A DNA stretch of 64,000 nt from Branchiostoma floridae (taxonomy: Eukaryota; Chordata; Leptocardii; Amphioxiformes; Branchiostomatidae). Below, piece after piece: positions 1-64,000 of the stretch (position 1 is its first letter; the number at the start of each line of letters is the position of its first letter). Both the position numbers and the translations under genes were made by a program. The stretch is taken from NCBI RefSeq assembly GCF_000003815.2, contig NC_049997.1, forward strand, positions 7,186,695-7,250,694. Direction: 5' to 3'. The notes beneath the pieces are model-generated. The model was not told the DNA's origin and did no database searches. It saw only the letters and a list, made by a program, of their open reading frames with translations.

Positions 1-1054
1 TTACTGTCTTATGCCACGGAGGAATCTGCTTGGAGATTATGTCACCCTCACAATGTGCGCTGTACATAAGCTATGTAATTTATGTACATGTATGACGATA
101 TCAACATGGCACCTGGAAAAGTAGAAAAAAGACAGGTGCAAAAAATACCATAGACCAATTTTTACACATACTACATGTACAGTGAAACCTGTCCAAGCAA
201 ACACCTGGCGCAGGCAGCCACATGCCGTCAGAGGACACATTGAAACAGTCCCGTCCATTTTTACATAGTTAAGACCCCCTCCCAAGCAACCACCTGTCTT
301 CCCCAACCAGCAACCACTTTTTTACAGTCCCAAAGGGGCATTCAACTTTCCTTCACCAACCAAAATTGATTGACAGCAGCTAGCTAGTACATATCTAGTA
401 GATATGAAGTAGATATCTATCAACAGCAATACAGTTCCAAACAAGGCTGTTAGGCAGCGAGATTCTTCTGTTTGGCAAACCCATCCCAAAAACAAAATGA
501 CAAAAAATAATCGTCATAATCCTTAGACTTATTCTTTTGGCAAATCCATGAATGGAAGGGTAAAGTCATACGTGAAAGTGAAACATAAATATGTGATGAC
601 TCAAATGGGGAAATGAAAGTGAAACCTACTTAGAGGTGAAACCTGTATTCCAAGAAAGAGGAAGTTTCTGAGCTCTCCACCAGGAAGACAACAAAATATT
701 TGAAATTGTAAAAATTTTACAAAAAAAAGTGTTAACTTCAGTAACGTATATAAAAAATATATCATACTAAAAAAAGTAGTTTAATATAGATGCAGTTACT
801 TGGTTCTTTACAGGCCTTGAAGCTTGATTCATAAACAAAACAAAAATGAAAGAAGTCCTGACAAAATTCTTGGGGGCTTTTCATGAGCTACCCTGTTTAC
901 AGATGAACAAACAAACACAGGTGAAAACATTGCGTTTTACTTCTGCCCAGACAACTCAACAATACCCAGGGGGAACAAGAACTTTTTCTCTTCCATTTCA
1001 ACTGTGCCCCGCCCCCATGTCGACTAAAAACTCGTAAAATCTGTTAACACCTAC
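1..1054. other. Presumed intron 1 of TYMP, no further exon seen
   Basis: This stretch lies downstream of the TYMP first exon on the minus strand and starts with that exon's donor (reverse complement of 1053-1054). I looked for the expected second exon, which should begin with a Gly-Ala-Met-Leu type sequence, and did not find it. The rest is AT-rich with no recognisable coding or repeat signal. The short ORFs on both strands here look like chance. Confidence 0.5.
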
Positions 1055-1382
1055 CGATCTGGCTGTCTTGAAACTCTTTCTCCACCACTCCTTTTACAAA
1101 GTACTGGATTTCTCCTGTAGTGAGAACTTGCCCGTCTCGTTTCTTCGCTATGACATCTGGAGCACGAAACTTTGACATGTCCACTTCTTCCCTCTGTCCC
1201 GAATCTGTAGCCATGTTCCGCTTGACTTTAAACGCAGCTCCCGTCGTTGTAACATCGAAGTTACTGGGACTATTGCACGTAGTCGCGAACTTTGTACGTT
1301 TAGCTGACCGAGACATGGTACTGGTCAAAGTCCGGGTGACCAATCTGGTAAACAACTGGCTAAACAGTGACATGTCGGCCAC
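1055..1382 (-). CDS. TYMP: Thymidine phosphorylase, first coding exon (partial gene)
   Basis: Thymidine phosphorylase cleaves thymidine and deoxyuridine with phosphate to give the base and 2-deoxyribose-1-phosphate, in pyrimidine salvage and catabolism. The exon encodes 109 residues plus one base. Residues about 72-109 carry the family's N-terminal helical motif: F-R-A-P-D-V-I, then A-K-K-R-D-G, then L-T-T-G-E-I-Q-Y-F-V and S-Q-I before Gly. In human TYMP the matching segment reads L-I-R-M-K-R-D-G and later A-Q-I-G-A-M-L. A GTAGGT donor follows the first base of the Gly codon (phase 1), just where the family continues with Gly-Ala-Met-Leu. The first 70 residues are Ser/Thr/Arg-rich and unlike the family core; they could be a targeting leader, or translation may start at Met57 or Met69. 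The remaining exons must lie off the left edge. Confidence 0.75.
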
Positions 1383-1697
1383 TTCCGCATTTCGCCTTTC
1401 ACAAACTTGTAGGGACTGTTCTTTGCTATGAATAACGGAATGCCTGCAAAATTTCCTACGTTAAAAGTTATGGAACGTAAAATAACTTTTCAAACAGTCT
1501 ATTTAAGTATATTGTCATGTATTTAATGATATTGTGTACTGTTTATGTGGATATCTTGCAAAACGGTTGGAAATATAGTACTCCAAGTTCAAAGGCAGTA
1601 AAATATTTAGTAAGAACGACTTATCCTTCCCATCATGCAGCATGGAAAATTAGGCCCCATTTTGAAAGGAAAAGGCACAAAATGTCGAGCTATAGGT
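1383..1697. other. TYMP 5' flank between gene and inverted arm
   Basis: About 315 bp separate the TYMP start from the left inverted arm. I see no TATA box and no clear coding content. The TYMP transcription start should fall here or inside the adjacent CpG-rich arm. Confidence 0.4.
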
Positions 1698-2044
1698 GCC
1701 TCCGTTTAACGGCGGCGCGCACACAATAAGCGCCACGCTACTATTGGTCAATCCCATCGGTGAGGATAGTTTCGTCGACGGCAGTACAGCAGTTCCGCCA
1801 TGCTGTTGGCTTACAATATCATAATTCAACATTTGAGCGCATAAAACACGGCCTTTTAGAGCATATTCATGCTATGTAAGCCTTTAAACAGATAGGTCCT
1901 TTTCTATATGATACTAAGAAACATACGTAATCGGAATTGACCCGAGTTTATGGTTCAAAACAGTAACTTTGTTACGCATATTTATCCCGGAAGCGACTGT
2001 CGCTTCCTTGCCCCTAGTTAGTCCCTCATTCATCGGTTAAATTT
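1698..2044 (+). repeat. Left arm of a large inverted repeat
   Basis: This 345-bp segment recurs in reverse complement at about 11986-12329. By eye the outer half is identical and the inner half differs at only a few positions. The outer end begins GCCTCCGTTTAACGGCGGCG and is CpG-rich, with a CCAAT-type box (TATTGGTC near 1743). It lies on the 5' side of the minus-strand TYMP gene and may act as its promoter. I found no convincing target-site duplication at the two outer ends. Confidence 0.85.
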
Positions 2045-4200
2045 TACGTATAACACACCATACAGGTAATATTTGCGTGGCTCTTAGCTCTGGGGACCAG
2101 GTAACACACCTTACAGGTAATATTTGCGTGGCTCTTAGCTCTCGGGACCAGGTAACACGCCGTACAGGTAATATTTGCGTGGCGCTTAGCTCTGGGGACC
2201 AGGTAACACACCCTACAGGTAATATTTGTGTGGCGCTTAGCTCTGGGGACCAGGTAACACACCGTACAGGTAATATTTGCGTGGCTCTTAGCTCTGGGGA
2301 CCAGGTAACACACCATACAGGGAATATTTGCGTGGCGCTTAGCTCTGGGGACCAGGTAACACACCCTACAGGTAATATTTACAGGTAATATTTGCGTGGC
2401 GCTTAGCTCTGGGGACCAGGTAACACACCGTACAGGTAATATTTGCGTGGCTCTTAGCTCTGAGGACCAGGTAACATACCTTACAGGTAATATTTGCGTG
2501 GCTCTTAGCTCTGGGGACCTGGTAACGCACCTTACAGGTTATATTTGTGTGGCTCTTAGCTCTGGGGACCAGGTAACACACCTTACAGGTAATATTTGCG
2601 TGGCTCTTAGCTCTCGGGACCAGGTAACACGCCGTACAGGTAATATTTGCGTGGCGCTTAGCTCTGGGGACCAGGTAACACACCCTACAGGTAATATTTG
2701 TGTGGCGCTTAGCTCTGGGGACCAGGTAACACACCGTACAGGTAATATTTGCGTGGCTCTTAGCTCTGGGGACCAGGTAACACACCATACAGGGAATATT
2801 TGCGTGGCGCTTAGCTCTGGGGACCAGGTAACACACCCTACAGGTAATATTTGCGTGGCGCTTAGCTCTGGGGACCAGGTAACAAACCGTACAGGTAATA
2901 TTTGCGTGGCTCTTAGCTCTGGGGACCAGGTAACACACCGTACAGGTAATATTTGCGTGGCGCTTAGCTCTGGGGATCCACGGTACAGGCTACACCGTAC
3001 AGGTAATATTTGCGTGGCGCTTAGCTCTGGGGACCAGGTAACACACCGTACAGGTAATATTTGCGTGGCTCTTAGCTCTGGGGACCAGGTAACACACCCT
3101 ACAGGCAATATTTGCGTGGCGCTTAGCTCTGGGGACCAGGTAACACACCCTACAGGTAATATGTGCGTGGCGCTTAGCTCTGGGGACCAGGTAACACACC
3201 CTACAGGCAATATTTGCGTGGCGCTTAGCTCTGGGGACCAGGTAACACACCCTACAGGCAATATTTGCGTGGCGCTTAGCTCTGGGGACCAGGTAACACA
3301 CCCTACAGGCAATATTTGCGTGGCGCTTAGCTCTGGGGACCAGGTAACACACCATACAGGTAATATTTGCGTGGCGCTTAGCTCTGGGGACCAGGTAACA
3401 CACCCTACATGTAATATTTGCGTGGCGCGTAGCTCTGGGGACCAGGTAACACACCCTACAGGCAATATTTGCGTGGCGCGTAGCTCTGGGGACCAGGTAA
3501 CACACCCTACAGGTAATATTTGCGTGGCTCTTAGCTCTGGGGACCAGGTAACACACCGTACAGGTAATATTTGCGTGGCGCTTAGCTCTGGGGACCAGGT
3601 AACACACCGTACAGGTAATATTTGCGTGGCGCTTAGCTCTGGGGACCAGGTAACACACCCTACAGGCAATATTTGCGTGGCGCGTAGCTCTGGGGACCAG
3701 GTAACACACCCTACAGGTAATATTTGCGTGGCTCTTAGCTCTGGGGACCAGGTAACACACCGTACAGGTATTATTTGCGTGGCGCTTAGGTCTGGGGACC
3801 AGGTAACACACCCTACAGGTAATATTTGCGTGGCGCTTAGCTCTGGGGACCAGGTAACACACCCTACAGGTAATATTTGCGTGGCTCTTAGCTCTGGGGA
3901 CCAGGTAACACACCGTACAGGTAATATTTGTGTGGCGCTTAGCTCTGGGGACCAGGTAACACACCGTACAGGTAATATTTGCGTGGCTCTTATCTCTGGG
4001 GACCAGGTAACACACCCTACAGGTAATATTTGCGTGGCTCTTAGCTCTGGGGACCAGGTAACACACCCTACAGGTAATATTTGCGTGGCTCTTAGCTCTG
4101 GGGACCAGGTAACACACCGTACAGGTAATATTTGTGTGGCGCTTAGCTCTGGGGACCAGGTAACACACCATACAAGTAATATTGCGTGGCGCTTAGCTCG
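2045..4200. repeat. 51-bp minisatellite, left arm (about 42 copies)
   Basis: The unit is 51 bp and contains GGTAATATTTGCGTGGCGCT then TAGCTCTGGGGACCAGGTAA. Because 51 is divisible by three and the unit lacks stops in several frames, long artificial ORFs appear on both strands; none should be read as genes. Copies differ at a few positions and show higher-order structure: a block of variant units near 2077-2370 recurs about 470 bp downstream. Two junctions break the period (near 2380 and 2985). The array runs into the assembly gap, so its true length is unknown. Confidence 0.95.
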
Positions 4201-4210
4201 AGAGCAGAGG

Positions 4211-4310
4211 NNNNNNNNNNNNNNNNNNNNNNNNNNNNNNNNNNNNNNNNNNNNNNNNNNNNNNNNNNNNNNNNNNNNNNNNNNNNNNNNNNNNNNNNNN
4301 NNNNNNNNNN
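4211..4310. other. Assembly gap (100 N)
   Basis: Exactly 100 N, the usual placeholder for a gap of unknown size, directly after the minisatellite. Order and orientation across the gap rest on scaffolding evidence I cannot see. Confidence 0.99.
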
Positions 4311-4379
4311 ATTAAGTTATTTTATGCATGTTTACTATATTTTCTGTATGTTTCATGTTTCAATTAGCCCTCGGGCAAG

Positions 4380-4446
4380 AACTTGCAAATAACTTTCATC
4401 ATTATTTCTGGGTGAGGCCAAGGACTTATTGATCACTCCTCGTACA
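4380..4446 (-). mobile_element. Mariner-type MITE end, remnant
   Basis: The segment ends GAGGCCAAGGACTTATTGAT followed by CACTCCTCGTA. It matches, with a few differences, the terminal inverted repeat of the complete element at 16318-16859. Only this end is present; the other may be lost or in the gap. The next bases (4480-4500, GCAGTTGCACGTACG) recur near 31310-31325, so a further repeat family adjoins it. Confidence 0.6.
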
Positions 4447-6714
4447 GATCCCAAAGGATCGCCCACGTTTTGTACGTAGACAGCACGCAGTTGCACGTAC
4501 GACGAAGCGATATCCACCCCAAGTGTAGTAGTAGTATCCAGCATAATGTGGAGGTGTATGAATAAAGTGTACGCGTTTATGTGTGTGGATTATGTACCCA
4601 AAATAATAGGGCTTAGTAGGCACTCTGTTTTGGAAACCAGCGGAGGTGGGTTTGTGTTTGAGACCACTGATTACAAAGTTACCCAGTAACAAGTAACACG
4701 ATAATGATCCATGATTTCAGCATAGCAATTGGCACAGCGACTTTGCAAGCATTTATAAATATTTCAGCCAAATTTGAAAGAAATCCGATTCTCATAACAT
4801 TAATGAGGCAGATGAAGTTCTAAACGTTCACGTCCGGATCACGGAACTCGCGTTCCAACCCCCATTTGCCGAATAGTCCTATCAAACGAGGTTTTCCTAT
4901 CAAACGAGTGCGAGTGGTATTTTTCACTTAATACTTTGGCAACGGTTGGCTAATATACTGAGCTATCTGTGTTGCTAGAAATGTTACTCTTTCGTTATTT
5001 TGCAATTGTTTAAAGATACCGAGTCCATTTATCCGTCGAAGTCGTCAGTTTTTGTGATCTCACAAAAGTCCAAAGTCCGGAAAGTCCGACATTACAAAAT
5101 GATGTCGGGTTAGGGATTTCCAACCTGAAATAGGCACAAATTTTTATATAACTCTGCTAAGGGTATTTCGGCGATATCAGCACTTTCCTTTGTGAGTGGT
5201 TACACTCGGTATACCCGTGAGTTGTGCTACAAAGTCCACTTTGGACTTTTATTTTCCAAACGTCAACAGCTCAAAACTCAATAACCAATCAAAATGATTA
5301 AATGAGAATTCATACAGCGACTAAGTAGGTTTTCATGTATATGCCGACCAAATTTGGTAGAAATCTGTCGTTCCCTAAGAGAGGTATGAAAACCACTGAC
5401 GTGTCGGCAAAAACGTGAGAGTGCACTCCGACCGCTATGTTCCACTTAGGCAATTTTAGTCCGATTTGAACCCCGCATGACGGGAGTGCGATTTACTTCA
5501 TGAAACGAGGAAAAATCGGTGTCTGTCAATGAAATTTTCACCACGGTAGGCTAATATACTGATCTATATGTACTTTAAGCGGTTTTGCTCTGTCGTCTAT
5601 CTAATTGCAGATATAGGCGATTCATCTTTCTTCATTATCCAGCTCATGCGATATCTGTACAGCAGGTGGCGCTTATCGGTGTCATTTGTCGACGTTTAAA
5701 AACCCACTATTCATGAATTGTTATCTGCACAATTGGCAAAAATACGTATCTTGATATTCCATTTGTCAGATAGCCTTCATAGTGCGCATTGATGAATACA
5801 CATACAAGTTATATATAATGGCGACATTCTATATCCTGGCGGAACTACAGGATTTGCCCTGCCGCGGTGTGTCATTGTATTTTGACGAGTTCTAAAACCG
5901 CCTGTTAACGTTCAATGATGATGATCGTGATCAGCAGAACGAGTGCCAAATTTAATCGTGATATTCCATTTGGTCAAGTCTTTCGTTTCCACTTCCTTCC
6001 TGGGCGCTTGCTGTCGATGTGCTTGGAGATACTTTATATCAATAAGTAAATATTACCCCCAATTAAATTCATCTATGTAACAATAATGATAATATACATC
6101 GATATGCCAGCCAAACTTGAGAGAAACCGTTTTTGTTTTGTAGAAGAGACATAAACGACACTTAATAGTAATTTTCCTTCAAAAGATTCAGTGTCCCGCA
6201 CAAGTATTTTTCGAAAGACCACTATTTATTCATGGTGGCTTGACTGCAGCGAAATAAAGCTTTACAAGAGATGCAATAAGAGCCACACACAACATACCCT
6301 TTTAGTGACATCACTGGCCTTTCAGTGATATCACTGGTTCCTTTTTATGTGGTACCTCTCATATTTGTAGAAATTTCAACATTTACTGTAAAGTTGCGAG
6401 AAATAGGTGATCATAGATGCCAAGTCTCCAAAACTTTAACTGAGAGTTACTTGGAAACGAATGTTTCATGTCGAATTGGGATTTCAAAGAGAGGCTACAT
6501 AAGTCCACATGAATATGTGTGATAAATATGAAGAAAAAAAAAACAAGGTGAAAAACAAACATGTTAAAGTTGCGCGCTCGCCGCGTGGCCGCATCGTGAC
6601 ATCCATGTTTCGCATGGGTAAATCAAGGTCAATTTGAAGCGCATCACGCACAATTGCATTTTTCTTTTAATTTGAAAGTTCATCTGCGTTGGTAGTTCAG
6701 TCATTATTGAACTA
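4447..6714. other. Non-coding interior with diverged tandem copies
   Basis: No gene seen. A degenerate unit recurs near 4740-4800, 5315-5375 and 6080-6135, each with a version of CCAAATTTGAAAGAAATCCG. A second shared motif (GGCTAATATACTGA) occurs near 4949 and 5549. This suggests an old array with units of roughly 575-765 bp. ORFs in this region are short and look random. Confidence 0.4.
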
Positions 6715-7115
6715 TTCTAACTGTAATATCCAACACAAAAATTGGCCTCATCCAAATTTTCGACTGAACAGCACCAGTCTTTGTCAAGAGATGAACAATC
6801 CACTGCTGTCGTGACGTCATCTTTAGCAAATACTGAATAGAACGCGTGACTCAGCAAGCTCAGATCATAGGTTGCAGGAAGGCTATGTCTCTGTTTTAAA
6901 TAGGGATGGTTGTAAAGCTCTGATGTAGATGGCTTTTTTGATCCCTCTAGCAAAATAGTCAGGCTCTATGTCCAAGATTTTAACTTTGTCCTTTGAGACC
7001 GAATGACCAGGCGATTCTATATGAATATGTTGGGAAACTTCTGAGGTTGTTGAACTTGGGGGTCTGTGCTCAAGGACCCTGGTCTTGAGTGATCGCTCAG
7101 ATTTGCTCTTCTGAG
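6715..7115 (-). pseudogene. Penelope-like element, GIY-YIG endonuclease remnant
   Basis: Read on the minus strand, the sequence gives segments typical of the C-terminal GIY-YIG endonuclease of Penelope-like retroelements: S-L-K-T-R-V-L-E-H-R, then Q-H-I-H-I-E-S-P-G-H-S-V, then K-I-L-D-I-E-P-D-Y-F, then K-K-A-I-Y-I-R-A-L-Q-P-S-L. The frame breaks just after this last block, and a later segment (Y-L-K-Q-R-H-S-L-P-A) sits in another frame. Downstream, AAGACTGGTGCTGTTCAGTC then GAAAATTT is a motif found again in a palindrome near 48.4 kb. No reverse-transcriptase domain is present, so this is a dead fragment. Its upstream end is fused to the 146-bp array. Confidence 0.75.
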
Positions 7116-8965
7116 GCAAAAAGAGCATTTTTTTGCAGAAAAAAAGATATCGCGAAACGATATCCAATTTTGTTCAACCAACTTTAGTGGGTGTGGAATG
7201 ATTTTTTGACATCAAATATGCAATTTTTTGGTAAAAAAAATCTCAATTTGCTCGTCTTTGGCAAAAAGAGCATTTTTTCGCATAAAATGATATCGCGAAA
7301 CAATGTCCGATTTTGTTCAAACCAACTTTATTGGGTGCGGAATAATTTTTCACATCCAATATGCAACTTTTGGGTCAAAAAATCTCAATTTGCTCTTCTG
7401 AGGCAAAAAGGGCATTTTTTCGCATAAAAAAATGATATCGCGAAACAATGTCCGATTTTGTTCAAACCAACTTTATTGGGTGCAGAATAATTTTTTGACA
7501 TCCAATATGCATTTTTTTGGTCAAAAAATCTCAATTTGCTCTTCTGAGGCAAAAAGAGCATTTTTTCGCATAAAAAAATGATATCGCGAAACAATGTCCG
7601 ATTTTGTTCAAACCAACTTTATTGGGTGCGGAATAATTTTTTCACATCAAATATGCAACTTTTTGGTCAAAAAATCTCAATTTGCTCTTCTGAGGCAAAA
7701 AGGGCATTTTTTCGCATAAAAAAATGATATCGCGAAACAATGTCCGATTTTGTCCAAACCAACTTTATTGGGTGCAGAATAATTTTTTGACATCCAATAT
7801 GCATTTTTTTGGTCAAAAAATCTCAATTTGCTCTTCTGAGGCAAAAAGAGCATTTTTTCGCATAAAAAAATGATATCGCGAAACAATGTCCGATTTTGTT
7901 CAAACCAACTTTATTGGGTGCGGAATAATTTTTTCACATCAAATATGCAACTTTTTGGTCAAAAAATCTCAATTTGCTCTTCTGAGGCAAAAAGAGCATT
8001 TTTTCGCATAAAAAAATGATATCGCGAAACAATGTCCGATTTTGTTCAAACCAACTTTATTGGGTGCGGAATAATTTTTTCACATCAAATATGCAACTTT
8101 TTGGTCAAAAAATCTCAATTTGCTCTTCTGAGGCAAAAAGGGCATTTTTTCGCATAAAAAAATGATATCGCGAAACAATGTCCGATTTTGTTCAAACCAA
8201 CTTTATTGGGTGTGGAATAATTTTTTGACATCCAATATGCATTTTTTTGGTCAAAAAATCTTAATTTGCTCTTCTGAGGCAAAAAGAGCATTTTTTCGCA
8301 TAAAAAAATGATATCGCGAAACAATGTTCGATTTTGTTCAAACCAACTTTATTGGGTGCGGAATAATTTTTTCACATCAAATATGCAACTTTTTGGTCAC
8401 AAAATCTCAATTTGCTCTTCTGAGGCAAAAAGAGCATTTTTTCGCATAAAAAAATGATATCGCGAAACAATGTCCGATTTTGTTCAAACCAACTTTATTG
8501 GGTGCGGAATAATTTTTTCACATCAAATATGCAACTTTTTGGTCAAAAAATCTCAATTTGCTCTTCTGAGGCAAAAAGGGCATTTTTTCGCATAAAAAAA
8601 TGATATCGCGAAACAATGTCCGATTTTGTTCAAACCAACTTTATTGGGTGTGGAATAATTTTTTGACATCCAATATGCATTTTTTTGGTCAAAAAATCTT
8701 AATTTGCTCTTCTGAGGCAAAAAGAGGCATTTTTTCGCATAAAAAAATGATATCGCGAAACAATGTTCGATTTTGTTCAAACCAACTTTATTGGGCGCGG
8801 AATAATTTTTTGACATCAAATATGCAATTTTTTGGTCAAAAAATCTCAATTTGCCCTTCTGAGGCAAAAAGTGCATTTTTTCGCACAAAAAATTGATATC
8901 GCGAAACAATGTCCGATTTTGTTCAAACCAACTTTATTAGGTGCGGAATAATTTTTTTTTACATC
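7105..8965. repeat. 146-bp tandem array (about 12-13 copies)
   Basis: The unit contains CTCAATTTGCTCTTCTGAGG, then CATTTTTTCGCATAAAA, then GATATCGCGAAACAATGTCC and CCAACTTTATTGGGTGCGG. Successive copies start at 7384, 7530 and 7676, giving a period of 146 bp, with few differences between units. ORFs repeated on the minus strand are by-products of the repeat. The left edge passes directly into the Penelope-like remnant and the right end is interrupted by a MITE. Confidence 0.95.
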
Positions 8966-9010
8966 AAATATGCAACAATTTGGTCAAAAAATCTTAATTT
9001 GCCCTTCTGA

Positions 9011-9371
9011 GGCCACACCATCTTAATTTCTTGGTTCACGGATTTTTTCTTAAAAAATATGGAGCGAGAGGGCGAAATAAAAATAAAAATTGTAAAATGG
9101 TTGGGGTAAAGGTAAGGGCTAATCCAAAACATAAAGAATAAAAAGTTTTCAGCTTGAAAAAAGTACAAAAGACTATTACTGTACAGTAACAGCACCTGTT
9201 TGTTATAAATTACAAAAGTAGTGTCAGTTTTTATGTTTGCTACACTAGAAAGTTGGTGAATGGTTTCATTAATGGTGAAAATTTGCTGAGTGGTAATTTT
9301 TATTTTTATCTTTTTTCCCAAAAAATAGGAGCGAGCGAATCCGTGAACCAAGAAATTAAATTGGTGTGGCC
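9011..9371. mobile_element. PIF/Harbinger-like MITE, copy 1
   Basis: Terminal inverted repeats of roughly 40 bp: the left end starts GGCCACACCATCTTAATTTC then TTGGTTCACGGATT, and the right end is its near reverse complement. TGA occurs at 9008-9010 and again at 9372-9374. Removing the element and one TGA restores the 146-bp unit (CTTCTGA joined to GGCAAAAAG), so this is a clean insertion. A 3-bp duplication and GGCC-type ends fit PIF/Harbinger. There is no transposase. Confidence 0.85.
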
Positions 9372-9468
9372 TGAGGCAAAAAGAGCATTTTTTCGCATAA
9401 AAAAATGCTTTCGCGAAACGATGTCTGATTTTCTTCAAACTAACTTTATTGGGTGCGGAATAATTTTT
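9372..9468. repeat. 146-bp array, fragment beyond the MITE
   Basis: This continues the array after the MITE insertion (GGCAAAAAGAGCATTTTTTC through ACTTTATTGGGTGCGGAAT) and then ends in unrelated AT-rich sequence. It fixes the right boundary of the array. Confidence 0.85.
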
Positions 9469-9469
9469 T

Positions 9470-10977
9470 AGACGAGACGCTGAAATCTTGATTACTAACC
9501 TTGCTTTTTTGTGTAATATATTAAAGCCTCATATGTTCACCCAACACTTTTTGCAAAATTTTATTTTCCTTTTTTTTTCGACCGCCCACCCCAATATTTT
9601 TCTGAAAAAATCCGAGAAGCATCAAATAAAATTACTTTACACAAAAGAAACTTGAAGCAATAGTCTAATGAATCGGTATAGGTTCACATTTTAATAAGAA
9701 CTTCATTGTGCACCAGTAGGTAATGTAAACATACTTAATTCACTATCTCCTTCGCTCTGTGACACAATTTGCACAAAAGTACATGTATATAATATAAAAA
9801 ACTTTGGGAGACAAAAGACATTTCGTATCATCTTCTAAGTTCTTTGCAAAAACTTTCGTGTTTTTTTTTTACAAAAACATCATGTAAGAATTGAGCTATT
9901 CAAACTAAATATTGTCACCAAATACCATAACAATGTTGTCATGTTCACTGTTGGAAAATATTAACACCTCTCAACATCAAAGAACCTACTCATTACATGA
10001 TACGTTGGACCCTTCCTTTTCCACTGCTAACAGAAAAGAAGTCAACCTGAACATATTTACATGTACACTTTGGATATTATCATTTCACATAACAGTAGCC
10101 AAATGTCTCACATTGTCATTGTCATGTGCAACAAATTACAAACATACAGAGTACGACCTAGGCTAGGAGAATTGTGCACAAAATAATAAACATATAACAT
10201 GACATAGAAAATCCATCACAAATCTCCAGATACTTCACACAAAATCAATGTCTAAAAACTAAAAGGTGCACATTACAGACTCCTGTGCAGCCAAGAAGTT
10301 GTAAAAATTGTGATCTAAATAAGAATGAAGATGGATGTCATATTGTTGCAGACGGTATTATACAACAAAGATAAATAGCCTCAATTGCATACAATATATG
10401 TTCCATATCTTCTAATATCAACATAGCACAGGAAAAATTATGTTACTTTAAATACGCAATTAGACAAACAATGTAATATAAGCTCCATCTTTTCCATACA
10501 TTCATACCTGCAAGAAGCGAGAAGTGGAACCTATCCTTGACTTTGTTCCAAGATCTTAGTTCGTGTATCTTTTGTTAAGAATATGTTTTCTGTGTCCTTG
10601 TTACCTCATAAGCAAATGCAACTCAGTTCGCCTGGTTGACTCAAGTCTACATCAGTGTGGGTCTGTGGCAAGCCTTCCCTGATGACTCTTCATTTTCTTA
10701 GTGACAATCTCCATCTGAAACAATGTACAAAAATTCTAATCACTCAGGCAAGACAAGATATAGAACATGTATTGGCCATCAATCTTGTTCCAGTGGTCTG
10801 ACCAGTGGGTCTGTGCTGCTAGAGAAATGTAAAATAGCTTACTCTCCTTAGATTTAATAAGAAGCATCTGGCTACAGAACGTGCCTCCAGCTAAACATGT
10901 ACAGTGAAAACAAGCAACAAAACAATTATTTGAATGTACAAATGTACTGTGAATGCAGAATTGTGTTCCCTCTTACC
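9470..10977. other. AT-rich interior, no feature seen
   Basis: About 1.5 kb with homopolymer runs and only short ORFs. I see no coding signature, splice-consistent exons or clear repeats in it. Confidence 0.4.
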
Positions 10978-11061
10978 CAGAGCTAGAAGCCACAAAGATA
11001 TTACCTGTAAGGTGCCTTATCTAGTCCCTAGAGTTAATAGACACAAAAATATTACATGTAA
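10978..11061 (-). repeat. Degenerate inner end of the right minisatellite
   Basis: About one and a half diverged copies of the 51-bp unit in reverse orientation (CAGAGCTAGAAGCCACAAAG, TATTACCTGTAAGGTG). A MITE inserted at 11062 separates them from the main right-arm array. Confidence 0.75.
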
Positions 11062-11392
11062 GGCCACACCAATTTAATTTCGTGGTTCACGGAGTTTTTC
11101 ATAAAAATATGGAGCGAGAGGGCGAAATAAAAATTTAAAAAAAAAAATTGTAAAATGGTTGGGGTAAAGGTAACGGCTAATCCAAAAAAGTACAAAAACA
11201 CTTATTGTACAGTAACAGCACCTGTATCCACACTTTAAGGAGCTTATAATATAAAGGCCAATTTGCTACACCAGAAAGCTGGTGAATGGTTTCATTAATG
11301 GTGAAAATTTGCTGAGTGGTAATTTTTTATTTTATTTCCCAAAACATAGGAGCGAGCGAATCCGTGAACCAAGAAATTAAATTGGTGTGGCC
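11062..11392. mobile_element. PIF/Harbinger-like MITE, copy 2
   Basis: Same family as the element at 9011-9371: it starts GGCCACACCAATTTAATTTC and ends with the reverse complement. TAA flanks it on both sides (11059-11061 and 11393-11395), a canonical TWA target duplication. It sits in the right-arm minisatellite. The interior shares a GGAGCGAGAGGGCGAAAT block with copy 1. Confidence 0.9.
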
Positions 11393-11395
11393 TAA

Positions 11396-11985
11396 GGTGG
11401 GTAACCAGGTTCCCAGAGCTAAGAGCCACACAAATATTACCTGTACGGTGTGTTACCTGGTCCCAAGAGCTAAGAGCCACACAAATATTACCTGTAAGGT
11501 GTGTTACCTGGTCCCCAGAGCTAAGAGCCACACAAATATAACCTGTAAGGTGCGTTACCAGGTCCCCAGAGCTAAGAGCCACGCAAATATTACCTGTAAG
11601 GTATGTTACCTGGTCCTCAGAGCTAAGAGCCAAGCAAATATTACCTGTAAGGTGTGTTACCTGGTCTCAAGAGCTAAGAGCCACACAAATATTACCTGTA
11701 AGGTGTGTTACCTGGTCCCCAGAGCTAAGAGCCACACAAATATTACCTGTACGGTGTGTTACCTGGTCCCCAGAGCTTAGAGCCATGCAAATATTACCTG
11801 TACGGTGTGTTACCTGGTCCCCAGAGCTAAGAGCCACGCAAATATTACCTGTAAGGTGTGTTACCTGGTCCCAAGAGCTAAGAGCCACGCAAATATTACC
11901 TGTAAGGTGTGTTACCTGGTCCCAAGAGCTAAGAGCCACGCAAATATTACCTGTAAGGTGTGTTATCTGGTCTCTAGAGAGCTAA
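11396..11985 (-). repeat. 51-bp minisatellite, right arm (about 11-12 copies)
   Basis: This is the reverse complement of the left-arm minisatellite. Three consecutive variant units, translated for recognition only as EDQVTYLTG, GDLVTHLTGY and GDQVTHLTG, occur in the same outer-to-inner order in both arms. The arrays are therefore inverted copies by descent, not independent expansions. The right array is shorter than the left. Confidence 0.93.
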
Positions 11986-12329
11986 AATTTAACCGATGAA
12001 TGAGGGACTAACTAGGGGCAAGGAAGCGACTTGCTTCCGGGATAAATATGCGTAACAAAGTTACTGTTTTGAACCATAAACTCGGGTCAATTCCGATTAC
12101 TTATGTTTCTTAGAATCATATAGAAAAGGACCTACCTGTTTAAGGGCTTACATAGCATGAATATGCTCTAAAAGGCCGTGTTTTATGCGCTCAAATGTTG
12201 AATTATGATATTGTAAGCCAACAGCATGGCGGAACTGCTGTACTGCCGTCGACGAAACTATCCTCACCGATGGGATTGACCAATAGTAGCGTGGCGCTTA
12301 TTGTGTGCGCGCCGCCGTTAAACGGAGGC
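11986..12329 (-). repeat. Right arm of the large inverted repeat; likely UFSP1 promoter
   Basis: Reverse complement of 1698-2044. Differences seen are a handful of substitutions and a small change in the GCGACTGTCGC segment. The outer end (12329) stops 13 bp before the UFSP1 start codon, so the UFSP1 5' UTR and core promoter must lie largely inside this arm. It is CpG-rich and carries the CCAAT-type box GACCAATA (about 12278-12285). Confidence 0.85.
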
Positions 12330-12342
12330 CATAATACCTCAA

Positions 12343-15300
12343 ATGTCGTCTGCTGATCACAAAATGCCCAAATCTCTCCTCAAAAACGTCCATGAGGGTT
12401 TGGCACCTCCGGAAGACACTCCTGGAGAAAGCGTAACGGTTAGAGGAGACTATCTGTACTACCATTATGTCTGTGACGGCGTAGATGACCGGGTAAGGAA
12501 GCCAACGCGTTTGCCCCCCTCCCCATGAATTTGGTCGACGGGCAGTCTAGAGATTCCGTATCTATGGGTGGACGTTTCTACTTCTATCTTTTACCTGTCC
12601 ACCTAATCTTACATGTGAAAGCTAGAAGCAGAAACGTTCACCCATATGGAGTCTTATTTTACATTTATTACATTACCTTTATTGTACATGCATGCGTCAA
12701 CAGTTAGGTACAGGTCACTCATAACAGCTAGACATATGCAGAAAAGCAATAAGATATTATTTAAGTATTTAAAGGCATACTACGCAGTTTTTTGCGCTCA
12801 AATTTGAAATATTCTAGAATTAAGAAATATCAGATTTACTACTACTTTTTGTCACTTTTTGACACTTTTGTGTCATTATTTCACGTCTGCAACGTAAAGG
12901 ATTAGCCTACAAACATTCCGCTCTAGGCACCCTGTAACCTTGTGTCCCCCCAACATGCCCAAGTTAGACCCTCCGGGTCTTGCTTGCCACTGGTAGGTCC
13001 CCCGGGGTGGGGTAATCAGTTAGCACATGCATGGCAGACTGCAGATAAAGAACACAATGGAGATCTTCTTTAGAAACACCTATATCTAATCATTCTAAAA
13101 TAGCATATAATCATGAACTTTTCGTAGGATATCAACAAGCTGAGGTCATATTCCCTTCAAAACTGCAAGAAACCTTGTACAGAAAGCTAGTCTACTGTAC
13201 TCAGAGGAACTGTCAACTGGCCCCCCACTGGGAAGCCAGGCTGATAAGCAAGAAACAACAACACACAGAGGCAGTAACCAGCCTGTGCCCATCTGTTTCT
13301 TGGAAGATCACAATTTTTATACATCATGCTTATGTGGTGCATTGATGTCGCAGCACCTCCCCTGAATATTGGTATGCAATGCTATAGGGTTGATTGAACT
13401 AACAATGTAAAGAAAAAGTAGGAAAAGCTACTTTTTGTTTTGTTCAAAAATCCCGTAGTATGTGCTAAGTTGCTAACCTAACAGGGTTTCTGTACTTCCC
13501 AGGGTTGGGGCTGTGCATACAGAACTCTGCAGTCTCAGTGTTCCTGGGTTCACTTCAAGCAGAAACAGACGTCCACCAACCCCAGACATCCTCCTACAAT
13601 ACTGGACATCCAGAGGGCACTTGTGGAAATGCAGGACAAGCCAGCGAGCTTTGCAGGGTCCCGGGACTGGATCGGGTCTGTGGAAGTTGGCCTCTGTATA
13701 GACTATTTTTATGATGTGAGTTTGGTAATGTTACAATGTTTTAACTTGAAATATCATTTTAGAAGTACTCTCTATTTTGGACTTAATATTTGGATTTTTA
13801 ATTGGATTTAAGGACTGCAACCTGCTAGCTGCCATGCTAGACAGAAATGTCTGGAGCAGCATCATTTGTGGCACCTCGTACTACAAGGATAAACTGAACT
13901 GAACTTAATTTTGTATTAGGTAATATTAATATTTTTTTTATGTTTCCAGGTCCAAAAGTAGAGAATACATGTACACGATCTCATTGTTGCTACAAAAGGC
14001 ATGATTAAGCTAAGGTTGCAGGACAAAACCTCCTAAAAGTCCCTTTTACAATACATATGTTTTACTCAAAACTGTTTTCTTCCTATGCTCTTTGTAGGTT
14101 CCTTGTAAAATTGTACATATCAACAGTGGCAGAGACATTCCAGACAAGATTCCAGAGCTGACAGAACATTTCCAGAGCATAGGATCCCCTGTTATGATGG
14201 GTGAGTGTGGCAGAAGATGATAGTGCACTGTTGTATGAGAGCAAGCCTCTTTGCAAAAGTAGCTTGCAGTACTTGCCTCAACTGCTAGGAGCAGGATGAT
14301 GACCATGTTTTTCTGCATCTGTGATGTTATAAGCCAGTTGGACCTATTTTTATCTTTAATATTTCATTCATTCCTTTAATATTCCATGTCATAAGGAAAG
14401 CTGTATTAATTACATAATTTGTAGTGACCAATTTTTGTGTAATTGCCTTCCTTCATTTTAACGTAATACATAGGAAATTCATCTGAGTTTAGTGTATTAA
14501 GCATTATCAGGAACCTTCCATGCAGACGCTCACTAGTGGGTCCCCATACATTGGACCAAAGGCTTAACACCACCTCTGAAGACCCTTAAGTCATCTTAAC
14601 TTTTCCTTGAGACAGGTTGTTAGGGCAACCATATTTTGTAGACAATATGTTGTGTTTTGATTTTCATTTGAAGTAGCACCATATCGTGTCTTTGCTTGAC
14701 AGCTTAAGTGAAGGTATTGTCCAAAGGAATCATGTCAAGAAAGTTGCATGGTAGGAACTCAGGAACTTGACTTGCTCAATGTCAGATAGGTGTCACATTT
14801 AACAAACATACCTGTATCTGCCATCAGTTTTTTTTTTTACATCATGGCAAGGGCACAGACTGATTGAAGACTAGTCTTGATCATCAACTTTTCATCAGCC
14901 AAATGAACTAAATACAAATAGGGCTGTAAGATTTGTAAAAAAAAACATGTACATTGTGTGTAAAGTTTTGCTAATAGTTATTTCTTACAATGTCAGGACA
15001 CATACGCCCAAATTTACGAATTTCTTGTTGGACTAGTCAAAAAGTAGGTTAGGTAAATGTAGTCCCATAGCCTGTTTGAGGCTGTAGGGACAGTGGGCTG
15101 TTAACCCGTTGTGTCTAGAACATCGTATTGGGAGGGCAAAGCCCAACCTCTTTCCTTCCACCACGTTTTACCACCAGTCTCTAACAAGTGTCAGGTACCC
15201 ACATGTACACCTAGATCAAGGAGCTTTTATCAGATAAAAGCTCCTTGCCTAGATGGAGTGAGAAACGTGTCTAGTGCCTTTCTGACAGATACAGCTCTAG

Positions 15301-18300
15301 CCAGGCATTCCAGGAATCAATCCCACATGCTTTCAGCCTCACATCTGTTAGCCTAGCCACTTGGACATTCAACACCACAGCAGTATATAGTAAACCCCTG
15401 CTTAGCCTATTGAGTCAGTGAAGTCAACCTTGCCTAAGCTTGATGTTTCTGACTTAGGGAGAAGAGATGCTGCTACAGTTATCACTATGGGCCGCTCTTC
15501 ATCTTCATAACATCAGGCCCTATGAACCTGATTTTTTTTAAAAAGGAAGAAGAACAAAGTGGAAGAAATGGAAGAATTCAAGGACAAGGGTTTCATACCC
15601 AGGGCTCGAAATACCACCTGCATATGCAGGTTAATGCAGGTATAATTGGTGTCTGCCTGCACCTAACCTGCACTGGTCCATGTACTGAGTTTATACATAA
15701 ATGTCATATGATATAGGTGTATATGTGGATTGTTATTAGCTGCATTGAATGTTGCCACCTATAGAAAGTATAAAAGAAAAAAAATTGGAATGGTTCCTGA
15801 ACAATTTTAGTATGATCCATACTTCCTACATTGAGAAGGTGCAGGTAAAATTTGTCGGGTGCAGGTAATTTTCAATGTTACCTGCAGCAGGTATGCTGAA
15901 AAAGTATTTCGAGCCCTGATACCCCAATACAGCTGGTTTAGGGTCATCACTGTAGCTCAGGTATTTCCATTATCAGGTAGATCCATTATCTAGTGAATGC
16001 AGTCCCAGAACAATTCTAAAGGCCGAATCTCTTACATAAGGTGTTCAATTATTAATCATGCAGTTCCAAAAATCATTTGTGCCCTTTTCTAAAGTGATGA
16101 AGCATCATAAGCTGATGACAAAGGCGCTGGTGTGACACCAGGAATGTCGCTTCATGCATTTTTCATGATTGATGTATCTTAACATCAAATGAAAATATGT
16201 GTGATGTATCATCAATGGCTTAAACCAGCCCACCTGTTTTGTACAGGTACAGGTGTGTTTTACAGGTGTGCACAGGGTACTCAAGTACAGGAGGGTTCCA
16301 GATTATACAGTACTATACGAGGGGTGATCAATAAGTCCTCGGCCTCATTCAGAAATAATAAGCACAACTCATTTCGAAGCATAGATGTCAAGTGTATATT
16401 TAAGTCTTTCATGAATGTGTACCAAAATTCAAATTATTGTGATCATTACTTTGCAGGCGACACTCAGTAGCGTTAGGTAAGGTAGAAGGGGAAAAACTTG
16501 ACAATTGAGTTGCGACCTGAGGTGTGCGGGTCAACTTTCGCTGCTGAAAGTCAGACAGACACTTCTTTCTGCTTGAAATTGGAAGAGAATCATTATCAAA
16601 TATTTTGACAATGTCTTTTGTTAATGACAAAGGATTTACGGCATAGGGAACTCGACCCACACATGTCTGATCACAATTCACCCTTGTTTTTCTCGCCACT
16701 TACCTTCTGATTTGCAAAAACCGAATGCCTGGAAAGTAATGACTGCAATGATTTGAAATTTGGAGGGACAAAAGGCCTCATATTATCAAGCTGTGCCTCA
16801 AAATTTGAGTTGTGCTTATTATTTCTGAGTGAGGCCGAGGACTTATTGATCACCCCTCGTATGTATCTTTTCCCACTTGTTTTGAGTTGGACAATTTGAC
16901 ATCTGTTTTGGCTGCATTCCCTTTCCTAAAATATTTAGCACTCGTTTGTAAGGACGGCTGTGACCCATGACAATATTTCGCACAAAAAGTTGCCTCTTAT
17001 GTAACAGTTATGGTTGTGTAATTCCTTTATTAAACTACTGAGCATAGAGAGGAAAAAAATCCATAAAATGTCCATTAGAAAGAAAAAAAAATCAGTGATA
17101 TTGCAGCTGCTAATGCATTTTTAGTTCCTTACAAAAGGTAATGGCCAAAAATAAGTGTCCAATTCTTTGATTTATTGTGTGTCTCCCCTAACACATAGAA
17201 AAATGGCTCCAGCTGCTTTTTTGTTGTTTTTATCTGGCTATTTTGTTCTGTTTTGTTTTGTTGATGTCTCACAGCCTAACAGTACAAAAAAAGCCCAATA
17301 AAAACACCTTAAAAAACATCAAAAGACAGATGGAGCCTAACCTCTGCTTGGAGAGTAGTGAAGAAAAATAGTCTCAGTACTTTACAAATGGGCTTAAAAT
17401 ACATAAACATGAACAGGATGTCTTGCTATTGTTGTACCTGTAGGCCCAACCCCATAGAAAAAACAGAGATAGGCATTAAAAGAATCCAGGGTTGCCATAT
17501 GGTTGTGCTGCGATGCTTTGCATGTCAATAAGTCTAAATCCAACTATATTCTTACAGCTGTTCAAAAAATAGCTCAGAACTTTTGTTTGTAGACTGCAAA
17601 CGTTTTGCAATTTTCTAAAATGTTTTCATCCCCATGGTACAAAAAGTTCTCAGATTTGGTAATACCATTACCAGTTATCAGGATATAATGCTTGAAGCAG
17701 CATCATGTATTAAATAAAACCATTGAGGTATGAAGCAGACCAATATGTGTGTTGACAAAGTCAGTGACAAGTGCTGTTGTTTTGTTTTTTACAGAAGACA
17801 TGCTTTCTTTTCCTTTCCTAAAATCATAAAGTTTAATGTATCATAGACAGGACTTAACTTCTGCAACTCTCTTATGATAGACGTGATTTGTAATGGAAAG
17901 AACAAGGTGCAGCAACTCTTAAACATGACAGAATTTACATTACGTACGTAGTTTCCTGAAAAACAGTTAACCACGAAAACAAAGTAGAAAAACTCCTTCT
18001 GTAAGACGTGCTTAAGGTCCTTGCCCTGTCTCAGAAAGATATCAAATTACTTGATTGTTTCTTGCATAACGTGACTGGCATGCCCCGAAGCTTTATCTAT
18101 TGTTCCCCATCTCTACAGTCAGAATGATTAATGGACTCTTCTTCACAGCACAGCCTTTTTTGCCCGCAGTCAATTCTTTTCATTGTACCGTCTGAACGAT
18201 GGACTAGTTACAGGACCACAACGCCTGATAACTGTTATTTACAACGAAGACTAAAATTTGGGTCAATTAAGTCAGAAACCTGAAATTTGTAGGTCTTACA

Positions 18301-20446
18301 AACTAAGGTGTTGTTATGATATTATAGGTTATAAACGTTTACGTTAAGGATTTGTTGTAAATCTACAATCAGGTGAATTGGGATTGTGACATTGTATCTT
18401 CACCTGGATTGTTGTGATTGTATCCATACATTTGTTGTAAACAATGTGTACTAGTATCAAATAATTACAGCTACATGTACAAGTCATGTCTTTGTAATCA
18501 ATTATTACCAAAGTGCAGCAATATGTCTCACAACATAATGTTTTCAAGACACTCCAGAAAACCTCAGCCACCCTTAAGGATATATTGGTCTTATGTTAAG
18601 ATGAAAGATTAACAGTCTCTGGGTAAAGTGATTCTTAATTCTAGAGAACCACTCGAGGATGTGATGTGTCATGGTGTGGTGTGATGGTTCACAAAAGATT
18701 CTATTGTGTACTGAACAATTTGTGTCCTTTAAACCCTCAGGGAAGAACAGTGTTTCAAAGGTTCTAAACGACCCACAGGACAAAATGACAGGTAAAAACA
18801 GCTCTGAAAGACAGCTCAGGACTATGGCATGTTTTAGACTGATTGTATGTCTACTATTCACAGTTCCATGACGATGGTCAATCTTAATTACTGGTCTCTT
18901 AGTTAATTTTTCCCACTGACAGTTTATAATATAGTGACCACCTGTCGACATAGACTTGATTGTGTTGATCCTGAGTGGTCTTCTTTGGCAGCTGCAGTTT
19001 CCACAGGACTTATGTTTTTCGACTGATTGTATGTCTACTATTCACAGTTCCATGACGATGGTCAATCTTACTGCTCCCTTTTAATAGATAATTTTCCTCA
19101 CTGACAGTTTATATATAGTGACCACCTGTCGACATAGACTTGATTGTGTTGATCCTGAGTGGTCTTCTTTGGCAGCTGCAGTTTCCACAGGACTTATGTT
19201 TTTAGACTGATTGTATGTCTACTATTCACAGTTCCATGACGATGGTCAATCTTAATACTGGTCCCTTGGATAATTTTTCCCACTACCAGTCTATATTGAC
19301 CACCTGTCGACATAGGCCAAGTGTCAATCCCGAGTGGTCGTCTTTGGCAGCTGCAGTTTTACCTTTACCGTGATCATGACTTTGTTCTTATACACACAGA
19401 TACGGAGTGTCATTCAGTCTATGAATTCTACGCAAGCTAACGGCAAGACTATTACAGTACGTAATAGGTACAATACAGAATACTGCTCAAAAACAGTTGA
19501 CATATAAACATACGTTACAAGTTTATCTAATTTAGAGAAACTACTTTTTTTTTACAGATACGGTAGTTAAGCTGTAATATCTAAAGTTATGATGATTTCG
19601 AATTCACTGTTTCTTTTTCCCAATGCGTGCAGGTGGAGATACAGATAACTCCTCCAAAGGCATATTTGGGGTTTGTGGATCAGGGAAAAATTCATACCTC
19701 CTAATTGTAGTAAGTATTTGTTAACTGTTTGCTAGCAGTTATCATATTCAGATTCAAAAATTCATTGCAAAGTTGCATGTACTCTGGGACAAAAGTTTTT
19801 GAAAACTTTTTTTTTATATCTTTCCATTCCATTTATAGACTTTTCCAAGTACATGTACTTTATATATGTTTTTATGTTTTTGTCAATAGTTTACACCTGT
19901 ATTGTACTTTTATGTCAATACAGTCAAGTATACCTCCATAATGATGTGACATATGATGGCACGATCGAGACACAGTTTTTCCCGATATCTACGAGCCGAC
20001 AACCTCTCGCCGACAGTTTTTTGTTCAGCGTCTAGATGGAACTGCAATATCGCCATAAAGATATCGGCAGAATTTCTCCCGAATTGTCCGGAGCATTCAC
20101 CTGATAGCTTAGCAGGGGTCCCTGACAACTTCTGCCCGAGTGTAGATGCGTCCCAACTTCGGGAGGGCTCAGTAGCATATAGCACGGGCTCATTAGGCTA
20201 GATAGCTGTTTATGACTAGATCCCTCCTGACATATCCACAGATATCAGTAAAAATTGTGTCTAGATTGGGCCTAAGTCATTGTTGTTTTGTAAACAGTCA
20301 CTTGTGTTTTTCAGGACCCTCACTACCATGGTGCGGTCCAAGACCCCCTAGCCTTGCAGCAGAATGGCTGGGTGAAGTGGCAACATGTCGAAGAATTCAA
20401 GTCAGATTCCTTCTATAATTTCTGCCTTCCCCTTTACAAACAATAA
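12343..20446 (+). CDS. UFSP1: UFM1-specific protease 1, complete, five exons
   Basis: UFSP1 is a papain-fold cysteine protease that trims pro-UFM1 and can remove UFM1 from targets. Coding exons: 12343-12492, 13503-13715, 14098-14200, 19633-19709, 20315-20446; all junctions are GT-AG and the joined frame gives 224 aa. Exon 1 carries the N-terminal L-L-K-N-V-H-E-G-L and the oxyanion region D-Y-L-Y-Y-H-Y (likely Tyr42). Exon 2 opens with [10 protein letters not shown], giving nucleophile Cys54. Exon 4 has G-G-D-T-D-N-S-S-K and exon 5 begins D-P-H-Y, giving Asp182 and His184. Length and triad spacing match mouse UFSP1 (217 aa; Cys53, Asp175, His177). It lacks the long N-terminal region of UFSP2. 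The promoter appears to lie in the right inverted arm; AATAAA follows the stop by 2 bp. Confidence 0.93.
13809..13911 (+). mobile_element. LINE 3' tail in UFSP1 intron 2
   Basis: It reads as the C-terminal end of a LINE reverse-transcriptase ORF ([12 protein letters not shown]) followed by GGCACCTCGTACTACAAGGA and an ACTGA-type tail. The longer copy at 58677-58912 has the same end. It is heavily 5'-truncated. Confidence 0.7.
15217..15247. repeat. Short perfect palindrome AAGGAGCTTTTATC...GATAAAAGCTCCTT
   Basis: A 31-bp inverted repeat (arms CAAGGAGCTTTTATC and its reverse complement). It recurs complete at 35736-35768 and as one arm at 42098-42112. It is too short for an ordinary MITE and looks like a dispersed hairpin family. 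Confidence 0.8.
15600..15918. mobile_element. hAT-like MITE in UFSP1 intron 3
   Basis: Terminal inverted repeats CAGGGCTCGAAATAC and GTATTTCGAGCCCTG. ATACC flanks both ends (15595-15599, 15919-15923). CAGGG ends are typical of hAT elements, but those give 8-bp duplications, so the outer bases may have mutated or the family may differ. The interior is rich in CCTGCA/TGCAGG motifs and has no transposase. Confidence 0.7.
16318..16859. mobile_element. Mariner-type non-autonomous element in UFSP1 intron 3
   Basis: Terminal inverted repeats of at least 53 bp with a single mismatch seen, starting CGAGGGGTGATCAATAAGTC. TA at 16316-16317 and 16860-16861 is the expected Tc1/mariner target duplication. 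The 96-aa minus-strand ORF inside shows no DDE/DDD transposase motif, so I treat it as non-autonomous. A related end lies at 4380-4446. Confidence 0.85.
18838..19358. repeat. 183-bp tandem repeat, three copies, in UFSP1 intron 3
   Basis: Copies begin at 18838, 19021 and 19205 with GACTGATTGTATGTCTACTA, and each contains ACCACCTGTCGACATAG and CTTTGGCAGCTGCAGTTT. The third copy is more diverged and shorter. This explains the repeated short ORFs around 18.6-18.9 kb. Confidence 0.9.
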
Positions 20447-20448
20447 CA

Positions 20449-20454
20449 AATAAA
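20449..20454 (+). promoter_or_regulatory. UFSP1 polyadenylation signal
   Basis: AATAAA starts 3 bases after the UFSP1 stop codon, which implies a very short 3' UTR. Confidence 0.7.
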
Positions 20455-21039
20455 GTTCTAATTTTACAGTTTTGTTCTTCATTCAGTTTTATAGATATAA
20501 TGTACTAAGTCTTCACTAAGTTAAGCCACAAACAATCCATTATACTGGATTTGTGGGTATTATTAAAACAAAATGGGACCTACCAGCTGTTTTTGAAACA
20601 CACATTTCATGTGCCACACATGATATCGTCTGTAGACGTGCTTACACACAGCGGGGTTATACCGCCCCTTACGGGGCTTTTGCTGGCTAATTACAAGACG
20701 GGGATTTGCCAGGTCTCCCATCATGATGTACAAAAATACTTGAAAAGACCTTGAATTTTTTATAGACCGGCATAATGCTGTAAACCCACATAATGCTACT
20801 CCAATTCTGTATTTTTCAACATGGTTATTTTATTCATTGGTTTGACTGAAATAGTCGACAGCTATTTAGGGCAATTATAGAGTTATAGTGAATGGACACT
20901 CAGTACCATCTACATTTGTAAATCCCAAGTCGAACACCTTAACCACAAAAGCCCACCTTTTCCCCTCTATGGTTAACGTTTTTAACAATCATTAAGAGAG
21001 ACAAGTGACAAGTTGATATCAAAGCATGGTGTAAGAAAC
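20455..21039. other. Spacer between the convergent UFSP1 and mini-mucin gene ends
   Basis: No gene seen. It separates the plus-strand UFSP1 poly(A) signal from the minus-strand mini-mucin poly(A) signal. Short ORFs here look random. Confidence 0.4.
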
Positions 21040-21045
21040 TTTATT
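21040..21045 (-). promoter_or_regulatory. Polyadenylation signal for mini-mucin gene A
   Basis: TTTATT on the plus strand is AATAAA on the minus strand, about 565 bp past the stop codon. It would define a 3' UTR of roughly 0.6 kb. Confidence 0.55.
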
Positions 21046-21608
21046 GACAGACAAAGGTTATTATTGCATAGCCAGTAGCCTCTTCACAACTCTTTATAAT
21101 GGTACAGTCGGTCATTAAGGCACGCGTGAATTGCACAAGAGATAAAATGATAGTCACACCTATTAAACTAAAAAGTACAACATAAAAAAGCATGGACAGT
21201 CTCGGAAGCAAATACTGGTCGATAAAGTCACTGTAGTCTACATTTGTTTTTGTTTTTCATCGAGACGTCATCGCTACTGAACCTGAAAGGTTGAAGTAAC
21301 TCAAACTCGCTGACCAATGGTATGAAAGCCAGGTGTAACAGGATCTAGTGGTGCATTCTGATTGGGTAATCTGTTAGACTTCTGACCAATCACAATGTTC
21401 GCTGTCACAAGTTTAGATGAGTTCTAGTTAGTGAAAGTTTGTGGATGTTTAGTACAGTTCACAGTAAGATTACTCGTTCCAATTATCATAATTCTTAGAT
21501 GTGAAACTAAAGGGGTCCGCTTCCCATGCAGCTACATCTACATCTGCCAATCACAGTGCTGGAATAATTTGACGTGGATTCTGATTGGACGTTGACGTGA
21601 TGATATCA

Positions 21609-24600
21609 CTAGCGGAAGAAGGCAGCCACGGCAGAAAGCAGCAGCATCACCAACTCAGGTTGCACAAAGCCAGTCCCTGTGTCAATGGAAAATAAAAGTG
21701 TCAGCAAAATCATCTACTGTAATACTTCTCTACTTCAATGTATCATCAATAATAACAGGTGTGATGAGGGCACGAAGCCAGTCCTTGTGTCAGACAAAGG
21801 AAAACAACTGTCAGCAAAATCATGATCATCTACTGTAGTGCTTCTCTGATTATTAACTTGAAAGGTATTTTCAATCAAAACGTATGGAATAAGTTCATCT
21901 TCACTACAAAACCCTTAAACAGCTGGTCCAGGAGTAAGGTTTGGTATTACAATTATCTCGATGTAATAGAACCAGCTGCTATCATGTGACAGCAAAAAAA
22001 TGGTTATACTGGCTATACAATACAGATAATTGTAGCTTTTTGATTCGTGAAACTTTCAAATTTCTGCATGGTGTGTCCCCTAATCTCAAGTAGAGCTGCC
22101 AGTTGTTTTTTTCACTTCATTATCAATTTGCCCCTCTCCCCTTCTGATGGTTATATCATATAGGGACATACCGCTTGCTGTAGTTGGTGCTTGGGTTGGT
22201 GCCATGGTGGCGTTATTTGCTGCGGTGGAGTTCTGTGCGAAAGCTACAGCCACGATAGCCAGGAGGAGCACACACACGGTCACGATCTGAAGGAAACATA
22301 CAGGTGGTTAACAATCAATAACTTTCAAAACAACTCAAATGATTGTAAATGATGTAAAATCTGTGGCTAAGCCTAAAGGCTAAAGCATTAAAAACTCTGC
22401 ACATAGAAAAACCCAATAGTAGAGGTAGCCCATTATGCTTGGCCAAAAAGGCTTTAACCTTACTTCGTTGGTACTTCTTTAATTATTCTTCTTTAATTAT
22501 TCAAATGCGTGGTTATGAACACACATTCCATGTTAGGGCATATCTGTACTCATCTGAGAAGTGTGATGGACTCTTTTACATGATTAGAAGTAAGGGCTGT
22601 TATTAATGCTGTTATAAATATTATGCCCTCTGTTTTTTTGTTCTTGGTGCAAAAAAATAGTACAATTTTGCAAAAGAGTCAGCTAGAGACACTGAACTGT
22701 CTTGTGACAGTTTAAATCAGAAAAATGACTTTCATTCTCAAGCCTTGTGAGAAAAGCAGACAATTTACACGATACTTAAAAAAAATATTGCATCACCATT
22801 TCCTCCACTTTTCTCTGTTTTTACCCCCAATCAATGATACGTTGACATTTTGACCAGCCTGACTCATAGACTTCAGACTTTGTATCAACAGAGGCAGTTG
22901 AAAACACCCTAAGTACACGAGGAAGTCACAAAGTCCACAATAGGTGCCAGGGCACTCCAGTTCTCACTGTTATAACTTGTTTACTGATTCCAACGGTAAT
23001 ATTGACCCGGGATAGTTTATTGTCGATGACTTTAGATAGGGCCCTCTATGGAATGTATTGTCGGTTATAGGTGACAAAGAACAGTAATGGACAACTATGC
23101 ACAGTTTTAATCACTTGCTAACTTGACAGTAAGCTTTATGCCTTTTTGACAGCCATTTCTGTCACAAGTTGTTTCAAATATTTGTGCACTGTGTAAAATA
23201 ATTGATTATTGTTTGCAAATCAATGAAGGAGTGCCATTGATGCAAACCTGACGTTGTTTAATAGTATCCCTCATTTGATGACGTAAAATCATTAATTTCT
23301 ACAACTTGAAGTTGAAGTAGGCAAATGTGGACTGGGGCAAGTAATGTACAGTATGTATGGTGTAATATTTTTGAATCGTTGGGGTCAAAGAGTGCTTGCA
23401 GATCACGCATGTTATAAAACATGTAACTTGCCAGCATTGTTAAGAAACTTCAAGAGAATACCACACACAAACACTCAAACAAAAGTCGGATTTCCCTTGT
23501 TTACCTTGCAGCTTTGTCCTCATCTTCATTGTTTTCTCTTTAAGCAAATGCCTTTAAGAAATCTAATGAAACCCGAACCCTCACGACACCCCTGACACTT
23601 GCTTATTCTGTTTTACAGTCATGGTTCATCGCAATTAGAGTGAGGTTTTCTTGTCAAACATGCACACAAATACGCTATCCTACAGAACATGAAACGGTAC
23701 ACTGAAGCCTTTTACTGTCTTTGCTGTTCATACAACACATGCTGACTACACCTGACTCAGATTGTGGGTTCCCACACTGGCCCTGTGAGTAACAGGCTAG
23801 AGATGTGCCACACTGAGTAACAGGCTAGAGATGTGCCACACTGTGAGTAACAGGCTAGCGGATGTGCCACACAGTGAGTAACAGGCTAGAGATGTGCCAC
23901 ACTGCGAGTAACAGGCTCGCAGATGTGCCACACTGCGAGTAACAGGCTAGAGATGTGCCACACTGTGAGTAACAGGCTAGAGATGTGCCACTCTGTGAGT
24001 AACAGGCCCGCGGATGTACCACACGGGGATATCGATCGTGGAGATTCGAGGACGAATCTTGAAAAGAAAAGGGGGAGCAGTGTAACAGTGGGGGGTTTAA
24101 GTAGCGTAAAACTTCAGCGTAAAACTTTGTAATGGACTGATCAGCCTTTTCTAGCACAGTGGTTTTGCTGCTGAGTTGCAGAATTTGCAGACCCGGGTTC
24201 GATCCCGGGTGTCAGCATGTTTCTTTCTCTGTTCCTACTCGTCCCTCTGACTTCTTACATCCCCACTAAAGGTCTCACGTTTCCTTTGACAACTTGTCAC
24301 AAAGCTAACGTTCTACTTTTCATATTCCTGTCTTCAAATACTACCCAATGTTAGTTAAATTCCCTGGAAAGATATTTGTACTTAATGTCATTTGCGAATG
24401 ACGTCATTGAAATTCTCGAGGGAGAATTATCCGTACGTTGTAATATCTGTCAGTATTACGTCGTACAGAAATCAATTCACCTGCGTCGATACAGGTGATT
24501 TTGTCTCCCTCTGGGACATACTGAATGGGGTAGGTGCGTGACTATTGTTCTTGAGGTGGGGAGATGCTTTAGGTGAGGAAACAATCAGCTTTTATACTAA

Positions 24601-27600
24601 TTACCAACAAACCCCAGCGGTACAATAGTAGTTAAGCTATATAGTTAGCAATTCTGAGGTAGAGGATGGTCCAATTTGAGCAATGTCCTTTGATCTTTAA
24701 AAAAGGGATGATTTCTAGATAAAATTATGTCATCTAGACGTTAAACCAAATGTTTCAACCTTGCATAAATTGATACGATTACCCGTCCAATATCATTATA
24801 GTATCACAACTATTCACTTTTGTATTCTGTTGCTGAATATGACAAAGTGACCTTGGTTTAACTTGGAAGATTCCTTCACCGATATTAGCACTTATATAAA
24901 GGTATATAAGTGCAAACTTCACTCTACTTGTGTCATTTAGCCTCTAGCCACTGAAGAAGCTGTACATAGCGAAACTAGTTTGGCTGACAGGTTGAATAAA
25001 AGTTCAGATGGCTCCAGATGTCTTTCTGAGGGACGACTGCAGCGTGCAAGATGTCGGTAGCTTGAGGGATGAATCTACTCTACTATATATTCCTTCACCG
25101 ATATTGTCACAGATGCATGTTGACACCAAACCCGAAGGTAGACTGTACGCCTGTATGCACCGACTTCACCAATGCCTGGTTCCATTTGGAACATTCATGT
25201 CATAGGTCACACGTAGCGCCTTGGGGGACACCTGTCTTTGTTCTGAACACATCACTTATTAATTATTCAGTTCCTTATATCGAGTCATTCTTTCAAATGT
25301 TATCCCCCAAGGGTATGATATTTGTGAGGAAAAGAGAACAAAAAGAGGAACTTTTGAAACTCTTACGTGCATGATTTGGTTGGCTTCAAGAGTGTTTGTG
25401 TCTTAGTTATACATAACGACTGATCTTATCACAATTAGTGCATGACTGCACGACAGCTTCTCGCCAGATATCTTTGGTATTAAGATTAGTGAACTAAGTT
25501 AGTTGATGAGAAAATGGTGCCTTCTTGCTTCAGATTTTACTTGGTTTTAAGATATTTTGAGGCAACCGCCTAACACAGCGGATCCAAATAGGTTTTAGGT
25601 GAAACAGGCCAACCATTGATCACATACCAGTAACCAAGCATTCTACCCTTAGGCAAAATATGCTTTCGCATAGATTACTTGTTTGGGTTGACGTCTCACA
25701 ACAACACTGACTGTATGATCTTTTCAGTTTCAGCCCTTTTTCTGCCGGCCTAGGCTCTAGATATTTTCGTATCACCATTTTTGCTGCATCATTCTTTAAT
25801 GAACAGTCTTCTTTTAACCAGAAAACAATATACAAACGATAGATATTCACAAAAAAAGCAGAAATACGACCAGGAGTTTGCTATGGGTCCGTGATCTTTG
25901 TTTACAGTGGTTACCACCACACTTGGAGGGATCAAGGCTGCTCTGTGGTGGGATGGAGGGAGGATTTCCCGCCATGGGAACGAGGGCTGTCGCCATGGCA
26001 ACACAGCCTCATTGTCCACACATGAACACCTGGGGGATGCCGAGGGCGTGTACATTGGTTCTGGCATCTCGCACCGGTATTGGGGGAAATTTTGTCTGTA
26101 GGGACTATCAAATGCGTTTGCCAACAATTACTCAAAAAGTTTTTTAAAACTAGCAGTTCCATGAATTATGAAATCTTATAAAGATCTGTTCATAAAAATA
26201 ACTATGCTGTGTTCAGTAATCATTTTAAAGATGCGCACTGCTGGCACAAGAACACCCCAAAGCTAGCGTTCCCGTTCGTGTGGATGTGTGCAAGGACATT
26301 ACATACATGATATAACGTTACATACATAATGTGTGCAATTCTAGCCGTTCGACGACTTTCTTTTTTCTTAGCGAGAAAAGCTAATCCCGTGTCGTGTTGT
26401 TTGTGACTTGGCACTGTGTGACAGGTGAAGCGGACAGACGTGCCACTCTCCAGTACAAACACAGCTTCTTTACTGTTTACGTTCCGTCTGAAACCATGTT
26501 ACATGGCGCACTAATCGATCTATACCGTCTAACGCTTAAACACGTAAGGAATAGCCTGTAGCGAAGTGTGCTGGTGTAATTAAGTGGGAGAACAATCGCT
26601 AGGAGAGTTTGGCCACCATATTAAAAAGCCGGTAACCTTTTGTTACAATACCGTCTTGTGGACTTGCTACCCTGACCAATTGTCAATTATTAGTCATACA
26701 TGATTTTTCCAAATTCTACCATCCATAACTCCTTATGAAGGTTTGCTGAAGCGCGCGTGTAGTAAGTGTGCGCTCTAGGTAGTGTTTTCCCGCCAGTGTG
26801 TTAACCCATGCAGAAACGAGTGCACGTGGCATTCAATTTCTACAAGGAGGTTCTTTTTTTAACCTCCCTGATTTCTACAACAGACGAAATGCTGTGGAGA
26901 TCCCTTATTCAGTTCACCACATCACGTCGGGCCGTCCCCAGGGAGAGGGCACGTTGGCGCCAACTGACGCCAGGTAAAACCGCACACACACAGGCGCATC
27001 CAGGTGAGTTAATCCCGCGCCCTACCTGTGGACGGACCGGCCTTTGTTTGCCTCCTAGGGGTATGACTCAGTTCCTGTCTCATAAATATGGCCGGAAAAT
27101 TCCACTTGGTTTAAGGCAAGGAGGTTTCAGTACCCCACGCCAAGCATTTTTTTTTTTTTTGCCTTCTGACAAATCAGAATCTCTCATAAAAATTCTGCGG
27201 TTTGTTTTACGGGTGTAAAATAGTGAAATCATCACCCGAAAAATATGTCGAGATTTAAACTAGCCGTTTTCTTGTTCGAGAGCTGGTTTCTTGAAACAGG
27301 GTGTGGCAGGTGGTTCAAGTGTTCAACCAACAATTGATTACGGAGATAATAATCAAAATTGGACCGTCCAGAGGTTACCAAGTACCCAAACATCGTCGCC
27401 AGGACTGCCTGGTGATGTTTTTCGTTGTTTGGCGAGAAAATTACCTCACCCTTATCGACCTGTCACTCAAATTGGACCGGTATTTACCGTTGGTTTGTCC
27501 ACGCTTCAAATGGCCGCACGCAACCACCAAAACGTGCTCGAACGTACGCTCGTAAAAAAAGCGGGTGAAGAGATGGTATTCAACAGGTCAATTTAACAAA

Positions 27601-28006
27601 ACGAGTCGTGCTGTTGAATCAGAGACGTAAGGGTGATGGTTTCAGAATTTAATTTGCTCACAGTTCCTGAATTTACATTCATTTCCTTAATACGCACCCA
27701 CGTGTGAAACCACTACCGCTTTTCTGGGTTAAACCTTAAAAGTTTAAACGCTGAGGCTTGAGAAAGGATTGTAATTCGATGAAAACGAAGTACAAATATG
27801 ATAAAGCTGTGCTAGTGTTCTGTAGTTAGCGCTGCCACGTATATCCTTGTCGGTGAGAACAAAGCCGCACACTTTTAGCACACCTGGTGCGGGCGCCTCA
27901 CCAGGTGACACAAAAGTACACAATTTCACACACAAAACCTTAACAAACACGACTCCATACAAGTATAATCTACAGAAGGGAGCGTTTTGCTTACCTTGTT
28001 GAACAT
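21609..28006 (-). CDS. Mini-mucin A: secreted 64-aa peptide with GPI-anchor-like tail
   Basis: Three coding exons on the minus strand: 27995-28006 (Met-Phe-Asn-Lys), 22172-22286 and 21609-21676, joined at consensus GT-AG sites with phases 0 and 1. The 64-aa product has a signal peptide (I-V-T-V-C-V-L-L-L-A then I-V-A-V-A-F-A-Q), a short Thr/Ser/Asn/Ala/Pro segment with N-S-T and N-A-T N-glycosylation sequons, and a hydrophobic C-terminus (V-M-L-L-L-S-A-V-A-A-F-F-R-stop) expected of a GPI-attachment signal. This design is that of CD24 or CD52; homology to them is not shown and the resemblance may be convergent. The first intron is 5.7 kb and holds a 30-bp array, a SINE-like piece and an RFX-type X-box. 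A paralogue with the same structure lies at 54647-56014. The peptide is too short for most gene finders. Confidence 0.75.
21773..21850 (-). repeat. Partial local duplication of mini-mucin A exon 3 acceptor region
   Basis: Bases 21661-21731 (last-exon start, its acceptor, and intron bases) recur here with substitutions and a small insertion: GCACGAAGCCAGTCCTTGTG against GCACAAAGCCAGTCCCTGTG. The duplicate keeps the acceptor-like CACAAGG on the minus strand but not the GPI-tail coding sequence. Confidence 0.7.
23784..24024. repeat. 30-31 bp tandem repeat in mini-mucin A intron 1
   Basis: About eight copies of GAGTAACAGGCTAGAGATGT plus GCCACACTGT. Read on the minus strand it gives a spurious Cys-Tyr-Ser-Gln peptide repeat. 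One unit of the same sequence sits next to the second SINE-like copy at 37838-37868, so array and SINE probably belong to one composite repeat. Confidence 0.9.
24150..24250 (+). mobile_element. tRNA-derived SINE-like piece, copy 1
   Basis: Internal pol III promoter blocks are visible: an A box TAGCACAGTGG (24152-24162) and a B box GGTTCGATCCC (24196-24206) inside a perfect T-arm stem (CCCGG/CCGGG). No matching acceptor stem or anticodon arm forms, so it is not a tRNA gene. The downstream TTTCTTTCTCTGTTCCTACT recurs after the second copy near 37.77 kb. Confidence 0.6.
25989..26002. promoter_or_regulatory. RFX-type X-box, perfect consensus
   Basis: GTCGCCATGGCAAC matches the X-box consensus GTNRCC-N(0-3)-RGYAAC at every position. 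It lies in a GC-rich island of about 230 bp (25876-26100) in intron 1 of mini-mucin A. RFX factors bind such sites, often at ciliary genes and enhancers. Function here is inference. Confidence 0.45.
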
Positions 28007-28099
28007 TTTGGCGAGTTTTTTGCTGTTTTCTCGGTAGTTTCCGAAGATAAAGCACAGAGAGCTGGTGACGAGTCTTGTTTCACGCAAGCCGCTGGGAGC

Positions 28100-29605
28100 A
28101 ATGAGCTGGATGTCAGACAGATGAGCTCATCCTTAAGTTGGGCGACTACAATTGCTCGGGGAAGAGGGGAGAATTATTTTATAAATTCTACTATCTTCTT
28201 TCAGTCTGTTTGTCTTTAAAATCATTAGGGTCAAAACTGATTCCTTATGAGCCGAAACATCACACAAATTGACTGATTTTCTAATATTTCTGTATGAATA
28301 TTACATAATTTTGAAGATATCTCCCTATGATTTAATGGTACAGGCTAATACACGTAACGTACAGGTAAGTATTTTTGGCGGACAAAATCCAACCGCCTGA
28401 TATCACGTGGCCCAATCAGTGAGCTCGTTTCAAATATAATCATATCGACGGTCGGTATTGCAACAGAACAAGCAACCTATGACCTTTAAGCTCTCCACAC
28501 GATTTCACCCACGTGTATACCTTAAGTATATAACGTTAGGTACTGTAGTAAGTATACACATGCTAGAACTTGTATGGTCCCTTTTGACCATGGTAAAATC
28601 CTTATTGTATCCATAGATATCAGAAATTCAGTGTGTGGATATTAGAACATTATGTACTGCATACAATCTCACCCGACGTTACTCTTTTTTACCTTAAGAG
28701 ATACCTAACGTTAGATGCCATAGACTTTACACTAGGTATAGCTATCATTTGTTGTTAATCACAGCGTCAAAGGCAGTTGGCCGTTGATATATAGCGTCCT
28801 TGGTCGTGTTAGTAACTCTTATCTAAACCCCGTCCTTCCAGTAGAGCCACACCTTCAGCACGTTTATCTTAAGTTGAACCCACCACACAAGCGCCACTTA
28901 TTGATAGAATAAGAGTTTAGGGTACGCCCCATGTCTTGTAAGAGTTAGAATAAAGCCAGGTGTGTGAGTACTAGGTACGCCCTAGTGTTGGGCCGGCAAC
29001 CAGTGTTAGCCAAACCCAGACCCATCAACACATTATCACTGACCTGGTACCATGGTGCGTTACGCCCTTAGGCGGTTCAACGGTTACACAACTCAACCCC
29101 TCCCAAAAGAGGGCTTAAACCATTTGCACCTTCTAATCACTGCTTTTGCTCCGCAATTGTAAAAAGTGTGGCAATGAAAAAGCATTGCCATGGCGACGGT
29201 AATATTGTTTGACTTTTTTGTAACGTATTGTATTGTATGTTGATAGAGATGATTGAGGAATTGTATGCTTGGTAAGTCATGATGATGTTCCGGGCTGTAT
29301 GTGCTAGTGTCGTAGTGTCGCGATACGTTGGCTTAATGTACTGTGTAGTATGATGTTGTTGATACACAAGTTAAGTATTATCATGAAGAAATATCAATAC
29401 AATTAAACTAAAATTAATATGATTATGTCAAACATGCTACATGTTACATTGATATTTTGCAATAATCTGCGCCTGGCCAGATAAGTGTTTATGGCAGCGG
29501 TTCCAAGGAATCAAGGCATCTGGCCAATGCTGCAATGTTGATGTAGGTATATGAATAAGCCATTCTATAACATCTGCTCGAAGATCAAGAGCTAAACGAC
29601 CTTCT
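28100..29605. other. Mini-mucin A upstream region
   Basis: No gene seen. It is the 5' flank of the minus-strand mini-mucin A. A second X-box-like site lies at 29184-29197. Short ORFs look random. Confidence 0.4.
29184..29197 (-). promoter_or_regulatory. RFX-type X-box, one mismatch
   Basis: On the minus strand GTCGCCATGGCAAT differs from the X-box consensus only at the last base and shares 13 of 14 bases with the site at 25989. It is about 1.2 kb upstream of mini-mucin A's start codon. Confidence 0.35.
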
Positions 29606-29980
29606 GTGGCATACAGGGAGATAGACAGTTACGGTAGGTTGGTACTTGCGGGTAAAAACTTCTCGGTTCAGTTGAAATACGGGTCAAAGTTATGTGCGTT
29701 TCGTGGATCTTTTTCCCTGGGAGACAGCCGGGATCGAGCCTGGTTACCACACCGCAGCCCAATCTCAATATCTATCGTGCAGGGGTCTGGCAGGATGACT
29801 GTAGAAAGGCTCTCCAAGGCCCTTGGTCAGAGAGAGGAGAACCTAGGATTGATAACCACCCCAGGTAGCCAGCTACAACACACCACAGTTGGTCAGCAGG
29901 CTATTGTAGTAGCGAATCAGGGACTAGATATGGCTCAAGGGTGTAATGAGCTATTTTTCAAAATAACAGCAGAACTTTAA
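29606..29980 (+). other. Unrecognised 124-aa ORF
   Basis: An open frame with mixed, protein-like composition (Y-G-R-L-V-L-A-G-K-N-F-S near the start; M-T-V-E-R-L-S-K-A-L-G-Q centrally). I do not recognise a family. No promoter, splice sites or repeat links are evident. It may be a decayed mobile-element ORF or chance; I do not claim a gene. Confidence 0.2.
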
Positions 29981-30732
29981 GGCTGGAACTTTGTAAGGTC
30001 CACCTGCCCTTTCCCCCAAAAGGGTAGCGATAACTCCTTCGGGTTAAACTCCCCCGGAGCGCTAATGTGAGATCGGCGGGCTGACTGGCTTGGTTCCCCG
30101 AACTAAACTCGCTAGCTACCCGGTCCTGTCTGGCTCCCAGGGTATGGATCTTGAAACGTGCTAACTGTGATTAAAACGCAAACGGACACTCCTTCGTCGG
30201 GATATTCCTATTTTGAAATACTCCCCGTGGAAGTAGGGCATGATCATGATACAGAAGCCACTCTTCATGCCGATTTAGTTTTGTTCCGTGCTACTCAGTG
30301 TACATGACGACCTGTTCGATGTGTGCCCTGGTGGTTTGTGATCTAGACGAGAGTCCTGTTTACGCCTGCCCTCTAAATGATTTCTTATCCCGAACTTTAT
30401 TCTTTATCCAAAAAAGGACTTCCGGGCCCTTGTCCCAAGAATTTTTCTAGCTTTTTTTTCCATACGTCCACGTTTTCGTGCAGCGACCTAGCGATGAACG
30501 TTTTGGGGGCCCAGAAGGATAGTGAGGTCGGGTTTACGTCAAACTGAAGGGTTTACTTCCTATGCCGGGACACGTGTTCGTCGGGCCCATGCCGGCCACG
30601 GGGTGCCACCTCCCCGCTTGCCGCTTGGTGACGTGGGTGGCCGGGGCCCTTTAATATCGGAAGCTGGGCGCTCCAGGGAGAACATGAGATGGGGCATCTT
30701 AGTTTAAGGTTATGTCAGGAGGAGGAAGAGAC

Positions 30733-30843
30733 ATGTCATCCTTTTGGGTAAGCGTGATTATCGTCGCGATGGTTCTGCTCTGTTCTGTGAGTGTGAGTGG
30801 TTCTGTTCTAGTGATCAGTGGCGGTTTGTTTACATCTCCGTGA
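30733..30843 (+). CDS. Possible first exon encoding a signal peptide
   Basis: ATG opens a 36-codon frame whose start is a convincing signal-peptide core (V-S-V-I-I-V-A-M-V-L-L-C-S). A GTGAGT donor-like site follows the Cys-Ser codons, so this may be a short exon joining coding sequence further right, which I could not find. The upstream 200 bp are GC-rich. No family assignment. Confidence 0.2.
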   Translation: MSSFWVSVIIVAMVLLCSVSVSGSVLVISGGLFTSP

Positions 30844-31371
30844 AGGGGGGGGGGCGATTATGTGGTACTTATTTCCTCGAGGCCCTCCCTCATGGATGCC
30901 TTTGGTTATCACTTATCAGTAACGCATATTTTATTCTGATCTAAACAAACACAGAAACGCTAAACCATGTGTATAACGGTGGGGCACTACATCCTCTAAT
31001 CAAACCTCGTTGTGACTAGGACGTCCTCTCTTACTTGTCTAATATTTCTTCAAAACATTTACATCTTTCCAAATTATGCCTAACAACAGTTATGGGAAGA
31101 CCAGTATAGGATTCTATAAGAAATGAACCGTTAAACGCTGTTATGTGACCTTTGACCTTATAAAATACAACACGGCTGATCTCATTGACCATATTTCACC
31201 TTGAATTAAGTTAAACAATTATAACCGTCCACAATGCCCCATCTGCAAGACCGAGCTGAAGTTAGCAGCCCGTTTACCAGCACCAGTTGTGGCACGTAGA
31301 CACCACGCACTCGCAGTTGCACGTACGTCGGTTTGTACCCTTAGCTTTAAAATGGTCAGACCAGTCCTGCT

Positions 31372-32235
31372 ATGTATCTCAAGAACATCTTGATGTTTGA
31401 GTCTACACGACATGAAGAGTGTATTCATGTTTACTGTACTATACCTTGGACATTTTGTATCAAACACCCTAAGGTGCAACACGGTATCTTTAAGCTATAC
31501 TACGTAATGTTTGGACAATACAGTATGTTTTTGTTGGGTTTCGCCTGCGTGCCTGTCTTGATCAGGCGGTCCAGGGCGCGACTCATCTTTAAGTCGATCA
31601 TACATGAATGTTGTGATCGAGGCACACCTCTCGTAGCTTTCTTAGCCCGGCTTGCACCGAATGGTTCTACAACTTACATAGAAATAAACGTTAAAAGGGG
31701 AAAATTTGTCATAACATGCCGGACTCAGTCCTGCATGGGGCTAATAAGTCGTGTATGTGTAGAGAGTCGTGAGCATGACAGGCCCATTTGTCACACCGAC
31801 TCAAAGGGTGACTACCACATTCCAAACCAAAGATACTGTAAGTCGACAACGCATGATGAGTGTGTTCATGTTTACTGTGCACTTGGGGAAGTTTGTATCA
31901 AACACCTTAAGGTGCAGCAAAGTAACAGTAAAGATCACGGCGCTGCAATCCATGAAGATCGAGCGGGTACAAAAATAACCTGGAATCCAGTCTACCGTGG
32001 ATTGGCCAGGCTAACTTCGGGACAGGAGAGTCTTTCCACCGCCGGGGTCATATACAATGACAGCAGACGAAAAACCAAAATACTAGTAGTGCAATTTGGT
32101 GAAATTTCACCACATTCGCAAGCGTGCCTCTATTGTCTCTCACCGGACATTTGTATCATGTATCTGTCTCGTGATATGTTCTGGTACTTCCCACTTGTGG
32201 CTATGCCTTGTTTGTTCATTCTCAACTTTCTGTGA
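31372..32235 (+). other. 287-aa ORF with an internal duplicated Cys/His motif, unrecognised
   Basis: This is the longest ORF in the window outside satellites and the winged-helix gene. A motif E-C-I/V-H-V-Y-C followed by C-I-K-H and K-V-Q occurs twice, about 460 bp apart, and the underlying DNA is also similar (ATGAAGAGTGTATTCATGTT against ATGATGAGTGTGTTCATGTT). The frame stays open across the whole duplicate. Codon use does not look strongly coding and there is no family match from memory. It could be an old tandem repeat that happens to be open. Confidence 0.2.
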
Positions 32236-32738
32236 TGAATGTGAGCACTCATTTGTTAGACATGAAAATGACGTCTAAAATAATAGGTACAACCACACCT
32301 GGAGGCATAATAAGATCTTCACCTTACGGAGACTCATGATCAGCATAGAAAACTTAGTTTCTACGTGTTGTCGGGCGTGTACGGGGGTTGAAGTCTGTAA
32401 TCATTACTGCTTTCGTTGGGTGTTTGGTCAACGCTGCGATATCAAAATTCCCCCGTTGCCTATTTATACAATCAAGGATAAAACCTTACAAATGTGGCCT
32501 TACAAGAGGGTGGTAGAATGCCTCGCGGGAGGTATTCATTCACACCATGTCGTGTAACAGTTCTCTCGAAGGCGATTAATCTATATGCAAAACAAATGGC
32601 TTCTGCTGTTAGGCCGACAAAAGATCTCTCAACGTTATGACACCGGCCTTTTCCTTTGATAGCGATATGTGATGTGTCGAGCGATTGCATACCAAAGGAA
32701 GTTCTCACTGTAGCCGCCCAAGTAATACTAGTAGTTAG

Positions 32739-32832
32739 ATCATGGGAGTGGCCTGACAATGTGGGGACCCCAACAAACTCCAAGGGTGGCGGAGCAGTAC
32801 TAAATCCACATAGTCAGACCATTCCCAGGATC
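32739..32832. mobile_element. Small hairpin element, copy 1
   Basis: Inverted ends: GATCATGGGAGTGGCCTGAC on the left and, on the right, the reverse complement of GATCCTGGGAATGGTCTGAC. The interior (CAACAAACTCC, GGCGGAGCAGTAC) recurs in opposite orientation at 38841-38911, beside the promoter of the winged-helix gene. Confidence 0.65.
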
Positions 32833-33246
32833 TAACTGACTTAGAACATGGCCATCTTTCCGAAGCAAAAATACACTTTTTTTAGTCATTGAGAAACATG
32901 CAGTTTTCCTAGCTAGCGGACAGACAGGCTACATTCTTCTCCTATTTCCCATTCATGACCCTGGTGATGGCGCCTCACACCTTTTGCTCATGAGGGTTGT
33001 GTGAAATTCATGTCAGGTTTTACAACACTTTTTTGCACCACAATGCCATTGTTTTTTGGGTGTATGTCAGTTTGATCCCAGTTCCCAACCTGACCTCAAA
33101 TGAAAGGAGTCGGCCCAAAATTAGCACCTTGCCGCGGCCTTTGTTTTGCGATGTTAAACCCTGCTGTGTCCTATTGTTCCGTCGTGCCGGCGGCAGTCCT
33201 TTGTAAGCCATGTTTGACTCCCCATAAAAGCCGCATAATGAGCCAG

Positions 33247-33396
33247 TCATGACCTCATGGCAGCGGCAGGGACCGAGGCCGGCCCTATTAGAAGTCCAGC
33301 ACCGGAAAAGTTAAGCACTGGAAATCCAGTGCTCGCATTGGGTTCAGCACTGGAATTCCAGTGCTGAGGGAGCATGAGCACTGGAACAAGGCCGTT
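33247..33396. repeat. Direct repeat, left copy, with CAGCACTGGAA palindromes
   Basis: About 150 bp starting CATGACCTCATGGCAGCGGC are repeated at 34108-34270 with one 14-bp difference. The repeats contain several short palindromes of the type TTCAGCACTGGAATTCCAGTGCTGA. They bracket a LINE fragment. Confidence 0.85.
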
Positions 33397-34107
33397 CGTT
33401 TCTTTGTGATATTGAAAATGTAAGAACAGATATGCTTTATAAGTAAAGGTTTGTCTAGATTCATAAGGAATATAAATTTGTCTATATTACTTAGTTGTAT
33501 GAAGTGGGGGAACATGGATTCTATTAGTCTGTAGAGTTCAGCTCTCTCTTTCTTGTACAAACTACATTCTACTACAAAATGGTGTTCGTCTTCTAACTTA
33601 TCTAGATTGCAGTATCTACATATTCGTTGTTCTAGAGGAGTGCGGTTATGTCTTCCGGTTTCGATGTGTAATTTGTGGCAACTGACTCGTAGTTTTGTGA
33701 CGGCCGTCCTGTGCCGAATATTGTCAATATCCAGGTATTGTTCCACATTATAAGTGGACTTGAACAGTCTGTAAGACCTCAATTTGTTTTTAGCGGATCC
33801 ACCTTTGTTGTCATTGTGTATCTCTCTTAGAAAAGTTTGAAAATAAATGTCTTTCAGACGCTGATTGATAGAATTGATAATTTGAGACGAATTTGTATTG
33901 TGCTGTAGAGGACAATGCCATACATAACCATAGCCGCATTCCTCCAGTGATTGGCGAACTCCTGACGCCCAACACTTGGCTCCAGCCTTGTCTAAATCTA
34001 TCTGGCAAGAAAGAGCGTCTGACTGGAAACTGTCTGCTGGTACTTTCTGGCGAAGTCTAATTAAGTGTTTAATAGCATTTAGGGAGGCTTCCAAATGAAT
34101 GGGGAAC
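33397..34107 (-). pseudogene. LINE reverse-transcriptase C-terminal fragment
   Basis: The minus-strand frame encodes the C-terminal region common in invertebrate LINE polyproteins: K-N-K-L-R-S-Y-R-L-F-K, later H-R-T-A-V-T-K-L-R-V-S, I-E-T-G-R-H-N-R-T, and a zinc-knuckle-like R-I-C-R-Y-C ... E-H-H-F-V-V-E-C. No reverse-transcriptase catalytic core is present, the frame runs out into the flanking repeat at both ends, and there is no 3' UTR or poly(A) tail. It is a truncated relic. Confidence 0.75.
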
Positions 34108-34380
34108 CTCATGACCTCATGGCAGCGGCAGGGACCGAGGCCGGCCCTATTAGAAGTCCAGCACCGGAAAAGTTAAGCACTGGAAATCCAGTGCTCGCAT
34201 TGGGTTCAGCACTGGAATTCCAGTGCTGAGTTCCAGTGCTGAGGGAGCATGAGCACTGGAACAAGGCCGTTCAGCACTGGAAAACCAGCGCTGACGTTTG
34301 TTCAGCACTGGAAAACCAGTGCTGAGGCCGATTCGACCCATTGATTCAGCACTGGAACACCAGTGCGGAGACCGTTACTT
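34108..34380. repeat. Direct repeat, right copy, plus palindromic minisatellite
   Basis: Right copy of the 150-bp direct repeat, continuing into more units of CAGCACTGGAAAACCAGTGCTGA type (to about 34370). Each unit is itself a near-palindrome of roughly 22-24 bp, so the block could form a string of small hairpins. Confidence 0.85.
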
Positions 34381-35248
34381 TTGTATACTTGCTTGTCAAT
34401 AAGAGTGAACAATAAAAACAATGCCGATAGTCGGTTGGGTGTATGTAAATCAAGACCAATTTGCACCTTAATGTTAATGTTTTTTTTTTCAAAAGTGAGT
34501 CGAAGATGGTTCAAAAGGGACAAATTATGAGCCGACTCCTTCCCCTCTTTCAACCTCCTTGGTAGGACGTGGCATGTCTGGAAGGCCAATTTCTCGAGTA
34601 TGTTCAGCCGTTTTCACAGTATGTTAGGACGAGTTCCGTACACAGCCCGACACGTCTGAGTTCCAGCTTGAGCTGGCGGACGTTTTGCTGCAGCCTATTG
34701 GCATCTCTGCCGAACTGTTCTGTAGTTTTGATACTGACCAGTTCCTGCCAGACAGACCGGCCAATGTCGCTGCCCCCTCCCCTATTTCATTCACCCAGCT
34801 GGTGCAACCGTTCTGACGAGCTGTCCTGTTCCCAGTTCGACCCCTTCCTGGTAGACCACATCATGCATTATCTTCTGCAATTTTAGTATGTTTCTCGTTT
34901 ATGGAAGTATTAATTGTATGCCTCACGTTTGCCTCGTTTTTATCAATTTAACGCGCATGATTTTATGTAGCATCTCTACTTTTTAAAGTTTTTCTTTACT
35001 ATTTTGGAACTTGTTCCCTAGCTTGATGTAACCAAGGAGGTTATATTTTTCATGTCTTTGTTGTAGCGCTGTTTGTACATTTTCTTGTTACAAGAAACTT
35101 TTTATTATTGTCTTGTTCGTTTTCTGACTTTCTTTCATGACCGTTAGAATTTACTTTGTTTATGTTATGAAGAAAGATGTTCAGTAACATAGGTTGATTT
35201 ACTGTTTCCATTTTTGTTAATTCTTTAATTGCTTTTATTTGCATGAGA

Positions 35249-35392
35249 AAGGTGGGCGTCTCCAACTTAGTCAATTTATTCGTTGGTTGGTACATCCCTA
35301 CGCCTAGGGAGACCAGTCAGTTGAATGGTGGACGTCTCCAACTTAGTCAATTTATTCGTTACTTAGTACACCCCTACCCCTAGGGACACCAT
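35249..35392. repeat. 72-bp tandem duplication
   Basis: Two adjacent copies sharing CGTCTCCAACTTAGTCAATT then TATTCGTT and CCTAGGGA. No coding content. Confidence 0.8.
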
Positions 35393-36504
35393 ACTATGTG
35401 GATTTAGAATACTGGATGTGAATTAGTTTTCTTCTGATATAACGGCAACTGGGAAATACAGACGGGATCCCGTTCTTGTATACGCGAACGTGTAACACGT
35501 CTGCAGGGACACCACCCAGGGAAGTTTAATACCGGATAGGACATGGGTTAAAATCCCTGCTAATTATCAACACTAATGGTGTCAAAAGGTTTTGAGCGTT
35601 CTGTTTAATTATCTTAAATGTAAAAGTACAAAAACTTTTCAAATCCCCGGGAAATAAGAGAATGTGCATGTTGTCACCCGCAGATTTTCATGCGCAACTT
35701 TTCACGCACACAAAACCCGGGCATCTCTGTTAGCGCAAGGAGCTTTTATCAGTGATAAAAGCTCCTTGGTTAGCGTAAAAGTTTAGATGTGAAGTCTTGA
35801 ATTTTCGTGAAACATGCATAAAAGTTCCGTTGTCGTGGTTTTCTAGGTGTTTGGTCGACATACTATCTATCTGACACAGTGACTAAATTTGTCACATCGC
35901 CGGATTCTGAGAATCATCACGATAATTTTTGCCATCTGTTCTACTCTTCGTTCCGTACACCTACAGTGCAGTCAAGGCCACTCTGACATTTCATACGTAC
36001 CCCCTGGCCCTAGCCTGTGTTTACACAAGCTCTCTCGCCGGCTGGGCTTAATGACCCCCTCCCCATAGGGTGGCGGCAATTGTAGGGCCGGCCGCTAGGG
36101 GCTTGATTTTAGTCAGGCTACCCCTGGCCCCAGCCCTGGTCGTAACTCATTTTCTGTGACAGCTAATTGCAGCAGATTTGGCCAAACATCCTCCCCTGAT
36201 CTCTGGCATCTTTGAACCACAACCAGATTTTTTGCCTCCATGGTTTCGGCTTTAAAAATCTCCAAACCGTGCTCATGTAGTGTCATGTCCCGTGCCTTTT
36301 CTTTGCCAAATTGTACCAACCCCCTTCCCCACCGACTCACGTTAAACATTCAAGTTGAGAACGGAGTGCCAGAGTGAATCGTGAACCTTAAATCGTTTCT
36401 GCCATGTTTGGGTCAAATCATGAGGTTTTGTTAGATCATTCTACCTATGCACAATGCATTTCTTTCCCGCTATAGTTGCAGCGTGTAACATGGATACCCT
36501 AGTT
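35393..36504. other. Gene-poor stretch with a palindrome and one weak minus-strand ORF
   Basis: It holds the second copy of the AAGGAGCTTTTATC palindrome (35736-35768) and a 78-codon minus-strand frame at 36113-36349 (E-A-K-N-L-V-V-V-Q-R-C) that reads somewhat protein-like but has no supporting splice sites or family. Nothing else supported. Confidence 0.3.
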
Positions 36505-37262
36505 CTCTCTGTTAAAATGTCAATACATTCGTGTGTGGTTGTTACAAGACATGTTGGTATGTGTTTTGATAGAAGATAAATGTGGCGGAGTGGATACAAA
36601 CGTGTTTTATTTTGTATCTAATCAGAGCAGTATATACCTCAGAGTAGCAATCCCCATTTAGACACATTTGGGAACAAGTAAATTGGGGGTCAGTAAAACC
36701 AGGACTGTTAACGGAAGTTTTTAATTTGAAATGACTCAGTATTTGATGCATGATAAACAAAAATCAACTAAACTATTCGATTAATCACTAGACAGTGGAT
36801 AAGATGCCTAGTTTGAGACGGATTATCAGGGCGAGTTGCGAGTTATTTATCGTTTATACATCGCAAGTTCATTTCGCCGATGCCTTAGAAAATATGGATC
36901 GCGACACCATATTCCCATATGTACTGATACATCCCGGATCAATGACAAGCTGAAAGGGAACAGTGTCGCTTATTATTGTTAAAAGATTAGATAATATCAG
37001 TACGGGCGAAAATCATACGGCCGACTGTTGAAGCACACCACAAGAAAGACGGTCCAAGAATTCATTATTTAAATACGCTTCGTCAATTAACAGGAAACAT
37101 TGTAGCCGTTAAAACTTAGCACTAGTTTTTAAGGTAGGCATAAAAGGGTTTAAATGTTTTGATTCGCTATTGTTGTTTTTAGCGTTTTAGGTTGCAATGT
37201 AGCAATCGTAAAGTACCCCCTTTTGATAGGTACATCTCAATCTCCCGTTTTGATAGTTGGTT
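36505..37262. repeat. Segmental duplication, copy 1
   Basis: Two blocks (about 36540-36780 and 37040-37260) recur in the same order at 38385-38835, for example GGAAACATTGTAGCCGTTAA then AACTTAG, and TTTTATTTTGTATCTAAT. Copy 2 lacks most of the sequence between the blocks. Divergence is visible throughout, so the duplication is not recent. Confidence 0.75.
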
Positions 37263-37704
37263 GCGTCTGAATCGCCCCCGTTTGGATAGTTACGACAGAA
37301 ACAATGTTTTGAAAGGAATGAATTTGAACGACAAGCTGTGTTGATGTAACTCCTGTAAAAGCAGGAATTCCTTGTATTAAAAGCAGACCGCATGATTTAT
37401 TGCCACCGGACCACCATGGAAATGACAAGTCTGTGTCATCTGTGCCATGTGGTGCTGGCTTTTCGTCACACCCGCAACAAGCGTTGTGCTAATCAGAAAC
37501 GGTCTGTTGAACTGCCTTTTGTTTAGAGCCAGGCCTTCCAGACGGTCCGGACTGCCGGACACTGGCACATGCGGGAACATTTTATTCCTAAAGCGGTCAT
37601 TCTTTCTTAGCACGGCGTGGTGGGAAGAACGAACATTGCTATTGTAACAGTGGGTTCTAGCGCTGCCAAACTGACCACGCCAACAGCTCTTGAGCTTTTG
37701 TTGT

Positions 37705-37800
37705 TGTGGTTAGCACGTGTGATTTGTGATCCGGCTGCCCGGGTTCGGCGCGGGTTCGAATCCCGGGAGTCGGGATGTTGTTTATTTCTGTTCTGACTCG
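37705..37800 (+). mobile_element. tRNA-derived SINE-like piece, copy 2
   Basis: B box GGTTCGAATCC (37753-37763) within a perfect T-arm (CGGG/CCCG), an A-box-like TTAGCACGTGTG upstream, and a downstream CTGTTCTGACTCGCCCCTCT as in copy 1. One 30-bp unit CTGTGAGTAACAGGCTAGCG follows near 37838. Confidence 0.6.
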
Positions 37801-38384
37801 CCCCTCTAGTTGTTCACTGGTTCCCATGCCGATCCTGTGAGTAACAGGCTAGCGGATGTGCCATACAGGGATGTCGGTAAGCGTTTGGAAGTTTTTGTGT
37901 GTTTTGCAAACCTCTTCATATTACTCCTTTCTTTCCTGGTCATTAGAGAAGCAGTTAGAAATAAAATGTATCTCGTCTTCCACCGGTTTTGCAATACAAT
38001 GATTACAGGTTCTTTCGCCCACGGGTAGCTAGTTTGCATATTGCCGATCTGACCTCGATATTATCTAGTGATGTTAAATAAGTTTCCATTGGGTATCCCT
38101 TCTTTAGTTTCTTAAAGAATCTTAACTTACCATTATCTATAGACAGTCTATGAGAAAATGTCTGTATGTACAATTGCTTATTAACACAATTTAATCGGAC
38201 TCAGGTATAGCTTTGAGTGTTTGTTCTTCTAAAGTGGTTAACATTGTCATCAAGTGACATACGTCTGTGTATTTAAGTGTGATTCTTCCCTTGTATTTAA
38301 AGAGTGAGATAGAGCCAGCTTAACAAATGGTAGCTTACGAGGTAATAACTCATGTACGCCATACATTGTGGATTACGATTCGTG

Positions 38385-38835
38385 TGTGATTGATGCAACA
38401 CATGTTGGTGTGTATCTGCATACAAGATGATGGGGCAAAGTCCTTTATTTTGTATCTAATTAGAGTAGTATAAACCTCGGAGATGCAATGTCTAGTCACA
38501 TTTTGGAAAAAGAAAATAAGAGGTCAATATAACCAGGACTGTTACCGGAGATACTGAATTTAACATCGCCCAGTATATGATGCATGATCAAAAATATCAA
38601 CTAAACTACCCGATAAGCGCACCTCAGAGAAGACGGTACAAGATGTATCTATTGTTTTACGCTTCGCCAATAAACAGGAAACATTGTAGCCGTTAAAACT
38701 TAGTACTAATTTTTAAGGTAGGCATGAAAAAGTTCCGGGTTATAATGTTCTGATTCGCTGCTATTGCTTTTAGCGTTGTTAGGTTGCAATATACCCATCG
38801 TAAAATAGATCCTATTTGGTTACATTTCAATCCCC
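38385..38835. repeat. Segmental duplication, copy 2
   Basis: Diverged direct copy of parts of 36505-37262. It ends directly before the hairpin element at 38841, just upstream of the winged-helix gene promoter. Confidence 0.75.
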
Positions 38836-38840
38836 ATAGA

Positions 38841-38911
38841 TCATGGGAGTGGCCTGACTATGTGGATTTGGTACTGCTCCGCCCACCCGAGGAGTTTGTT
38901 TGGGTCCCCGA
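38841..38911 (-). mobile_element. Small hairpin element, copy 2 (partial)
   Basis: Reverse-orientation match to 32739-32832, including GTACTGCTCCGCC and AGGAGTTTGTTTGGGTCCCC. It abuts the promoter region of the next gene. Confidence 0.65.
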
Positions 38912-38925
38912 GGGGTCGTCTTGGG

Positions 38926-38998
38926 ATTGGTCACCGTGCTGACGTCAGTCTGTAAACATTGACAAATAGGAACTGCACAAGTACATTTTCCAACCAAT
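38926..38998 (+). promoter_or_regulatory. Promoter with CCAAT boxes and a perfect CRE
   Basis: ATTGG (reverse CCAAT, 38926-38930), the palindromic CRE TGACGTCA (38940-38947) and CCAAT (38994-38998) lie 70-145 bp upstream of the ATG at 39069. This cluster is typical of TATA-less housekeeping promoters bound by NF-Y and CREB/ATF. There is no TATA box. Confidence 0.6.
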
Positions 38999-39068
38999 GG
39001 CAGCCCTCAGAATAGCGTCAGTTTGCTTCCCACTAAAGATCGATCACTGACTATCTAGTCAGGCGGAG

Positions 39069-42000
39069 ATGGCGCGGCGGACAAGGTCGGCCGAGTTAGA
39101 CGCGGCGCTTCAACTGGACAGTGAACATGCACAAGCGACTCAATTTCGGTGAGAGTACCTTGCTAATGATAGCATGTATTATGTGTATAATAGATACGTC
39201 ACAAGTTGTTAAGAGTGACTAGAGCTAAATAAACCGAGAGCGTTACGATGTGAATCGTACCAGGTGGATTTTGGGACTGTGTGCTTGGGTTGAGTAACAC
39301 TGCCAACCTTAATTTCGTGGGCCCAAATCTTACCCCAAACCGCCCGAGACCTTGGTCTTCAAAAAGTCCGCCAACATCACGTTTCGGCAAGATAAAATAT
39401 GAGTCCCATATTAACGGCATTATAGTTTTGGCATTTTTACAGCGTATTGTTGTGTAGGAATTAGTCTTCATCTGTGACCGTGTTTCGCCAGAGTTTTTTG
39501 ATTTTGTTTAGAGAATATCTTTCAACGTGGAAACTTCTTGGCAGTTTGTTACTCATACCACATGTTGTTTACGGCACAACCAGGCACAACCCTTTTGTTT
39601 TTGATCGGCCGAAGATATCAGCGCTCCATGAGGCCCTTCTGTGGAATTCCATTCGCCACCTTGCCGCCGCCGAACAACAAACGCTTCTGTTTCTCGTGGT
39701 CATATTCATCTGTTTCCCGTGGTCTTAAAGTAAAAGATACGATTTGTTACCGGGGTCCCCGTTCTCAATCATCTTTTTCTCTGCGCTTCACTCACCCTTT
39801 ATCGTCTGTGGACTAGTACAGTCAAGCACGTATCCACAGTTCTATAGTAATACTGCTGAGCACGAGTCGTCAATTAACCGACGATTGCCGGAACTGCCAT
39901 ACTCCCATCCGTCCTCCGATCGCCCGCCGTCTTATCACTCTGACTGTAGCCAAAACGGTACCGGTAATCTGATCACCCATTGTCCTCCAAGCAGTTTAAT
40001 AGCGGTGAGCGTACATGTGACTTATTTCATTCTGTCTTATTACAGGCTGGTGATGATATAGCCGTTGTATACAGGATGCTTTTCCAATCACCTTTACCAC
40101 CCTTCCACACGTAGAAGTTGGATATCTCTTGCAAATGCAGCCGTTTTACTTGTATGATGGACGAAATATTCTGTATACTGGTTTACGCAACCCGACGTAA
40201 CAGTGTACTGCATTTTAGACCCGATAGCCGTCGCTTGTGGCTTTTAAGCCGACATGTATATTGATATTGTGATGTGCCTTCGATCATGCGAAGCCAAGCC
40301 GAGAAAGAATATTTTGTGTCATTATTTCTTATTCACGGTGGTACATTTTATTTCTGAAACTTCTTTAATGATTCAAAACTCGGGCTACACCAAAAGGTAA
40401 ATGATAATGCACTTTTGTGCCCTTTGGTTATAAGAGAAATAGACCTCATCGGTCAAAGTAACAGCACGTTAGCATCACGAGTATTGTTGTCTGGCTGCAC
40501 AAGCGTTATCGCCGGTGCAATGAGACGAGTGGGAAAAGTCTTCGCCATGCATTCGGTACGTCGTAAGTTCGATCCCCGGCCAATATAGTATGACGTGTTA
40601 AATGGTCGTGCTAATTTCTCAGCTTAGCACTCAGCATTCGGGAAAGAGTATGTAATTTGAACACACACCACAGCCAGTGTCCTGGCCCCCTACTGTAGTA
40701 ATTGCATTTGTTTGGCCCAGGGTTACTCCAAGAACATGGGCGCCGCCCTATGCACCATGGAGCGGGAAGGACTTTGACTTGACATGACTATATAAGCGTT
40801 GTAATAAAATATGTATTACTTTTGCTATAAATTATATCTGAATTACTTTGATGCCTTACATCACTACCGACGGCCTGTAACTAACAGAAAACAACACTTT
40901 ACCGATCCAGACATACAAAAGTTGCTAAGTTAGTATCACTATTGCAAAAATACTTCATATCAATCCTTTCTCACAATCTGTCCCCACAGGTGAACGCCGG
41001 CATGACAGCCCCCAGGTTACAGGAAGAATCGACTGACAAGTACACCCCTTTGTCGCGATGGTTTGGTAACCAAATGAACATCACAGCAATAAGAAAAAAA
41101 GGGATTCAAGCGTCACACAACCATACAAAATGAAATAACAGAAAGATATGAAATAAAAACCTTCAAACGAAACAAAACAATCCTCATACATACACGACAT
41201 CATTACGCCGAATGGTCAAGCAAAAAATATAACTGACCCACAATTCTACCCTAACGATACATAATATCGGGTATTTTGTTAAAAAATGTAATGTGCTGTA
41301 TACTTGATGGTGAAACGAGTATTAAAACATGAAATCCTGGTTTATAACATCGGTCACGTCATCTTATTATACGCCATACCCAAAGCAGACTAAAGTCACA
41401 CAAAAACAAATTCCCTAGGGAATACCCGTAGAAAATACCCGTAGAAAAAAAATACCCGTAGAAAAATTCCTCGCATGCCTGCGGAATTCCTAGAATTCCT
41501 GTCAAACGGTCGCACACTATAAACATTAGGCTCGCCCCTGAGGCGTCGCCAAAAACACGGGTGGTTCGACAAAAATGAGCAAGGTTCGACCAACAGTGAA
41601 CACGCCATTTTACCGAGCACATCATCAACAGTTACGAAAAAATATCAGCTAAATGAAGAAAAACGTCATATTTTTTTTGTAGCCATCTGAAAATACATGT
41701 GAAAATTCATAATTCTATCGCAAGAAAACAGACCTCGATCCGCGAAAATAGGCCTAAACTGGCCCATGTTTGTTGTACGGCGAAGAGAAACATATCAAAC
41801 TGTCCGCCATTGTGCCCTCTACCGCAAGATGACGTAGTCACATGCCTGCCGAGTTTTCCAAATAAGGGAATCGTCGGAAACCTGACCCACTTCGCCTCTT
41901 GCCGATCGGGCTTCGGGCTGGCTCGAGGGCTATGACGTAATGGCGTGGCTCATTAGCATAGAAACCGCGCCAACCGGCGCTACGAACATCAGATCAGACG

Positions 42001-45000
42001 GGCACCGCGCAGGGCAGTAAACAAAGCCGGCGCTGCGGGATTTAACGGGCCAAACAAAGGCGCACAGCGGGCGGGTAACTCCATACTCTCTCCTCCTGAT
42101 AAAAGCTCCTTGCTAGAATATAATGTATACATGTAGTCATTAGAAACTGCGTACTAGTACAGAATCTGGTAAAATCCATTTTTTTCAACTTGGATTTGTT
42201 CAATTATTCATATATGTTAGTCACAGTAAATGTTGTATACTACAATTTTTTTCGAGTTTCTTACTGTTAGCCTATATGAGCATCATGAGTCTAAAATTCA
42301 GTATGACATTATATCAATATTCCTTGTACAGGTTATGCTGCATATCCTGGCAGACAAGTTTGAGTTGTGCCTCGCTAGTTCCAAACTAAAGGAGTTGTTC
42401 CCAAAAGAGGGAGAAAAACTGCCTCCAGCACTGGAACATGACCCTACAGTAAGCACACATTCAGTGTCTTCCAGAGCTGGCTCCACGACCCGTCCCTACA
42501 TCCTGGGATGGACATTTGCTTGTTTGGATGGACAAAAGCTTCACTCTGCCTGTTCACCAAATCTGAATGTCATAAAACTGATAAAAATGTATCTCTGTAA
42601 GCTTAAAATGACAATACAATATAACTGCAAGGGTTCTCAAACAATGAGTGGGACAGACAAGAATTTAAAGCTGGAGACAGCCCTGGTATTTTCATCGTTT
42701 GCCTCCTCACTCCTTAACTCATGATCAGAAGGCTACATGTGATCATCTCATCAGCCTCCAAATCGTTTTATTAAAGTGATGATATGATATAATGGGAGAA
42801 TAAAAATGATACTTGATTCCCTCTTATGACATGGATTTTATAGATAATAATTTTTCACATTGAAACTACATTCTTTTCCACTCACCTTACCTTGGGTGAC
42901 ATCTTAGTTAACTTTTAACGGCTCCCATACTTCCACCACTACTAGTGATCAAGCAGCAGGGAGTATGGAAGTTGTGGAAAACTAACTAATATATAGCACT
43001 CAGGCTTCACTAACTCCACATGTAACTACAGTGTACCATCCTTTCTTTACAGCTAAAAAAAGAACTGACTCAGCTGAATCGCCGGTCCAGTCAGTTCCGT
43101 CAGCTTACCCTTGACCTGATACTGGACCGTGAGAGACGAGAGATGTACCTCCAGAGTGAGATGGAAGAGGAGTATGGAGCTGAGTTCTCTCTCACCTTAA
43201 ATGACCTCGTGGCCAAGTTCGTTCAGACAGTTGAGGACTATCTGCCCATCCCTGTCATTGAAGAGGTTGGAGTCTTAACAAGTTTTACATTATTTTTTTC
43301 TATTGTTACTAAAAGTTAAACTGAATAGAGGAATGTAGGCATAAGAGTACTGAAAAATGTATATGACAATATTGATGACTGTACTTTGAAAGGAAAATCC
43401 TTAAATTGCCAATGAATCATTTAAGTGCTTATGACAATAACATTTCCTAATTACAGTCCACTACATATGTTTTATAGATTTATTAGAACTTCAGCCATAT
43501 AATCTGTATATTTGTTAATTTTGTCTGACCGTTACCTCTTCCCTCATGACCTTAATGAAAAGTGGCCAGCAGACTGGAGTTTTGCTTGACCACAGTTAAA
43601 TAGACACGTAAACATTGAACATGCCCTGTGTTTCAGATCAGCTCAAATGAACAGTACCTAAGCCCTACTGATGATTGCTCTCCTGCTGTGTCTAGTCTTC
43701 TGGCAGTCCTGGAAGTTACGAATGGCAATCCCAGCACTGCAGATCTCATAACATTGGTACATGAACTTGAAACTGTAAGCACAACAAGGACCAGGAAACA
43801 AAACTGTTTACCTAGTAGTAGTAGATATCAGGCAAAACTGCCCTCAACTTTCAAAAGTCCCCAAACAAAGGAGAAGACAATCAAAACAGACAGAAGTTCT
43901 CCAATGATACCACACGGTGATTCTGTAGAAAAAGACAGTGCTGCACAGGAGTCAACTTCCACAGGAAGCTCTGTGTCGCAAACAACAGTATGTTCTGGGG
44001 GAACCCATACTACTTTGTCAGATTCAAGTGATGTGGAAATAGTGGAAGTATCCAGTGAGTCAAATTCTGAATGCTCACTTAGAGGCAAAAAGGCAACAAG
44101 ACTTCTAAAAGAGATGGATACGAGAAATGTTAGAAGAGTAAAAACTTCGCTACGTAACAAGTCAAGTGTATGCACCAGAGCAAAAGGATTGGATGCTGGC
44201 AACAGTACAACAAAAGGAAAAGAGTTAAAGAAAGTGAAAGCTAAATCACCACTGTCATGGAATTCGTGGGAGAACACCTTAAGAAATGATCTTATCGGCA
44301 GCAAGTCAAAAGGAAATAAGAAGATAACTGACTTTAAAAGTTTCTCTGTAGACAAACAGGAGATGAAAGAAATGACAGAAGATACCGATGATGAAACACA
44401 GTGCAGTAAAGAAAGTAGTGCAGGGAGAAACTCAGCACATGATGACAAGATAGGAGCAGAGGAAAGGACAGTCAGAAATGAAGAAGACCCTGGAAGTGAT
44501 CAGGACCATATTTCTTCTCCTTTGGTCATTACATTAGATAGTAGTATTGACTCTGATACGAGTATTACCTCTCCTCTTCTTCTCGAAAACTTGGAGGAAC
44601 AATCTCTCTGGAAGATGAAGAGGCAGAGGGAAGAGGAGCAACTTTCAACGGAACATTCCAGAAAGAAAAGACGGAAGCTGGATTTTCAAGAAAAATCATC
44701 GTCAGACAATCAAGTTCCAGTAGCTGACTTGCAGGAAACATCAAAAGTTGACAAAGTTCAACTTGAGGAAGAAAGTTGTCAGCATCCAGAGAGGGAAAGT
44801 ACCACAGAAGAAGTAGCCAACCAATCAAGTTGTTCTGGGGAACTTGCAACTGATGACAAAGTAGATAAGTCAGAAGATGAAGACACTTATGCAGAAAGTG
44901 GACCATCAAGCCAAGTCAACATCTCTCTAAATGCTGAGGGGTAAGCATATGATCTACATGTATTTTATTTTCTATTTTAGCCCTGGTTTCCATCCTCCAT

Positions 45001-48000
45001 AGTAACTGCTGGCTCAATCTTTTCTCTGGCTAACTGTGATCAGGCAGCAAAAATATCGAGCTGTGGTTTTTCTACAGAGAATTGTATCCAGGTTTGATTG
45101 GTAAAGAAAAAAAAATATTTTCAAGTTTGCTTTAAATTAAAATCTGTCTCTATGATAATATATATTTTTTATGAAGGAAGATACCTTGCCCTGCATGTCA
45201 CCTTTGTCTTTCATTCTGCTCAGCTCCATGAAAATGTTATCACATTTTCTGCCTTTTTACCTTTTTCACCTTTCTGCTGTCAGTCTTAAGACAATCTCAA
45301 GTTACCTTAGCCACATGGACACCACTCTCTCACACGTTGTGTCTTCTCTATTTCTTGAACCTCCTTTCTTTTGTCTCCCATTGTTTTCTTGTCCTGCCAA
45401 AGGATCTTTAGACTTTGGGTGTCCAATTTTGAGCAGATGTACAATTGTACATGCATGTTGACAACTGGTGATTTATACAAACTTTATCAATTTTCAGGCA
45501 CAGCATTGAGGTCCTACAAGAGACGGCTAAAGAATCTACAAGTCCGTGCTCTGTCGTCGGCTCACAAGGTGGCACTCAGCCTTTCTCTCCTATCCGTGCA
45601 AGAAGCTACACAACATGAAGACAATACCATTGCTGAACATACTGATCCTAGTACTACCTCACAGACAAAAGATGAAAGTAGTCTCATCCACAAAGGAAGT
45701 CCCAAAGCTTTAACGGAAGAACCAAGACCATCTCACCATACTGAAAGATTAAGTCCAGCTAGAAGCGCATTAAGTAATAATAGTATAAAGATACAAGATT
45801 CTCCAATGACTACTGTGGAAAGGGCTCCACTTGTAAATGCTGATGAGCATATCAATGCTAGCCCGCACCATAGGAAAGTAAGGGATGATAGTACAGTACC
45901 CTGGGCAGACATGGTGCACCAAGCAATACAGAGCGCTCCAACTGGTGCAGCAAATCTAGCAGACATTTGCCAGTACATATCTGAGAACTTTCCACATCAC
46001 GGCAGTCTTGAGACTGTAGCACAGTCAGTGTGCAGGGTTCTCTCCACTCACAAGTGTTTCCAGGTCGTCAGTAGTCCTCGAGAAATAAGATGGACCCTGA
46101 ATGCCGCTTGTGATCACAAGTTGTCATTACCTGGGCCTTCACTAGCTGCAAAGGACAGAGAATCCAACCTGGAGGACTCAGATGTTACAAGCTCAACACC
46201 TGATGGAGTGGATTCGGCAAGTAAAATGCCAGTGTCAAATCCAAACGGAGATGACAGACAGTCTTTAATGGCAGAAGAGGAAGAGCAAATTGCATCACCA
46301 GCTTCTGAAACCACATGCACAACAATGGAGGCAGACACGGCTGTCCACAAGAATGATACACCAGAGAGTCGTGCGGATGATTGCAGTGATAACACCGTCA
46401 GCAGTTCCCAAGATGAGGCGTCGGCTGTTCACCATGTTGTCAGCTCCGGCAGCGGTACTAGCAGCTGTCACACCTTGAGCATGATCCCTGAAGAAGTGAG
46501 ACAGCAGAATGAAGGAAGTGATGCGATGTTTCCATCAACACCTTACTTTGGGGACTGCACTACTTACAAAAACTCACAGGTGTGTAAAGGGGTAAGTTCT
46601 GTAAGTTTTTTGTTTGTTTATGTTATTCTTTCAGTTTCCTTCATTTTTTCGTTCTAGTTTGGATGGTGGATTCTTAGGGAATAGGTGTACTCACTGTCTG
46701 GTATATGTTATAGGGTTTATGAATGAGTAGAAGTGAATGAAAGGAAGCAAATGAATAAGGGAGATTAATGAAAGTGAATGAATGAATTTTGTATTGACTA
46801 TCTGAAAATGCTACGATCTGCTCCCTCCTTTAGAGTTAGAATGGTACTAGTACATTAGCAATGCCATTGTTTTCATGACAAAAGCTTAGTAATACATTTT
46901 GTATGACAACAACAAATACTTTTGAATCAGTGAATGCCTAAATAAAATGGTTACTTTTCAGGCTATCCAAAGCAGCTCTCAAAACCAAGTGGAAGAAACG
47001 TGCAAACCAGCCTTTGGCGAGCAGGCCCACAAGAAGTCAAAAAGGAAACGTTCACACAGTGGGAACTCTGGGACAGAGAGGGGATCTCATTCCCAGAGCT
47101 CTGATGAGTCCATCATCCCCCCCTCCCCCCAGGAGGAGACAAGGTCAGACTTGGTGACCTTCGCCAGAACTCGGAGAGCACTAGCTATTCCTCACACCTG
47201 CGGAAAAGGTACTGTAGATTACTGAAGTCATTCATTTATTTTCGTGAGAATTTAACTTTGCAGTAGGAGTGGAAAGAATATTTTAGCAGTGTTTTATTCT
47301 ATAAGTTCATGGTAAAAAAAACATTATACTATTGGAAAGGAGGTTTTCAAAGAGTTCAGTATCTTTTAAGAGAAATTACAGATTTATCTTAGGGGTTGAT
47401 GCATGAATTTTTATCTCTAAGGAAGAAATTGAAAGGGTGATGTCATGAATACAGTTTAGATACAGTACGAGGATGTATATGTCACATGAATAAAACATAC
47501 TATTTCAATAGTTGAAAGTTCCTGATTATGTGGCTTAGGGTGAGTTGTATACTATCACTAGTACTAACTCAATACTTCACACAACTTTTCACCCTGTGGC
47601 AGTGGAAGGAGAGGATGGTACCTGCCCTCCAGTACTTTACCATAGATAGTGGATAACAACCCACTGCACTATATGACTTTAGAAAATCTATGGCACTACC
47701 CTTACCTACGGCTACCTTTTCTTTTTCTTTTCACCACAAGAAGTGGACTCTATGTTGGATGGAGGGGAAGATGCGATTGTGAGTGACTCGGACAGCGATA
47801 GTGAGAGCACAGTTCTCTACTACGAGAAAAACGACGAGGATTCAGACACGGAGTCTTATGTCATCCCAAACTCCCACGACAAGGACGATTCCTTCAACAG
47901 TCTCACTGGGCCTAAGGTGTGTTCAAGTCTTCTTGTTTCTCTGAAAGGGGTGTATCAGGGCTAGAATTACTGTGTGCAATGTACTTTTGTGCATCAAAAA

Positions 48001-49643
48001 TTGGAGCTATGAATCTAATTTTTTACTCTGGAGTATCAATTGCAAGGTATTTGTGTAGGGTTATGTTAGCTTGAGTACCATTCTCCGTAGTGACCGCTGG
48101 CTCAATAGTTTTGCTTCACTGGTTAGCAAGCCAAAGTATTGAGCCAGCAGTCACTATGGAGGATGGTACTCAGGCTAGGGTTATGTATGTAAAGGTACTA
48201 CTACATGTATTGTACAGCATACAAAGTATTCTTGACATTCAACTTTTGTTTGAAATGTTGTTAATCAAGTTACCTGTAGAATCTCACGCCCTGAATAGAA
48301 GCAGTAAGGTTTGTAATGAGGTTTTGCTGACATTCTAAGATGTAATTGAAAATTCTTGAACTGGTTTAACTGTAATATCCAACCCAAAAATTGGACTCAC
48401 CCAAATTTTCGACTGAACAGCACCAGTCTTTGTCAAAAATTTGGGTGAGTCCAATTTTGTTTTAAATATTACCGTTAAACTAGTTCAAGAATGACTTCCA
48501 CCAACACAGATGAGCTTTCAAGTAATTGAAAATTGTTAGAACTAGTTGTTAATGACATTGTGTATTGCAGGCTCCAGTAATCGGAGCTTCCATGAGGTCT
48601 GCCCTGTGGACAAAGGACCACACGCTGGTGCCCTCCCTGTCCCAGCACCTCAGCTCCTGCCCTGTCAGGCCTTGTGTGGTACTTCTCCACAGACTCACGG
48701 TAAGGAGCACGGTTTTCTGGTTTAGATTCACACCTATTTAACTTGTTGGTTCACAGATTTAAAAAAAAATGAAAATATAGCAAGCAGACATCATAAAAGT
48801 AGAAGGTAGGGAGGAAACTTGAATATGACTGTATTCATTCCATGAAACTGAGTGCACCAAGGCACAAACCTGGCCCTCTGGCTTTGTTATCATCATGTTT
48901 TTCCAGTTAAGAATATCTTTTTTAAAATCTGTGAACCAACAAATTGAATTGGTGTGGCCTTAGATTGACACATATTACAAAGCACAGTATACGAGGGCAT
49001 CTTCGCTGAATAGTTTTAAAGAACACTTGCAGATAGATGTGCAAAAGTTAGGTATGACGGCCGTTCAGTGTAATATTATAACCAGCTTCTGCCATGCTGC
49101 GTGCCTGTGAAGCTGGTGTGTTACACAGAAAGGTGGTTATATGGGCTATATAGCTACAGATACAGACACAAAATAAAATCAACCCTTAGGCTGAGAACTC
49201 TAAAATTGCCAGTGAAAGAAACAACATTCTTCTCAAGAATGTCTCGAACACCACAGATCTGAAGCGTTCCTGATGCTGCATTGTCAGATCTCTTCAAACT
49301 CACTTTAACTAGACTAAAGGTGATTTAAGGGCACCTGGTAGAACTATGAAAGTCAATGTTATAGGCAATGTTAGAGAATTTTTCTTAAAATTTCTGTTGC
49401 AAGATGATTGAATGTTGACTGGTTGCAGTAAAACTGTTTGATGCACACAAAGTGTTACAATGTCATGTATTTCGGTGTCATACAGTCTTCAAGCATGTAT
49501 AGTTGTTTGGACAATTTGATAAAGAACACTGAATAAGCAAGGCAAATTCAATGATAAAATGATGTTATCAAGTTAACATAAGATATTTGTTAATTTTTTT
49601 TCAGGCAGATGACCTGAAACCTTATCAGCCCCAAAAGCCTTGA
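39069..49643 (+). CDS. Large acidic nuclear protein with forkhead-like winged helix
   Basis: Exons that join in frame: 39069-39148 and 39848-40004 (both tentative), 42332-42448, 43053-43265, 43637-44940, 45511-46591 (start uncertain), 46962-47208, 47741-47916, 48571-48699, 49605-49643, about 1,180 aa in all. If the first two exons are wrong, translation could start at 42335. Residues about 120-190 are helical and charged. The middle is long, Ser/Glu/Asp-rich and disordered, with SUMO-interacting-like motifs (D-V-E-I-V-E-V; P-L-V-I-T-L-D-S-S) and a nuclear signal R-K-K-R-R-K-L. At 45902-46115, W-A-D-M-V-H-Q-A-I-Q-S then N-L-A-D-I-C-Q-Y-I-S-E-N-F-P-H and R-W-T-L-N resemble a forkhead winged helix, although the usual recognition-helix consensus is weak. 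A basic K-K-S-K-R-K-R and a D/S-rich acidic stretch follow. A chromatin or DNA-binding role is inference; I cannot name the family. Confidence 0.75.
41870..42090 (+). promoter_or_regulatory. GC-rich candidate alternative promoter of the winged-helix gene
   Basis: A CpG-rich patch inside intron 2, 240-460 bp upstream of exon 42332. It carries a CRE-like TGACGTAA and a donor-like GGCGGGTAACT near 42068-42080. If it starts a non-coding first exon, the next exon offers ATG at 42335 in the same frame. Sequence alone cannot choose between this and the 38.9-kb promoter. Confidence 0.3.
44980..45049. mobile_element. Partial copy of the GCTGGCTCAAT hairpin element
   Basis: CCATCCTCCATAGTAACTGC then TGGCTCAAT matches one arm of the hairpin at 48069-48175. 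It lies in the intron after exon 43637-44940. Confidence 0.55.
48069..48175. mobile_element. Hairpin MITE with GCTGGCTCAAT arms
   Basis: Near-perfect inverted arms: CCATTCTCCGTAGTGACCGC then TGGCTCAATA, and the reverse complement ending ATGGAGGATGGTACTCAGGC. The loop is about 35 bp. Intronic in the winged-helix gene. Confidence 0.7.
48350..48492. mobile_element. Palindromic element containing a Penelope-associated motif
   Basis: Inverted arms start ATTCTTGAACTGGTTTAACT and continue through ATTGGACTCACCCAAATTTT; the right arm is the reverse complement. The centre, CGACTGAACAGCACCAGTCT, is also found at 6762-6782 next to the Penelope-like remnant. This links the hairpin to that retroelement family. 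Confidence 0.65.
48725..48959. mobile_element. PIF/Harbinger-like MITE, copy 3 (diverged)
   Basis: The right end AACAAATTGAATTGGTGTGG then CC matches the ends of the elements at 9011 and 11062. The left end is more decayed (CACACCTATTTAACTTGTTG). TTA flanks it (48722-48724 and 48960-48962), the expected TWA duplication. It lies between exons 48571-48699 and 49605-49643. Confidence 0.75.
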
Positions 49644-50140
49644 ATGGTATCACCCGTGCTGAGTCTTTGGGCATTCTGGAAAGAAGAGTTCACTCATAAT
49701 ACTAATAGTTGTTAATTGTTCATAGGGAGGAAACTTGTAGCTTTGTTGCATGTCATGTAGAACATGTTATATCTCAACAAGAAAAGAAGACAATCTTTAG
49801 AATGTAAGTTCAGAATCTGAGATGATCCTTGGAAGCTATATATATAATGTTTGGAAATACACACTCTTGAAATTTATATTTACTCATCTGACTGGACTAA
49901 ACGTGGAGGTTACACATGTCTATAACGGCGTTATATCATATATTTCTAAAACTATGAATTAGCTACTGTAACTGAAATTATTGAACTACCTCTGTTGTTC
50001 TGTGTTATGCATAAATGCTGTTTCGATTATGCATATCAAGCATGAGTAGGACTAGACTCTGTTGCAGTTTTAGGAACGGGCTGGGTTTCGATGGGGGGGG
50101 GGGGGCGTTGGTCCGGGATTTTTAATGTTGGCCATGTTCT

Positions 50141-50240
50141 NNNNNNNNNNNNNNNNNNNNNNNNNNNNNNNNNNNNNNNNNNNNNNNNNNNNNNNNNNNN
50201 NNNNNNNNNNNNNNNNNNNNNNNNNNNNNNNNNNNNNNNN
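50141..50240. other. Assembly gap (100 N)
   Basis: Exactly 100 N after a G-rich run (about 50092-50105). Any ORF crossing it is an artefact. Confidence 0.99.
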
Positions 50241-50584
50241 ACAAAAGCTACTATAACCAGCCACAAATCCTTCTACAGTGATGCATTGAAACATTTTATG
50301 TATGATGACAGGAACCATTGTATAGATATATCTTTAACAATGTAGCCGCCACGATACCCATCTAATCCACAACGCTGTAGGTAGTCCGTTCATTTTCAAC
50401 CATCGATAAAAAGACAGGATTACTAAACACAGACTCCTTTCAGCTGAATTGCCGGTTTGAAATACAATGTCTTTAAGCATACATTCGTCTTATTTCGATT
50501 AATAATTCATAAAAGAGGTTGTTGCAATGAAAACTAGGTTAAGCGTGGATCGTGCGTATTGAAGTGATATATGTTTTTAGGGCA

Positions 50585-50755
50585 TATAAACTGAGCGCCC
50601 GTGCACGCGAAATGGCCGACGGTAGGGCATTGGGGTCACGTATAATTTCATACAATTATCCAGCAGGGCAACTGGTATGGAAGAAAATTCACAATACATT
50701 GTATCTTCTTATTTTTGTGTGGAATTTACAAACATTACTTCCTGATGACTAGTGA
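50585..50755 (+). other. TATA box with a short ORF, possible unannotated first exon
   Basis: TATAAA at 50585-50590 is followed 21 bp later by ATG in a good context (GCGAAATGGCC, ATG at 50612). The frame begins M-A-D-G-R-A-L-G-S-R and may run to a GTATGG site after the Gln-Leu codons near 50675. No downstream exon was found and no family recognised. Confidence 0.2.
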
Positions 50756-51519
50756 CTATTTGTAGATATCAAGATGTGCGAACGTAGGTTTGTAACTTTG
50801 ATCAGTGTGCACATGGAACAGCTAGCTTCATTGTAGTTGTAAGTTGTAACGTAATGTACCTGTGTCGTATTTTCTCTTCTCTTAAAGAATATTATTAATC
50901 CATACGTAGAATTGTTTCATGCCAAGACATCAATATTCGTCATAACTCCAGTTCTTTTTACTTCATCAGTAGTAAACAATGGAAAGTCAGAATGAATATA
51001 ACCAGAGAGGAAACCTTAAACAAGGGAAAACAAAAAGATGATGGCAGAAATGCGCACACAGTCCCCCATGGTATACCTTCTCCGTCACAATGGGTTAATG
51101 TCTCTCCCTCTCCACTGTCTCCACCTATAATAAGCAGTATACAGTCCCTTAATCCTTCCCTCATCAGTGAATCTATTAGTTCATCCCCAAATCACGTCTC
51201 ATAAACATGGTCTTATCTCTATGGCGTCCCAAACAAACACTGGTATTATCGACATCACCATAGTAAATATAAACAGGTAATTAGCTGGAAGAGCTTTATA
51301 GCAATGCGGCTAATACAGTGCGGTCTTTTTCATTTAAATGCAGGTGAAAATGTATATGGCAGCTCGTTTTTCAGCTATTGCAGCTGTTGACATGGATGTC
51401 AACAATCTTGCAATGGTTTAATTCAAATCCGAATCAGTTGAATCCGATTCAAAGTCCGGGTATTTTCAAGACATAATCGTTTATTTTTTGTTGTAGATTA
51501 AGAACATTCAGAGAAATTA

Positions 51520-51520
<1 letters not shown>

Positions 51521-51600
<80 letters not shown>

Positions 51601-51700
51601 GCAGACAGACAGAAAGACACTCAACCCCCCCCCCCCACACACACACACACACAAACGCACGCACACAGACATACAAACACACACACACACAGACATACAC
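51521..51700. repeat. (AC)n microsatellite, compound
   Basis: A run of AC dinucleotides (51521-51597), then GACAGACAG-type and C-run interruptions and further AC tracts. The Cys-Val-Cys-Val ORFs here are artefacts. Confidence 0.97.
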
Positions 51701-52139
51701 AATCTCTAAGCAGATCCTACGGTGGGATGAGCACGCAAGGTCATATTAAGCTGACCAAGGTGTTTCCCACTCCTAGGCAGGTTTATGATACTCTCTCATA
51801 CCACCGTGGATCTGCTTGGAGATTATATTCACAGAATCGCACACAGAAGCACCCGTATAGTCGTGGTGGAAATAGACTGGACAGAAAGTGCCGCATGTTT
51901 TTTTTGTTGTCCCAGGTAAACAAACCATCATGTTGCCAACATCGATCTCCATAACAAACATAAACAGACATTTAACGCCAAACAATGGCCCTCGTGATGA
52001 CTAGGTGTGGCGCCTGAGGCCATATCCTTGGATATGCCATGCACATGTGCACTCTTTGTTTATGGATAGCTTCCACATGCAAAGTAGGCTCTATGTAAAC
52101 ACGTTTAGGTGTTGGTGTGGGTTTTTTTTAATCTTCCCA

Positions 52140-52141
<2 letters not shown>

Positions 52142-52202
<61 letters not shown>

Positions 52203-52219
52203 GGTGTGTGTGTGTGTGT
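52142..52219. repeat. (GT)n microsatellite
   Basis: GT dinucleotides with one TATGG interruption near 52199-52204. With the AC tract 0.5 kb away it could pair as a long imperfect hairpin, but simple repeats arise easily. Confidence 0.97.
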
Positions 52220-52490
52220 CTAGTTGGCCCGCATAACTCCAGAATGTCTTGATAAATTGTATTGATATTCGGTACGTGGATAGGTCTTGATGAGACCTTG
52301 TTTGTATGTTGTGTTGGCGATTGATTCTAAAGGATTATAAGCTACTGTCTGATTGCTACATTGTTGTGCACAGTCCTATGCTTTTAAAAGGGAGTCATCA
52401 CAATCTTATGTTGCCTTGTGACGTTTTCACAATTAGGTGATTCAACCCAAACGCGCAAACAAAGGGATATTTGTGCGTATGGCGTGCCAC

Positions 52491-52504
52491 GTTACCATAG
52501 CGAC
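52491..52504 (+). promoter_or_regulatory. RFX-type X-box, one mismatch
   Basis: GTTACCATAGCGAC differs from the X-box consensus at one position (G for A in the right half). Surrounding CpG-rich bases include TACGTCACAT. No adjacent gene start was found. Confidence 0.3.
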
Positions 52505-52633
52505 GGGACGAGCTGTGTTTAATATGTACGTCACATCACATTACGTCAGATGACCCAATGAAGCTTTATGATGAACTAGCCATGCATAAGTAATTATAGC
52601 GCGTACCGGCTTGTGCTTACCTGCCTAAGTGCT

Positions 52634-52992
52634 GGGGCCAGGGACTGGTAGCCTCCTTCACCGGCGGCTCTAGGGCCTTGGCGAAAAGGGTTTTTTTTTG
52701 GGGGGGGGTCGTCGATTCGAGATTTTTATCCGGGAATACGACGGGAAAGGAAAATATGCCAGGAGAGGAATATATACCGGGGGGCCTGTACCGGCCCTAG
52801 TACTATAAACCGGGGGCTTTTACAAGCCCTCTGGTATATATTCCTCTCCCGGCATTTTTCCTTTCCGGGCATATTTTCCTTTCCCGTCGTATTCCCGGAT
52901 AAAAATCGCGAATCGACGTCCACCCCCACCCCCGCAAAAAAACTTTGGTCAAGGCCCTAGAGACGCCGGTGAAGGAGGCTAAGGGACTGGCC
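52634..52992. mobile_element. 360-bp hairpin (foldback) element
   Basis: Two arms of roughly 150-170 bp are inverted copies: the left arm runs from GGTAGCCTCCTTCACCGGCG through GGGAATACGACGGGAAAGGA to GAGAGGAATATATACCGG, and the right arm mirrors it to CGCCGGTGAAGGAGGCTAAG. The centre is about 50 bp and GC-rich. No clear target duplication or coding sequence. The G-run/C-run within the arms is a likely sequencing-error site. Confidence 0.85.
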
Positions 52993-54646
52993 CCTTGCCC
53001 CTCCTTGCATACCGGCTCATACTCTTAAAGAAATATGTTTTGACTGTTGAAAAACATTTTAGTGCTCTTACCAGCTGAAATCATATCTGTATGATTGCTG
53101 ATACCTTGCTGATCTCTGTATTGCCTATCAAAACGTGTGTGTAAGATTATAGTGTTTAAAGTGTCTCTGAAACCCTGAATTCTGGGTTTTGCGATGATCA
53201 CAACGATCTGCATTACACATACACCCCGCTAGGATTCCCCATGCACGCTCTAAAGTCGTCTTACAGGATGAAACAATTAAATCAAAACAACAACAATTTT
53301 GACACAGAAAATGCGTCATTTTATTGGGTTTATGAAACAATAAGACAAAATAACCTCTAGGCTTCAAACAATGGCAACGACAGGAAGTGAATAAAGCATT
53401 CTATAGCTTAAGTAGTACAATATGTCCCAAAGAAGCCTTTTTCTCGAGGTGGACAGGCAACTCAATAAAAAAGTCTCCAACTGAATTTGTAGAATAGGAA
53501 TGACAACTAATTGTTAGCATTGGTTACGTCCACACAACACAGTGTTGATATATTCTTAAAATTCAATTTCAGGTTGATATCTTTCCAAACAGCTTGCAAT
53601 AATCATAATCCTGATGGAAATGTTGAAACTTTATTTGAATATTTGAATACTTGAATCCGGCTATTGGATATGATATTATCTAGACTCTTTCTTCATATAT
53701 TGAAAAATGTCTATGAAAACGAAGAAACCCAGGCAAGAATATCGTGGAATAAGATCCTTGCTTCGTGTTAGATGAGTTTATAGAATGAAACCTTACAAAC
53801 CTATTATGAGCCAGAATGGCATCAATGGTAGAATGTATACAACACACAGTTATAGCCTGGTATAAGTAGATTGAATGCCGTTTATCAGAGGGTAACCCAA
53901 ATCTTTTCTTCATTCTAAAATCCTGCACCACAAAAACATCTAGAAAACAGAGGCACACACACACGCGCGCACACGCACACACACTCACACACAATCTCCA
54001 CCCAAAGCGAAAGAGTATTGTTTAGTTTATGGGCGGCTCCATTCTTAGATTTGGTGATGGCAGAATGAAACATTACCTTTTTTGTTGATTCACAGATATG
54101 CTTACGAATGAAACGTAAGTTATGTGCGCAAGTGTCATTGAAATGTAAGTGGATTGCCTGTGCCCCAATCTTTAAGAATGGAATGACCCGCACACATAGT
54201 ATTCTTTGTCTATAGGAGGAATGAATGATTCGAGCAATCCTACAAAAATGTGGTCCACATTCAATTTTAAGTTGATAAAAACACCGAGTTATTTTGACCT
54301 ACGGTTTTAAAACGGCAAGGGGGTCATCCTTTTTGATATCTGAAAGTACGATTATCAAGATGATAAAAATCAGAGCAATGACTTACTTAAGATCACCTTG
54401 ATCTATTAGAATGATTTTTCGGTGGTCCCTCTCCCTGAAAGAAATATATCACCCCCGTGCCGTTTAAAAAATGGAATGGTCCACTACAAGGTACTGAAGG
54501 TCGCATCCTGACTTCGTCCACGTGGTGTCATGTGACCTTTCCTTCCTCATCAATGATTGGTTGTCGATCACGTGGCCGAAGTCAGTCATAGCGCATGTCA
54601 GAAGTTGAAGAGCGAAAGCTTCAAGGTCGAGGTTGGCGCAGGCGCA

Positions 54647-56014
54647 CTAGCGAAAGTAGGCTGCCAGGTAGGCGGGGATGACCAAGGCAGACAGCACGGG
54701 CAGGAGGCCGTCGACACCAGCTGAGGAAAGAAACAATGAATTATAGTCACGTGACCATGACGTAGAAAAGCGCCCAACATATTGTTTCATGTCCTACAAT
54801 CTACACATTTGATTTTCTCCAACCTCAAAACAACACCCTTTTGTTCTATATCACTTTAAGACGGCATTAGTCGGTAAAAAAAAATACTTCACACATTCCA
54901 AAAGACTGGTCGCCGTCTTGGACCCATGCTCTCCATCAACATGGCATTCTTAGTCAACTCTGTTGTTCATCTCACAAATGTAAGATCATAGCAAATTTAT
55001 CATTTCAAAGACGAATCAGCAATCTTTCAATGGTACAGAAAGTAACAAACTTGATAATAGTTATAGTATTAACGGAAATATACTCATTTTAGACTCTCTT
55101 ACGTGTGGATGGTGTTCAGCACCAAGGACAGGCGTGTTTTACTATGTATGGATGGTGTGTTCAGCACCAAGGACAGGTGTGTTTTACCAGTGTGTTGATG
55201 ATATTCAGCACCAAGGACAGGTGTGTTTGACTGTGTGTGGATGGTGTTCAGCACAAAGAACAGGTGTGTTTGACTGTGTGTGGATGATATTCAGCACAAA
55301 GGACAGGTGTGTTCGACTGTGTGTGGATGGTGTTCAGCACCAAGGACAGGCGTGCTTGGCTGTGTATAGATGGTGTTCAGCACCAAGGACAGGTGTGTTT
55401 GACTGTGTGTTGATAGTGTTCAGCACCAAGGACAGAGACAAACTTCTTTGACTGTGTGTGGATGGTGTTCAGCAACAAGGACAGGCATGTTTGACTGTGT
55501 GTGGATTGTGTTCAGAACCAAGGGCAGGAGTGTTTGACTGTGTGTTGATAGTGTTCAGCACCAAGGACAGACTTCTTTGACTGTGTATGGATGGTGTTTA
55601 GCAACAAGGACAGGCGTATTTCACTGTGTGTGTTGATGTTCAGCACCAAGGACAGGCGTGTTTGACTGTGTGTGGATGGTGTTCAGCACCAAGGACAGAC
55701 ATGTATGACTGTGTGTAGAAGTGCACACGACCCTTCGTTCCAAGTACATTATGTACGAGCTAGATCTCGTCCCCGTGATACTTACAGCTCGGGGTGGTCT
55801 CAGGCTCGGCCGATCCGGATGGCTCCGGTTCCGGTGAAGTTTCGGGCTCGGGTGCGGGCGTGGTCTGCGCGGCAGCCAGCACCAGGAGGGAGAGGAGCAG
55901 TGCTCCTGCCAGGAGAAGCTGCAGGGGCGACACACAGCGAGATAGGTCAGAACTGCAGTTACGTTATGTGGTGAAACTGCACTGGAATTGGAAACAACTT
56001 ACACAGTCATACAT
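54647..56014 (-). CDS. Mini-mucin B: secreted Pro/Glu/Thr-rich peptide with GPI-like tail
   Basis: Two exons are well supported on the minus strand: 55786-55918 and 54647-54720, joined by GTAAGT and CAG in phase 1. The first encodes a strong signal peptide (L-L-L-A-G-A-L-L-L-S-L-L-V-L-A-A-A-Q) and then a segment of Thr-Pro-Glu-Pro-Ser repeats. The second encodes G-V-D-G-L-L-P-V-L-S then A-Y-L-A-A-Y-F-R-stop, a hydrophobic GPI-type tail. Exon phases, layout and the A-A-x-F-R-stop ending match mini-mucin A. The start exon is uncertain: a 12-nt candidate (56003-56014, Met-Tyr-Asp-Cys, then GTAAGT) fits the phase and equals gene A's 12-nt exon, but implies an 84-bp intron. With it the peptide is 73 aa. 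The intron between the two exons holds a 43-bp tandem array. Confidence 0.65.
55089..55715. repeat. 43-bp tandem repeat in mini-mucin B intron
   Basis: About 14 copies of a unit containing GTGTGGATGGTGTTCAGCAC, CAAGGACAGG and TGTGTTTGACTGT, with some copies shortened. ORFs over it on both strands are repeat artefacts. Confidence 0.93.
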
Positions 56015-56544
56015 ACTCCAGACCAAACGTTTCCAAATTGATTGATAATTTTCCTTTAAAATCTTGTATGTATATGTATACACTTGCTGGATCCGTCACC
56101 CACTCCTGTACTTATTTGATCACATTGTTTTGTCCTTTGTTTATTTTATTTTTAAATGTCCTAGTGGTTAACATGTTAATATTAGCTCGGCTAGAGTGCA
56201 TTCACCACTATGTCTTGTCTATATGTATACCAATTTAAAAAAACAGCACTATCTTGTTAGATAAAGGGGGTGGTAAAAGACGCCATCCACACTAGGGTAA
56301 AAATAAAACTCGACTACTAATGAAGGCCCAGGAAAGTTTCGCCGGGGCATTTTCATTGAAGCTCATCTGTGTTGGTAACACTCCCGTTAGTAATTATAGT
56401 ACAATGCCAAACTACCTTCCAACACAAAAGTACACACGGATCAAATTTTTAACGACCACTGTCGCCTTCTACAGGATCAATACCGATGACCAAATATTTC
56501 AAAACGCAAACTCGCGAGAGTTATACAGATACGAGACGCCAGCG

Positions 56545-56727
56545 AGTGGCCAATGGACCGATCCCAAAACCCCGCCCCCTGTTCGATCATGGTTCTATTT
56601 CGAACACCTCCGTCAAAAATAGCCATTTCTGTCCCACTGTGGCAGTTTTTGACGGTGGTGTTCGAAATAGAATAGGGGGTTCTATTTGTTCGATATGGCG
56701 TTCGACAGGATCGGTCCATTGGTCGTA
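56545..56727. mobile_element. Hairpin MITE with GGACCGATCC ends
   Basis: Outer inverted ends GGCCAATGGACCGATCC and GGATCGGTCCATTGGTC. Inner arms GTTCTATTTCGAACACC and TCCGTCAAAAAT pair with TTTTTGACGGTGGTGTTCGA then AATAGAA. The central loop is short, so almost the whole element could fold. Confidence 0.8.
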
Positions 56728-58676
56728 GAGGCATGTTAGCCCTGGAGCCGAGGAGCTGCGCTGTTAACGCCTTGCCTACAGCCTGGCTTCCAAAATAATC
56801 AAATCAACAAGTTTCTGTCCTGGCCTTTAACCGAGTTTATCAAGTTCTCGACCATAGCTACCCTATCTGAAATCCTATCAGTCTTGCTCCTCCGAAGTGA
56901 GAAGAACTGATAGGACTCGCACATTCTGCCATCCAATCGGAAAACGAGAAAAGACGATTGCCCGAGAACTTCGGCATGTAATCGCGCTGGATATTCATTT
57001 CACTGCGTCGTTTACACTATGATCACCTCAAAACCATTACAGGTTCGAGTTTCCCCCGATAGCGTAACTGTTACATCTTGTAGGGTAATCTTTAGTGCAA
57101 GTCATAAAGAACGACCTTAGAACTATTTTCAAAAGTAGTGGGAGCTTTACTTTACTTTTACGACCTTGGCGGACACAAAGTTTTGTTGCACAGAGTGAGA
57201 GGATGACGTTATCGTTTTGGCTACAGTACAGTATTAAATCGCTAGATGACGTGCGGGAGACACGAAAAAATAGAGACGTCACTGTAGATCATCAATTTAG
57301 TTTCGTAAACGTACGTTGCATGAAACTGTCATGAACTGTTAAAAAACATATTTATGAGAAAATATTGCTATTTTTGCCATTTTTTTATAATCTATGGGGC
57401 ATGCGCACGTGGTCTCCCTGCAACAATTATGTAATACGTAGTTTGTGTATCCCAATTAGAGAAATTAGAAAGAAGCTAAATCAGAAAAAGTACAAATTAG
57501 AAATACAACATAAATCTTAAAACTCCGCACGAACATAAACATCTAACGTTATACATTTGTACATATTAATCTTTCAAAAAAGATATGTGCCTACAGATAT
57601 ACCTCCCTCCACGCTTAGATATACATCTTTCAAAAAAGAAGAAAATATTTATTGCACGACAATTGTACATGGACAAAGTATGGCAACAGCTATTACATAA
57701 AGTACAAAATAGGTGTATAGACTAAGGCTTAACATCCTAGTTAACATAACAATAAGGGCTAACATAATTCATTCATATAGTATCATAATGAAGTAGGCTA
57801 ATCATTAGCTTCAGTATTCTTTCTAATAGCAAAGCAGTCCTTGATATATTTGCCTATTTTTAAAAAGATGTGTGTCTACAAATATAGCCAGCCCCGCCTC
57901 CACCCCACACTTAAAACATCTATCAGATCGCTTGAAGTGTTGCAGTTTGCGCTGGCGTGAAATGAAAAGCGAGATTCACCGTCTCGGACGGCGCAGGCTA
58001 TTAGCCGGCGGCTTCTTGAGTCAGTGCATCTAGATTAAGAGATAATGTGACGATACCAACAACTCTTCGCCGGGAAGCTCCACATAAGAGCCGGGAGAAA
58101 TGAGTCGTATCTGTCTGTCTTGGGTTAGGCTTACCTAAAAGAGCGCACAAATTAACTCGTAGATTTGGTCCGCTGTATAGCGCATCGCCTTGCATTTAGA
58201 TAAGATCTATTGACTTTGAAATTGGAAGCCCACTGGTCTCTTTATGTGCGAAGGAAAATATAGCAAAGATTAAGATGAGATAACTTAAATGAGACTCTTC
58301 AACTAAACGATAATGCGTACAACATATTTACAACGATATGAGATGTGACAAAGCTACCCCTCCATGTAAAAATCACAAAAAAAGAACCCTAGCTATTATA
58401 CGGCCGGGACGTTTGCGGAAACGAAAAGTAAAACTTATGTTAATAAATATGCACATGTTTTTCCGTTGAATTAATTGTGGTACGTTTTGTGACTTTGTTG
58501 TCTTTAATAATAATCTTTATTGCAATTCATGCAAAAATTGTCTTTAATATCATGCTCTGTACGGTAACTACACCCGTCTGCTTCGTTACGCTCTGAATGT
58601 ACCCTGGCAAAGTCGCATTGGAAACAAAATTGACAATTGACTTCCCCCGATCTCTAGAACTATTTAGAAAAGAATA
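56728..58676. other. Gene-poor stretch with a LINE 3'-UTR-like tail
   Basis: No gene supported. At about 57640-57700, ATATTTATTGCACGACAATT then GTACATGGACAAAGTATGGC resembles the reversed 3' end of an invertebrate LINE; a similar CTTTATTGCAATTCATGCAA lies near 58511-58530. The minus-strand frame at 58130-58195 ends in a donor-like GTAAGC, but its splice phase does not fit mini-mucin B. Confidence 0.35.
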
Positions 58677-58912
58677 CTGGCTCTTGCTGGCCATGTAGCA
58701 CGTCATGAGGAGATGGCTGCCAAAGTTCTCCTCTGGGAACCTGACGAAAAGAGAAAAAGGGGACGGCCGAACCTGACACTTAAGAAAGTTTTGGAGGAGG
58801 AGGTTGGTTTAAAGGACTACAACTTGCTAGCCGCCATGCTAGATAGAGATACGTGGTCGGACATTGTTAATTAATGGCACCTCATACGAGGATGAACTGA
58901 ACTGAACTGACT
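58677..58912 (+). pseudogene. LINE reverse-transcriptase 3' end
   Basis: The frame 58677-58874 encodes a C-terminal LINE polyprotein motif: L-A-G-H-V-A-R then K-V-L-L-W-E-P-D-E-K, R-K-R-G-R-P-N-L-T-L and A-A-M-L-D-R-D-T-W, then a stop. The short 3' UTR (GGCACCTCATACGAGGATG) ends in ACTGA repeats. It matches the tail at 13809-13911. The 5' part is missing, as in typical dead-on-arrival insertions. Confidence 0.8.
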
Positions 58913-59299
58913 TCGTTGCCAAATTGGAAATGTGACCCAAGCATAAATGGTTAGCTATCCCCTACGAATGACTACTTTGGGGAATCACTAACACTTAACT
59001 GTGGTATTAAAAATCTCTCACAAAAAAAAATTTCACGGAGGATTTTTTCTTGTCGCTCAACTTTCCATGATTGATTCTACGAATGCCTCCTCTTCCTGCT
59101 GTAACTGCTACATAATTGATGCTGATCCGATTCCATCTAAAACCGGGGACAAGTAAAAAAAAGATGTCCGCCTACAAGGGTCGGGCTCAGGTCACCTGGC
59201 GGCGGTGAAATGTCGTTCGATCCGTTCTGCTGCGTTCCCGCCGTACCTGGCGGGATATATGGTCCGTCCTAATGCGTATTGATGCTGTCCGGCTGGCCG

Positions 59300-59307
59300 T
59301 GACGTCA
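59300..59307. promoter_or_regulatory. Perfect CRE palindrome
   Basis: TGACGTCA inside a locally GC-rich stretch (59180-59340). It might belong to an upstream promoter of mini-mucin B or an unseen gene; no start codon or exon was tied to it. Confidence 0.25.
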
Positions 59308-59456
59308 CACCGTGCACACACGCAGACGACAATCCATTTATTAAAACCCCTGTGACGCCCTACAGGAAGTACTCTATTACCACTCAGGAGAAAATTATTT
59401 CTGTTCTTGTACACGTATTTTATTAGTCCCTGGTGACCCTTGGGCAATGCCGAAGG

Positions 59457-59545
59457 AAAATCAGCTTCCGAAAAAAAAAGAATTAATTTTCTCCTCACAT
59501 CAAGTCGAGGAGAAAATTAATTCCTTTTTTTTGGAAGCTGATTTT
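59457..59545. repeat. 89-bp near-perfect hairpin
   Basis: Left arm AAAATCAGCTTCCGAAAAAA continuing to AATTAATTTTCTCCTC, a 10-base loop, then GAGGAGAAAATTAATTCC through GGAAGCTGATTTT. Arms are about 39 bp with one or two mismatches. It could be a tiny foldback element; a transcript would fold like a small-RNA precursor. Confidence 0.85.
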
Positions 59546-60875
59546 AAAAGGCTCTTCCAAGAAAAAAAGAGTATTCTAACGGTAAGAAATTATGTAGCCG
59601 TTTTGCACAGATTTTGTATGCAAGATTTGTGATGGTCCCTCACTATCCTCAAGCATTTTTTTCTCTTGTTGCATATAAAAATCGTTCTTCACAAACCAAA
59701 GTTGTGTTTTTTTTGTTTTCCGTGTCGTCCAGAATTTGCAACGGTCCCTACAGACCGGAGATTCTTACTCCCGTGTTCCTGATCCTGTGAAACCTGCAAT
59801 GGTCCCTACAAATGTATGCTCTCCGTGTTCATACTAGCCAAGCAGAGGTTCAGATCGGTTATTTTTTGACGACGTCGACCGGTGGACATAAAGAAAATGG
59901 TACAAAATAGATAGGCCGATAAAAACGTCTAAAATTTGAAAACACACTAAAAAGCAACCGAAGTCGAACCTCTGCTTGTTTTCCGATGACCCCACGGAAC
60001 CTGTAACGGTCTTGTAAAATCCGAAAGGCGTATTCTTACCGTTTGTCAAATCGTTTATAGATCTTTATTACGTATTCTGTAAGTAACGCCCCCTCCCCCA
60101 TAAACCAAACATTTGCTGTCTGCATCAGCCTGACCCGCTGCCCTATATCTCCCACGATATACCGTCGCGTCACTGGTACGCCGGTGAGTGCTTGGGTCGT
60201 GACCGGAATATGGAATCATTCGCACATGCTTCAGGGTGGCCGAACCGTGTGCTATTGTCAGTGTAATCCCCGTGAGAGTGTCTACCTTTTATTTTCAAGC
60301 ATGCATTGCTCAAGGACGTCAAAGCTACTTTCGGCCTTTTAACCGTAGATTAGATTTTTAGGGTACTTTTGATAGTATTTTGCAAGCAGAGGTTGCTTTC
60401 TGATAGCCCTCCCTCTACAAAGTCTATAGAATATACAGGGCAAAAGATACAACAACCGGAATAGCCAAATATCATCACAATCCGTTTAGAGGTTCAAAAG
60501 ATATTGCTGCGGACACACATTCATAGAAATATTCAAAACAAAACCAGGGGGCCCAAACATACATCATCCTTACATCAAAACCTATCTGCCACCAAATAAT
60601 CAAGAGCATAGCATGGCCAGGTACTAGGTCAAAAGATACAAAAGTTGTTCTGCTGCAGTACCAAGGTCATACACCAGGGGGCTCAAAATCGACATTTACC
60701 TTCGTCTTCCTAACCCAAAAATCATTGTAACACATCCAGAGGTTCTAGAGTTATGCTCAGTCGGACCACAGATATACGGACACGCAGAAACACAAACAGA
60801 CACGCCAAAAACTATACCTGTAGTTTTCATAGAGGTAACTATATACCGCCACCTTTAATCTGATTGGGTAGTGGG

Positions 60876-61281
60876 TAGGGCTGGGTACCGGTACAAAACC
60901 TGTTTTCTTATTGGACCGGTCCAGAAAACCGGACTTGCAAAAATTAGGTGGACCGGATGTTGGACCTATTAGAAAATTAACAGATTATTTCAGCAGGCAT
61001 TCACACGTTTTGGCGCTTGCAGGTGGAAGAAAATAACAAGAGTTAGTAGAATAGAGTTTATAGTCATTTCTACCAAGTTTAACAGCCAACCATACAGGTG
61101 CAGATAGCGTTGTAGGATTTTAAGACGCCAGTGTGAGTCTAATACTACACGAAACAAATTTCTTTGTAGTGAAATGGATCATTGGCATGAGTCATATTGA
61201 ATCAGGTCCAGGTTCAGGTCCTGATCCTCTGGACCTGAACCGGACCTGGACCTGAATTTTTTGTACCGGTACCCAGCCCTA
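60876..61281. mobile_element. hAT MITE with perfect 8-bp target duplication
   Basis: Ends TAGGGCTGGGTACCGGTACA and its reverse complement; GTAGTGGG occurs on both sides (60868-60875 and 61282-61289). The 406-bp element has internal GGACC/GGTCC-rich arms and no transposase. The 8-bp duplication and end type place it in the hAT superfamily. Confidence 0.92.
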
Positions 61282-61410
61282 GTAGTGGGTAAAAAGGAGG
61301 CAGCCTAGCTAGATGTAAGTCTCTGCAGAGCTGAGTGCCAGACATAACCACACAAACACACCAGACACAGCTCCGCACACAGGGAGTTCTGTAAGTCTGT
61401 ATTTTATCAG

Positions 61411-61743
61411 CTAAGCTGCTAATGGTTTCCCCTGACCCCCGACAGACCATGGCATAAACGGTTTGGGAATTGAACTTGACAAATAGATTGAGACATAATT
61501 TGATTTCAGAAGCATGTAGCTGATTTCTCCTCTAAATTGTTCTCGCTGTTTGTCCAAGTCTTCATTCTTCATTTTATCAACCCAAGGTTCCGGTATATTG
61601 TACAGCGACATCAGACAAACTTTTCGTTCGAACACTGTGTAGGACGCTTGAGTCTCGTTAAAACCTTTACGACCGGAAATTTCAACATTTTCCGCCGTCG
61701 TTCTTCTCTTTGGGGCAGAGCATCGTAACTCAGTGACATGCAC
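61411..61743 (-). CDS. Unrecognised 110-aa ORF, possible exon
   Basis: The frame has protein-like composition, for example C-L-M-S-L-Y-N-I-P-E-P-W-V then K-M-K-N-E-D-L-D-K-Q-R-E-Q-F-R-G. It starts with ATG at 61743 and ends at a stop, so it could be a single-exon gene or part of one. It faces away from the ORF starting at 61886, leaving about 140 bp between starts that could be a shared promoter. No family recognised. Confidence 0.3.
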   Translation of the reverse strand: MHVTELRCSAPKRRTTAENVEISGRKGFNETQASYTVFERKVCLMSLYNIPEPWVDKMKNEDLDKQREQFRGEISYMLLKSNYVSIYLSSSIPKPFMPWSVGGQGKPLAA

Positions 61744-61885
61744 GTTACACTCTGCTCATAAAAACTACCATTATTTATTCAATAAAGAGATGTTTTCCGG
61801 CTAATACAACAAGCGCTACTCTAATGGCATACTTCCTGTAACGTTAGAAGTTTCGCTGTCTATCTTCTAACCGAAATTGTGTGCC

Positions 61886-62062
61886 ATGGAAACTTTCTTC
61901 GTGAAATTAAGACCAATGTTGCCATACTCTCTTAAAACTAAAGATGAGGGAGAAGATTCTTATCTTTTAATTGGTACCTGCGGTTTTCTAACAACCAATA
62001 ACTTCAACTGTCGTCATACAAGTTTCCAAACTTCGAATTCCTTGCCGTTGCCGGGGGGCTAA
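61886..62062 (+). CDS. Unrecognised small ORF with a strong start context
   Basis: ATG in GTGCCATGG context opens M-E-T-F-F-V-K-L-R-P-M-L-P; the frame runs 58 codons. A GTACCT site after the Leu-Ile codons near 61973 could be a splice donor. It is divergent to the ORF at 61411-61743. No family recognised; may be non-coding. Confidence 0.22.
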   Translation: METFFVKLRPMLPYSLKTKDEGEDSYLLIGTCGFLTTNNFNCRHTSFQTSNSLPLPGG

Positions 62063-62976
62063 CTGCGGGTGATACGAGTAGAAATAGGAGTAAATGTACA
62101 GCCTGATGTACAGATTGTTAGACTGGTACATTAGTACACTAGTGTGGATAGTTTGTGTTATTTGCCATACACTGTACCTGATGCAATCGTTGTGCAATAA
62201 ACTCCATTTGACTTCTGTATGTATGTCTATGTCCATACGAGTGTCAGTGGAAAAATACCTAGGCAGAATAAGCAAAAAATCAAAATAAAGAATTATAAAA
62301 AATACAAAGGGAACAGGGTGATGTGAGATCTTTGATCTGTTAATGAAATACTTGGCCACCCAATACCATAAAGAATAGTTACCTGAGTGTACACCAGGGG
62401 TCTGTTATGGAGGCTATACAGAAAGCGTGGGTTTGCTGATTTCCACCGGTAAGTAAGACGTGGGCGTTGCTATGCCTGTGGGGAGTTGGGGCTATGTTCG
62501 CTATGTGTGCGCAGTTGAGAAAGGAGAAAGGCCAGACTTCTCAGAAACCATTACCAATCTCGCTGCTGGCAATATATGATCAACCGCAGGACTTGCAGCA
62601 TTTGGAAAGGCAATAAAAACTATATTAATCATTCATTATTCTTTCTATTCTTACGCTTCTCGAAATCTGTCCTTTTTCCGGGAGTTAACGTTCTTCTGTA
62701 ATTGTTTATTTTCTGACATGTTCGTCTGTCCATCCCTTAAACTTGTTCCCTACGTCTTTATCGAGCACTTGAATCTTTCACACCTTTCTTGTCTTTCTTT
62801 CGTGTCCTTTAGGCTTTTTATCTTTAAGCAATTTCTCTTTCCATTCCTCCTAGGCTTATCATCTGTATTTCTTGTCTTGTATATCTCCACAAAGTGGCTG
62901 CGCTTGCCGATCCACGATCCACGACCGATCAGCGATATGCAAAAGGACCAGAAACTTCCAGCGTAAGGTCTCATTG

Positions 62977-63036
62977 ATGTTTTACCCAGAGATCCGAGCC
63001 AAAAAATACAAGGCTGCATGGACGCGCGTTTTAGCG
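62977..63036 (+). CDS. Possible 20-codon first exon
   Basis: ATG then F-Y-P-E-I-R-A-K-K-Y-K-A-A-W-T-R-V-L-A followed directly by a GTGAGA donor in phase 0. The composition is credible for a coding exon, but no second exon appears before the window ends. Confidence 0.25.
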
Positions 63037-63847
63037 GTGAGAAATTCCCTTTTAGCCAGCGGAACTGATATCAAAAGTTAGATTGGTAAAAGATTGTTTG
63101 TAACTGAAGAAATGAGCAGGTAAAGTTTTGCATTCGCGCGCTAGCTCGGAGGTACACCGTCCTGCGTTCTGAGTGGTGCGGTTGTTCACTAACTGCAAAA
63201 AAGTGCCATTTGTGGGACTTGACTAATCGTAGTTTGTAATTGCTATAAAAAATGAACCTACGTATAGTTGACGTTGGCAATTTTTCCCCACAATATAGGG
63301 TAAATGTGCTCAACATAGAATGAAAAATCTGCTAAAATTTCACGTAGCTTCATTATGAACGCGCCCGTGTAAACCACGAATTATAACATAGAAGTCTGTG
63401 GGAAAAAGAAACTCATCAATGAGACCATAAAGGTGACAGCGGCTCTGTGGGAACCTCATTACTTCTTTACCTGGAAATGGTTGATAAGATTAAGAGTTTG
63501 ATCCTTCTGCCATTTCATCTCGGTTTGACGAGATTTTCGATGATTGGCTATCAACCTGTCAACTTCAATCTGAAACCCATCAGTCAGATAAAGAGGAGCG
63601 CTGCAGGTGCTAAGGGGGTAGATACATACCCTATAGCGGGATTATCAAGTACCCCCTTGGCAGTATTATCGAGACTGTGGGGACCAATCAGGATCCTTTT
63701 CTATGATTTAAAGACAGGTATTGTCTCGTCCATCATCTGACGAGCTCGCTCCTCCCATTGCCAAGTATTATCGATTTTGATTAAGCAGTACACAAAATAC
63801 CAAACTCTTTCCTGAACTAAGACAGAACTCCATGATTATTTACACAT

Positions 63848-64000
63848 TCATTTCATTTCATTTATTGGGAATGCAAACGATGCATGACAAGTGACAGTCA
63901 GGCAGCAGCAAGGCTGGTAGCGGCTACCACTGATACATACAACACGATACAAATCATTACAATGTACATTCTTAAATTTGTCCCTGGTACCAGTAGTCTG
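63848..64000 (-). mobile_element. LINE 3' tail, entering at the right edge
   Basis: CATTTCATTTCATTTATTGG then GAATGCAAACGATGCATGAC reads, on the minus strand, as the terminal tandem AAATG tail and AATAAA-like end of a LINE-type element that continues beyond the window. Confidence 0.4.

Follow-up and report, generated by a model that had tools for sequence, protein, structure and literature searches.

The near-identical inverted arms that lie beside TYMP and UFSP1 in the analysed window, a stretch of 64,000 nucleotides from Branchiostoma floridae, are very likely (probability of about 0.88) the opposite termini of a single DNA transposon of foldback type that moves by cut-and-paste and is non-autonomous in the copies read. 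The element at the UFSP1 locus occupies positions 1687..12340 on the minus strand, with end A rightmost, and is 10.6 kb in size; to place its termini, it was compared with five further copies that have both ends. Aligned over their whole length as inverted copies, the arms at 1698-2044 and 11986-12329 differ by 5 substitutions and a single 2-base gap (98% in the genome search), which bears out the few differences noted in the preliminary description of the window. That description had also proposed a long-armed foldback element between two head-to-head genes, and this proposal is upheld by an exact 7-bp duplication around the element and by 11 similar two-ended elements elsewhere, 10 of which have a matching duplication.

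Insertion site and anatomy of the element

The sequence shows that the insertion target was the UFSP1 start codon (ATGTC/G...). The target-site duplication AAATGTC stands at 1680..1686, where it contains the former UFSP1 ATG (1682-1684), and again as a perfect 7-bp copy at 12341..12347, where it contains the present UFSP1 ATG (12343-12345), so that the duplication doubled the start codon. The ATG copy beside TYMP now opens a 15-codon frame running into the element, and the right-hand copy retains the UFSP1 frame owing to the duplication. The ex-spacer between the TYMP and UFSP1 ATGs (308 bp, 1374..1681), found at a single place in the genome (query 1372-1686), stayed on the TYMP side and therefore lies now 10.6 kb from UFSP1. 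The distance of 13 bp first given between the arm and the UFSP1 ATG needs revision, as the element ends 2 bp before the ATG at 12343, which itself lies inside the 7-bp duplication. Position -3 of this first ATG was changed from A to C by the insertion, and a further ATG in the same frame, at codon 8, has A at its -3 position.

Both flanking genes are supported by Pfam matches, in keeping with the earlier observation that each arm faces the 5' end of a different gene. The coding part of TYMP exon 1 lies at 1053..1373 on the minus strand (Glycos_trans_3N, E 6.8e-7; no PDB match for this exon), and its translation places the ATG at 1373-1371 instead of the start at 1382 reported before. UFSP1, whose role is UFM1 processing, matches Peptidase_C78 (E 6e-42) and aligns to mouse UfSP1 (2z84). 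Its exons on the plus strand comprise the coding part of exon 1 (12343..12492, from homology and Pfam, with the exon end set by eye), exon 2 with the catalytic Cys motif GWGCAYR (13503..13715, from homology, with limits by eye), exon 3 (14098..14200, from Pfam, with limits by eye), and the last exon with a DPHY box (approximately 20300..20400). The gene is open in these four inspected exons and its catalytic motifs are present.

The arms form the outer parts of inverted repeats that consist of ~360-bp flanking domains and 51-bp tandem arrays, and the inverted similarity extends inward across both arrays. Because end A (GAGGTATTATGGCC) and end B (GAGCTATAGGTGCC) are unlike in their outermost ~14 bp, the copy comparison shifted the termini outward from the arms to 1687 and 12340. 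On the left, the end-B flanking domain (GAGCTATAGGTGCC..., 1687..2050, plus strand), which aligns at 99.7% to end B of copy C4b, is followed by ~42 units of the 51-bp array (2051..4199, plus strand, TRF). On the right, 11.5 units (11393..11979, minus strand, TRF) adjoin the end-A flanking domain (GAGGTATTATGGCC..., 11980..12340, minus strand), which was defined by alignment and motif reading and is now upstream of UFSP1. The middle domain (4311..11392) is common to other copies, includes a 146-bp array at 7096-9013, and gave no match to a recognised protein family in those of its frames that were tested. A 100-N assembly gap within the element (4211..4310), opposite which ~1.2 kb of C4b aligns, makes the true element length uncertain. 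In C4b, the flanking domain and the 51-bp unit have a 12-mer in common (12 reached in 8 of 3000 shuffles), whereas only 9 bases are common to them in the diverged copy C1 (9 reached in 422 of 3000 shuffles).

Genomic copies, age and competing accounts

The search for further arm copies suggested in the preliminary description returned inverted pairs at unrelated loci. There are 15 arm matches in 513 Mb, the weakest of which (E 1.8e-48) is far above chance, and besides the UFSP1-locus element the genome contains five arm pairs like it, six pairs that belong to another subfamily, and a single solo arm. Subfamily 1 is low-copy, with six two-ended copies including the one at UFSP1. Subfamily 2 has the same 51-bp arrays but other flanking domains, and its 12 ends resolve into six inverted pairs, each a two-ended element. 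Perfect 7-bp target-site duplications flank 10 of the 12 two-ended elements (6/6 in subfamily 1 and 4/6 in subfamily 2); one subfamily-2 element has 8 bp, and the pair at C299, where the contig ends 7 bases beyond the element, has no matching duplication. The flanking-domain core is present in 14 exact copies, of which the six pairs account for 12 and C3 and C4a for one each; weak matches to it at C14, C2, and C15 turned out to be chance. The first terminus search, which allowed up to 2 mismatches, returned 34 places. Many of these belong to a common sequence resembling G(C/T)GGTATTATGGCATCCG, to which ~18 of 23 inspected contexts were assigned by eye; as these contexts are alike on both sides of the match, the sequence was discarded as unrelated.

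Compared with C4b, four copies differ by 4-7 substitutions per ~1030 bp of the middle domain (Mid1; 0.4-0.7%), and three copies differ by 13-16 per ~2750 bp (Mid2), gaps being excluded in both cases. With copies diverging by only 0.4-0.7%, the insertion at UFSP1 is young and probably polymorphic. Lancelet heterozygosity is described as 3.2-4.2% (PMC12500494), against which the copies differ by ~0.5%, so that both carriers and non-carriers of the element are to be expected, and the effects on UFSP1 and TYMP should then be comparable allele by allele. The near-identity of the arms had been ascribed to recent origin or ongoing gene conversion. Recent origin holds, on the basis of divergence between copies and not of arm identity within a copy, whereas arm-to-arm conversion is disfavoured by the end-A and end-B specific differences, which remain separate in five young copies.

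Other accounts of the two arms fare less well. Both arms face gene 5' ends in the window, as they would if a bidirectional host promoter had been duplicated in inverted orientation and pulled apart by repeats, the other origin put forward at the outset; the arms would then not be transposon ends. However, they recur as inverted pairs with target-site duplications at unrelated loci, and the old TYMP-UFSP1 spacer is a different sequence present once in the genome, which leaves this account with hardly any credibility. It is also very improbable that the two arms were made in assembly, from haplotypes or a scaffold join. The 100-N gap and the high heterozygosity described for lancelet genomes (PMC12500494) would accommodate such an artefact, but the 7-bp duplication is exact, the two ends are distinguishable, and a like anatomy is found at 11 other loci, with C4b and C5a free of any N. 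Alternatively, the arm could be mobile by itself, as a unit of ~380 bp, and the large element would then be a composite in which two inverted units move the intervening DNA. This is consistent with C4a, a solo arm of 379 bp that has a 7-bp duplication around it and the ends GAGGTA/TACCTC, and which terminates at the arm-array junction. Yet it is the only solo copy against 12 two-ended elements, and such an arm would equally be left if a large element lost its interior; we therefore consider the composite unlikely and favour a single transposon with two ends.

No transposase was found in the element sequence read, as ten reading frames gave no Pfam family above the cut-off and the sole match, C2orf69 (E 0.018), fell below it. 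In subfamily 2, 4 kb inside one of the six elements was read and contained no transposase, only a fragment that we take to be reverse-transcriptase-like, so that this subfamily may still include an autonomous copy. P-type transposase (PF21787) is present at at least three places in the genome, none inside an element. Two of the three were read and are unrelated to the ends, with neither inverted repeats at E 1e-3 nor family ends.

The arm as a candidate promoter

The end-A flanking domain contains CCAAT at 12280, ATGGCGG (a YY1-type core) at 12226, and an ETS-type site, and the arm is a plausible promoter for UFSP1. Transcription of UFSP1 might now start within this domain (11980-12340), an assignment made tentatively and at somewhat under even odds. 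The same insertion may instead have brought an arm that is not a promoter, leaving UFSP1 silenced or poorly expressed from a recently arisen allele, with other haplotypes free of the element. We hold this to be a real possibility, if one that falls a little short of an even chance. The copies are far younger than typical allele divergence, which makes a polymorphic site probable, and position -3 of the first ATG went from A to C. On the other side stand the open exons and catalytic motifs of UFSP1, the downstream in-frame ATG that has A at -3, and the promoter-type motifs of the arm itself.

Among other copies, C1 lies 87 bp before the POLH ATG, and C5b is ~1.1 kb upstream of an exon that codes for zf-UBP. 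Six reading frames from the flanks of C4b, C5a, and C8 gave nothing above the Pfam cut-off (PhyH, left of C8, reached E 0.004), and an ALK/LTK glycine-rich match beside C4a was also below it (E 0.0026). The YY1-type motif AANATGGCG, which was chosen post hoc, occurs within 30 bp of 5 of the 13 insertion sites, compared to one per 14.8 kb genome-wide. Within 300 bp it is found at 6/13 sites and is missing from 7/13, with only short flanks at four subfamily-2 loci, and it is absent within 100 bp of the insertion site at UFSP1.

Drosophila P elements are known to prefer promoters. Taken jointly, it is moderately probable that the present family does so too, like maize Mu and Drosophila P, and that its 51-bp units act as additional transposase sites. 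A promoter-swapping transposon, with a promoter of host type (CCAAT and YY1 motif) in its inverted repeats, whose insertion is guided to ~10-30 bp from YY1 sites at transcription starts by YY1 on its ends and on host promoters, is a more speculative and rather doubtful extension. If this were true, each landing would displace the old promoter and provide a new one; at UFSP1, the start codon carried in the target-site duplication would allow the coding region to survive while its regulation is replaced.

Relation to known elements and significance

Foldback-type elements include Drosophila FB and sea urchin TU. The lancelet element shares with this class the long inverted repeats, built of a flanking domain on the outside and tandem repeats further in, the target-site duplication and independent copies, and, in the copies examined, a middle domain without transposase. 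Tetris of Drosophila is described as having the same organisation, with a middle lacking apparent coding capacity (PMC4079207); compared by description only, its anatomy is that of the lancelet element, while its duplications are 8-10 bp versus 7 bp (once 8) here and its repeat units ~220 bp versus 51 bp. Galileo, of the P superfamily in Drosophila, is likewise reported to have foldback-like inverted repeats that contain tandem repeats, and 7- or 8-bp duplications (PMC4168063), features also seen in the lancelet element. A Galileo trait is also a transposase site near the end that recurs in the tandem repeats; the sequence to compare with it in the lancelet family is the 12-mer of C4b, against 9 bases in C1. 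At the two PF21787 places read, no P-type transposase is tied to the lancelet family, and none of its duplications fits, by eye, the GTANTAC consensus of Galileo. Mutator-like elements have duplications of 8-11 bp, usually 9. Maize Mu and Mutator-like foldbacks are described as having long inverted repeats and as inserting at the 5' ends of genes (PMC7337890, PMC2774946), as the lancelet element does, but the lancelet duplications are 7 bp in 10/12 and 8 bp in one, as opposed to the 9 bp given for Mu (PMC2774946). ProtoRAG is another lancelet DNA transposon with a YY1 motif (CGCCATNTT) in its inverted repeats, which in reporter assays are reported to promote transcription in both directions (PMC7481187). 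It differs in its 5-bp duplications and CACTATG ends, compared to 7 bp and GAG ends here, and no RAG-like gene is among the ten lancelet-element frames tested. By titles and abstracts among the matches listed, no paper deals with a foldback element in amphioxus or Branchiostoma.

The pattern of YY1-adjacent insertion, together with the YY1 role published for ProtoRAG ends in lancelet (PMC7481187), leads to a testable targeting hypothesis. At the TYMP-UFSP1 locus itself, the sequence upstream of a gene was exchanged recently, in an event that can be dated and in which the coding frame was kept by the target-site duplication: the region common to the two genes was split, and UFSP1 was given a transposon end instead.

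Structure and genomic copies of the element

The inverted arms at 1698-2044 and 11986-12329, described earlier as near-identical, are real: aligned in inverted orientation they differ by only five substitutions and one 2-base gap, and 51-bp tandem arrays (2051-4199 and 11393-11979) extend the inverted similarity inward. In the genome (513 Mb, 431 contigs; window at C19:7186695-7250694), the left arm matches at least 15 places. Twelve of these are the paired, inverted arms of six elements (the window, C4b, C5a, C5b, C8, and C1, named by contig), and one unpaired match lies on each of contigs 4 (C4a), 3, and 2. Comparison of the six pairs set the element ends outward at 1687 and 12340 and distinguished end A (GAGGTATTATGGCC; in the window on the UFSP1 side) from end B (GAGCTATAGGTGCC; in the window on the TYMP side), the latter diverged in C1. 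The sequence around ACATCAACTCTCATAATTC.ACCGGATGCCATAATACC.CC, frequent in the genome, has ~13 bp in common with end A.

All six pairs are bounded by perfect 7-bp direct duplications (AAATGTC, TTGTGAG, GGTATTT, CACTACT, GTTTTGA, and GTCTTAT). A core of 20 bases from the flanking domain, the outer part of each inverted repeat, matches exactly at 14 places, namely the 12 paired arms, C3, and C4a; the 12 inexact places were given no weight, as ≤3 mismatches gave 26 places vs. 34 for the reversed control (control mismatch classes not split). The solo arm C4a (C4:1764114-1764492), 379 bp long, is flanked by a separate duplication (ACCAACC) and adjoins a glycine-rich reading frame weakly resembling, below the cut-off, the ALK/LTK glycine-rich domain.

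The core of the 51-bp unit occurs 356 times at ≤1 mismatch (control 0), and some array pairs among the matches listed lack an arm match. Nine array-end pieces (at least 420 bases of the one from C3 are N, and two left pieces stop short of the element end) revealed another flanking domain starting with GAGGTAACTCCTGCCGTGATAG. This start occurs 12 times at ≤2 mismatches, all exact (control 0); these places pair up in inverted orientation, at distances of 14-17 kb, into six elements that constitute a second subfamily. Its duplications include CGCGTGA, CAGTGTG, CACTGAC, and TTCCACT (7 bp) and, on contig 13, AAATTTTG (8 bp), while the contig 299 element, with only 7 bases of contig beyond it, has no matching duplication. 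Across the two-ended elements of both subfamilies, 10 of 12 thus have a perfect 7-bp duplication, one has 8 bp, and one has none. In the contig 4 element of subfamily 2, 4 kb of interior is 76-82% similar to the C1 and C4b middle domains (pieces >300 bp). An extra fragment in this interior is presumably reverse-transcriptase-like. A decayed arm at C2:420278-420528, subfamily-2-like in its outer part and subfamily-1-like in its inner part, is possibly a recombinant or an ancestor.

By eye, two nested inverted-repeat elements of ~330-360 bp (GGCCACACCA...TGGTGTGGCC) lie inside the window element at 9011-9371 and 11062-11392, and their flanks suggest 3-bp TGA/TAA duplications of a Harbinger-MITE-like kind. 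Another element, with inverted ends resembling GAGGGGTGATCAATAAGTCCTCGGCCTC (by eye), lies at 16320-16870, probably in a UFSP1 intron, and a piece resembling one of its ends is found in the middle domain near 4411-4447.

Relationship to known foldback elements

The foldback reading of the arms is upheld by the organization of flanking domain, tandem repeats, and middle domain without a recognised transposase, in which the element resembles the foldback element Tetris as described (PMC4079207). The Galileo transposase DNA-binding domain is reported to have a site ~70 bp from the end and more sites in the tandem repeats (PMC3688188), and Galileo duplications are given as 7 or 8 bp (PMC4168063). 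A 12-mer (TAAGCGCCACGC) 41-52 bp from both C4b ends recurs in the 51-bp units, and 8 of 3000 dinucleotide shuffles reach ≥12 common bases; the C1 flanking domain and the unit have only 9 bases in common, a length reached by 422 of 3000 shuffles. The resemblance is a parallel to Galileo rather than membership: no P-type transposase was linked to the family ends among the P-type loci read in the genome, and the duplications do not fit the Galileo target consensus. P-type transposase-like reading frames, 767 and 678 codons long from stop to stop, occur at C19:10311853 and C11:17076605, with no terminal inverted repeats detected at E 1e-3. Among the matches listed in a search of the literature, without Repbase, there was no published account of a Branchiostoma foldback element.

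Insertion at the UFSP1 start codon and its age

Both target-site copies contain an ATG (1682-1684 and 12343-12345). Removal of the element and one duplication copy reconstructs the site ...CACAAAATGTCGTCTGCTG..., with the UFSP1 ATG 308 bp from, and head to head with, that of TYMP; the element therefore landed at a start codon. On the left, the old ATG runs 15 codons into the element before a stop, and on the right the UFSP1 frame is retained from the duplicated ATG, its position -3 having changed from A to C. Either the first ATG or the one at codon 8 could serve, since the latter has A at -3 and similarity to mouse UfSP1 begins at residue 11. UFSP1 matches Peptidase_C78 at 6e-42, with the motifs GWGCAYR and DPHY found in the exons checked, those up to 14200 and the one at ~20300. 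The old spacer occurs at a single place in this assembly, which thus shows no empty haplotype.

Arm near-identity had been attributed to recent origin or ongoing gene conversion. Each end keeps its specific features (the outer 14 bp, three substitutions, and a GCAA/GCGACT difference) throughout the five young copies, which argues against conversion; the arms of a young copy have thus escaped homogenisation, and their identity is no clock for insertion. Of the five substitutions that separate the window's arms, one is private to end B of that copy. Recent origin is instead supported by middle-domain substitutions relative to C4b, gaps excluded: over ~1030 bp (Mid1) 4 in C5a, 6 in C8, and 7 each in C5b and the window, and over ~2750 bp (Mid2) 13 in C5a, 16 in C5b, and 15 in the window, C8 aligning there in pieces. 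C1 is older (Mid1 ~85%). Judged by this divergence against a reported lancelet heterozygosity of 3.2-4.2% (PMC12500494), the window insertion is probably polymorphic.

Insertion sites and promoter potential

The C1 copy lies 87 bp upstream of the ATG of POLH, which in the PDB matches DNA polymerase eta best (3.9e-11), and a zf-UBP coding exon lies ~1.1 kb downstream of C5b. Mu and P elements are reported to be strongly enriched close to transcription starts (PMC7337890). The YY1-type motif AANATGGCG starts ≤30 bp from 5 of 13 insertion sites (C5a, C1, and the subfamily-2 loci C6x, C2x, and C13) and is absent from the other eight, the window's included, within 100 bp or the shorter available flank. 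The whole genome (513.4 Mb) has 34,605 occurrences of the motif, or one per 14.8 kb (reversed control 8,782), so that ~0.09 sites are expected in the 1356 bases of 60-bp flank searched, four subfamily-2 loci having short flanks, or 0.12 from the local background (1 in 52,320 plus 9 in 58,604 bases). The Poisson chance of ≥5 sites at 0.12 is 2e-7 for a motif selected post hoc, after the flanks had been read. At 60-1500 bp from the seven subfamily-1 sites, the motif occurs a single time in a total of 19,276 bases.

At 1.19, the right arm has a higher CpG observed/expected ratio than the middle domain (0.89), the old spacer (0.81), and the window (0.69). The right arm also carries promoter-type motifs: a CCAAT box (12280), ATGGCGG (12226), and an ETS-type site (12034). 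The subfamily-2 flanking domain has a CCAAT box too, at a non-aligned position, and its CGCCATTTTG aligns to CCGCCATG of subfamily 1. For lancelet ProtoRAG, inverted repeats that contain a YY1 motif, CGCCATNTT, and show transcription activity in both directions have been reported (PMC7481187). Given these motifs, the CpG ratio, and the ProtoRAG parallel, it is plausible that the arm may function as a promoter.
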